Below are positions 1-64,000 of a DNA stretch of 64,000 bases, one piece after another. Made by a program: the position numbers and the translations under genes. Position 1 is the stretch's first letter. Each line of letters starts with the position of its first letter. The notes under the pieces are model-generated. The model saw only the letters and a program-made list of their open reading frames with translations. It ran no database searches and was not told the origin of the DNA. Source of the stretch: Sipunculus nudus (lineage: Eukaryota; Annelida; Sipuncula; Golfingiida; Sipunculidae); the NCBI GenBank assembly GCA_026874595.1, contig CM049314.1, positions 30,453,729 to 30,517,728 of the forward strand. The letters are read 5' to 3'.

Positions 1-3000
1 TGATCATCATCATACAAGGTTAAATCTTTAGAAATGCAGGATTTAAGTTAAACCAAACTTTTGAAGGGGTCCATTTATTCCCTCAAATTTGGGTAAGTGA
101 GGCCCGTAGTGAGGGGAGACATATAATTGTTTTTGTGTCACAAAAACGGTCCTCCATTTATTGAGAGAATAAATTATTAATTATTATATAAATTAAAATA
201 ACTAATATATTGTCTAATAGTAATAGAAATTGATATATATGATATAAGAGTACAAGTTATGCAACAAATAATACATTGGCTGTTACCAGTCAAATTAAAA
301 TTAGGGCTTTGCTGTTAACAGAGATCAATGAACCAGTGACAACTAACTGAGAACATATGTAACTGTCATAAAATATGATACAAACTGGTAAAAATTGGGA
401 TGAATGTTAACTGGAAATATGTTAATTGTAAGAAAGAAAATACGTACATTTGTTTCAATATTAAAATTTCATGGCATGCTTCATAACGAATATGTGTAAA
501 AACAGCTATGGTGTTGGTGAGGTCAACCTTTGTTAACTTTTGACTCCAACAAACGCTTCGATGAAAATATTTGCATAATTTATGTTTCATTTTATTGAAA
601 ACACAAATATAATCTTTTTTGGTCATTTGCAAAGATTCAATGAAAGATTTCAAAGTACCATTGTTAGATTTTGCCTTACTCCTATTCGGCACATTCAGCA
701 ATACGTACAAAAAGTATGTAAAAGTGCAGGAATATCTTACAAACCGCGGGGTAATCATTTCAAATGTTTTGACTCCTGGTATTACAAACTACATGTAAAC
801 CTTCATTTTAATTAATTTTCAATTAAAGAAAAAACTTTATATGGTCTTGGCGATAAATTAACCATAATAATACGAGAATTTATAGGGGAAGGTCAAAGTT
901 TGGAACCTTTTGACCTCTAGTGACCTTTTCATAAAATAAATTTGCATATCATTTGCATGAACTGGTAGATCTTGACAAGGCAAACATTTTAAGTGGTCAT
1001 TTGAAATATTTTGGTCAAGAGTTGCAAAGTTAGGGTTGTTTGGATTTTCCATACCCCTAATTATCTGCCTCCAGCTGTAAAAGTAGGTGTGGTTAAAAAG
1101 TCCATGGGAGGTATCTTCCATCCCAGTTTTTTTGCTGGCAACATCAATTTTCCGAATTGTTAGACCTGGGGCTACATGAAAATACCTATTAAAGTAAATC
1201 ACAAGGGGGGTGCACTATGACCCCCACTAGCCCATGGCCTATTATGCAAGTATCATGCTCCACAATGTGTATTCATCTGTTTCATCACTCCCAATCCAAT
1301 GATTTTTTTTTTTTTTTTATATAAATGTTTTTGGTGGAGGTTTCCATTTTTTAATGCTTGCTTAACTACTTATATGTACTTTGTACATCTTCAGAGTTGC
1401 ATTCTGGTTTCAGGCTACATGACATGCAGGGGCTTATACTCGATTATCCTGGTGTCAGCCAGGCTCGTTGTACCACTCCAGCATGACAGTGTGTGTCATC
1501 CCCATTGCTGGGTCATAACACGAAGGACCCTAGAAAGGCGTACTCATTTTTTGTGAGTGAAACACAACTGTTGGGCACACTCTCCCAATTAAGCTTGCAG
1601 AGGCTCCGCCAAGGTGAGGGCCGACTGTGAAAAACCTCACCCCCTCAGCAGAGATTTAAACTCATGATCTTCCAGCTTTGAGTCCAGTGCTCTACCCCTG
1701 GTCCACAGAAGCCGGTACAATCCAATGTTAACATTATCAACTGTTTACCACAATATCTATGGGATGGATGGATGGCTGTTGCAGTGCACTTCCTGTGTGG
1801 CTTTTGTCATGGCTTGATCAAGAAGGCTACCAGTCTTATATAAATGCCTTCTGAGTCATGTATTCACTGCTACATTTAGATCTAACGGAAAATTTATCTG
1901 TATGCTCCAGAATTTAATGACGCTTGGTTTCAGCTGTCATCACATTGGGTTGCTTGAGGGTTTGTTATAATTAAACCAAGGATGAAACAAAAATGTTCAG
2001 TCTGCTACAGTGTAAATATGCATAAGAAGAGATCTAAAGTTCAGAGGAGAACCAATAAATGTTTATGCTGGATTGTCCTTGTGGTAAAGGAGAGACTAAA
2101 GTGTTACTTACTGTAATAGAGCTTTGGTCAAGGGCAAATACTATCTGTAAATTGTGTCATCGGCTTTGTGTTTCCAGTCTCAAACCTTTGTTTCCAGTTC
2201 TTATCAAGTCATATTAGCTAGTACAGCTATCTAAACCATTTATACATATTTTAAGGTGCCCCTTTTATAACTTAATATCATAGTAAGTAGGCCTGTGAAT
2301 AGTATGGGCCCTTAGAAGCGATTCAGTTCTTATGTAAGTAGTAAATTCTAGATGTTTAAAAAAACAAAAGCAATTGAATAAATATTTGATTTGAATGTCA
2401 GTAAATTTTAGTAAATAAAAAAAAAATGTAGCTCTCCATCTGTGCATTGGTCCACCAGTGAACACTTAGAGTAGATTTTGTCATAAAGAATTTCATCACT
2501 GCGAACTGCACTCTCAAATTTGAGACACCACTGAGGACTTCAGAATGGTACATGCAAAAATATAATACCGGTAATCAAAATGATTCAGTTCAGATGTTAA
2601 TAATCAATTACAATTTAATCAAAGGCTTGTTTCTTTGATGCATTGTTTCACCCCTAGTTGTAAGTAACCAAGTGAAATATGATTGTGCAGTGAAAATATT
2701 TTTCCTATATTTCTGGCTGACAATTTCTACAAACTCCCATAATTAGTCCTCAAGTGCTCTTGAAAAATTCCCATACTTTATTATCTTCACAAGCCTGGTT
2801 TGAGCCTTGAGATTGGCATACCTTGACAAACACTGAATGGCAGAGGTAGTTCAGTCTAACTTCAAACAAAAAAATATACCCTATAATGTACTAGTAACCT
2901 CGAACATATAGGTTTAACAATTGGATCTTTTAGCTCAGTGGAGGAATATAATTTTTAACTTTTTGCAGCTTATGTGGACTCATGAACCCCTTTAACCTGT

Positions 3001-4200
3001 TGTTGAAATAAAATGGTTTATATTAAAGCCTAAGAAGAATTCATTATCATAAAAGATTGTTTTCCAGGATTCTGGAAATAGTTTACCCCCAGGCCATTTT
3101 GGTTTGTAAATTGGCAATCTCTGCAAATTCTTCATACTCTATAAACCTGCATTGATATTTTCTGTAGGTAGCAGTACCTGAAACCTACTGTGAGCTGTAA
3201 ACAGGCTGGAATGTGACATTTGAAACTGCAGCTCTTTTTTCAGCCTGTGGCATTATCAGATAAAGGCTTCCACAAGCTGCCATGTTTCAGCTTGACTGTG
3301 ACTGTCAGATATTATTTAATTGTTTAATCTGTATGTGAACAGGTGTTTGCTTTGTGTTGAACAGTTTACAGGTGGCATCCTTGCTGGTGTCTTTTATGAT
3401 TATTTTGATCAGTTTTAGACACAGGTGTGCTGGCTGTGTTATTATCTCTCTGTGCAGTGTGTATATTTATTCATAATTATAATAATGAATACTTTTCTTG
3501 TCAAATGGACACACTCTCTGGACTGAATTGAATAACAAAGCTGGCTAAAAGTTAAAGTAGAGTTCAGAATATTTAACTTTGCACAGGATACATTAGCATG
3601 AGATACTGTACAGCCTTAGAATCTGCACATGCAGTCTTCATAGTAAGATGGCATGTCCCAAAGCCATCAACAGTTTTCAAGAAACAAAGCCAATTTCACT
3701 GCTAACTAGAAATATGCATTCTCAGAAACGCAGGCCTCCATCATATTGGGGGGGGGGGGGGGGTGTACTTAATGGGCAGTTCTCTGCAACCCTACAATAT
3801 TTACTTATTGGTTCATATTACCAGGTTCATGGGTGTATATGTGTTCCCCTAACAAAGGTTTACATTCACTTATTTGGTCCATATTCCCCATGTTCACTAA
3901 GGCATATGTGCACATTTGTTATTATTCCTTGATGGCATTTCTGAATCTGGATCATATTCTGGGGCCACACCAAAATGTAATGCATATTCACACGAGAACA
4001 GGGATAAATGTATTGCCTCTTAGGGGAGTCAATTTCATATCTATAACTAATCAAAGCAGCTTCTGATAATTCAAACAACATGGCAGAAAATGGCAGCCCA
4101 GATATTTCTGATTATTGTTTTGTCCATTAGTGTGTCAGTAACTTTGTCCTGCATTTGCCACAGTATTCCTTTCACATAAAGTTTGGTCATTGTTTGCTAG
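1..4200. other. Upstream intron sequence of the Sbno/FGT1-like gene
   Basis: No helicase-like coding exon was found here on the plus strand, although the missing N-terminal two thirds of the protein must lie upstream of 4201. The stretch is AT-rich and holds a degenerate SINE (about 1535-1716), poly-T, a poly-G run near 3750 and no other recognisable element. It is probably intronic, because exon 4201 begins in mid-codon. Confidence 0.6.
1535..1716 (-). mobile_element. Degenerate tRNA-derived SINE, minus strand
   Basis: Read on the minus strand this segment aligns by eye with the SINE at 19366-19578. It has GGCTTCTGTGG near its start, then an eroded A box, an eroded B box (GTTTAAATC), GTGAGG, CAGTCGGCCC, GTGCCCAACAG and GTGTTTCACTCAC at the tail. 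The many substitutions in both Pol III boxes suggest an older insertion. Confidence 0.8.
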
Positions 4201-4330
4201 GTATTTCACTCCATGCTGATCAGAGGGCGGCCAACCAGCGACGTCGTATACATCTGACTGTTGAGTTACCCTGGAGTGCAGATAAGGCAGTTCAGCAGTT
4301 AGGAAGATCTCACCGGTCCAATCAGTCCAG
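4201..4330 (+). CDS. Exon with helicase motif VI of the Sbno/FGT1-like gene
   Basis: The exon starts after TTGCTAG with two bases completing a Gly codon and ends AG before GTTGGT. It encodes the second RecA-like lobe segment around [15 protein letters not shown] and [21 protein letters not shown]. The arginines of QLGRSHR correspond to the ATP-contacting arginine fingers of SF2 motif VI, so the helicase core appears intact where it can be seen. An open frame continues into the intron for about 45 codons, but the next exon (8843) restores the family sequence only if the donor at 4331 is used. Confidence 0.93.
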
Positions 4331-4425
4331 GTTGGTCTTATCAAATCTCATTTTGTGTCTAAATTATGATGATGTATTCTTCCATTTATCTGTCTTCCTT
4401 TTCTCTCTCTCTCTCTCTTTCTGTT

Positions 4426-4466
<41 letters not shown>

Positions 4467-7400
4467 CTCTCTCTGTGAACACATGTGCAGGTGTGCTTTA
4501 AAATTTCTTCTAGTTTCATTTTTGCTGACATGGTAAAAATGTTAATGGTCAAAAACAGGTATATTTATTGCTATATTTTCTTTGAAGGGTTTTAATGTCA
4601 TTTTTTGCACTGTCGGCTATTATTGTTGAAAGAGTGGACCCTCAAATAATCAGTGATATATTTTTAAAGTCAATCAGTGGTAATTATTGTTCTTGTATTA
4701 AACATGTATTTCATTTATTTGTTTCTTGTATTTAATTCACAATTATTTCCACACAACTATTATCCATTCTTTTTCTAACACATGAAAATCAAACCAATGT
4801 TGTCCCTGTGGCTGTGGTATCCTTCTCATTCTAATGAATATAAAACAGATTTCTATTAAAAAAATATTATTTTTACAACTTAAAAAAAAATTTATTCCTG
4901 ATAAATGGTTTATTTATTAAAGGGACATAATCAGGAGATAAATTATGGCTATTCCTTCACACTATTAGTTCAGTTTTGCTTTATACAAATGTTTCCCAGC
5001 TTAACCATCCCAGCACACGGTCTCATTTCCTGGCATCTGAGCTGTAGTCGTGGTCTATTGTCCGTTGTCCGTCCGTCCATCCGTCCGTTTGTCCGTCTGT
5101 AAGACTGGCACGTTTCGACACCGTTGGACCTACGAATCTGAAATTCGGCATACAGTTAGATGTCCCCAAAATCTCCTACCATGCCGAAAATTGGGTCAAT
5201 AGGACTTTGTTCCTTCGAGATATTAAGGAAAAACCTCAATTTTTTATTAGAAATCTATTTTCACACTTTAGGACTGCCTAATATCAAAACCACTCATCTG
5301 GTTTTCTTCAAATTTTCCATTAATATTCCTCTATATAGTTCCTATGTACATGCCAGATATTAAGTCAGTATTATATAATTTAAAAAAGTTATGGGCCCAA
5401 ACATAATGGACTTTGTAAAAAAATCAGGAAGATATTTGATCACTTAAGACCAAAAATGTTAAAGGTTGGGATTTTTTCCAGTAATACAACTTTAATTAAT
5501 CAAAATTTAATTGTATACCAAAAATTAGATCAAAATCTGCTAAATTTTTTTAAATATTGGCAAAAATATAAAATTGGTACCTTAAATTTTGCCCAACTTT
5601 GGCCACGGCACGTTTTTTTCCTGTAAGTACTGTGGATTTAATTTTCACAGCATGTATACATAAGGATTTAATCTGTTAAAATCTGAAATTTGAAAATAAA
5701 AGCTGCAAAATTAGGCTAGTTATTGAATTTTTTTGGAGGCTCTTGTAGTATTCCCTTACATTCTCAAGCAGTCCACTTTGATAACTGTGGGTCATTCAGT
5801 GCACATCTCTATGCTCCCCAGCTGTTGGCATAATTTTAGATGTCCCCAAAATCTCCTACCATACCGAAAATTGGGTCATTAGGATTTCGTTCCTTCGAGA
5901 TATTAAGGGAAAAAACTCTGTTTTCCATAAAAAAAGCCATTGTTAGACTAACACTTCAAGGCTGCCTAATATCAAAACCACTGATCTGTTTTTGAATGTA
6001 TTTAGTATTCACATTCTTTCATACATTTTCTATGAACATACCAAAAATTAGGTCAGTATTTGGTATTATTTTGAAGTTATGGGCCAAAACATAATGCAAT
6101 TTTTTAAAAATTCAGGAAATATATTTACTCACCTAACATGAGAATTGCTGAATCTAGAGACTTTTTTTCAGGAATATAACTTTATTTAATCAAGATTCAA
6201 TTGTTAACCCAAAATTAGATCTGAATTTTGCAAATTTTTCAGGTTATTAGCATAAATTAAAAATCAATACCTTAAATCTTGTCCAACTTTGGCACTGTTG
6301 ATTTAATTTTCACAGCATATATACATAAGGATTTAATCTTTTAAAATCTGAAATTTCAAAGATATTGATTGGAAAGAATAGCTTTTATTCATGTTTTCAT
6401 ACACCATGTCAAGTGTTGTTTACATCTAGCCCACCTAGTAGTACAGCCTTCATTTGCATTATGTAACCCACCCCAGGCAGCTTGCCTTGGGTCAGCTTGG
6501 CCACTACCAGCAGGCTTCCCCTCTGCCCTGCACTCCCCCCCCCCCCAGATGGTGCATAAACTAGATGAATGTTATTATTTTCTGTATTTAATTAATTCTT
6601 ATTCTAGGCTATGCTACATTTTAGATTTTGTATTGTACCACCAGGGTTACAATGATTAAAGTGTACATTTAATTGTGTCCACAAAGTGGTGTATTGCTAT
6701 GAAAGTGTGGATGTTCATGAGATAATTCCTTACTTCAGAAGAGTAAAAACTTCACTAGGTGTGAAATTGACTTTTCATTTCAGTAATAAATTAAAACTGG
6801 GATAGTAATTAGCACAATGATATTTTTTGTCCCTCATTCAACCAACAGTGTGTAAACTTTATTTGAAAAGATGTTTTATTTTATCAAATTTACTGAATCT
6901 TTTATTTTATTTTGGTGAATAAAATTAAGCATGTACTGAAAACTCCAATGTGCAAAACTTTTTAATAGTGATTCAAGGAATATTCTTGTAGATGCCATGT
7001 TGTGGCATTATTTTCTTTTATATTCAGTTTAAACATTTATGATTTAAAAATAATAATATATATGTGTATGCATAATCTGACCCAATATGAGCTACACTCT
7101 GGATATATGATGATTGCAACTTTTGCAACAATTCTAATATTTTAACTTATAGTTTCAGTCTTTTACTCTGTATATATAATGATTGCAACTTTTGCAATAA
7201 TTCTAATATTTTAACTTATATTTTCAGGTTTTTTTATTAAAAATTTATAAAACCTGTAAATAAAAAATGATTCAGATAAAGACTTCTTAATGGAAAAAGT
7301 GGATATGCTTAAAAAAATAGGATTATATATAAACTGAAATGCATTATTCCCTTGAAAGTGAAATAAAGGTATTAGTCCATTCTGTCCACTTGCCTGTCCA

Positions 7401-10400
7401 TCTGTAAATTTTCATATGCATCACAGTATCTCAAAACTTTTACTGTTTTTCTTCATGACAGTCTTGTCAGAGTATTAGTTTGCAATCATATATTTAGAAC
7501 TTTACTATAACCAATTAAGAGGGCCCCTTTCCTCTTAGCTTTTCATATTCTCATATAAATGAAAAACATTACAATAGAATATTTCTACATCCACCTTCAT
7601 GCTGCCCTCACTTTTCCCTTCTCCGAACCCCATCCCAAAGTCAGCCTCAGTAAGCAAGAACAAGATGAATCAGATATATTCATACTGTAATATTTTGTAT
7701 AACTATTCGTCCGAAGGTACCTATGTACATGCCAGAAATCTGTCAAATTGAAAGCTTGCAGACTACCATACACTTTAGATCCTTCAACAAATAGCCTAAT
7801 CATCATTCTACTACTGCTTATTACTGCTGTCATTGCATTCATATTTGCTCAAATATATCACAATTTTCAACCCCTCCTAAATAAATAAAAAATAAACCAC
7901 TATATTTGACTCTATTAATCCATCAGTCAGGTAATTTCATTCATCATTTACTCACATATTACATTACATTCCTTTATAATAGCCCAACATGTCCATGATA
8001 TTCATAAGCTTTATCGACTCGATATAGTGTCACAGTGGAGAAACATTTATAGTCCAATCATGATCAGCTTAGCGCCGTGACCCATGGGTCCCTTGTTTTG
8101 CCAAGTCAGACCGGGCATCTCCTGATTGACACTTGTTTTGGCTCAGCCATGCATATGGCCCAATGCACTCTGTTTATGTTGACACCTTTGATTGCGCCCG
8201 GTCCACTGTTTTTATCATTTGTTTACGGGGGAAAGCAAATGGTTTCAGGGCAATATTTTGGCAGGTACAGATTTATTTTAAAGGGAAGAAGCTATTTTTC
8301 ATGTTAACTCAACATGCTTTATAGTTGATTGGGTACCTTTAATGTTTGTCTCTTCATTCTCAACAAGCATTCCGGCCAGTCTGTGGCCAGTAGAACTTAA
8401 GATGAGATGTGTCACTCTCATGCTGGACTACAATTATACATGTATACATATTAAGCAGGACAACTTAACAAGCATTCCAGCCTGTCTGTGGCCAGTAGAA
8501 CTTAAGATGAGATGTGTCACTCTCATGCTGGACTACAATTATACATGTATACATATTAAGCAGGACAACCTAACAAGCATTCCAGCCTGTCTGTGGCCAG
8601 TAGAACTTAAGATGAGATGTGTCACTCTCATGCTGGACTACAATTATACATGTATACATATTAAGCAGGACAACTCAACAAGCATTCCGGCCTGACGTGG
8701 CCAGTAGAACTTAAGATGAGATGTGTCACTCTCATGCTGGACTACAATTATACATGTACTTCAGATAAAATTTGTGTTGTGTACTGAAAGCCTATACATT
8801 TTGCCTATAGTCCCACGATCTCATATTGTTATTGGGTTTTAGTGGACCTATATATAAATTACTGACAACAAATCTTGGTGGAGAGAGGAGATTTGCAGCA
8901 GCTGTAGCTCGGCGTTTACAGTCATTAGGTAAGTACATGTTTTTATCAAATTTCCTTACCTTGTCACTTTTTCTGTGCTGAGCACATGCCAGCAATAACA
9001 AAATTCTAAAGTTCAGACAGCTGATTCCCAGGTATTGGCTCTTTGATGAAATTTTGTAAATATTTGTAAGTGGTTCTCAGTTAGCCCATTTTTCTTCTAA
9101 TTTCAGTTATATCCTAAAGTTTCAGTAATAATATTATGGTTGTTAACTTGTGCCGCATATGTAAAACATCATGGTCTCACCAGTAAAATGGTATGGGCAC
9201 TAATACAATTCATTTTAATATGTTAAAGTATATAACATTTTAATAGATTTTTACAGAGACTGATGTTGTGACTGATGACAGGTAATCATGTATATAGAGA
9301 TATTAGTTGTCAAATGTGATAAAATTTATTATTAGGATGAAAATTACACCCTTACCACCAACAGAGAGATGTGAAGCCCTGGGGTGATAATGTAGAAATT
9401 ATGGCTATTTACTTTATATATTATGTTGATGGGTTCTACATATAGGATCTAATCTTTATTAACCACAGGTGCCTTGACCAAAGGGGATCGTAGAGCAGCC
9501 ACCGGTGCTGACCTGACAGAGTTCAACTTTGACACACCCTACGGGAGGTCAGCACTCAGGACCATGTACAACGCAGTCTGTCAGGTAAGTATGGAGAAAA
9601 ATATTTTATTTAATGATTTTGCATCTGCAGTTTATGATATACAGGTATCTTCCATGAGAGTGGTGTCTGTTCTACAGTTGTACAAAACAGGACATTTTAT
9701 CAGTGTTTTTGTATTGGCAACAGACTATAAAGTATACATTTCATGAGATTTTAGCTCAGTCCGTGGTATGTGATAATATTTAGTTCTGCACTTCAAACAG
9801 TATGTGTCTGCACTGTGGTCATATGGATCTGCTCATACCTGTGCAGTGGGTGTGGAAACAGCCATGAAGAATGAATATAAAATGGCTAAGTCTTGCACAT
9901 GGCTAGAGTTCCAAGTTGAATTCTCTGCCCACAGAATTGTTAGAGATTTTAGATCACTCCTTAATATCTAATGTATTAAGTTCCGCACTTCAAACAGTCA
10001 TGACAACGTTTATGGAACAGCCATGGGTAATTCAGTATTACTGATTAAAGAATTTAATTAGACAGCTGCTCATTGTGAGAATATAAGCGTAAGCCTAGTG
10101 TTCAGTTTTATTTCATTGGTACATATTTATTCATCTCCATTTATACAACATGTGTTTATCAACTAAATTAGTTATTATTAAAAGGTCATTTGATTCCATC
10201 CTTTTCTGGTTAAGATCAGATCCAGAGTAACTTCCTGTTTCCATTAACAATTTATATGTTGAAGATTATATTGCAAATATTGTATTATATACAAATGCGT
10301 ATACCCTGTAATGTTGTTAGTTATATTCCAACAGTAAATGTCCATATGAAAAAACTGAGATCCATAAACATGTATAGTTCCAAGCTGTAGGAAATGAGAT

Positions 10401-13400
10401 GTTCTGTTTATTTGTTACAGGGAACCATTGTGGCTGGCGTTGAATTCTCAAGCATCAACATGGGCAAGTACCAGCTGGAGCAACTGAATACAGACTTAGC
10501 AGTAAGTCTGACAGGGAGGCTATAAACCACAGAACCAGGGAGGGGTTGACTGTCTCACATGTTACTCAGGGGAGAATTTATATGGGGCACATAGGGTGTG
10601 AGCCCCTTCTTTTCAGAGACAGAAATCTGGGAAATAGAATAAAACATGCTCACTAACAAAAAGCAGTGATGTGGATAAAGAGTTATGGATAAAGTTCCCA
10701 ATAGTATTCCAGCCTCACTTGTTGATCTTGGCTAGGGTGTGTGTGTTTGTACTATTTTCTAAAATCCTCTCCTGTTCTTGTTGTTTGTCCTAATTTGCTT
10801 TGCTTATGATGATCTCATGATAATTATGCAGAGGATATCACAGTCAAATTATTTTAACAGAACTAGACTTAGCTCACTCACATATTAACCAGTCCAGGAG
10901 AATTGATGATTAGGTTGAAAATATTGTGAAGGTAGTGACAGTTCAGGTTGTATCATTAGTACATGCAGGTTTGAGTCATCGTGGAAATCAATTAAAACCA
11001 TTTATTCTAGTTCGGGAAAAGTAAGGGAATTAGAGAAAAATATGTATAATCAGAACAAATTTAAGTCATGATATTGACCAAGAGAAAATGGTCAGTCTGT
11101 TATTATTTCTTCTCCTGTCCATACATTCTGTCCTGTGTCTAGTTTTTTTCTCTATTGGCTGATTACACTATTTGTTGCAACACATACTGGTGTACTGGCA
11201 TTTGATACGGGCTGGTGTCTTTGTTACCCTTGTTCCCTACAATAACTTTTCACTGCAACAATATTGAAGATGTGTCAGATTAGAAAAAGGTTTGAATAAT
11301 TCTCCTTTAATTGTCCCTTGCTTCCTTGGAAGGAACAGGGGACATTGATTAATGGTGGGAGTCGGTTCCTTTTTCATAATCGATCATCGGTTTAGGCAAA
11401 CCGATCGATGATCAATTATTAATCAGTTCAGACAAATATAAAGAAATGTGCAATTATCTGTGAAAAACTGTACTCTCTTAACCCAGCCCACGTCTTAGTA
11501 ATTCTACCTCACAAAAAGAAGTTTTTGCCTTTTTTATATTTTCCTTTTTTCACTATAAGATATGCTATTCAAAGTTTCATTTTAATTAATTAAAGTAATC
11601 AATTAAACCACAGTCCAGGACATCTACTTGCTGTCCCTCATGAATACTCCCGCGTATCGTTTTAACTTCACTATCAGGACTTTCATTTTATAGCAATTAT
11701 GATGACTGCCGACATGTATACTGGTTTCACAGGCCTCCCAGCAAAATTACAGGCCCATTTAAGTTTTGGTAAAAATTAAAAAATAAGTAATTGAAAGCTA
11801 AAAATATAATTACTCATGCAGCAGCGGCACCTGACATCAGTTGAGGAGATTATTTCTAAGAGAATCTTGCAAAATTGGCATAGACCTGGAGCATTATGGA
11901 GCATTGTAACTCCATACCGCCCTATTTTGCAATGAACATCTCGTTAGGAAAGTCTCCGCTAATTCTGCAGCTCCCTGCCAGTTCACATAGGTTTAATAAT
12001 TCCCCCAGTTCTCTCATCTACCGTGTCATACTTAGTTATATACGGAGGTTATTTGGGAACACAAACTCATTATATGAAGCGTGGAATGTTGTAAAAAATG
12101 GAAGAGTAATTTTCCCCTATAACTTAAAGACATTCTGGTAAAAATAATCATGAGTATGATGTAATCGATAGTTGCCTTTCGTAATCGAGCGCTTGGAAGT
12201 TGCAGAAAACCGACTGACTTTCGATAAAACTCGATGATCGGCACAACCCTAACATTGATTTGGGTTTGTCTGTCTGGCTAGCTGTCTAGCTGTCTGTCCA
12301 TCTGTAAGGTATTCATTTCCATGCAATAACTTTCCTAAATTTCAACTGATTTCATTCAAATTTGGGTCTGTGATTGCTCCCATGCCTGCCTTGGTTGGGA
12401 TTCGTTTTGGAGTGTCTGTCTCAAAAGAAAATAATATGATTTTTCATTTTTTTATATGATGAATCAGCACATTTAGTTTCACTAATCACCAACAGGTGTC
12501 ACTAGCATTGGACATAAAAAACCTGAATTTTTTGCTGTAACTGCCAAATACTGCCATCTGTTGAGTGTGGTTAAAACTATTTGTACTTAGTCACCACACA
12601 CTTCCAATCATCCTGGACTTGAGGGCAGAAGCAGGGGACAAATTCCTTGAATTTGCATGTGTTAAGCATTGCTCAGATGAAGAAAAAATCCGTGAATTTT
12701 GCTTTCACCAAATTCTAGGATTACTCCAGCAAGTTTCCAAATATATATGTGTTTTCCATTCATTTCTCTTTCATATAGGAATGTCTCCTGCTTATGGGTG
12801 TCCTGGACCAAGATGTCCTTCGATCGTCTGTCAAGGTCAAGGATGCAGATTGTCGGGATGTTGGTAAATTCCTCAACAGAATCCTGGGATTGAGTGTCAA
12901 AAGACAGAATCTGGTAAACATTTTTTTTTTGCATTGTTATAAAAACTGTAAGGTTTAGGTATCAGTAAAGAGAGAGGACTTGTATTCTGTTGTGCTTCAT
13001 ATAATGCCAGTCATATCTGACCATTAGTGTTATATTAGCTTATTTATTAAGTAAATCTGTAGTATAATATTTTGTTTTGACCTGTTACCTGCTGGCTCGC
13101 TGTTAAAGCTTGTTTTTTTCTATCCATGGACAAATGAATTTGAAATATACTTCCTACCACTACTTCCTGTATATAATACTTAAACAATATAATTATTGAA
13201 ATGTATAACAGGAATACATCATAATACAAAACTAGTTATACCCAGCTTGATAGAGACAAAAATACCTCATATGGGAAGTTCTAACTACTATCCTTCTTCT
13301 TTTCGAATCAATTGATGTACAAGTCTTAAAATATTACAAGTATTTTTTGTGGCATTTCATTCATTATTACTGGCTGTGACATTTCCTTTACTAATCTCAT

Positions 13401-16400
13401 TTATTTTTTTTTTCAGATCTTTAACTACTTTTGTCAGTCTTTGAAAGCCCATGTATCTAGAGCCAAGAAGGAGGGCAGGTGAGGATTACTTTGACCTCCT
13501 GACCTTTTGAAGTAACTATGCCTTTAAAAGGAAATTTATACAGTTCAGCAGTTTAGCAAAGCCTCAGTTTTGTGTAAAGGTGGAAATAGGTGCATGTAAA
13601 GAGGGATACAGTAGTATGGTATTTTTCCTAATGCAGTGTTTCTGAAAAAAAATTTTTTCCAGAATTTAAATTGGGGAACAGTTTTGTTTTTATGTCAGGC
13701 CTGTATGTCAACCAAATAACTCAGCAGTTAACTAACATGAGCTTCAGTGAGGTATTCTTACATGGCTTACATTCAAGAAAGTTTAGGTACACAGCTATCA
13801 CATGCAATCCTGGCCATGCCAGTGAAGAGTTCACTCCTAAGAGCAGTTGGACCATTCATCCCCAATGCCTCAGGTGAATTTGTTGAAAAAAGGGCACGCA
13901 CATATCCTGAAAACAGTTTAGATGGATTTTTATCAAACAGGCTCTGCAATGAATCTAATATTTTTATATGTCCTGGTCATCCATTATGCAAGTCAAAAAG
14001 AAACAAGAGGTTCCAAGGTAGCATGGCATTAGTTGTTATACAAACTTGCCACCAGATATCCTTTTATCTGAAATTTGTTTTTCCAAACAAAAACCTTGTC
14101 CCTCTACACTTTTAGAAAAATAGATTCTACTATAATATGTATTATGAAATATAAAAAAATTGTTTTCCAGATATTCATTTACAAAAAATAAGTCAATTGA
14201 GCTGCTTGGTATATATTTGGTTGTTTCCAGTTAAATTTCACATTGTTTTAATGTTCATAAGCCATTGTCCCTGGATGTAAAAAAAAATATGTTTATTGTG
14301 TAACCTCCCCATTAAGTATGTTGGAAGTAACTGGGTCATGACACATTGTAGATAGCTAATTGTTTACATAGTCTTTGGACCCTAATGGAAAATTACCTAT
14401 AAAAGTGATTCCCCAAGTTCCTGTAAACAGAAAAACTTGAGCTATGCTGCATTAATAACTATGAGTGTTCCCAGGCTTATGTAGACCAGTCTCAGAATAA
14501 ATGACTGGGAAGAGGTAAATGCCTTACCTTGTATATTTTACTCTTTTATGCAAATTCTCAAAGTGAATTTGATCTTTTTTTCAGTTACAATGAAGGTTTG
14601 GTTGACATCATGGCAACTAAGGTTGAAATGGTCAGAGAACCTCGAGAAGTGTTCAAGGAAGCAGCCACACACAATAATACTACAAAGTAAGGAAGCCACA
14701 CACAATATTACTACACAATAAGGCAGCCACACATAACAATACTAAAAAGTAAGGCAGCCACACACAATAATACTATAAAATAAGGCAGCCACACACAATA
14801 ATACTACAAAATAAGGCAGCCACACACAATAATACTACAAAGTAAGAAAGCCACACACAATAATACTACAAAGTAAGAAAGCCACACACAATCATACAAC
14901 AAAGTAAGGCAGCCACTACACAGTAACACTACAAAGTAAGGCAACCACATGCAATAATACTATACAGTAAGGCTACCACATACAATAATAGTATACAGTA
15001 AGGCAACCACATTCAGTTGTACTATACAGTAAGGCAGGAAGGCAGCCAAACTCAGTTAAATTACACAGTAAGACAATCTTACATTTTGTGATGTACTGCT
15101 GTTTTGATTATTCAGTACAGTTAATATTGTTTATTTCAGTATGTTGAAATTTCCCGTAGAGCAGCTATTAAATATAAATATGGACAGTTATAAGTAAAAA
15201 TTAATGTTGAGCTTCCATTAGCTTTATCTACTAGCATGTAGTGTTTAAAAAATATTGACATATTTAAGTGGTTATTTTCAGCCACCTTGTACTCAGCATT
15301 GATAGAGGTATGCCGTGGGACATGGCAGTGACAAGAAGTGAAAACTACTCTGGTCCAGAAGATGGCTTCTATTGTTCCAGACGAGATGTCCGAGGAAAGA
15401 AGCTCTACATCCTGGCAACTCAGAAAGAAGGCTCCTCTCATCAGTTCCGCATTGCAAGGTAATCTCTCAGTAACTGAAAAAAACGCAAATAGCAAATACC
15501 TGTAATTACCGAAAAGGCTTTATCAACCTGCACATAGCAAAGGTTATTGTTTTCACTTTATTCTCTGTGTGTGTGTGTAAGTCTGCAAGATATGTGAAGA
15601 AAGGTATCATGGATGTTATTGAAATTTATCATATAGGTTGTTTTTTTGAAAATGTCCTAGAAGTTCAATTTTGGTGTAAATCCATGCTAAATAACCCTGG
15701 AATGAGTGTTTTATAGGTTTTTGTTTACACTATGACATGCATGTGATTGTATCACAATCTTTGGAGTGTGAGTCATGATGTCACGGAGGACAGTGATGTC
15801 ACTCCATGTGCCATTTCTCTGAAAGGTGTCAGTAAGCTGACGTAATACAAGGTTGGGGGGGGGGGGGCATGGTTGTTGTTTGTTGTGTTTAAAGTCAAGG
15901 ACAGTAAAACCACAATGTCCAGGTTTTTTTTTTTCAAAATATTTTCAATTAAAAAGTTCATAGGACCTTCACAGGTTTAATTTACACTCCAATGCACCAA
16001 CTTTGAACACTATCTTCCATGCAGGGTTTGTGCCACCATATTGGATTTTTATTTTATTTTGAAATGTAATGAAACTGTCTCTTGATACTTCTATTGAAAC
16101 AGTTCCATGTTTTTCCTGAAGTTGTAAGCATCACTGGCTTTCCTTCAAACCTTGATCTGAATCCACTTCAGACTCGTAGATGAAACTTTTTTTCTCATGG
16201 CCAGTCTCTCCACAAAACAATCTTTGAAAAAAATCTTTTTTTTTTATGATCCTTTGTTAACCTTTACACAGCCTAAAGAATATGCATTAAAACTTGTGTG
16301 CAAAGATGTTATCAGATCATTTTATATATTGAGATGTGATATTAATTTGTATCTGACTGTTTTAACAATGCTTGGTTCCATGTGCATAAGTGAATTGTTT

Positions 16401-19400
16401 AAAATCATTGTATGTGTTAAATATTTCAGATGGCCCAGTTTGTATCTCAAATCTTATATATATTTTATGCACCATACATCTCTTCATTTCATTAAAAGTA
16501 AATAAGTCTTGTCGCTCAGTCTGTAGTCACAATTACAGGCCTGCCAAATCACTCTTTAAAAAAAAAAGTCACTGCTTTTTTAAGGATTTAATAAAAATGA
16601 TGCTTATTACTCTTTTTACACTCTTTTTATTTAGCAGCAATCTTTTTGTTTTTACTATTTTTTCAGTGAAAAAATGTTGATATATACTGTCTCTCCTGCT
16701 CTAACAGTCCAGTTAGAACAAGAACGCAACATTTCACAATTTTTGTGTGTGCAAATGTCCAGCATGTTTTACAACTTGTGATAAATTCCCTTATCTTCAT
16801 GCAGGGGGATGTGCAATGTATGTTTCTAACTTTTGGAGCGATTCATATACACATACTAAGTATGAGAGGAACATTTTTATTCAGTTTGTGATAAAAAAAA
16901 TGGGGAATCGATTCTAATTTTACTCTTTTTTCTCTCTTTATTTCAAAGAAGGCTTCTCTTTTTTACCAGAGCATTCACTCTTATTTCCGGTCATTTACTT
17001 TTGGGAGGCATGAATTAGTTATCATGCTTCAAGGCAGAACCTGTCAGGTAGACTTCAGAATATTGTAATAATTGGTATTGCAAAGTGTCAGGTTCATGTA
17101 ATTTCATACTGATTAATATAAATAGTAGATTTAAAGAAACAACAAAGTTATTCTGGCTGATTGAATATATAAGTAGCACAGAAGTGTTCATTTGTGCTTT
17201 ACAGGCCAAATACAGGGGTATCCATGTTTGAAGAGGAGAGGAGTGACCTTATGCAGAAGTATATCAAGGTCAATGCGGAAAAAGCAGGTTTGTGCACAGT
17301 TGTTGTTTATAAGGTCTACCAGGTTTGGTCAGTTGGTTACACAGCGACTATATTAAAAAGAAAGTGTGTATTCTCTGAAAAAGTGCTAACATTGACATAC
17401 TTTACATTTGTGCATGACTGGACACAAAATTTTATGACCTTTATATCTCTACACAGACTTGGAATTTTTCATATCTCCTGCAGTCTAATTTACACAGAGA
17501 AAGAACTCCATAAAAGCTATAGAGATTATTCATGACTGGCACCTTGATGATCAAGCAAATGTATTCCAAATCTTATTATATTATAATATAACATAATTCC
17601 CCCCCCCCCCCCAAAAAAAAATATTAATATAGAATTTACATAAAAAATGTACCCAATTCCTGGAGGAAAAACATTATTTCTGTCTATTTTTCCACAAAAA
17701 AACATGAGGTTGTGTGATTTAAAAAAAAAAACTATTGGCACATTTATGAGCACTGTCAACTTGGCAGTGACGTCACACACAGGGAAATCCCCAGTGACAA
17801 AAAATTCTAGGTCTCAACAAAGCTAAGTATTTCTGACACTGTCAGCCCAAAATTTTCAGGAAGGAAATAAAACTACATGTATTGCTAGATTCAAGTCATT
17901 TCTAAATCTTGCCTGTGACGTCACACTTTGCACCAGCCAATCCCATCAGGGCCAAGTTTCTGTTCTGGATGAAATCTACCCTGCACATAACAAGCCTATG
18001 TGCTATTACGTTAACCAAGCCTGATCCAGACCAGACGCATTCACTTAGATTATCATCAGACTCTTTTTCTTCAACTTTTCCTAAAATAGAAAAATACTGG
18101 ATACAGAACTCTTTTTCTCTATTTGATCTCTTTTAACATTGGTGAAGGACTGGGTGATAGAGACCATTTGGACCTCCATTTCCTTACTGATTGTAACATA
18201 TGCTGTCTTGTTAAAAACAAGTGAAGTCACTTTTTAAAATGTGCACATTTTTTTTTTAATTTTACTTCAGTAAGACATCAGTAGAAAAAAGTAATTTCAA
18301 GCTTTTTCCTTATCACTTTCCCAATTACACAGATTCAACAGGACATCATAAAATTATGGAGTTTATAGGTCATTCAATATTTTTGACATGTTTAGTTTTG
18401 GTATTTGGACCTTCATGAACTTTTATGAGGTTTCCAACTTATATTTCATATTTTAAAATTTACTCTGATACAGAGGCGGGTTGGAAGGACCAGTATGAAA
18501 CCTCCAAGAATTTGTGTATGCATGGACCACATTGTAAGAATGGGCCATCATGCAAAGGTGAGCAAAACGTTACAATTAATCATAAATAAGACTTAACATC
18601 CAGAATAAAATTGTATTTAACTTGTGTTTTGGATATCCCTTTGTTTAACTCTTATTTGCAGTTTTGAAATAACTTTTAATATTTTTTATTATCAAATAAC
18701 TGACTTTATTTTTGTTTTGTATTATTATCCAGGAAGTCCAAAATTACTAGTTTTGCCTGGAAATTATGAGTATTATTACGATTAAGGAAGATCTTAATGT
18801 AATCAGTGATTCTTTAATTATTCTGTAAATTTAGTCGTCACATATTCTGTTAAAAATGTAGTATTTTGTTCAAATCATACAACATTCCAGAGATTTTATA
18901 AAGTATGTGATGCAGAGCATATTAGGTTCACTTCATGCTGTATAGGGAAACTAATCAACTGTACCCCAACAACATGAGTTGTATTTCAGGGGGAATTTTT
19001 ACAGATGGTGCAAATTTGATTACATCAAATGTTGAATATTGTAGACCTATAGTTGTTAATGCTGTGTGTATTTAGCTTGAACACAGAGTCCCATCTTTGT
19101 CATATATGGATTGGGAGAAAAAATTAATGGCTAACCACACTGCTTTGATTATACCAAAATAATGATTTTTATGTTTATAGTTGGAACACGCTGCTATGAA
19201 ATGCATCTGTTATGTGGTGGTATCGTCACCCTCATGTCTTTGTTGGATACGACAATTGCCAAATACGCTGCTGGACTTCAGCTCAGGTCAGTACCAACTT
19301 TCACTTTTATTTATTGTAACAATGGAGGGCTTCTTTGTTGCAAGATTAAATAAACCTTTGTAAATACCAGCTTCTGTGGCTCAGGGGTAGAGCATAGGAC

Positions 19401-22400
19401 TAAAAGCCGGGAGATCGTGAGTTCGAATCTCAGCAGAGGTGGTGAGATTTTGCACGGTCGGCCCCTACCCTGGGGTGAGCGCTCTGCAGGCTTAATGGGA
19501 AGGCTGTGCCCAACGGCTGTGTTTCACTCACAAACAGCATTAAAATATGGAGGCGGTTACCTCAACCAAAAAAAAAAACCTATGTAAATAGGCAGTATAT
19601 TAAACAAATAATAAGCCCAAGCCTTTGTCCTTAACCTTTCATGAGAGGAAAGGGCACTTGTCATTAGCATCAGTAATTTAATTAAATTATGTGGGAACTA
19701 TCGAGTCAGTCTTTATTAATTAAGTTTAAAAATATATATGATATGGTGATTTTTTGTCATTCAAATGAAAGAAGATAAAAAGATTTACAACTGAATCAAC
19801 ATTTAAGCTATAAAAGATTGGAATAGGCTGAGACAAAGCCTAATTACAGTTTACTACCTTTAGTTCATCCTGCTGATCAGTTAACAGAAGCTGCTTAAAA
19901 AGTATAAATATTTGTAGGTAAAATATCTGACAGTGACCTTCTAAGACATGGTTTACTTTGAACCCTCAGAAACTTAATACCTACCCTAACCTCAGCTGGA
20001 TCCATGTTAAAACCAAAGGTTTGTCTTGACAAGGAGGCAAAGGGGGTGTTTCTGATATTACTGGTTGCTGAGTCCCAGTCAGCTTGCATATCCTGCATTT
20101 AGGAACTTTCTTTAATGGAAAAAGGCTGGAACCTTGGGCCTGACAACAGTTGATTCATTATTGTGTGAAGAGTTATCTTATTGATATTAATTCCTGGGGC
20201 ATTACATATCAACTAGTTGGACACAAATTGAAATCCAGTTTTGTGTTTATTTATTTTCACAGTAAAGCAGATTGCACTCTGCGTGTGGTTCGTGTTCAGC
20301 TGACAAATGGAGAGCGAGTGGTTGGCATCAGATACCCAGAACTCCTAATTCCTCAGGTGGAGAAGGATCTCAAGGAACAAAAGACAATCGAGTTCTTTAT
20401 GCAGAAACAGAAGGTATATCACTTTACCTTATGTCCATACACACTTAGACTGGCCCAGTCCATGAAATAGTTATGACTTAATTGTTGCTTCTGACAGAAA
20501 AATCAAACGTTCCCTGCGTTGTCACATTTAGTATCTTGCGGCAACTCATATAACTAATTTGCCACAATCTGACCCTCTGATTGCAAGGACTGGTAATTTT
20601 TGCCGGTTCCTGGACAGTCAGCACCACACATCATCGCCTCGCTGAACTAAGGTCTTCTCCAGTGATGTCAGCAGTGGTCATTCCCAGAATCTTTTTCAAA
20701 ACTAGCATGATTCATTCAGTCATCACCTATTCCGGGCTTCCAATTGGCTACTAATATTCCCACTTAATTTGTCTTAATAGTTTTAGGCCATCGCTTAAGT
20801 TGAGTTCGGCAAGACTTTATAAAACACTATAACCCTCAGCCAGAGTGTTAACATTTATCATTTAAGATGGCCTGTTTAAAACATAATGTAGGCCAAACTC
20901 TGACTCAGCCAAATCAGCGCGAGATATTCAGGTGCACCACGCAACAAGTGCAGTCAAAATGTACAGGCTGCCTGAAACCATCACGATTCGCGAGTCGCAG
21001 TTTGACAGTTAATACACAGGTGCAGACAAATGCTGCCAGCTGCTCTTGTCATCTCGGCAGAAGGAATTTTACTGGACCTGTCGGTACAAAATTGTTGTGA
21101 TAGTGTCTTAAATATGCATTAAACATTTGGCCCATAATATTTGTTCAGCAGACATATATCATAGGACATGAGGTCCATGTGTGGACTACATGAATACATG
21201 ATTTCAATGCGAATGTTACCAAGCAGGTCGAGCTGTGGGACCGCTGTTGGTGTTCTCATAGCAACGATGCCACACACATAAGGCGTGAAGGCCTGATATG
21301 CAAATACGGGGGAATCGTCGGGTCCTTAAAGAGCCTTGTGACGCCTTAATATGCAAATATCAGGGATTCACCATAGAGACTTTACAGGGCTTTTCTGATA
21401 TGAGCTGGCACCGAGTTAATTCTATCGGTACCTGGAATCCCGTTTTATTTTAAGCATTTTATTAGTAAACGCAAATATTAAAGCCCAGGCAGGGCTAATA
21501 CACACTTTGTAAAGCTGAGATGTACATTTCTTTATTGATGAGGTCAACATATATTTTGTTCCCAACTCATTCATTGATACTATTGTAACATTTTAAGGAA
21601 AAGAATTGACCTTTTGGAGATGCAAATAGTAAATTAATCCAAATCAAAATTTTGTTATGGCATACACGTGTTCAAGCATATTCATATTTACCCTGCTCTT
21701 AAGCATTACTAACAAAATCTTTACTTCTTCATAACTCTGAATTTTGTATACATGTGCCCATGTAACCAAACAAAAATCACCAAAATTTTATAAAGCATAC
21801 AAATTTTTTACCATCAAGTGATGAACTGAAAATGTGTACAAACAAGAAAAATCGTTCATTGTTTAAGCACTGGTACTTCTCAGTATTTTATTTGTTTGCT
21901 CTGAAATTTTTCAGATAAACAGCTTACAAAATCACATTAATTTGCATACAGGTTGAGCAGCTGATTAAGTTTGGGCACAAACATGGTAGTTTTGTATCAC
22001 ATCCATGATCCTGTGTTATTTACCATATCATGGGCATGTCATCACTGAATATTAATTAGTCTTGTCCTAATAATTGTTCAGCAGTCGAAAATTAGAGGAT
22101 ATTTGTATATAATTGTCTATGTAAGTTTTTGGTGGTCAAATTATTACAGGGATCAAATCATTAGAATAGATACAATATTTAATGCACTTGTAATAATATA
22201 ATTTTATGCTAATACTAAGAGGGATTTTCCCATCAGGTGTACACAAATATTTCTTTTATTTCCAGAATCAAGCCACCACTGGTGGTGATGCTCCAGCCAC
22301 CAGCATGAGCCCTCAGGATCCTGTCATACACAGCCTGAAATATAAAACAGAGGACTGCACGCCCGTCAATCCTAGGTGTAGGAATAAGGCTCTCACCCCT

Positions 22401-22985
22401 CCAGTCACGATGAAAAACTTCTTCAAACCCATAGTGAAAAAGAACACTGCTGCTCAGAATCAGAGTGATAAAAAGAAAACCCAGGACAAAAATGGAATCC
22501 TGGAGAAGAATGTTGATTCAAAATCTAATGAAAATTTAGGTGCAGCAGTTAAGAGGTCACTAAGTACATCATCAGCTGATTCAAATGGCAGAACCGATTC
22601 TCCTGAATCAAACGCCAATAAAACAGATGTGGACAAATTTAAAGCAGAAACGTTAGCTGTTCATAAGCAAGATGATAGTGGTGATTTTGTGACATTTTCA
22701 TCTCAAAGAAACCAGTCAAAATCTCAGGGAAGCATACATTTTGGAAATAGTCTGGCATCTGCCTCAAAAAGTGGACAGAAAAGGCCACCACCAAAATCAA
22801 AGGATATGCCCAGGACAAAAAAACCAAAGCAAACCAGTATTCTAGCATCACTTGGTAGGAAAAAGAGTGTGAAAGAAGAAACGGAGGTAACTGAGAGGAA
22901 ATGTCCGGTGTGCCAGACAGTATTCCCTAGAGGTCTATTTAATGACGACATTAACAAACATATAGATAATTGTCTCATTGAATGA
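4201..22985 (+). CDS. Strawberry notch / FORGETTER 1-like helicase, 3' part (13 exons, 5' end outside window)
   Basis: Thirteen exons join in one frame with GT-AG borders: 4201-4330, 8843-8928, 9469-9584, 10421-10501, 12779-12913, 13417-13478, 14585-14686, 15282-15458, 17205-17287, 18474-18557, 19181-19286, 20263-20413, 22266-22985. They encode about 677 residues and end in TGA. The protein enters at [16 protein letters not shown], continues through [11 protein letters not shown] (helicase motif VI, QxxGRxxR) and then [27 protein letters not shown], which are hallmarks of the Sbno/FGT1 family of SF2 helicase-like chromatin and transcription coregulators. The Sbno C-terminal domain follows ([29 protein letters not shown], a Cys-rich segment, [13 protein letters not shown]). 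The last exon adds a basic disordered tail, a PIP-box-like motif and a UBZ4-like finger, which I do not recall in vertebrate SBNO1/2. Upstream helicase motifs are not visible in 1-4200, so the preceding intron extends beyond the window. The wording resembles plant FGT1 more than vertebrate SBNO in places, but this is from memory. Confidence 0.93.
4402..4475. repeat. (CT)n microsatellite
   Basis: An interrupted CT dinucleotide run lies about 70 bases into the intron after exon 4201-4330. Confidence 0.95.
4917..5035. mobile_element. Left end of a TTAA-flanked MITE
   Basis: This segment starts TTAA + AGGGACATAATCAGGAG and runs through CAGTTTTGC, CCAGCACACGGTCTCATTTCCT. It is homologous to 48795-48905, the left part of a complete copy. 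The matching right end lies at about 8080-8342, so the two ends are some 3.4 kb apart. Confidence 0.75.
5040..6360. repeat. Two tandem copies (~680 bp) of a dispersed repeat
   Basis: GTCCGTCCGTCC-type sequence is followed by AGATGTCCCCAAAATCTCC at 5158 and again at 5838, and by CATAAGGATTTAATCT at about 5650 and about 6325. The spacing is close to 680 bp. A related copy is at about 30350-30700 (CCATTGTCCGTCGTCCG, ACCATACCGAAAATTGGGTC). It has no coding capacity that I can see. Confidence 0.8.
7110..7230. repeat. Short direct duplication (~70 bp x 2)
   Basis: The string ATGATTGCAACTTTTGCAA followed by ATTCTAATATTTTAACTTAT occurs twice in succession within the first large intron. Confidence 0.8.
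8080..8342. mobile_element. Right end of the TTAA-flanked MITE
   Basis: The sequence from CCAAGTCAGAC through GGCAGGTACAGATTT, AAAGGGAAGAAGCTATTTTT to GATTGGGTACCTTTAA is homologous to 49035-49290 in the complete copy. It ends in TTAA. Confidence 0.75.
8361..8760. repeat. 105-bp minisatellite, about 3.8 copies
   Basis: The anchor ACAAGCATTCC recurs at 8363, 8468, 8573 and 8678, an exact 105-bp period. The units are nearly identical and the last is truncated before ACTTCAG. Because 105 is divisible by 3, one frame stays open across the array (8342-8695), but there is no sign of coding. It lies in the intron just upstream of exon 8843-8928 and immediately after the MITE right end. Confidence 0.97.
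11340..12255. mobile_element. Possible non-autonomous element with ATCGAT-rich ends
   Basis: The left side contains CATAATCGATCATCGG and CGATCGATGATC; the right side contains GTAATCGATAG and CTCGATGATCGGCAC. A similar architecture is seen at 35475-35870. It may be a DNA-transposon derivative, but clean terminal repeats and target duplications were not found. Confidence 0.35.
14585..14686 (+). CDS. Sbno/FGT1-like exon whose 3' end seeds a 31-bp minisatellite
   Basis: The exon encodes [23 protein letters not shown] and then [10 protein letters not shown]. The donor must be AAA|GTAAGG, because the next exon (15282) continues the frame as [13 protein letters not shown]. The last 26 coding bases plus the donor are the first unit of a tandem repeat running to about 15070. 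Reading past the donor gives AAG TAA, so any later donor would place an in-frame stop immediately after the normal exon end. Confidence 0.9.
14661..15075. repeat. 31-bp minisatellite derived from an exon end plus its splice donor
   Basis: The anchor GCCACAC recurs at 14664, 14695, 14726, 14757, 14788, 14819, 14850 and 14881, an exact 31-bp spacing. About five more diverged units follow to about 15070. Unit 1 straddles the coding exon and its donor at 14687. Further units keep GTAAG, for example at 14749, 14842, 14873, 14904, 14936, 14967, 14998, 15029 and 15068. Confidence 0.97.
15855..15868. repeat. Poly-G run
   Basis: A poly-G tract in an intron. Similar G or C homopolymers occur at about 3750, 6537, 17599, 32317, 32707, 33607, 37427 and 48489, and are likely sites of sequencing or assembly length error. 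Confidence 0.85.
19366..19578 (+). mobile_element. tRNA-derived SINE with intact Pol III boxes
   Basis: The A box TGGCTCAGGGG at 19377-19387 and the B box GTTCGAATC at 19421-19429 match tRNA internal promoter consensus sequences. They are followed by a family tail (CACGGTCGGCCCCTACC, GCTGTGCCCAACGGCTGTG, TTTCACTCAC) and an A-rich 3' end. It lies in the intron after exon 19181-19286, in the same orientation as the gene. Near-consensus boxes suggest a younger copy than the one at 1535-1716. Confidence 0.9.
22266..22985 (+). CDS. Terminal exon: disordered tail, PIP-box-like motif and UBZ4-like zinc finger
   Basis: The acceptor is TTTATTTCCAG. The exon encodes 239 residues rich in Ser, Lys and Asn. 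At 22401-22433 the sequence [11 protein letters not shown] has the PIP-box pattern of an aliphatic residue three places before FF. It is close to the C-terminal PCNA-binding motif of DNA polymerase eta (TLESFFKPL), although Gln at position 1 is Pro. A basic stretch ([18 protein letters not shown]) could be a nuclear localisation signal. At 22902-22973 the pattern C-x2-C-x15-H-x3-C, with CPVC, INKHID and NCL, matches the RAD18/SPRTN UBZ4 ubiquitin-binding finger, with about four extra residues in the loop. The exon is contiguous in frame with exon 20263-20413 (KQK-NQATTGG). Confidence 0.88.
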   Translation, partial: NQATTGGDAPATSMSPQDPVIHSLKYKTEDCTPVNPRCRNKALTPPVTMKNFFKPIVKKNTAAQNQSDKKKTQDKNGILEKNVDSKSNENLGAAVKRSLSTSSADSNGRTDSPESNANKTDVDKFKAETLAVHKQDDSGDFVTFSSQRNQSKSQGSIHFGNSLASASKSGQKRPPPKSKDMPRTKKPKQTSILASLGRKKSVKEETEVTERKCPVCQTVFPRGLFNDDINKHIDNCLIE

Positions 22986-25359
22986 AGAAACGCTCAAATA
23001 ATATAGTGTTACAGTGTCTCTATTTATATGCAAAATTTATACATTTTGCTGATAAAAATGCTCAAAAATGTTGATCTTCTGTCTGTGAGGAAAGGCCATT
23101 GGTGGGCTTGGAAATTGTTTGTGGAAATTGGAATTATTATTATTCCAAATATAATGTTGGTCAATGGGATAATTTATTTCACAGAATTGGAAATGCATCT
23201 AGTTTCATAAGAGGTAATCAATGAATTGTGCAAATGTCTTGCATAAGCCTGTTATAAAAATAGTATGGCAGCTACTTTTCATTCTGCTCATCCTATTTTT
23301 CTGTGTGAAGGTAAAATTAGCTTTTTTGTATTCATGAATAAGTTTTCCTTCTTAAACTCCAGAGACGCAGATACTTAGAAACTGTTGCGGTAAACAATTT
23401 TGGAAATCTATAACTAAAAATTTCTTGAATGCTCAAATGTCTGTTTAAATTCCATTTTCTTTTTAAGCAACAGGTAATCTTTATTTTCTCTTCAAATATG
23501 CACCTCCCATCAGTTTTGTTTTTAGAATTATTTCAAACAAAGCACACAAAAAAATTTAATTTATGCGTTTCCGTCTTTTTTTTAGCTAGAAATAATAAAG
23601 ATACCAAGATATTTGATGTAAACTGGAGATTAGGGCATGTAAGATCAAATCAAAATTTGCGATATAAACACATAAACTTGCTCAATGCAAATATTTCTGT
23701 AATGTAAAGCTTATGAATTGCAAGTTTTATAAATTACAAAATGTGCACATGATTATTACCTCCACGCCACCTGTAGGCCACAACTGCAACTATGAGGGAG
23801 CATATTCATTTGACTGGTTGTGTTTTTTTGTTTACTGTTGTCAATAGGTTCTATAACACAGTGACATCTGGTTGCCACAGTTGCAACTACCGCTTCAGAG
23901 AGAGAGAGGAAAAGTAATACTTGCAGCATGGTTTATCTCCACATTTCAAGATATATTCACTCCTGGTTATTGAACATAAAAAAAAAGGAGAAAAATTTGT
24001 ATATGGGCATATCATTATCATGAATAAATGATCAATTTGTTTCAAATTGCTCAAGATAGACAATGTTGTGACACAATTTAACCCACAGCTTGTTATTTCA
24101 AGAAACCCTGCAGATGCCTTGAGTGCAGTTTGAAATTCAAGTTATTTATTCAGAGGACTTATACGTGTAATCATTATACAGTAATTAATATAATGAGAAA
24201 AGTTGTATATAAGAAAATATACATGTATGAAAATCTCATCCAGTGTTGCGTGTTTGTTCAGTAGTGTAACAAAAAAATGTGTAAATGGGGATTCAGTAGA
24301 GGCAATGATATCATCCCCAAGGATTCTTGCATATGATTTAAAACCATTAAAGTGTAATGAAATGTTATTTATTTATTTATTTTGCTTTTATTATTTTATC
24401 AGATTTTAGAAAATTTAAAAGGAGGGAGGAAAGAAATCGTGAAATTTCTTTACAGAACACCTCCAGCAGATATAATATTTGTCGGATCTTTCACTCTGTG
24501 AACTTATGTAATGGTCCAGCATTATGGAATAAAATCCTCTGTCATTTACTCAATCTCGCCAAAGTGGCTGCAGCTAGTGACACCAAATTTTTAGACTGGT
24601 CATGTTAACTTTTGGTGGCATCCTTTATATTTACCTACGTCCTGCAAATCAGGATCTTTACCTTCAATAAGTCAAGAATGTTGACCCTGCAGTTTTCAGG
24701 TCATAACATTATAACACTTTCAAAAAGGCACTGGCCTGATTCTTACTAAAAGTTTTGTCTGTATGCGTTTACAAACGTAATATGCTGTCTGTCCCAGGTA
24801 TTGCTGCTGCAATTAATACACATGGTTTTTAGAATATGGATCCTGTAACCGCTACACATGTATTAAGATCAGCTGGAATCACTCCGTGCATCACTGTGCA
24901 TGAAATTCAGTAAAATTGAAATTGAAAGGTGGAATAACACAGGTAGTTCAACAGGTATATATATTTGTTGAACTATTTTAAATAACTGTTACTAGCATGC
25001 AGTGTTGCACAGAGTGGGGGTAAGAACGATGGGCCTTTTTTTGCTTTGATGCTAATTATTTTAAACAGATATTACTTTTGTTCCAAATACACATTTAATG
25101 TAAAAATGGGTCCCCTGTCGTATATGTTGGAATTGGTAAAAAAGATAGAAAGACACTCCCATAAAACAATATGAATTGGTACTTGCTCCTTATTTATAGT
25201 CACGAGGTTCTGTTTGCGCGTCTCGCAGTTTGGACCCACCACTGTATCCCCAGACAAAGTGCATTATAAGTCAAAAACTAATGGACAGGTTTATTTCATA
25301 TTATGAATACATAGACTAAGGTTATGGGATAATGTATATTCAAATTTGGTTCTTGACCT

Positions 25360-26610
25360 TTCCTACGAAATTGGCCTTGACCTTGAATATTGCCACATGA
25401 TAAATTCGCACAAAATCATTAATATATCAATAAGGAATGCATGGATTGGTTCAAAAATCAAATTGACCGAAGATCTTGGATAGCATTGTCGTCTGCTGAA
25501 GACAGGTGGCGCCATCTTCTGTCCTTTTCTTGTTTTCGCATCCTTTAATACCTGATCATTGCCACTTGACAGTCCTGTGAGCATTATAAGTAAAAAACTA
25601 ACGGACAGATTTGGCCTGAAATTGTGCATATCAATAGATCTAGGACTCCTCCATCTTGTAATAAAGACTGGTGGCGCCATCCGCAATCGTTTTCCCGTTG
25701 TGTCCATCTGTATATGTGCTATGGGTGAAAATGGCTCGTATCTCAGGAGTGTGTCAAGGTATTGGTCTGAAATTTAGCATGTCTATCCATCTTGGAAAAT
25801 TTTCTCGTAAGTCAGACAAGTGGCGCCACCTACCTTCCCGTTTCTGAAGAATAAATTAATATTTTTCTTTGGAGTGGTGTGCCGTATTGGTCTGAAATTA
25901 ACCTATCCATGAACTCTTACTGACCTTAATCGCATATTCATTTAATGAATAATCATAAGCATCTGACAAACGAGCAACCAAACAGGTGACTTTAAACATT
26001 GTAAAGCGTCAATCATCTGACAAAAACAAGATTTTGCATAATTTGACAGAGCTCTGTCAAACAAACACGTGTAGTCTTTAAGTACTACAAGTACCCATGT
26101 CAGCCCGTTTTCCGGTATATTTCTTTTTATACAAAGGAGACGGTATAAAAAATTCTAGGCTATAGGTTGCAGGAGCCATTCCTCCGACTACCGAGTGAAT
26201 AATAATGTCTTACCTGGCACGTAATTCGTATGAGACAAATAATCCTAAATATTGCAAGACAGAACTCATAATGACTGCGATATAGTAAACAATGGTCAGG
26301 CGATACCAGTTGATGACGTCAGTCAATACGGCAGCATGCGTCATCGATCTTTGTGATGTCATTATTATGTTCTAAGCAGCTCTCGCTACCATAGATCTTG
26401 GACTCCTCGGTCTTGTGCTCAAGACTGATGGTGCCATCTGCATTTTTTTGTGTGTGGCGTCCATCCGTACATTTGTTTTAGGTGTAAATTGCTCATATCT
26501 GAGGAGTCGTTCAATGTGTTAGTCTGCATTTTGTTATGTACATCCATTTTTGACAATTGTCTTGTCAACTAGAAAGGTGGCGCCACCTTCGTTACCATCC
26601 CTGATGGCAC
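25360..26610. repeat. Dispersed/tandem ~150-165 bp repeat with GTGGCGCCA core
   Basis: The core GTGGCGCCA recurs at 25506, 25671, about 25819 and 26574, with a variant at 26424. It is accompanied by AGATCTTGGACTCCTC, CATTATAAGTAAAAAACTAA and TATCTCAGGAGTG-like strings. Units are spaced 149-165 bp apart in the first cluster. One related core occurs at 34304. Confidence 0.75.
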
Positions 26611-26639
26611 GTATACGAGGGGCCCACGTGGGTATATAT

Positions 26640-27980
26640 GGGCTTCACATGGGCAGACATGGGCATGGGCGGACACAGGTAGTGCCCACATGGGGCCCAT
26701 GAGGGCATTGTCCAGATTGTCCTACATTGTTCCACATGTGGGCCCATGGCGGGTCCCATGTGGCATGTTCGTATTTGTTACCAAAAAATAAATTAAAACA
26801 ATGATATATTATTAAATCTTTGAGAAGTAATTAATTAACTGCGAAATTGTTCTACGGGACGTATCTTCATGTTTTTTTTATCTATTTAAACTCATCACAA
26901 GATTTACTTCTCAACTGAGATTAGGTCGAGGGAGCCACGCGGGCTAATTCACAAGGGTCCCTCCAGGCTAGCCTATGTTATACCAGTATAAACATCACGT
27001 TTCTGGATAATAAACATATAAAGTCCGTATTTACCCAGCCAAAATATCCTATAGTTTACTATTTACATGTATAGTAACCTATAGGGGTTACAGAAAAATA
27101 TAGGAAACGAAGTAGTAATATTTGGGGTATTATAGTCAATTTTCAATGCCTCCAGGAAAATCACACCGAGCAGTAGGACCCCATAGTAACATATAGGAAA
27201 CTATGGTAACACGAATATTATAGTCAATTTTCAATACCTAAAGAAAATTCTTAACTGCAGGAGTCTATAGTCACATATAAGGAACTTTAGTAACGTGGAG
27301 TATCTTTGTCAATTTTTCAAAGCATATATTAGTTTGTAGTTTCCTTTAATATCATTTTATGTAAGCATAAAGTAAAGCTATAGTTTATATTAAAATAACT
27401 ATCATTTATATAACATAAAATAGAACAGTACTAGTGCATGTAGGTAGTGCCCACGTAGGGCCCATGAGGACATTGTCCAGTTTGTCCTGCATTGTTCCCC
27501 ATGTGGGCCCATGGCGGGCCCCACGTGGCATGTTCGTTTGGTTACATAAAATAAACAACAATAATACATTATTAAATCTTTGAAAAGTAATTATCAAACT
27601 GCGAAATTGTTCTACGTAACGTATTTTCATGTATTTGTCTATTTAAACTCATCACAGGATTTACTTCTGAAATAAGATTAGGTCGAGGGAGAAAGGTGGG
27701 TTAAGTCACAAGGGTCCCTCCGGGATTGTCGATGTAATACCCATATAAACATCACGTTTCTGGATAATAACCATATAAAGTCCGTATTTACCCAGCGAAA
27801 ATATCCTATAGTTTACTATATACATCTATAGTAACCTATAGGGGTTACAGTAAAATATAGGAAATTAATTAGTAATATATTTGAGGTATTATAGTTAATT
27901 TTCAATGCCTTTAGGAAAACACAGCTAGGAGTAAGACCCCATAGTAACATATAGGAAACTATGGTAACATGATGAATATT
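26640..27980. repeat. Two direct copies of a ~760-bp repeat containing GGGCCCATG
   Basis: GTAGTGCCCAC occurs at 26679 and 27444; AAGTCCGTAT at 27021 and 27778; CCATAGTAACATATAGG near 27181 and 27939. The offset is 757-765 bp. Each copy starts with a GC-rich GGGCCCATG/TGGGCCCAT segment that resembles the 234-bp satellite at 36290 and continues into AT-rich sequence with internal repeats of ATAGTAACCTATAGG. Confidence 0.85.
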
Positions 27981-28874
27981 ATGAATATAATCAGATAAAT
28001 AAATATTATAAAATATTAATAAAATAGTTTATTTCTTATTTATATTATTGAATATGTATTCAAATATTCTATTTTTTAATGCTATTAATATTATTTTTTC
28101 ATTATAATTATCATTTGAATTACAATAATTATTTATATTACATTATGATATCTTAATATAATGTCATTAATATATTATTTCTGATTTTATGATCAATTTT
28201 AATTTTGATGACTAAATATTGCAATAAGAGGCCTAATGATAGTTATAATGAAAATAATATATTCATAGTATTAAACAATATCATATTAATAATAAATAAT
28301 CAGATAAATAAATATTATAAAATATTAATAAAATAATTTAATTTTTAGTTTATTTATATTTTTATTTTAAATGAATCTTACATTTATTTAACTTTATAAG
28401 AACAAATTAAATTGAATATCAGGGTTTTAATATATCTCATATTTTCAGGAAACCCTTAACTAATCTTCAAAATGTCAGTTTTATATCTTGACCGTTTGTT
28501 TATACTGTGCAATTTCAAGCAATTTAAACTTGATGAATATAACGTGCACACAGTCTGACGACATATTTGCTTACAAAGAAAGAACTATTTCGTGTAGCGT
28601 AATCTGCGGTCTCTTTGACGTCACGCTGCGTGTGGGCCCGCGTAGTGATAAGAAGGAGTGCACTATAGTCATGTCGTCTGCTGGGCGGGACTGTCAGGCG
28701 GGGATATTTCGGCATGTGGAACACTAAGTTTCGTTAAGAAGTTCATAATTTTATAGTTTCTACGTTCTATAGACTTCATTTTCACAGAGGATACAATATT
28801 ACTGGAGTACGCTTTTTCTACAGTGTTTGATAAACGGTTAAGCGCAGCGAGTTGCGGAATTGTCGTCAGCCAAA

Positions 28875-28969
28875 ATGGCTATGTCAAAATCTCAAGGACG
28901 CTGGTTTGTATTCCGGGATGTTCGGTGTCCGAAGTCGGAGGGCCTGCAAGACGCAAATAAATTGCTATG
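28875..28969 (+). CDS. Possible first coding exon of an unidentified transcript
   Basis: An ATG in reasonable context (CAAAATGGCT) opens 31 codons (MAMSKSQGRWFVFRDV...) to a good donor, ATG|GTGAGC. A strong acceptor follows at 29671 (TTTTCTGCTTTAG), and AATAAA lies near 30251. However, simple joining gives TGA at the junction, so either the model is wrong or the message is non-coding. I recognise no family. Confidence is low. Confidence 0.25.
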
Positions 28970-31900
28970 GTGAGCCATGGATTACTGACAAACTATGCCA
29001 TATGACCATGAATAATCACGTCATGCTCTTTAAATGAATCAATAATGTTACATTTTCACACGGTTTATCTATTACTTAGTGTTAGTGTTATTGTTAAAGA
29101 TTGTCATGTAAATTTTAAAATTTAATATTTTTTTTATACAAATAACAATGTCACTGTAACTGTAAGTATATAGAAGTATATATAAATATTTTTTTTGCAG
29201 ATGTACATATAGGCTGTCATGTTGCCTTGTTTACACTATATATCATGACCATATTTAAAAAAAAAAATTATCCATTAGGGTTTCAGTTTCTTTTCTTTTT
29301 TTTTACCTACAGTAATAGGAAGTTTCATATTAAGTTCCCTATAATAAAAAAATCAATATGCTAATTAAATCATTTTATATTATTAATATATTTTGAAAAT
29401 AGTTTGGTTTAGAGCAGTTCATGCAGAGAATAATAGTAAATCTGACACCTGATATCATGTGTCTTTGTATAGTATGCATGCTATGGTTTGTGGGTTTTTT
29501 TAGATCCACAGACAAAAGGGAAAATTTAGTACACATCGTTTAATAGTATTAAAATGGATTTTTTTAATGAATAATATTCAAAGTTGATAATATTTTTTTT
29601 AATGTTAGTTTTTTTTAAGTTCCTATTGTAAGTTAAGTATTTAAAAATATTAAAACAAAGTTTTCTGCTTTAGATATATGGGAAAACACACATGGAGAGA
29701 ACTCAACCCAACTTCCTATTCAAGCCCATACATATTGTCATTTTGGACTGCAGGGAATGTCCAGGCAAGCAAAATAACAATGGATCTGGATCCTATGTTC
29801 TGAACAATTGATGAGTTCAATATAAAATTTACTCCATTAATGCACTCATTTTATGTATTCAAAGGATAGTAGCACAAGTTGGAATAGGTGAAAGTCACAC
29901 CAGAAACTCAGATTTTACGGACATATATTTCGAATCTTTTTATGGAAGATTTATTGATACCAGGAATTATTCTATCTTTCAAGAATCCCTTTTTGCGAAA
30001 GAAGGATTATTTATGAGCTGTTAAGTTTAAAAAGGTTCAAAGTTCAAAGTGGAGCCTAAATTGATGAATGGTGAATTTCTTGTTAAAAGAAAAAAAAATT
30101 TTCAGATGGGATATGGCACATATATAAAGGACCATAGAAAAGCGTAGAATAATCCCTTGGTAGATATAGTACTTTCAAGTTTCAGATGTATATTATCCAT
30201 GTTATTTTGTAATTCTAAATAATGTTTGTAATTAACATTCTGGTGAACCACCAATAAAGTATGAAGTCCTTAATATTATGTTCAGAGTGATTTATTTGCT
30301 TTGAAAATTTCCCATTCAGTCTAGGGATAATTATATGTTGAGCTCAGCTGACTAAAAGTCATCTGAGCTATAGCCATGTCCATTGTCCGTCGTCCGGGCG
30401 TCTGTCCGTTAGTAGTGTATTTTTTGTAACCGTTGGACATATGAATCCGAAATGCGGCATATGGTAAGATGTCCTCCCAAAAAAACCCTACCATACCGAA
30501 AATTGGGTCGCTCAACTTCGTACCTTTTAAATATTTAGGTAAAAATTAAATTTTCCATTTAAAGCCAGTTCTTAACTTTCAAGATCATCAAAATTTCTGA
30601 TCTGATATTGATCATATTTGATATAGATATTTCTCTATATATTTGCCATGTACATACCAGAAATTAGTCAGTATTGTGTAATTTCTTGAAGTTGTGAGCC
30701 CTTTCTTAATTATAAGGCCTTACATATTTAATAAAAAGTATCTCGAACAAAGAAATGGACAGTGATGGGAAGGAGAAGGGAAAAAATAAAAAAATAAATA
30801 TAATTCAAACATTAAAGATATAAAAACCGCCATTTTTCCATATAAATTTTGCAAATGATGACATGAATAGATAGGAACTATATGTTCCCTTTTACAATGA
30901 GTAGTGCAAATAAAGTAATCTCAGTATCTACAGGATATCCTCATTATTTTCTTGATGGGCCAGTGAAAAACTTTTAAAAAATCAAGATTTTTTCTTTTTA
31001 AACTTTTATCAATTTAAACATTTTTGTAAAACTAATCAGTCCATTAAAACAATTTTGTAAAACCAATCAATCTATTTTTCTCACTTAAACAACTTGAAAG
31101 TTTATAATAACCGGTATAGGACACTTGTTGCAAATTAAACTATTAATTTGAAGTATGTTATATGGTCGGTGGCAATAAAAAGCTAACAACAAGTAAAGGA
31201 AAGTTCAGGCAAATAAAAATAGCCATGTAATATACAATTCGAATTACAAACGCACATGTTAGCAATATCAGGGTTCATCAGAGCCACCCAGTCAGAAATC
31301 AAGAAAAATAAGCAAACAGTCTTTTTCTTTAAAATATCACATAAAACATCTTTAAGGTAGGATCTATCTGTTGTCAATCATCGAGAAAAAAACCTCAGAA
31401 ACACATTTAAAAAAACACAATATGTAAAATATGGTGAAACTATACCAGTCGGGAATTTAATCATATATATCAAATTAAATAAAAGTTTACCCCTTAGAAA
31501 TGTAAACAAATGCAAGGAAAAATGACAAACTAATATAAACAAATATATCAAACGTAGGTATATCCTGATGAACATCATTTTAGAATGTTTTTTTTTTTTT
31601 TTTTTTTTTTTGCATCAACCGATTCGGAGCCCTTAGAACGCGGCATAACGCGGCATTGGCCACAAATAACACAGGTGCCTATCGCAATTTTTAGCATTTT
31701 CATTGTGTGTATATTTGATTAAAGAGTTTATTTGCATAAGACGACCTACCGGGCTTCCATGCGATTAGCTGCGATCGCCCAGCAGCCCTAGAAAGAAAGC
31801 CAATCTGAGATTCATAGTACACTACGCGCATGCGAGTGTAGTTTCATTCATGTGGTTTCATAGCGGGAAATAGTCCGTGCATGTGCAACAATCTAGTGCT

Positions 31901-33618
31901 CACAAATGCGATGCTGCAAGCATAGGTATATGGCGATCGGATATCCAAATTAGCTTACTTCATTCTGAATTTTCAAAATCAAAACCTCATAGTCACATGT
32001 TCGCAGCCATTTTAACAAAGAGATTTAAATAGGTCGGCTTTTTCCGCTTTCGGCCTTAGGATTGCCTGTAGAGGATTTATCCACGCGATGTCAAGAATGT
32101 CGCTATAGTCTGTGACCCTCCGTGGAGGATGATTCCGAAACTGATCTCGGCAGGACCATATAAAAGCCGGACATTTTCGGACACCTCGTTGAGAATATTA
32201 CAAACCTCGCTGATATTATTTTGAATGTTTTCAAAAGTAAGCGGTCCATCATTTCAAGTAGAATAACTGGCTATTATCAAATAAATTTAATTTGCATAAT
32301 ACGTAATAAATATGGGGGGGGGGGGGGGGAGCTGCGTTAAAATATACACGATCGGAAATAGCCCTATACCTCCCGTGCTCTAGATCGGACACTGTTTTGT
32401 ACGCCAATCCAGAAGCAAACCGCGCTCAATCAAGCTTAACTAACATGATCGTTCCAACTTGGTTGACGTTGTTCTGCCACGCAGCCGTACGAAGGGTTTG
32501 CAAAAAAGACTTAAGTGTGTAATGGCAAAATTAAGCTAGTTATTAAAATATTTTTTAGAGGTTCTTATTGTGTCAATTGCATTGTCATGCAGCCCACTTT
32601 GGTCACTGGAGGGCATTCAGTGCATCTCTCTCTGCTTACCTGATTCATAATGGGTCACTTGGGACATCCCCTGCTGTAACAAGTGTACATTAATTTTCAT
32701 ATCAACCCCCCCCCCCCCCCCGGCACCATTTGTAATGTGAAACCTATCGTTTGAATTCTTCCTTTATTGACACAGAAATTACATTGAAATGTAAAGCTTA
32801 CTTGGTTTTCTAGACATAATGAAATACTCTAAATAAATTAATTCCCTTTTCAATAATTTTGACAAATTAAAAATAAAATTAAACCCAACAGGATACGTAA
32901 TATGATAATATATGAGCCAAATTATGGATTAATGAAGGTGCAATTTAAAATTGTAAATCCTGAATCAAGTTAAATTTTCAGATATTTATTGTTTTGCAAA
33001 TTTATAAAATATATATATTATTAGTGGTAAAAAAAATAATACATGTGAATGTATAATGTGTTGTTTTTGGACAAAATTTGGGATAAATGAAGATGCTATT
33101 AAGAATTGTAAATCAACTTATATATTCAGATATATATATGATATATTGCAAATGTATAATATTTTATCTTGAAAAAAAAAAGATTGATGTGATGAAAATA
33201 ATGAGGATCTTATGCAAATATTTTTTTCATTATTTTCCTGCCTAAGCATAAGATAAAATAAAGTGATTGGCTTTGTTTTTCCACCTGTCTGTCTTTTTTT
33301 AAATTTGTTACAATTATGAATAATCATTTCCTCCCGTAAGTACTGTTGCCTTAAATTTCACCTCTCACCAGTAACACCCCCTTTCTCATGCCATTGAGCA
33401 CCTGCACCTGTGGACTGGCCCATTAGTTTAATAGCAAATATATAGGGATTTATTAAATGAGAAAAAAAAAATCAGTGTAATAAAAAAAAGGATATAATTG
33501 AAACATATTATGTTCTTGCCTCAGCAGTATGTGACATAAAGGGACCAGTGCCATCTGTTCATCTTCTTTGTTTAATCAACTCTTTTCCTATAAGCATTCT
33601 TTAATACCCCCCCCCCCC

Positions 33619-33619
<1 letters not shown>

Positions 33620-33672
<53 letters not shown>
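33620..33672. repeat. (CT)n microsatellite
   Basis: A CT dinucleotide run directly follows a poly-C tract. Confidence 0.95.
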
Positions 33673-33673
<1 letters not shown>

Positions 33674-34621
33674 AACTTATCTTAAGCACATAAATTTTTT
33701 TCATGATTGCATTATTAACGATAAGAGGCCAAAATATCAATGTTTTACACAGTGAGTACAATATACATGTATACTTATCAGATTTAGCTTATGTTCATTT
33801 GAAAATATAATTTTCAATTTTTAGCCAACCTGCGAGCTTATGCGATGATGCGCCGTAGTGCGTAAGTGCGTCTTGTGTCGTGCGTCGTCTGTACGTTAAC
33901 CATAGCTATCTCAAAAATGGCAGGAGCTAGCATCATTTTTTTTTTTTGCAAATAATCAGTCACCTGAAAAACTCTATCGGATTTTGTTTAATTTTTTTTC
34001 TAACTGTATTTTCTTAGATTTAATAGGGAAAACGCTAAAAAAGATTTAAAAATCTTCTTCTCCGAAACTCTCCTAGCAAATTGTCCAATATTTAATAGAA
34101 ATTATCCCTGGAACAATCTCTCTCAAGTTTGTTCGAATGGTTCCAGTTCGGAGATTTTTGGCCGAGTAACAGGAGGTTAAACTTAGTCATCTGTCCAAAA
34201 ACGCACACTAAATGAAAATGATCTCAGTAACTTCTGGAGCTAGTATCACCAAATTTTATGCAAATGTTTTATCACATAAGTCATATCTTAAATTGAGGTA
34301 TTGGTGGCGCCACTAACATTGACCTTTTTTACAAGCAAAAATGTAATTTTAGACTCTTCTAGCCTATACACTTTTATGATGAAACTGTTAAGCTGATTGG
34401 TTTAAACTTTACAAGAATTATTCAATGGTAGGGTTCTGTCAGTTTTATAAGAATAGATTGGGTAAATGCAGCTTTTGCCAGTGTAGCCAATTGGAAAAGG
34501 CTTTCAGTGTTTGAAAACAGATTTGACATGCCAAGTTTCAACATGCCAAGTCAGGAGGTCACTCAGTTCAACCAGGTTAGGTCCAGACATCACCATGGCA
34601 ACTGACCTGGCTCTGTTTGGT

Positions 34622-34663
34622 GTCTAGACACATCGTCTAGACGTCTAGACACATCGTCTAGAC
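34622..34663. repeat. Tandem pair of a 21-bp self-complementary unit
   Basis: Each unit begins and ends with the palindrome GTCTAGAC around a short centre (ACATC), and two units abut exactly. The function is unknown. Confidence 0.9.
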
Positions 34664-35884
34664 GCAGAATGCCCAGGTTAGAACTAGTGGAACTATATCT
34701 TTCAACTCTTTGAAAAAAAACTTGGTTTGCATTTATAGCAAATCTGTGAGCTTATGCGATGGTGTGCCATCGTCTGTCGTGCGTCATAGCTTTCTCAAAA
34801 AGGGCAGGAGCTAGCATCACCATTTTTTTTTGCAAAAAAATTAGTCATCTAAAATATTCTTATTTCTTGGCTAAACATTTAAAAAATTTTCTTGTCCGAA
34901 ACCATGCTGCCAAATTGCGCGTTCATCCGTCCCAATAATCATCCCTGGCAGAAAAAGAAAAGAAAACATATCCGAAATATCCTGACTGATACATCCTAGT
35001 TTTATAATGTCTTAGGCCGAAAAATGCAGGTCTGAAAGGTCCATTTTGCTGAAATCATAATGACGAAGGTAGATATGCAGGACATAAGAGGAACAATATT
35101 AAATTTAAAAAATAAACCTCCATTCATGCTCCCCAAACTTTGTACAGGTTCGCATTAGGCCTGTATGCCTTGTTTTGGGAGCATTTTATTTCAGCTAATA
35201 AATAAAATGTGTATCACATTATTCCTTGTTTTATAAGTGACAGGTTCCATGATTATTTTATGCACATATCACTGTCACATAGCTGAAATAAGGATACTTC
35301 TAGAATTATTTTATCATGAGAGACACCTCCACCTTTGGTATAGTCCATAAAAGTACACATTGTTAGTATGACAAATATATAGTTAATATGTAATTATCAC
35401 CAGTGAGCAGGGCTATTTCCTCTGAGCTTTTCAAATGTGTGTGTGTGTATATATATAAGTTGTAGGTAATGGTTTTAAAATCATAATCGATGATTAAAAA
35501 ATAAAAACGGCTGATGATCGATAATTTAATCGAATTATTTTATGTACTTTCTATATTACCGTGTAATCTACTGTATACTAGTACCATAAATATTGACCCT
35601 AGTAAATAGTCTGACTTGTACATCACTATTCATAATGAAACAATCCATTCACCCGTAGCCAAGTCGAACTTGCCGACGGACGATTGTTGGCTGCCGCAAG
35701 GTTCTGTTGTGATGCTGTTCGCTATACATTGTTATTTTGTGTTCGCATATCTCTGACAGGATTCTTTGCATATGCATGCATAATCATATTACCCGATTAT
35801 GCAAAATGCAATCGATTAATTAATTTTGGAAAAAAAGACCAGTCATCAATCGATTAATCGGAACACCACTGTATTACACAGTGA

Positions 35885-36150
35885 AAACAGAAAAGTGGTA
35901 AAACGGTAAGCGTTCCCTGCTGGCACCTGGTGACCCGAGTTCAATCCCAAGTGGCTATGAGAGCGAGTTGTAGTGGCCTGTCTAGGTCCCCTTGTTTCCT
36001 CCCCCCTAACAGATTACCGCACGCCACCATCCTTGCCATGGAGAATGTCTTGTGTTAGTTTTTATGACCAGTTGTACCATTCATGTAAGATAAAGTGGCA
36101 AGTTTGTACATATTATTCTGGACAAATAAATCATGCTCATGCTTTCAAGA
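35885..36150 (+). mobile_element. Second tRNA-like SINE family
   Basis: TGGTAAAACGG fits the A-box consensus, and GACCCGAGTTCAATCCC near 35932-35948 resembles a B box. The tail runs CAAGTGGCTATGAGAGCGAG, CCATCCTTGCCATGGAGAA and on to AT-rich sequence. It is unlike the SINE at 19366 outside the promoter boxes. Confidence 0.6.
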
Positions 36151-36289
36151 ACAAAGAAAAATTGTCCAAAACACATATTTTATTATCTAGGGCTGGTAAA
36201 CGTTCACTTATATATGATTTTTAAAAAATCAATTTAAATAATCCTTTATTGATTTTATCCAACTTTATTTATATCAACTCCGCTTGCAT

Positions 36290-37240
36290 GCAGTGATAAA
36301 CACTCCAAGGACCCTTGTGTCTGCTCCTGTTTAGCCCATTGGTAGCAATTCTTGGGCCCCATATACAGACCCCGCCTGTTACCCTCCATGGGCCCACATG
36401 TGTACACATGTTGGCCCAACGTCCTAGCCAACATTGGACCCGGGAGCAAAAAGTCACGGGTGCCCACGGGGTTAGCCCATATGGGGCCCATGGACATGTA
36501 CCACAAGGGTCCCTTGTTTGCATGTAGTGACAAACCCTCCAAGGACCCATGTGTTTTCCCCTGTTTAGCCCATTGGTAGCCATTCGTAGGCCCCATATAC
36601 AGACCCCGCCTGGTACCCTCCATGGGCCCACATGTGTACCCATGTTGGCCCCACGTCCTAGCCAACATTGGACCCGGGAGCAAAAAGTCACGGGTGCCCA
36701 CGGGGTTAGCCCATATGGGGCCCATTGACATGTACCACAAGGGTCCCTTGTTTGCATGTAGTGACAAACCCTCCAAGGACCCATGTGTCTGCCCCTGTTT
36801 AGCCCATTGGTAGCCATTCGTGGGCCCCATATACAGACCCCGTCTGATACCCTCCATGGGCCCACATGTGTACCCATGTTGGCCCCACGTCCTAGCCAAC
36901 ATTGGACCCGGGAGCAAAAAGTCACGGGTGCCCACGGGGTTAGCCCATATGGGGCCCATGGACATGTACCTCAAGGGTCCCTTGTTTGCATGTAGTGACA
37001 AACCCTCCAAGGACCCTTGTGTCTGCCCCTGTTTAGCCCATTGGTAGCCATTCGTGGGCCCCATATACAGGCCCCACCTGGTACCCTCCATGGGCCCACA
37101 TGTATACCCATGTTGGCCCCACGTCCTAGCCAACATTGGACCCGGGAGCAAAAAGTCACGGGTGCCCACTGGGTTAGCCCATATGGGACCCATGGGTTTG
37201 TACATATTGGTCCCACATGGGTCCCTTGTTTGCATGCTAT
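36290..37240. repeat. 234-bp GGGCCC-rich satellite, four units
   Basis: The anchor GTGACAAACCCTCC (GTGATAAACACTCC in the first unit) has its fifth base at 36297, 36531, 36765 and 36999, an exact 234-bp period. Units differ by only a few bases. Since 234 equals 3 x 78, the minus strand stays open for 326 codons, and other frames on both strands are also partly open. That points to sequence composition rather than to a protein. Inside each unit the words TGGGCCC, GGGCCCATG and CCCATGT recur, so the unit itself probably grew from shorter repeats. Confidence 0.95.
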
Positions 37241-38839
37241 CTGGGATATTTCTAGCGTAAAATTATCCCCTTTTCTCAAGATTCATCGTATTTGTCCCCA
37301 TATTTGGTGAAAAATATTGTTTCTCAAGTTGATAGATGAAAGAAACCTTGGTCGCTTGCCAAGTGTCAGTATATGCAACTGAAGTTGGGGGGTCTGTTCT
37401 TAAGAGGAGGGTTGGGGGTGCGGGGAGGGGGGGGGGGGGTTAAACTGTCTGTGTATACTTAGGCACCTGCGGTGCCAAGAAATGTCTAGTTGGACCAATG
37501 TAGCAGCATATACGATGAAAAGGTTGGTTTTGACATTTTTCTTCTAACAGATGCATGTGTGTGTATGTATAAAAAGGTTTGCGCAAACTTTGATTACCAT
37601 CCCATGACTGCAATTAAGTCACCCCCACCCTTGAAGATAAATTAATTGACGCCACAATTGCTCTGCCAGATCAGACGATGAGTTGATACAGGATTTGTAT
37701 GTTCGGTAAAACATATTATTAGTTAGCAATGCCTTCGTTTAACAAAAGAACCTAGGTCATACCAACCCTTTTCAATGCGCAGATAAATAATTTTCATATC
37801 TTTTTTATGATATGGGGGGTATATTAATGTGGTCCACATCAATAAGTCTATTACCAAAAAGGGCGAATTATCTGCTGGTATTTGTGCCTGAGAGAGAGAC
37901 AGACAGACAGGAGGAGAAAGATAAAACAGGAGAAGGAAAGACAGAAAGGAATAGATTATGACGTCACACGAACATAAACAGCAATTCGGCAAATTCCATT
38001 TCCTAAAACACGGATGTCTATCCGCTTCACATGGTTTGTCCCAGTTCTAATGATGCTTTCTGGCAAAACTATGTGTGTTTAAGCAACAACGTGTATGTTA
38101 TTTTATTCTCTACCAAGAAATCATACGATCAGATAATTTAACATAATGGAGCGTTCAGTCCCCCGTGCATTGTTAACATGAAGTACAATCATGCTCATTG
38201 TGTACCTTCCAGGGGCGCATGCAGTTTCGGTCCCCATTATGGGGGACGGGGTTCCACACACAGGCCTTTGTAATAGGGTATACCCCATTCATAATTTTCT
38301 CTATATAATATAATAATGTTATAAGTGGTGGACACAGAAACAAATTCGGTGTGTGTGTGAGAGGGGTGGGTGGTATTTTCAAGGAAGCGCGACCGTCTAG
38401 GGTGTGTATCAACCGAGGGGCTAGGCGTTGGAGGAATGCCCCTCCTCGCGCGGCGTGGAACCTGAAAAAAATCATTCAACATATAAGCAATATTCAAGTC
38501 AAGACAGACATTCGATTCGAATCAAGCGATACGAGTATAAAATAAATTGGAAGAGTATTGCTTCAGCAACCAGCAAAAAGTAATAATTGCGCCCATGTTG
38601 CCGTCCAGAAGCGGATCCAGAGGGAGGAAGGGGGAGGGGGGTAAGGGAGTCTGCCCGTCCTCTCCAATATCCTGGATCCGCCCCTGCCTTCCAGCACGGC
38701 TAGAGTCATGCTCTTTGAGCGAACCATGCTCACGTTGAAATACAGATAAACAGGGGCACCGCAAAGCGGAACATCCCCTTGCACGGGATATAATTAGAAT
38801 GGATGTATTACACAGTGTGAAAATGAGGAGGGCAGCTCT

Positions 38840-39700
38840 CTGGCCTTGCTCCTGTGACCTCAGACTAAATAGGGTTCTTCACCCATGGGTGGTTGAGCCA
38901 TATTTAGAAGATGAAGGTTTTTGGTGAAACTGTTTGGCTTTAAATTGGTCCACAAGCTTTTTCAAGAATTGGGCACTGTGGCCTAGACCTTTGACCCCGT
39001 GACCTCAAAATCGATAGGGTTCTTCATCCAATGGGTGAATGAGCCATATTTGCAAGAGGAAAGGATTTGGTCAAACAGTTTGGCTTGAAATGGGTCCACA
39101 AACATTTTTGAGAGTGGACCCTGTAGCCGTGACCTATGACCCCGTGACCTCAAAAATCGACATGCTTCTTCATCCGTTGGCGTGTGAGCCATATGTTCAA
39201 AATGAAAGGTTTTGGTCAAATGGTAAGGTTTAAAATTGGTCCAAAAGCTTTTTCAAGAAGTGAGCCCTGTGGCCGTGACCTTTGACCCCGTGACCTCAAA
39301 ATCGATAGAGTCCTTCATCAATGGATGGGAGAGCCATATGTGCAAGGTGAAAGGTTTTGGTTAAACGGTTTGGCTTTAAATGGGTCCACAAGTGTTTTCA
39401 AGAAGTGGGTCCTGAGGCCGTGACCTTTGACCCCGTGACCTCAAAATCGAAAGAATACTTCACCCATGGGTGCGCGAGCAATCTGTGCAAGATGAAAGGT
39501 TTTGGTCAAACGGTTAGGTTTAAAATTGGTCCAAAGCTTTTTCAAGAAGTGGGTCCTGTGGCCGTGACCCTTGACCACGTGACCTCAAAATCGATAGCCT
39601 TCTTCATCTTTGGGTGGGTGAGTCATATGTGCAAAATGAAAGGTTTTGGTTGAACGGTTTGGATTGAAATCGATTCACAAGCCAATTCCAGACGGACGGA
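38840..39700. repeat. 145-bp tandem repeat, about six copies, carrying DR1-like sites
   Basis: GACCTCAAAA occurs at 39001, 39146, 39292, 39437 and 39581 (spacing 144-146), with an eroded first unit near 38855. Each unit has GGTTTTGGT(C/T)AAACGGTT, TTTTTCAAGAAGTGGG and GTGACCTTTGACCCCGTG or a close variant. TGACCTTTGACC, exact in the copies near 39277 and 39420, is the reverse complement of GGTCAAAGGTCA, a direct repeat of nuclear-receptor half-sites with one-base spacing. Confidence 0.93.
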
Positions 39701-40557
39701 CGAACGCACAAACGGAGGGGGATAATATAAATAATGGGCAAACCCCGGGAATGATGAGTCACATTTTCAGAGTATTTAGGATATAGGATTTGAGTGTCGT
39801 GTAATAACAATTTGTCAAAACATGTTAATTTCAATAGAGAATGCCATTTAGGTCTTCAAGTATCAATATTTTGCCTCTGGAATACATCTTTATAACAGTT
39901 TATATATGTATACATGTATGTAGAATTGTTCTGGGAAACGGGTCATGTCATGCTAAACAGCCTTGTGTTAGACATACACACCTCAGAATTGATAACATGT
40001 GGCAATGTGTATTAGGCCGTGACAATGGTCCCTAGAGAAAATACACAAATACACGGGTCATTTCCATGTAGGTTCCGTGTTGGTGAGTATTGTATATGGG
40101 TACATCTAATAAAACTTAGGTCTCAGAGACTCTCCGTCCCTTCTGTTTACAGGTGTAATTGAAATCTTTAGCAGTTACGACAAGGATGCCAGAAATGTTC
40201 ATTTAAAAACTGGATTGTTATTCTTTACAAATTAATAGGGATGCATGCATAGTTACACAATACATTAAGTCTGGAAAGTCTCTTAATTAATGGGCTCTAT
40301 TCAATGCCTTTGATGTTAAAATCATCACTAAAAATATGCAATATAACCCCCTTGCGTATTTGACCTGTTGTGAATGTGACACGTATATAAAATCCTCTGA
40401 CCACGATGCGTGACGTGCAGATACCATAACAATGTTTAGAATTTTCGGGTTGGTGTGGTTACCTTGACCCCTTATTATCTATGAGGCCTATTTCTGTGTT
40501 TTGATACACACATAACACTTTGGTTATACATACGTTAGCCCGGATGCTTACGTATAC

Positions 40558-40702
40558 AGTAGAACCTGTCTGAAAGACCACCTAACTAATCAGACCACCT
40601 GTCAATTAAAAAACCCTTGGGTGAACCCAAAGTATTCACAGTAGAACCTGTCTGAAAGACCACCTAACTAATCAGACCACCTGTCAATTAAGAAACCCTG
40701 TC
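40558..40702. repeat. Direct repeat, ~82-bp period, two copies
   Basis: CAGTAGAACCTGTCTGAAAG followed by ACCACCTAACTAATCAGACC and ACCTGTCAATTA occurs twice, starting near 40558 and 40640. Confidence 0.9.
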
Positions 40703-42182
40703 TAATTATAACAAAATAACATATAACAAAATACACTACCACTTGATTTTATGAATAAATGTTTTACTTGAATATATATGTTGATATTATATATTTACGA
40801 TACCCTATATGTTTTCAGTGTGTCTGACCGGTTCCCTTCCTGTTTGTGTATATCATACCGTCAACCCTTTCAAGTGGATAACAATCGTGTCCAGACATAG
40901 ACATTAGTCCGGACTCCTCGAATCGTTTTAACGATTCAGTCTTCGACTCGGACTTGTACTCGGACTCAGAGGCAAGGATTCAATAAAAATGAATTTGAGT
41001 CCGTCTCGCGTCGAGCAGGGGGAAAAAGCTGTCACATACTAAAAGTACTTTGCATGCTCAAACCATTTGTAAATATACTATATTTTCCAAGCTTTAGATC
41101 TGCCTCGGGAACTAAATGTAATTCAAATTTCAGGTTTAAAGCTTTTGTAAACTTACATAAAACATACATGAATATCTCTACTTTCCATTTTAAAATTCAT
41201 GTTAGATTTGGAGATTTGCATTGAATTCAGAAGCGGACATATCTCAATATGACTCGAACTCGAAGAGAGTGGACTTCTTCAAGGACTTGAACATGGACTC
41301 GAGTGGCCAAGAATCGGGGCTGCACTCAGGCTTGTATATATGGTGTAGACTTGAATACAGCACTGAGCGAATCGTTCCAAAACTTTGTGTGGAAATATGA
41401 ATCTTTGTTTTGTAGTTGAGAGTTAGAAACGTTTTACCGCAAACATTTCGAACAGTTCTGAAATATCAACACAAAACTGTTACAATTAGCATATCAGCAC
41501 AGGGCTAATGAAATATAAAGCAGCAAATATAAAAACAATAATGCAAAAGTTGAAAAAGTGTTTCATGTGACGTTTGCAATAAAATAGTTTACCCATGTGC
41601 AAATACACTATTATAAAGAGATTTGTTAAAATAAGTGATGTAGGACCCGAGTGCGGACTTATAGACTCGCGACTTGGACACGACGGTCCTAGACTCCGAC
41701 TTGTACTCGGACGCGGAGTAATAAGGACTTGAGAAATCAGGCCGAGTCCATCTTGAGTACAATAGAAAACTCTATCACATATTACTTGTAAAGACTTAAG
41801 TGCATGAGCGAACAACTAACATGATATTAATTAAAAAGCTTTGCTCAGCATCGGGATAATTAAATGTAATTAAACAATACAGTAAAAACATGTGTGAACT
41901 AACTTGGAATTGTACATGTTAATCTCAAATTTGCATTCTAAGTTGCTTTTTTAAGGATATTTGTATTAGACTTCGACTCGGACTTGGACTCGGTTTCAAA
42001 ATGACTCGGACTCGGATAGTGTGGACTTGGACTCGAACCTCGAGGACTCGGACTTGCACTAAGACTCATATAGTGTGGACTCCTCCACATCACTGGTTTA
42101 AATCTAATACAGTTATGGAATATGACTATACTCCTTCGTCGGAGTTTGTTTTAATTATTACATGCATTTGCTTAATTTAAAG

Positions 42183-44598
42183 ATGATGGACGTGGTATTG
42201 GGAGTAGTGGAGGTTGTAAAAGTGTGCTGGGACCTGTATCATATCATCAAGGATATGGCTGGCGAGGTTTATATATGTGAGGCGGAATGTAAGAGAATCG
42301 TCACCCTCTCCCAGGAGATATTGGCTGCCGTAGAACTGATCAAGGACAAACCTGCAGTAGAAGAGGCCATCCAGAATTTCCTATCAAAGTTACGGTAGGA
42401 CTAACGTTAGTGAATCGAAAATTATATAATTTACTGTCCATAGGCCGAGGGCTTTCATTCGGCTACTTTTAAGGGATCGGATCTCACGGGATAAACGTTT
42501 GGAGAGTCGGATGGTCCCAAGGGTCCTTGGATAGTTTTGAAGAGTCTATATTATATTATATGGTATATACCGGATATTTATGAAAACAAAGTAAAAGCTT
42601 ATACATCGATATTTTCATTAAGAGGTGATATACAGGAACCATAGTGCTATGTTTTGTACAAATTGGTTATAAATAGTTATCAATAGCGGAAAACTTTTTT
42701 TATAGGGAACGTCTGGAAACGGCACAGGCCTTGGTTGATGAGTGTCGACAGAAAACCTGTTACTGCCCATGGCAGAGATCGAGCATGAGGGAGAAACTGG
42801 AAGTGGTCATCCAGGACTTGAGAGATCTCGCGAGTGTAGCACCGTTGTTTAACTTGGTAATTGCATATTAACATTATTTCCTAAGTCAGGAGGGTATGCG
42901 TTCCCGTTTGTGTGTGTGGGTGTTTGTGTTTATGTTCACAACATAACGCAATCTTGAACGGAATCCCATGAAATTTAGCCGGGAATCGGCTAATGAAGAA
43001 TCGTTTAGATTTTGGCGTGGGTCTAGTTCATGATCCGGATCGATAAAGACCTTCCGAGAATATTCACAAATGTGCAGTAACATATGCCCACTTGAACATG
43101 GGAATATGGGACGAATAAATGAATTCATACATTTGATGGGGAACATATGTGCGAATGAACGTATGAATATGCACGGGCCAATAAGGGAATGAAAACATGA
43201 GTTGTGGAGTACCCCACATTAAGGATCGCCGACATGAAGCGGGCCTCCATTCTTGAGGATGCTGCATTTCTAGTTTCTTTTAGATTCCAGCGCCACAAAA
43301 AAAAAAAAAACAGTTTGTATTTTGGTTCAAGTCACAAAACAAAATCACTTTATTGAAATAGAATTTCGAAAGTTTTTGCTAGTAGGAAACATGGCAGATA
43401 AAAGTAAAAAAAAAAAGTTGAGATATTGAAATTTATTATTAGTTCATCAAAGGCTGGCTTGCTATTATTGAACATTTAAAATAGCACACTTAAGGTAAAT
43501 TTTATTCATTTTATTCAAATTCAGCATCAATGATTTTATTGATATGCTGATTTGTTTTCTTATAAGGCCATTTTGGTGAAGATGAATTCTGCACCCGAGT
43601 CAAGGAATCAGTTAAAAGCAGTAATATCCGGAAAGGTAGGGGCATACTGGTATATAGAAATATATGAACATATTTGTTGGTATTGAAACATATTTACTGG
43701 TTTTTTTCTTTGGTAAGATTATTATTAATGAAAATTAGATATTCAGAAAAATAATTGTACACACATATAGCAATCGATAATAAGGCACAAGCTAGATTTC
43801 TAAGGAAAACCTAATGCTGTTAAAGAATATTTGTTTGGGAAGTTGGTTAATGCAGACATCACATTAGAATATTAGAAGTATCACACATTTAAGGAATAAA
43901 CAATAAAATAATGATCATCAACGGGATTACAACGATGTTCTTCAATATGATTGATATAAAAAAAACCCTGTTGGCTATATAAGTTTATGTTAAATGTTCT
44001 TACTTCTGCACGAGTACAGAAGGCAGTGAAGACAGCCTTCAAAGGAGCGAAGAACAGATTGACTGACATGAAAGACAGGGACTTTGTCAAAGGTCAGTAT
44101 ATATATAGTAAGGATAACCAGTTTGTATATCAGAAGTTTCTGAAATAAGTCTAACATACGCTAACCGTACCTTGCTATCATGCTGATTCTTTCCGTGCTT
44201 TTTTCACTTCAGTGACAGAATAAAATACATATAATCATATAATTTAAATCAATTTCATTTCAGTGGGCTGCATATATATTGTGTAGTTTATATTATGATG
44301 GTCTGGTGAATGTTATCCTGGACTATCGGTTAGGATAATCATAACAGGAAAATGCTATTAACCATTAAAACACTTGGTAAATCTATCAAGGTTTAGAAAT
44401 AGGTGCAAGTAATTTCAGTGCTTCGTTCTTCGCAATATAACGTTTTGGTAAGATCAGCTGCGTCTTAAATAAACATGCAATGATTGACCAGCCGTTCGTT
44501 AGCACTCTACGTTCTTTGCAGAGGTGGCAAAAGAAGTGGAAAAACTGAAAATTACCAAAGGGCTGGAGAAAGTGTTCCAGTTCATCCAGTCCGTATAA
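42183..44598 (+). CDS. MLKL-NTD/HeLo-like four-helix-bundle protein (5 exons, 193 aa)
   Basis: Exons 42183-42394, 42706-42856, 43567-43635, 44020-44092 and 44522-44598 join in one frame with GT-AG borders and end in TAA. The protein is almost wholly alpha-helical: a hydrophobic first helix (DVVLGVVEVVKVCWDLYHII), an ICEAECKRIVTLSQEIL helix, FLSKLRERLETAQALVDECR, a short CYCPW loop, and MREKLEVVIQDLRDLASVAPL. The order and wording resemble the membrane-permeabilising N-terminal bundle of MLKL and related HeLo/RPW8 domains. The last 60 residues are highly basic (KKAVKTAFKGAKNR, KEVAKEVEKLK), which suits membrane lipid contact. No kinase, signal peptide or TM segment is present. The ATG at 42186 or 42162 could also be used. 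42183 was chosen because AATTTAAAG before it may be an acceptor. ATTAAA at 44972 may serve polyadenylation. The gene structure is fairly sure; the family call is an inference. Confidence 0.72.
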
Positions 44599-46156
44599 GA
44601 GCCAGAGGAACCGCATCGTGACCCTCGCTCTGTCATTAAGTACTCATATAGTACCAAAACATGTATTTATGCACAACAGTATTTGAGGCAGACGGGCCGA
44701 TGCCGATAACACATTAATATATCATTCGTTCCATGTTAGTGTCCTGTAATGATAATCAGTATTTACATAGCTTTTTGGATTTTGTTGTAAAATTTTTGTC
44801 TGTTTTGTTCACTTCTTATGTATATAATTACTTTCAGATGTAAAACACGAACTTGTGTTCTTGTATATATATTGTGTTCTTGTATATATATATACCTTAA
44901 GTTAATATGATTATTGAAAAAAATGTCGTTTATTTTTCATATTACCTGTTGATCAGCGTACATGTGACAATATTAAAGACTTACTTAGATTGCATTACAT
45001 GCTATTCACTCACATTCGTTTACTCTGCATCTTGACGAGACACGGTTTATGACACATGTAGAGTAACAAACGAGGATAAATGATTTTTTACATATTTTCA
45101 CATTCATTGCATTTTAATATATCTCTTTTTAGGAGAATAACGTTATGATACTGACATTTGACACTATGTGAATATTTTAAAAATGACAACACAAGTAAAT
45201 TGTTAATAATTATTTGTTCATGACGTAGGAAGTGCAGTTAATTGTGTTCATTATGGTACAGTGTCCTTATAAACATACTGAACTCTTATCCGCAAAGGTA
45301 AAGTTATTACAATTAATGAAACAGAAAAAGATTTAAACTGTTCTGTTTGCTTAATATCGTCATCTTTCATTTACAACTAACCACATTTAGAATAGTTTAA
45401 CACGTCTGATGGCCAATTCTACTGGTAGATACACCATTGCAAATGTTCCTATGTTTCCTTTATCTTGCTATTTATGAAAACCATATTCGCATGCCGTTTG
45501 TTAAATTAACTGATAGGGATCGACGTGTCAACGGAATTAAATGAAAAAAATAAACGGTTTGGTGGAATTCTGATTCTGTCAGTGTACATAATCACCAAAT
45601 CGCAGTGGGTCAGGCAAGATAGTGTTTACTAATTGATATAGCCCTAAATTAACAGTAATTTACCAAGTAATGACACTAAAGTTATGGCAGAATCAAGTGT
45701 CAGAATATGCTAGTCCACACATGGACCTTCATGTCCTATGATACCTGCAGCCGTTTGTCCTTACTCCCATCCGCTCGGCGGCGCTAGTGTCTCAAAATTC
45801 AATATGGCGCATGCGGAGTGAATCCCCTCATCATTTAAGCTGATTAACATCAGGAGGTACACGCCAGGAACTATGGTGAATATGACGTCATCATGGTGAC
45901 TATATAGTGACGTCATAATGTACCAACGGTATTTAGGTTTAAAATAATATTTATGGTACTGAACCCTATAAAGCATATTTGTAAACAAATATATACAATC
46001 ATCTTATTTTAGCTAGGTATAGGTATACAATTTTTAAATGCATTCCAAATACATTTAAATGCAAACGTCTTTGATCATTTACTTCCACAGGATTTCTTCT
46101 GCCGTAAAACATGATTACAGGGTTCTCCTGTACGTACATTGTTGACATGAAGAAAG
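44599..46156. other. Convergent intergenic region
   Basis: This lies between the 3' ends of the MLKL-like gene (plus) and the PPC-like gene (minus). It has no supported gene. TGACGTCA-type palindromes near 45890 and 45910 are seen, but their meaning is unclear. Confidence 0.6.
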
Positions 46157-49100
46157 CTACAGTGTCACTAACTGGAGCAGCAGCGCTCCAACAACAAGAA
46201 CCGTGCCACCATGGTACGTCTGACCGGAAGTGTCGCAAGGATCCACGGGACGGTTCACAAGCATTTCTGAACAAACATCATTGGACAGTGCTGTGGCTTT
46301 CACAGACACATTATACGCTAATTGGTCAGCCAGGTCACATGGCCCGCACGTGTTTCTGTCTGGACACTGATCTGTGGGAGTGCACCACCCGAACACACCT
46401 ACATAGTAATGGCCTGGGTCGAAATCTGTGTCGTTTGGCAGAAGAGTTATGGTTCGCCTTAATTCCGCTAAAATCCACGCTCTGTCCCTCTCGGTTGGGC
46501 GCTCCAGGGATTTTGACACAATCAGCTCTGGATAACCATATTTGCCATTACATCCGGAACCTGTGGGGCTCATGCAATGTTCAAGTGTGACTTCCACACG
46601 ACTGCAGAGTTGTGGAATGCAGAATCTGTAGTACTGATAACCGCCGGCAGGGAGCGTGCTGCTGTTTTTACGGTTGAGCAGGTCGTCTGGATAGCGAGGA
46701 TGGCTGGGAGTCACGTGATTAACTACAACGGTATATGTGGCCGCTGTGGAAGAAATAGCAGAACATCAAGAAAAATTCTATAAAATAAAAATGGGGTCAT
46801 ATGGAAAGATAATGTTTTAAGAGGTTTTATTAATTTTTTATTGATTTTTTTTAGCAAAATAACCTTTTCCATTTATACCCACGAAGACATCTGAATTTAC
46901 AAAATATTGTAAGCCTACGCCTATATGAAAAAGAAAACATTTAGAACAAGAAAGACGTCAGAGACCATATCCTCCGCCAGGATGCTTCATCAAACTTTGC
47001 TGTAAAAACATCTGAACCTATACACAGTACATGTTTGTCACGGTTTAGCAGTGAGTCACCTGTAGAACAAAGCTGCCTCCGATACCAGGGAATCCCTCTG
47101 GTCCAAGGCAATGACAAAGGACTAAATCGTATGTCACAATGGCATAAAATCTTTGGAAATAAAAACATAATCTTTTATGATAATTCATCCAACCTTCTTC
47201 AGAATTGTTATCTCATATTGTTTGGTGTGATCCTAATAGAACATTTCATCAAAATCTGTTCAAACATTTTTATGTTTAATCAAAACAAAAACCTAAATTA
47301 TAAGTTAATAATAATATTAAATGCTTGTAGGAAACTTAAATTGACACATTTGATGACGTACGTGTGTTCCCTGTGGTGACGTCATCACCACAGTAAGCGT
47401 GCACGCCGATATAGAAGGTTCCTCTGATATAGTCTGGTTCCCAACTCGAAATAGTCAGGCTCTCTCCTCCCCAGTTGTAGGCCGACCAGGCTAGGTTCTT
47501 GTTGGTGGGGTATTTATTCCTCCCCGATGACACATAAAGGTTTGGTTCGCCTGCTACTTTCTTAACCTGGATAAAAATGTATAAGTGACACAGCCTGTTT
47601 TATAAAAAAAGAAGGGACCATATATTAAAAAAAAAAAAAACAGTATGCAAATGTCAGGCCGTCAAGATTTTAATATATGTGTTAATCGGCGCCATGAATT
47701 CTTCTAAGAAGTATTTTTATGTGAAGTAACCAGTGTCACGCTTCAGTAACACAGGTTCACCTGCTGAGTGGTAGAGCAGGTGAGTGGCCGCTTATAATTA
47801 TATGAATTGGCGGCTTCTATCCGGGACAAAGGAATCACCCTTACTCACAATGGTACAAGTATGTAACGGTAATGTTATCTGCAAAATCATTGGGTGTTAC
47901 ACTAACTATACACAAAGTGCACCAAAATCTTAGAAAACATTCGTGTAAAATTGTTATCAGACAAACCAATTAACGAACCATGAGAAACACATAATACCTT
48001 CCGGCAGAGGTATGATAAACTGGGGTTTGAATAATCCAGAAGCCCCGGATAACATGCAGTAAAGAAACCAGAGGTTAATCTACTGGGCTTGTGGGATCAC
48101 TGACGGGAAAGACTCGAGGACCTTCAGCTCAAACGTCCGATGCCTTTGTCACTAATCTACGACCTATCCCTCAACTATCATTTTGTCAGTAATCACTAAT
48201 CACTCCGAGCAAAAGTCGAAAGCATTACTGGGCACCAGAGACCAAAGGTCAAATCAGGGGAGGATTTCTTTAACATAACATTTTTTTGGTTGTGAAGGAT
48301 CTAGAGTTCATTCCAGAGATCTTATTTCAAAAACAGAACAAAATGTTTGCTGTCACGGATCAAAGGAAGATAGAGGATTTCCATAAAAAACCACTGTTTT
48401 GGCAGTGACGGATCCGGGGGCAAATGAAGCTAGAGGATCACACTAACAGAACAATTAATGTTTTTGCAGTTATGGATCCGGGGGAAAGGGGGGGGGGGGG
48501 GTTGCGGGAATTGCCCCCGTTGAGATGTATCATCTCTCATTTTATCAATATCTTTTACTTTTTATTCGTGATTAAGTTTCATTTTTCAGTTATTTTCCCT
48601 ATAGCAATTAATTTTTAAGTTAATCTATTTTTTTTTTGTTTTCTAATTCATGAAGTAATTATATTTATGAATAGCAATGTGATTTGCTCCATATATTTCT
48701 ACAGTAAGGGAGGGGGCCTTTTTCCGATATTTGGGTCTTACCAAGGTGAAATAAAAATCAAATGTTTATATTTTCAAAGGCTGATATTACTTAATTAAAG
48801 GGACATAATCAGGAGCAATATTTTTCCTATTCTTTCACTCTATCAGTTCAGTTTTCAAAGTTTCCCAGTAAAACCATTCCAGCACACAGTCTCATTTCCT
48901 CGCATACGACTGTTAAATGCCTTGTTATAGCCCTACATGCTGGTAAACACAGTCTTGTTTACCATAACAAGGCCGCATGAACGGAGGTCCGACTAAGGGG
49001 CAACACGCGGTGTTTCATTCAGCGGGAACATGTATTACATATTTTGAACCAAGTCAGTCAGAGCATCTTCTGATTGGCACGTGTTGTGGCTCCAACAGCA

Positions 49101-49320
49101 CACAGCCCAACGCACTGTGTTTATGTTTACACCTGCGATCGCGCCCGGTTCACTGTTTTTAACACTCGTTTATAGGAGTAAGCAAACGGTTTCAAAAAAA
49201 TATTTTGGCAGGTACAGATTTGTTTTAAAGGGAAGAAGCTATTTTTTGTGTTAACATCAACATGCCTTATAGGTGATTGGGCCCCTTTAATGTACCGTGA
49301 AGGCACGTTATATATATAAC

Positions 49321-49362
<42 letters not shown>

Positions 49363-50536
49363 ATATATATTATATATATATAATTCCGACCATGCAAACA
49401 ATTAAATGCTCAATTTAAGAACTTAATTTCATGATATAAATCAACTGAAAACCATGTTTTAAAACACCCCCCGTTCTCAAATTTCTAGATCGGCCGCAGG
49501 GTGTTGGTAACATTATTCAACATTAACCATAGATGGTCTGGTCACGTTATCGTATTTACTGTAGTAACTCTACCTACCTGTATATGCAGGTCTCTACAGG
49601 GTTCGGTTGCGTCCACTTTGAAGTATGTATATTGGAGGCATTGGGTCGTGTACTGCTGACTTTCCTTTCCAAGTTCAAGAGGAATGTGCTGTTGACTCCT
49701 GCACCGGTCACCTGCTAAAGCACAAATATAAACGTTCACCTAACAACGTAACAACTAAAGTGATACAAAACAAGATGGTGTCGGAGATATATCAAACCCC
49801 AACCTAGATGATCTTTGCTGTGTAGGTCTGCATATTCGTAATGGTTCAACAACCCATCTTAGATCACCTTCAGTATAAAGTCACCTGCTGATACCGTATA
49901 ATACCTCTATTATAATGTAAAAGCCGTAACCATAAGGCTGATACCTCTGAATTATTTTATTTAGTTTTGAAAACCTCAATAGGTTTTTTTTATTGTTATT
50001 TGGGTATTTTCCTAACCAACTACAAAATTAAACTAAAATCTGTTCAGTACTTTATGGGCACATCTGTACTCAAAGAAGTATGCACACATTTCTACTATAC
50101 CTAGGTGTGCCACTTGAATAATATTATATAAACGCAATAGGGCTGACTATCGTTAAAATATTTAGAATATACAACTGACAAAATATTTAACAACCTGTCA
50201 AGTCTTACTTTCACTGGCTATTCAGCTTGTGCCAAAAAGTGCACCAATTTATATATGTCAGCCATTATTCCCCGTTAACAACAGCAGATCTAATTTATTC
50301 CGGACCAGAATAATAAATAATATAGAATATTGAATTTCGATTTTATATACCCATTAACTAAAACTAGTACCATATGTCAGTATTTTGTTGAAATGTAATA
50401 TTCAATGATTCACCTTTTCTATTAAGAATTGGTATAAGAAACAAATATTTTGGGTATATTATTTGAGATTAAGACCTATCAAAATATACATACCGAAAAC
50501 CAGTAAGTACGCGATTAGGAGTGAGGTGCCTCTCAT
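46157..50536 (-). CDS. Secreted, probably GPI-anchored protein with two PPC-like domains (4 exons, 323 aa)
   Basis: On the minus strand, exons 50536-50494, 49714-49578, 47566-47362 and 46743-46157 join in one frame and end in TAG. Exon 1 encodes a signal peptide (MRGTSLLIAYLLVFA). Residues about 38-145 (DLHIQVKKVAGEPNLYVSSG, WGGESLTIS, RGTFYIGVHAYCG, ATYTVVV) and about 165-290 (RVEVTLEHC, GYPELIVS, GHYYVGVFGWC, AYNVSVKA) each fit the PPC/beta-sandwich pattern, so the protein looks like an internal duplication enriched in cysteines. N-glycosylation sequons NSS, NDT and NVS lie in the last exon. The C-terminus (DTSGQTYHGG and then VLVVGALLLQLVTL) resembles a GPI-attachment signal. The function is unknown; a surface or extracellular binding role is an inference. 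The exon 2 acceptor reads TTTAGCAG, a NAGNAG pair that would add or drop one Ala. Confidence 0.8.
48795..49290. mobile_element. Complete MITE with TTAA target duplications
   Basis: The element is bounded by TTAA on both sides. Its left end is AGGGACATAATCAGGAG; the reverse complement of its right end is AGGGGCCCAATCACCTA, giving imperfect terminal inverted repeats. It is about 490 bp long and non-coding. The TTAA duplication suggests mobilisation by a piggyBac-type transposase, but that is an inference. Confidence 0.75.
49318..49382. repeat. (AT)n microsatellite
   Basis: An interrupted AT dinucleotide tract just beyond the right end of the MITE. Confidence 0.95.
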
Positions 50537-51896
50537 GGTGATCCGTCCCGGTCGGTCCTTTTTTGTAATCTAAATTGAGCACACAGGTAAGGACGCATAA
50601 TGGCGAATTGGGACACCTACAGATTTTTGTGAGGGTATTCAAGGCACGTAAAGGTGAGTTCTCATATGTCACCTGTAGGTAAGCAGGAACGTCATTAAAG
50701 TGGTCTCGCTACAGTGATTCAGTATTTTCATACAGACCTTCTCAACATTCATGTTATGGTAAGGAATGTGTTTGTCAATGTATGGTCAATATGCTGTGAT
50801 ACTTATTCAGACTTTTCAAGGGAGAACGTTATCATTTACGTGTGATCTCGTAATCATCCTAACGGCAACATGCTATCATTAGTTTTATGAAAAAGAAATA
50901 TTTTCCTATTGTTATTATATTGTTTAAATTGCACGACGTTTGATTCCCAGGAGCATATGGACACGTTCTAACCAGTCGTGTACACCTGGATGCTGTAAAA
51001 ATGAAAAAATATACCCTTGCATAAAAATTATTCAATCAATATTATAATTGACGGTGATGGCAATCAGCCATTGTCACGCAACTCCAATGTAGCCACACCT
51101 CAGAAATGCCCGTTTATGATTTTGATTTGTCAGGGACGATGCAAATTCTGTCCCGAGAGTGCAATTTTTCATAGTTTAACGATTTATTCCGAGAAATACA
51201 ACGATATATTTCGCAAGGAAAGTATCGCAGCATCATATGTAAGAAACTTTTCCTGTGAAATCGGCCTTTGTCAACCCTCCTCTTCGAAAAATTGCCCTGC
51301 ACAAACCCGCGGACCTGGTCCAACGATGGAAATGGTGATATGCTATTAATGATTAATTTACTGATCTCAGGAGGAACTTTATTAAAGAAACAATATTAAT
51401 TTTTACACCTTCTTCCAGGATATCCTTTATTAGAATAAATCCTGTTAACAGAAGGGTCCTGTTATACATAGAGAAATTACAATAAAATACAATTTTCAGT
51501 TGGTCCGTTAAACTAAAATGACATTGTACAATCACAGAATATAAAAAGAAAAAAGCAGTGACGTTAGCATATTTAAAGGTCAGGTACAAATATACATAGT
51601 AGAGTTACGTTGGGAAAAGTATGCTACGGAGTTATTACATACATAAAACGAGACTTGGTAAAAACACAAATTAAGCACAATGTTTGACAACTCAAATAAA
51701 ATGTGTATATAAAAGTGAAGATAAAAAGTATATAAGTACGGTAATGAACAATTTGATGACGCTTAAATATAAGTATTATTTTAGCTATATACATTTAGAA
51801 AATAAAAATAAATTATTTTACATCGGTTTTAAATGCAATGAAAATATAAGCGCGCTAGCCAGAGTAACAAATCAATGACGTATTCAGGGCGTTCAG

Positions 51897-51951
<55 letters not shown>

Positions 51952-52540
51952 CTAAATTTGCAAAAACGCCAGGTACAACATAACCAGCAAACTACACATG
52001 CCCTATATTACTCCGTGACACTTTGATAACTTCTTTACCTTAAGAATGAGTATCAGCATTCTTGTTTCAACTCCTGCATTTTCAAGCGCCAAAATCTTGA
52101 ATACAAACTATAGTACAGACTATTTCAATATTCAATTATATATTTAGCTTGCCCTTTCATCTTCACAGTTGTACCAGAAGCCGGTACATGAGTTTGCCAT
52201 ACGTATGTTATAAATGATTAAAACACATGGCCATATATCTTTTTTTTATCAATGTACAATTTCTATAAAGCGGAATGATTTAAAAATATACGAGGTTCTT
52301 ATGTGCCAATCGCTATGTAGTGATTCGATAATTCCTTCTCAGATCGATGTTTTTGTAAAGTATTGGTTTTTTAAAATGTATGGTTTCGTTCTTTCCTCTT
52401 CCCTTTTTTATATAACGTATTTAGTGAACAAATAATTAGATAGTATTCTACCTTAATGACATGATATATCTAGTAGGCTTGTTTCCAAACTAATTATCCT
52501 CGCCAACTGAATTGCATACGTATCCCCATCAGTCAATCCA
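50537..52540. other. Divergent intergenic region
   Basis: This contains the 5' flanks of the minus-strand PPC-like gene and the plus-strand UDP-glycosyltransferase. An open frame at 51017-51349 is not recognisable and lacks support. An (AT)n tract lies at 51899-51950. No further gene is seen. Confidence 0.55.
51899..51950. repeat. (TA)n microsatellite
   Basis: An uninterrupted TA run of about 50 bases. Confidence 0.97.
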
Positions 52541-52546
52541 TATAAA
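52541..52546 (+). promoter_or_regulatory. Possible TATA box of the UDP-glycosyltransferase gene
   Basis: TATAAA in CCATATAAACAGG lies about 140 bases before the start codon. The implied leader would hold short upstream frames (ATG CCC TGA; ATG ATG CAT GTA CTG TAA at 52635-52652; ATG TTC ... TGA from about 52657), which could damp translation. This is an inference from position only. Confidence 0.4.
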
Positions 52547-52682
52547 CAGGTGTTGCAGTTAAGTAATCAGTATTTAATTACCAGCATATATTGTAACGCA
52601 GAATCACGGGAATACAATCAAAGCCTATGCCCTGATGATGCATGTACTGTAACCAATGTTCCAGTGCATATTGTGATAGACA

Positions 52683-54176
52683 ATGCTCGTTTTAAGTTTG
52701 CTCTACCTTACCCTGGCTTTATTTCATGGAGTTATCTGTCAAAACATACTGCTGGTGGCACTTGCATACCCTGGTGATGTTCGTACGTTCTTAAGTGTTG
52801 GGGCGATACTCAGTCAGAAAGGGTATAATGTAACATTAGTGGCACCCGAATATGTAATACATGATGGAATGAATTATTCAATGTTCTCAGTTGTGACCAT
52901 TCAATCTTGCGCCTTACAGGGCCAGTTAAAACCAGGATGGAATGAAGGGTTAATACAATCAATTTTAGAGGGATCGTGGATTAGACGAATCGCATACTTG
53001 TATGAAGATCACGTGGCCTTAGAAGATACATGCACTCATATGCTCCAAGACAGAGGATTAATTAAGGAATTAGAGACAAGGCAATTTGATTTTTCTTTGG
53101 TTGGTTTTCCTATCTGTTCCGCCTACCTACCACATTTATTGTCTGTACCATTCGCGCAGATACACGCTAATCATGATTTTTCTAAATGGCCAGCCAGACC
53201 TTGTGAGTCAATAATACCCAGGAAGGTATCTACATTAGAGACAATTTTAAATGTATTTCTTATGATAACCTTGGAACTAATATCAGCTGTTAAGGAGAAA
53301 GAACGAACTTATTTACTCAAGGAAAAAGACCTCGTGAGTACTCAAAGTTTGGTTCTTCATTCTCGGGCATCATTTATTCTACGTAGCCCATTGATGGATT
53401 TTCCTTATTCGAGGAATCCAGGTGTTATCTACACTGGGCATCTGGCAGTGCCACAGCCATTAGAATTACCCCGTTATTTAAGAGATTATGTCGAAGATTC
53501 TCCAGAAGGGTTGGTTATAGTGTCCTTCGGTAGTTGGGTTGTTATTCCCGAGTACCTAACACGAATATTTCTGGAAGCATTCGCTGGGCTCCCATATCGT
53601 TTCATTATGAAGTCAGATAAGGAAAACCTCGAGCCTTTACCAAACAATGTTTTACTTTACCCGTGGATACCCGTAAATGAACTTTTGTCACACAGGAAAA
53701 CGAAACTAATTATTTCTCACGGCGGCATTAACACACTTCAGGAGGCTACGTACCATGGTGTACCCTCAGTTGTTATTCCGTTTGTGTATGACCAGCAATA
53801 CAATGGATTCGCTGCCGAATTCAGAGGCTATGGCAAGGTGTTAAGTCTTCATAATTTGAATGTTGCGACGTTACGGCAAACATTATATAATGCAATATCC
53901 AATAAAACATTATCGAGGACGGCAAAGGAATTGTCACTAATTATGAAAGACCAACCGTCAAGTGCGGACAGTTTAGACCAATGGTTGAGGGTTTTAATGA
54001 AATATGATAAAAGCCCGTTTGATACAGAAGAACCTGATTATATGATATGTATTGATCTCTACATGATTTACATTTATTCTGTTATTGTTATTGCTGTTAT
54101 CACTATATGTGCATTTATCATTCTTATATTTGTATATGTTTTTCGAATAATACTTCCTAAAGTTAAAAATGACTAA
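52683..54176 (+). CDS. UDP-glycosyltransferase (UGT family), single exon, catalytic pair apparently replaced
   Basis: The 497-residue open frame has the usual length and layout of animal microsomal UGTs, which transfer sugar from UDP-sugars to small lipophilic acceptors in the ER lumen. Residues 1-19 form a signal peptide. Residues about 328-371 carry the UGT donor-binding signature (WIPVNELLSH, ISHGGINTLQEA, GVPSVVIPFVYDQQ), with Asp370-Gln371 contacting the sugar. A membrane segment spans about 459-490 and is followed by a short tail ending KVKND, a KxKxx-type ER retrieval signal. In my manual alignment the catalytic His of the N-terminal lobe (GH or SHW in relatives) is Asp32 in YPGDVRTF. 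Its partner Asp (LTDPFLPC in relatives) is Gly141 in LVGFPIC. AATAAA lies near 54369. The absence of introns could mean a single-exon UGT or an old retrocopy. Confidence 0.92.
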   Translation: MLVLSLLYLTLALFHGVICQNILLVALAYPGDVRTFLSVGAILSQKGYNVTLVAPEYVIHDGMNYSMFSVVTIQSCALQGQLKPGWNEGLIQSILEGSWIRRIAYLYEDHVALEDTCTHMLQDRGLIKELETRQFDFSLVGFPICSAYLPHLLSVPFAQIHANHDFSKWPARPCESIIPRKVSTLETILNVFLMITLELISAVKEKERTYLLKEKDLVSTQSLVLHSRASFILRSPLMDFPYSRNPGVIYTGHLAVPQPLELPRYLRDYVEDSPEGLVIVSFGSWVVIPEYLTRIFLEAFAGLPYRFIMKSDKENLEPLPNNVLLYPWIPVNELLSHRKTKLIISHGGINTLQEATYHGVPSVVIPFVYDQQYNGFAAEFRGYGKVLSLHNLNVATLRQTLYNAISNKTLSRTAKELSLIMKDQPSSADSLDQWLRVLMKYDKSPFDTEEPDYMICIDLYMIYIYSVIVIAVITICAFIILIFVYVFRIILPKVKND

Positions 54177-57100
54177 TGCCAATGGCCAGGTTTAATGTAA
54201 TATCGAGTCACGGTAGGTATGTTTCAGTATATTACCCTGCTGTGTAGGTGAATTAAAGTTAGATGTGAACTTACATCCGATCTTTCACTGACCAGTACCT
54301 GTTTGTAGAATTCAAATGAATGGATATTTTTAAAAATTGGCAATAATTTGTTTTTGTATAGAATACAGGAATAAAAGTAATACTAGCTTATGTTTTGAGT
54401 TGCAAGTTAAATGAGAACAATGGGTGCGAGCGTTATGTCCTAAACATATTAGATCGATCAAATACTACCCAAAGTAATATAAATTAGAGGTTAAGCATTT
54501 TTCTGATAATTTGAAATACACCTTTCCTCACATTTTATCACGCCAGTGGTAGTATCTTGATTTACCTTATCATATATAGTGATCATTCATGTATTATAAC
54601 ATTTACCATTGACTCCATATATTTAATAATTGTCTGACATATAACGATATATCATATTTGGACTTCAATTACTTCATATGGGTATTTGATGTCATATATA
54701 ACGATAAGCACATGCGTTATGACACTTCTCTCGGTACTACAAGCAAATTATTCTTATTCTCTCCAAGAAGCCAACATGTCTCACATTCACTTTCTGGAAT
54801 AAAAAAAACTATGCATTATACGGGATAACAACTAATAAAATCATAGAATGAAAAATAAAAATACAATTGCAGCTTGTTCAGTACAAAGGAGGCCATATTG
54901 TATATACCGTTCAGAAAATCTGTAATCTACTGTTTTAGCTCATCGGAAAAAAAGTAAATAAAAAATAAATATTTGGTAAAAGGGCAATTTACGGTATAGG
55001 TCAACATAGATTAAAGAAAAACCGTAATGTGCATTATCTAATGTTCTATATCTTACTTTGAACATAGCCACCTGGGATGCAGACATCACAAAAGTGAATC
55101 CAACTGTTAACCTTTAAGATTATCAATATTCAAAGTCTGAACAGATTTTAACCGGTATTTTTACCAATTGAGCATGTGGCCAGTAAGAAATATTTACTTT
55201 TGCAGGTGCCGCCTATGATAGCCTACCGGTTGATTGAATCAATGCCCCTAAAAATAAGGAAAGCACATCCATGTTTAATATCCCTGTTAATTACGGCTCT
55301 GACTAGGTAGGCAATATGGAAGTCGGACCTGCTAAAGTAGTCAGTTGTGTCCGTTGGTTCACATATTATCTCATATGAAGGTATCCAGTATTAGTCTCAG
55401 GTTAACAAATTTCATTTTATGCGAAGAAGGGATTACACTAGGTTGTATATCATTACTGTGTGCATGGTTTTGTAAATTTCAGAGACGTTCTTAAAGTCTT
55501 TTACCAAGGGTGTATTCTAGACTAGTTACATTAAGAGGGCGCAGGGTTTTTGGTCTAGGGATCTGGCTGGTGGGACAGCTGGCATGTCAGGAAGTTAGAA
55601 GATGGCTAGAAAGACTTTTGTTAATCATCTCGAACAGAACTGCTCGTTTGACGCCAAGGAATTGTCTGACGATTGAGAGTCTTGAGAGGGCGCTCAGTTT
55701 AGGCCAGGCCTTCCAGGGTTCCATTTCATAAAGAAAATTAGCATAGTTCCTAGTCCCTAGAATTAGCCGGTATAATGATGTCTGTAAAAGATCCTTAAGT
55801 CTATCTCTGATGTAGCGGTGTTTCGGAGACTGTTACAGATTGAGAATTCGTTTAAGTTTACTTTTATCATGCTTTTCCTTTAGTTTCTCCATTCCGCAAA
55901 GTAGTCGGTATTATTGATAAACAGAAGGTTTTAACCCGTTAGCTAATTTAGACGTTTTACGGGTTTACTCGAAATTTAAGTTTAAAGTCTACACTATATT
56001 TATAAAATACGGCCAGACAGTTAAGAAATTTTATAATGCATAAATTCTAGACTTACATTTTCCTTCCTTTAACATTTACTTGTGTTGTTGATACAACACA
56101 TTGCAAATACCTATTTATTATATGTGGGAGAAAGTAAAAATATATATGATCCATAGATAATGAGCTGTAAGTGGTATTGATATGATAAAAAAGTCATTTT
56201 AGCATCTGAGGTGATATATTTCCATGCAACGTGATTTCTTGTGTTAGAATGTATTATCATGTAATGCAAAGTTTAAACTGTTTAGCCTAACTAACACTTT
56301 GCGGGACGGTTATTGGTTACCAGGTCCAGCTGAATCGTTTATTATTGTCAACTTTTTATATGTTTTTGTCACATTTGTATTTATTCTATACTCAAGAGTA
56401 GCACGGTCGGTCATTTAGAAATGGTATAAATTGATAATTGTTTATTACAATCGTGTGTCATGATATATGTGTAAAGGTATTAACAACTTGAAATAAAGTG
56501 GCTTTTGTTAATCAGTACAACTTATATAACATCTAAAAGTGAAAGAACAATGCCTATAAGCTGGAACATTTGTGGCCGACAAATGGAACTTCATTGATTG
56601 ACAGGCGACATGATGATGCTAGATTCCTAGTGAGTACATCTACAGCGTGGCATTTGAAAGTAGAATGCAGGCGTTTTTTTCATTCAATTATTAAAACAAA
56701 CATATCTATGGATATAACACATGGAGTCATATGATGTCCTAGAGCGTGGAATATGAAAGTAGAATGCAGGCTTAATTTAAATCCAATTATTTAAATATAC
56801 ACATCTGTGGATTTTGCACATGAAGTCAAGCGATGTCCTGATACAATATTTGACTAAACCAGGTATCTTATTATTTAGCTCTAGAATTATTAAAAATCAC
56901 GACGAACTGCAAAACGAGATTTAAACCTGGATTTACAAGGACTGAACATGAACTGCATTGTCATATGTTCTGCTAGTGCCAATAGCGTTTTCTACTGATA
57001 TACAGGGTTTATTAACTTAGGACTCATTCTGACCTAAAGAGTGTAATATAGTAGGTTTATTCCATGATATTTTTCCAGCTAAAATCAGAATTTTTCAGAT

Positions 57101-58303
57101 TCAATTAGAATATATGGAAAATTTATCGGCCCAAGAGCGATGTTTGGAATCAGAGGTGGTCAAGATGATTAAAATTGTGTTACGTATACGTATAAAAAGT
57201 CAACAGGAAAAACTCGCAGCCACCTTCTTCAGCCAAGAGCATCGAGAGTATTCTACGTGGAGCGGGGTGGGGTAATGATTTTGGCGTTGGACTTATCACC
57301 ATAAGTATGTGAATTAAAGTTACGGGAAGACCGGCTTCCGCTATACCACAAAGGTGCTGAGTCCGCTAACGCTTGTTAAAGACGAGAAAATAAATTATCA
57401 AGCACTAATATCTGTGAAGGCAAAGACAACAGTTTGTTGAGTCTGACATTGTCGGTGACCCCAACCTTTTACCTTGTAATATGTTTAGAAAACTTTTCTT
57501 GTCAGCCATGCGATGACCACAAGGTTATAAACTATATAAATCCGTATTCAGTGCATCACATGCCCTAGAGTTGTCACCTTGCTTTAACACCATTGTTCTG
57601 GACCCGCGTTGCGTGGTGCAGGGCAGTATTGTACACCGACTAATTGGTGCTGAAATCATGTTTTATCAGTCAACACACAATATATCAAACTGTCAAAAAG
57701 TATAACGCTCACCATCCCTTCAAGCCTACTGACACAGTAAAAATGCATGTAACTGGCGAAGACGCTTGTAATATCTTGTTGACTGATAAGATGTTCAGCT
57801 TTATCAGATATGCGAGACAGATGGGTAGACCTGAAAGCACCTCCGCCAAAAGATTGATCACGCAACCATTCATGTCGGGACATTGACCATATGAATGTTA
57901 CCCTGCCTGGGCACGATTTTTAGAAAAAAAAAAGTTTTTAGAACATAATCACAACATTCTCGGGGACGAGACCGGCCGAGCTGTGTGGCACATTTTTAAC
58001 GACGATCAATCAATCCTTTGCTCCGGAAGGTCAACACCATATATTCTGGCTTAGTTAGGACCATGAACGGTTTGAAGCGAAACATCAAGTCTTTGGTCCA
58101 TCATATTCTGACGTTCTCCGCATCAAAGTCATGAGATCATATCCACATAATTTGCTGAGATTAAGCTCCTAAATACTGATAGATGTTACAAATACAAAAT
58201 ATGAGGAGACAGCTCCTCAGCCTTTGACACTAGAAGGTTCAGGGTTGAGTCCTTTACACTTTTGATTGCATGAAAGCTATATAGAATAGCATATATAAGA
58301 ATG

Positions 58304-58348
<45 letters not shown>

Positions 58349-58640
58349 GTACAGGCATTACACTATGCATGTACATATATAAAAACATTACTACATATTT
58401 AGGTAAAAGATTCTTTGGTATCACTATCACATAAGGTGTTACTTGTCCCTGAATGATGATTTTAAAAAAGTTCATATTCTGTAAAATGAAAATCTTGCTA
58501 TGAATGAGCAATTACCTAATCACTCAATGACAGGGTTTGCCTACTATTTAATATAAACAAAAATAAGTTGGGTGTAATTGTAATATTAATATAATTTATA
58601 AAGATATCTCTTCTATCCGCTCCATAAGTATACACTTAAT
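54177..58640. other. Intergenic region without a recognised gene
   Basis: Short open frames exist (55510-55731, 57644-57886), but none resembles a known family or has splice support. A ~115-bp segment is partly repeated near 56645 and 56745 (AGCGTGGCATTTGAAAGTAG / AGCGTGGAATATGAAAGTAG). An (AT)n tract lies at 58308-58342. Confidence 0.55.
58308..58342. repeat. (AT)n microsatellite
   Basis: An AT dinucleotide run. Confidence 0.95.
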
Positions 58641-58649
58641 AGGAGCCCA

Positions 58650-61600
58650 TTTATTGATATGTGTTTCCATCTTCACTCTGTTTAGAGCTATGCACTTTTC
58701 TATTTGGTATATATAAAATGTCTGATTCCCTTCTGTGTTGGTTTCTGTTTATAACATCTACTCACGTACAAGTACCGCTTTTTCATCAAAGATAAAGAAT
58801 TCAACCATTGATGTTCAGAGCTACCAAGTATATTGGTAGAAATGTACAATGTAAACGAAGGGTTTACGGACTTATGTAGTTTCAATACATGAAGCATTCC
58901 ATCCCATATGAGTTTCGAAGAGGTGCAGTCCCATAGCAGATGTATCAAAGTTTCTTTCTCATTTCAACAAAATGTGCAAGCAGCACTTTCTACAAAATTT
59001 ATTTTTATGTAAGAAAGGATTTAAAATGATTCGACGATGAAGTATATGAAACTAGAAACTTCTCGTTTTTACAGATATTGTAGAATAACATTGTAGAAGT
59101 ACAAAATCCTCATCCAAATATTTCATCATCAGAGTCTAGCATCAGATCTATTTTCCATTTAAGAATACTGCTGCTTGGTTTTTCTGTATATTCTTTTATT
59201 AATTTCATATATACCTTTTAAACTGTATTTATCTGTAAAAGAAAGTTGCTCAGTCCGTCTAAATATGCTCCAGTTTCTATACCAGTTTCCTCTTTTCCTA
59301 GAATATTTTTCCATTCATCTGAAATTGGTGCTAGTATACTAACATAACTAAAAAAATCAATATAAACTGAATATTTTTGACAGAATGTTTTGTGGCTCAA
59401 CCAATAATACCTTTTATTCATGTGATCATACAGCTCTGAAATAAACTTAACTCCAGCCTCGTATAATGTTATATAAAACATAATTTACCCTCCGTTTTAA
59501 TTTACCAGTTAAACCCTAAACACTGAAACATCATTTCTGGAGTTGTTGTTGGAATAAAGAAATTATATGAACAGCACGCTCGAAGAACGGGCATGGCGTA
59601 CAAAGTAGATCTGTTGAGTAATCCGTTGCTAAGTTACATTTAAATGATAATTCGTTTAGCTTTAAATTATCTAGGATACGTAGTTTCCAAATATTATGTT
59701 CTAGTTTTAAGAGTACAAGTGTAACGGAAGCAATTTTACAGGCATTATTTTTTTGTCGGTAAGTGAACCATATCAAATCCACCTTCGCATGACGGGCCAA
59801 TAAAGATTTTCCTTTTTATCAGTTCTTTTCCTTTATTCCATAAAAAAGGTAGAGAAATTGTCCTACCTGTTTATATATTTCTTTTGTTGGACTTGGAAGA
59901 TCTGCAAGGAGATAAAGAAACTGTGATATGATAAAACTTTTTAACACGACCAACCGGGGGGACGAATTTTCTCTGTGACCATACAGGTAATATATTCTTC
60001 ATTTTAACTATTTTAGGAGAGTAATATAAGTAAATCATTTTTTTCAAAGATGGAGTAAGAGTTATACCCAGAATATTGATATTATCTTCAATCTAAGTTT
60101 AACCATTTTCAACAAATGGCATAATCGCTGTTTTTTTCTAAATTGATCTTCAGGCCAGAAATAAGTTGAAATTCTTTGAACACCTCTTATGCAGATTTTA
60201 TGCTTTCAAAATCTGTATCAAACAAAATTGTGTCATCTACATATTGTCATAAATATAAAGTACCTGATTTATATGGGATGTCATGTATGTTTTTATTTTT
60301 TTTCTAATAGTAATAGCAAGTGATTCTATACATAATTTAAATAGGTACCGGGAGAGAGGACAGCCTTGTCTTACCCCTCTTGACACTTTAAAGAATTCCG
60401 AGGGAAGGCCATTATTTATTACACCCCTCGTCAACTCATTATATAGTACCTTTATCATGGATAAAGCAAGCCTATCAAAATTCATTAAATTAAGTATCTT
60501 ATAAATTTAAAGCCATTCGAGTCTATCAAAAGCTTTTGATTTTTATTGGATGTATAATTTATTCAAGTTATGGTTTTGTTAATATTTTCACCAATGTATC
60601 TCCCTTTAATAAAGCCAGTCTGGTCTTCATGAATTAAATGTTTAATTATTGGTTTAATTCTATTAGCTATACATTTTGAAATTATTTTACTATCACAGTT
60701 AAGTAATGTGAGTGGACGCCAATGTTTTAAATACCGGAAATCTTTGGCTTTCTTTGGTAATAAGCTGATGTTCCTTGTTTTTGTGCGATGGACAGTGAAG
60801 CATTCTCAGAGCTATATTTGATGCTGTTCATAAAATATTCTTTAATATTTTTTATAATTTTTTAAAATTGGGCCTGAAGTCCATCGGTTCCTGGTGATTT
60901 ACCATTTTGAAAAGATTTTATACTAATATCTCTTTTTCTAATAAATGTTCTGGCCATTGTGTACCTTGGAATTTTGGGGCAACGATAGTATATTTGTCAA
61001 TAAAGTTATCAAATTTATGTAAATAATGCATTGTGTCAGAAGTATGTAAGTTTCCATAGAAGGTTTTTCTAATGTTGAAATTTCTTTGGGATCAGTTACT
61101 AAATTATCAATAATTTTATGTTGGTTATTAACTTTCATGATATAATTTCGTTTTTCCATGTTCAAAAAGTACTTTGTTGACTTCTCCCCTTCTTCGTACA
61201 TTCTTATTTTAGTCCTGACTATAGCCCCTTTACTTTTCTATTCTATAAATTTATGTAGTTTTTCCTCGGTTTTTTATACAATTTCTTCTAATTGCCATTT
61301 CTCTTGTGCCCCACAAGAGAGGAGGAGAAGCTTCTTTGTTTTCATCAGCAGTATTTTAATACATGTTTCAATTTTGTCAACAATTAGTTTATCATGCAGT
61401 AGTGATGAGTTTAATTTTAAAAAGCCGCGTCCTCTCTCAGTTTTTAATATTTGCAGACATATATCTATTTCACAGTGATCCGTTTTGTGAGCTTGTAATA
61501 TTTCTGCACTATTTACATATTTCAAGAGACCTTAAAATATTAGAAATTAGTCCAGTCTACTTGCAGTATATGTAGGAGACTGTTTTGACCAAGTAAATGT

Positions 61601-62110
61601 TTTAACCTTTGGATTCAAATAACGCCAGGTATCAATAAAGGCAATATCAATAAATTTTATTTATCCTTTCATTAAGTATTCCACTTTGTTTGTTTCTTGA
61701 ACTGACTTGACTAGTTCTGTCATATTTCTATCTAAAACAACATACCAGTCTCTCCAACTATACTATTTTCATTGTTACTATTTTCCAGTTTGCTAAATAT
61801 TCTAGAATAAAATCAGGTGTCTACACTAAAAGGTCCATACACGTTAATCAAGTTTAATCTGACATTATCCATAGTGATAGCAGATGTTATTAATCTTCCC
61901 TCATTATCCTTAAATGTACTGTGTATTTCATAGTTGAAATTATTTATTTATGAGGACGGCTAGACCACGTGCATTGTGCGTACCATGGCTAAATATTAAT
62001 GTGTGGCCCCACTCTGCTCTCCAAAGGCCTGAGGTTTTTAGTGTGCTGTGAGTTTCTCGTAAGAAAATGACACTATGTGGTTTGTTTTGGAGTCGAAGGT
62101 TTCTCTTCTT
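58650..62110 (-). mobile_element. Decayed L1/Tx1-type non-LTR retrotransposon (LINE), minus strand
   Basis: Fragments of one LINE polyprotein appear in order on the minus strand. Endonuclease pieces lie at about 62090-61880 (VIFLRETHS; GLWRAEWGHTLIFSHGT) and about 61525-61400 (DHCEIDICL; RGRGFLKLNSSLL). A linker lies at 61200-61100 (YEEGEKSTKYFLNMEKRN). Reverse transcriptase is at about 60400-60290 (GVRQGCPLS; LFKLCIESLA), and a YVDD catalytic motif near 60230-60247 is in a different frame from the upstream RT piece. A C-terminal HLLWDC zinc-knuckle-like piece is at about 58940. Stops and frameshifts between the pieces show that it is inactive. Confidence 0.85.
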
Positions 62111-63250
62111 TTACTGCTGTTACTCAAAACTTTCACATTTAGTGAGTTAACATCCTGGCTTTGGGATTCATGCATATATGTCTTCGCATACACAAAATGT
62201 CAACATATATACTCATATATGTATATACACATGCACATAGATATGCCACTCTATATGCACACGACTGTTGATAAATGTAGAGAATTGTTTTAATGCTGTA
62301 TCTAACACCAGTATTGACAGTAATATTAACAATAACATTAGGAGTAATGCTATGTGACATTTTACAATATTAATGGTTTGAACAGGATAATTAATGATGA
62401 ACATGCGCAACCTTGGAGATTTTGTAAAGCGAGTCCTTTACTCCTTATCATGTACGTTTACGACAATCAATCAACGGGACGAAGAGTCAGCGTTTGGGGC
62501 ACGTAGCTATCTGAGCCACTGGCTCTTCCGATAACATCGAAGTCTTTATACTTAGACCAAACCCTGTGTGGAACGGGACATCCATTGCAGACTTGTTAAT
62601 TGAGCTAGATTGTGCGTAGTATCAATCAACATTTGTAGATCTTAGCTTGTTATCTCTATATTTGGGCTTCGTGGTTTACCATCAATGAGTTTGGAGGAAG
62701 GTTAGGTGCCTTTTGAGGTTTTCCATTTATAAACATTCAAGAACAGAATAGGAAGTCTTGACAACTTTAGAAACGCAATGCACTGAGATAGACTACATGA
62801 TCGAGTGACAATGATTTATTCCATGGTCGGTCAACAAAAAAAAGTTTTACATGTTAGTGTGTTTATCAGGAATCGTATGTTATATCTCGCATGAGGTACA
62901 GTGTGCTTGAAGGAGAGGACAATATCCACATGCCTTCTCTTTGTTCTGATACCAAATTTCATACTTGACTCTCCATATTCTTTTGTGGAGCTCCTCCCAT
63001 ACATATATGGCTCTAAAACAGAATGGTATGACCGTATGAATCTAATGTCCTGTCTCTATGCATATCGTCTAAGAAAACAAAACCACTCATAGCTGTACCT
63101 TAACGGTATCTTTTGTTATAGATCGAGACATAATGTATACACATTTTTTAAAGAATCATGAAGGAACATTTGAAGTTTATTTTCTTCAAACATTCAAACA
63201 TCAGGCAATTTTTATACATTAAGGTTTTAAAGAAAGAACAATTTCTAAAG
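62111..63250. other. Intergenic region upstream of the LINE
   Basis: No supported gene. A weak tRNA-like stretch on the minus strand near 62470-62530 (CCAGTGGCTCAGATAGC) may be an old SINE head. Confidence 0.45.
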
Positions 63251-63256
63251 GAGTTT

Positions 63257-63483
63257 TCAGTCATCACAGTAGAATAGAAAATCCTTGACTGCCACATCTC
63301 CATATTTATCTAGGTTGTAGTTGTGTTCCACTTGCCCGGACACGGATACGGATACGGACATGGGAACGTATACGTTAAGCGTGTTTCCGCTTGTACATTT
63401 GCCGAACGGTGAAAGTCTTGGTTTAACCAAGTTTAACTGTTTAAATATAAGATATAATCCTCGGATTACGGTTGGGCACATAT
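63257..63483 (-). CDS. Possible last coding exon of an unidentified gene
   Basis: On the minus strand an acceptor-like TGATTTCAAG precedes an open frame of about 75 codons ending FLFYCDD and TGA. AATAAA follows at 63181-63176, about 75 bases past the stop, as expected for a terminal exon. The frame has mixed hydrophobic and polar composition with two Cys pairs, and includes GKCTSGNTLNVYVP and DKYGDVAVKDFLFYC. I do not recognise the family. Upstream exons would lie beyond 63500, possibly outside the window. Confidence 0.35.
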
Positions 63484-64000
63484 CTTGAAATCATAATTTA
63501 TATTTTCTGTTAAGGCCCTCTGACTCCAGGTTACCTGCTTGCCTCCATCTTCATTCAATAAGCGGCGCATGCTATATACAAGCTATCAGAAATTTTCCAG
63601 TGATAAAATAAAGACTTCCTCGGTTCAAATGCTTGCATATGTTTAAAATGTATTTGATAGATGGCATATCAGTACTGCTGCCTTAGAGGTCGACACTTAT
63701 AAGAAAAGAACAGTTAATAAGATTTGTTTAAGGGATTGCTAGGATTAGTTTCATCAACCATGAGTTATTTTTTTTTATAAATTATAAATTTACGCTACAA
63801 GTATTAAATAATGCCATCTCTTGGAGGAAACTCTTTTGACCGGGTCACAATGTGAGACAGATGATTAACCTAAATAAGACTGAATACTCTTGGAGTTGTA
63901 TTCTAGTATCTCTACCATAATGAAGACATGGATACACGCCGTAGATTTGATAAGATTAAAGCACGTCTTTTTATTCATGTGCAAAGTCTATAAAGGGGAT
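63484..64000. other. Window end, nothing recognised
   Basis: AT-rich sequence with no exon or element that I can support. It may be intron of the gene whose possible last exon is at 63257-63483. Confidence 0.4.

Follow-up and report, generated by a model that had tools for sequence, protein, structure and literature searches.

An intact gene of Sipunculus nudus encodes a divergent SBNO-family helicase whose last exon adds a tail with a UBZ finger and a weak PIP-like peptide, and we propose, at a probability of about 0.42, that these two elements recruit the helicase to ubiquitinated PCNA at stalled forks. The 3' end of the gene lies in the window, i.e. the whole stretch of 64,000 nucleotides analysed (C9:30453729-30517728), and its helicase core begins ~51 kb upstream. 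The genome comprises 1.43 Gb in 153 contigs.

Gene model and helicase core

Exons were found by tblastn using an approximate SBNO1 core sequence as guide, with splice phase as check. The gene model starts at -51301 relative to the window, covers the gene downstream of there and is 1,193 residues long. The helicase core is complete from ALLPPPPTYPLS on, and GDGAGVGKGR, DECHKAK and a further 11-residue motif are intact; one short exon (-44539 to -44487, NKEQASTKVALAVTSIQ) has a weaker donor. Five C9 exons matched AAA_34 (PF13872) with 46.4, 46.3, 34.1, 30.2 and 27.1 bits, over the cut-off of 27, and two further ones fell below it.

Thirteen exons lie in the window, all on the forward strand, and they chain in consistent phase with AG/GT borders, the 20413|22266 junction included. 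The first (4201-4330) encodes the SF2 motif VI region of Helicase_C_4 (PF13871, 79.1 bits at window positions 4200-4328, i.e. C9:30457928-30458056; cut-off 30.5). It is followed by helicase exons at 8843-8928, 9469-9584 (overlapping a PF13871 match at C9:30463184-30463354), 10421-10501, 12779-12913, 13417-13478 and 14585-14686, defined by splice borders and phase and also seen joined without introns in the subtelomeric copies described below (10421-10501 at its 5' junction, 12779-12913 at its 3' junction). The family C-terminal domain is encoded by exons 15282-15458, 17205-17287, 18474-18557 (which holds a 14-residue Cys-rich insert), 19181-19286 and 20263-20413, the last exon of the family-wide domain. 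After an intron of 1.85 kb, the terminal exon (22266-22985), which begins at residue 955 of the model, encodes 239 lysine- and serine-rich residues and a stop codon. Both motifs that the first-pass annotation had reported on this exon, in frame with the helicase, were recovered there by translation, phase and splice borders: a non-canonical PIP-like motif of 11 residues (22401-22433) and a C-x2-C-x15-H-x3-C finger (22902-22973). A basic stretch of 20 residues (22779-22829) was labelled by eye, without score.

The 3' end of exon 14585-14686 opens a 31-bp tandem array (12 copies, 14661-15037). The intron thereby carries repeats of the exon end and of its donor-like AAGTAAG, a row of donor-like sites of which some are mutated. 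Elsewhere in the window, an open frame of 498 residues on the forward strand (52680-54176), apparently a single exon, matched UDP-glucuronosyl/glucosyl transferases (PF00201, 130.5 bits). On the minus strand, a frame of 335 codons stays open across a 234-bp tandem array (36284-37195; 3.9 copies, 95 % match); it matched no Pfam family at its cut-off.

Placement within the SBNO family

The genome search with PF13872, in which the best candidates were scored, listed 14 exon matches, all of them at two loci, on C7 and C9. The C7 gene, whose aligned pieces show ~71 % identity with the SBNO1 guide (571/809 positions, overlapping pieces counted twice), was taken as the ordinary SBNO of this genome. 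The window protein shares with SBNO1/SBNO2 the AAA_34 and Helicase_C_4 core and the three intact motifs named above, but differs from them in its identity to the SBNO1 guide (40.6 %, 382/940) and in its added UBZ/PIP-like tail; it is 49.4 % identical to the C7 SBNO over the matched pieces (236/478).

No close relatives of a 529-residue part were found in GTDB genomes or IMG/VR, and a two-sequence motif alignment used as query retrieved 8 bacterial and 7 viral loci, useful as outgroup only. Fourteen of these 15 loci have a frame (L066 has none) and 12 match the helicase; the frames of L062 and L069 (303 and 75 residues) are without helicase match and uninformative on the motifs. Eight of the 12 relatives entered the tree; L063 and L064 were left out, and L065 and L067 did not pass the motif-anchored cut. 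The Cys-rich insert (18474-18557) is missing in the 8 bacterial/viral relatives aligned.

In the resulting tree of 12 rows, FGT1 and SBNO grouped together (89/86, a branch that was not starred) and the window protein fell outside them, among the eukaryotic rows; the FGT1 and SBNO1 fragments were approximate sequences, and the window row had the longest branch and an odd composition. Pairwise identities between the three eukaryotic lineages were about equal (39-42 %). Besides the helicase core, the window protein and Arabidopsis FORGETTER1 (FGT1) presumably have in common a CMHGPxCKxG..C.VG insert. FGT1 carries a PHD finger at aa 667-757 (PMC5040591), whereas we found none between the helicase lobes of the window protein, where two linker exons (-24853 to -24734 and -23682 to -23591) join the second lobe in phase and contain no Cys-rich motif. 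The first-pass assignment to the SBNO helicases is upheld by an intact gene with AAA_34 and Helicase_C_4 exons above the Pfam cut-offs, while its label 'FGT1-type' is not supported. Because of the tree position and the about equal identities, the protein is best read as a third, divergent SBNO-family helicase.

The tail lies beyond the family-wide domain. Alignments to the 12 bacterial/viral relatives stop at residue 929-958, about where the last exon starts, and none of these relatives contains the C-x2-C-x8-18-H-x3-C pattern; a single LFDFF occurs within the 3,587-residue frame of L068. Neither the finger pattern nor [VILM]xxFFK was found in the 3' region of the C7 SBNO (9 kb, three forward frames), where a putative last exon follows the core and ends in LSLPL-stop, and the genome search with PF15750 gave nothing on C7 among the matches listed. 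Vertebrate SBNO1/2 are not known to have either motif.

The C-terminal finger

The final Cys of the finger (22902-22973) is followed by three more residues, the protein closing with CLIE, and all CCHC zinc ligands are present. In 100,000 shuffles of the tail, C-x2-C-x8-18-H-x3-C arose 19 times and a stricter UBZ4-like form did not arise. The top six sequence matches in the PDB were fingers of TAX1BP1, RAD18 and FAAP20, and UBZs led the fold matches of the predicted finger (VIA-align, 11 rows, RAD18 and WRNIP1 not among them). In the UBZ of RAD18 and WRNIP1, a Pro-Val of the beta-loop and an Asp of the helix touch ubiquitin (PMC4370504), and the alignment to RAD18 revealed that these contact residues are kept (CPVC and HID), as is the INKHxDxCL wording. 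The finger differs from RAD18 and WRNIP1 in the spacing between its second Cys and its His, i.e. 15 residues against 11, for which the RAD18 alignment takes a 4-residue gap; in PMC4370504, Cys-His spacing is outside the contact-based grouping of UBZs.

The C-x2-C-x15-H-x3-C spacing is that of FAAP20, and CPxCQTVF is common to the window finger and the FAAP20-like finger of this genome (see below). The window finger lacks the D-A-L helix contacts (it reads N-D-L) and the terminal Trp, both needed for ubiquitin binding by FAAP20 (PMC4267625). It was among the best UBZ matches of the genome in the search with PF15750 (FAAP20 UBZ), with scores below the cut-off of 25 bits for the tail (18.2), in the genome search (22.1) and for the finger alone (23.0). 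The resemblance to UBZs is present at the level of sequence, contact residues and predicted fold, in agreement with the UBZ4-like finger of the first-pass annotation, and the predicted finger likely binds ubiquitin.

The PIP-like motif

Shuffling the tail 100,000 times gave the loose PIP core [VILM]xx[FYW][FYW] in 4,230 cases (~4 %) and [VILM]xxFFKP[IL] in 3, and by these counts FFKP is unusual and the bare core is not. The PIP box of polymerase eta has a similar FFKP wording. Canonical PIP boxes read Q/N-x-x-psi-x-x-theta-theta (PMC3973308); the motif of the window protein fits the aliphatic residue at position 4 and the two aromatic residues at positions 7-8 (M...FF) and has Pro rather than Gln or Asn at position 1, which makes it non-canonical. 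No canonical Q-form was found in the tail by regular expression. The same strict Q-form matches QNLIFNYF in the helicase part (encoded by exons 12779-12913 and 13417-13478), so a regular expression by itself leaves a PIP box unproven. A phmmer search of the PDB with a 26-residue stretch around the motif gave no match. KQTSILASL (22827-22853), also in the tail, was considered as a second PIP and rejected by eye, as it has no aromatic residues.

The PIP box of the first-pass annotation therefore stands in part: the M...FF core is there and FFKP is rare in shuffles, but position 1 is Pro, the loose core is common in shuffles and the FF reads C-Y or C-S in the decayed copies described below. It is possible that the peptide binds PCNA. 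Y-family polymerases have non-canonical PIP boxes too, and polymerase eta also needs its ubiquitin-binding motif (PMC3973308).

A FAAP20-like gene with the same pentapeptide

A gene on C15 (C15:26163310-26163897) reads SSSIALTNFFKPKV, in which NFFKP precedes a C-terminal UBZ. With one intron joined, its finger, also of the form C-x2-C-x15-H-x3-C, has its first Cys 66 residues after FFKP, and the protein ends in DDVTW. The gene is FAAP20-like on the evidence of its finger, D-A-L residues and terminal Trp; no other FAAP20 domain was found by Pfam in its open frame. We presume its C-terminus to resemble that of human FAAP20. Over 25 residues, its finger and the window finger share 48 % identity (E 8.5e-5, one-against-one blastp-short), and the NFFKP segments of the two proteins match at E 0.11 only. 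In a comparison made post hoc, [VILM]xNFFKP arose in 2/50,000 and 0/50,000 shuffles of the two proteins.

Intronless copies near contig ends

Searching with PF13871 revealed 17 near-identical, stop-bearing copies within ~235 kb of the ends of C4, C8, C12, C13, C15 and C17. They are intronless and fall into two forms (8 and 9 copies); some are paired, ~5.35 kb apart (C8, C15). One of them (L027) holds a piece that runs without a break through five exon junctions (cDNA 134-592, 89 % identity), a second that runs through two (cDNA 712-912, 81 %) and a tail piece (cDNA 1632-1714, 76 %). The tail piece is present at all 17 loci fetched by the helicase piece (L027-L034, L037-L045), and a protein search detected it at 17 sites and at a further one on C15 (112 kb). 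In L027 the helicase and tail pieces have the same orientation and the tail lies 994 bases downstream, against an expected 1,039, an arrangement that supports a single mRNA. The copy units are rearranged, however, with the 712-912 piece placed upstream of the 134-592 one, and none of the copies spans the 20413|22266 junction.

Relative to the living gene, Ka/Ks was 0.11 for the helicase piece (L027, 151 codons; L042, 129 codons), 0.32 for the middle piece (62 codons), 0.35-0.39 for the tail piece (27 codons) and 0.73 for the C15 tail piece (58 codons). The low value of the helicase piece suggests that the copies derive from a formerly working intronless paralogue that decayed afterwards. The C-Y or C-S found in place of FF is mild evidence that the PIP-like motif is not strongly constrained; decay alone could explain the loss.

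Discussion

According to the reading that we favour, the lysine-rich tail encoded by the terminal exon is probably disordered, holds a PCNA-docking-like peptide and ends in a UBZ. This finger would engage the ubiquitin surface in the manner of RAD18/WRNIP1. It and the weak PIP-like peptide would jointly direct the helicase to PCNA that is ubiquitinated at stalled forks, and there the enzyme may remodel DNA or protein-DNA complexes; action of the helicase at replication forks is speculative. Recruitment would follow the two-part logic shown for FAN1 which, like the Y-family polymerases and SNM1A, combines a non-canonical PIP and a UBZ in one protein for ubiquitinated PCNA. The enzymatic unit of those proteins differs, being a nuclease or a polymerase, and the PIP adjoins the UBZ in FAN1, whereas ~160 residues separate the two in the window protein.

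It is also quite possible, if somewhat less probable, that the UBZ is real and reads another mark (ubiquitinated FANCD2/FANCI, ubiquitinated Rev1, K63 chains or ubiquitinated histones), NFFKP being no PCNA ligand and the helicase being a ubiquitin-directed repair or chromatin factor. The non-canonical PIP, degenerate in the copies, is compatible with this, as are the loop length of FAAP20 and the identity to the FAAP20-like finger, and in FAAP20 the UBZ serves to recruit the Fanconi core complex and to promote the interaction of this complex with PCNA-Rev1 bypass complexes (PMC4267625). Against it, NFFKP stands ahead of the UBZ in both proteins and is rare in shuffles of either, a comparison that was post hoc.

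An ordinary transcription or chromatin co-regulator of SBNO type, with a fast-drifting tail and a finger of structural or other binding role, appears unlikely: SBNO and FGT1 are treated as transcription and chromatin regulators (PMC5040591, PMC12289961) and evolution has been faster in the tail pieces than in the helicase, but the four zinc ligands and the RAD18/WRNIP1-type contacts are intact in a finger that ranks among the best UBZ matches of the genome. We consider it very improbable that exon 22266-22985 belongs to another transcript and that the domain combination is an annotation artefact. The 1.85 kb intron ahead of the exon, the rearranged copies and the lack of an intronless copy across 20413|22266 would fit such an artefact, whereas the phased AG/GT borders, the tail piece at 17/17 helicase-piece loci and the spacing and orientation in L027 argue for one gene.

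In the literature searched, which took in a minority of subscription papers, we found no SBNO protein described with a UBZ or PIP and nothing on strawberry notch with the replication fork. The papers found for SBNO1 with PCNA mention SBNO1 once each and have neither term in title or abstract, those found for strawberry notch or FORGETTER1 with a ubiquitin-binding zinc finger do not use the latter term, and the FORGETTER 1 literature found was, by title, plant work. Sbno1 has been linked to neuronal genome stability via Yeats4 transcription (PMC12289961). An SBNO member with its own ubiquitin reader and a possible PCNA ligand would point to a concrete site of action, and a UBZ/PIP tail would offer a reason, not merely an indirect one, for the harm to genome stability on SBNO1 loss. 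A broader and more doubtful proposal is that the window protein represents a third eukaryotic SBNO lineage, apart from the Notch-linked SBNO and plant FGT1, i.e. a damage-tolerance helicase whose PIP-UBZ tail recruits it to ubiquitinated PCNA and whose recruitment code, NFFKP plus a C-terminal UBZ, may be shared by this animal's FAAP20. If true, this shared code would link an SBNO helicase to the Fanconi/translesion pathway.
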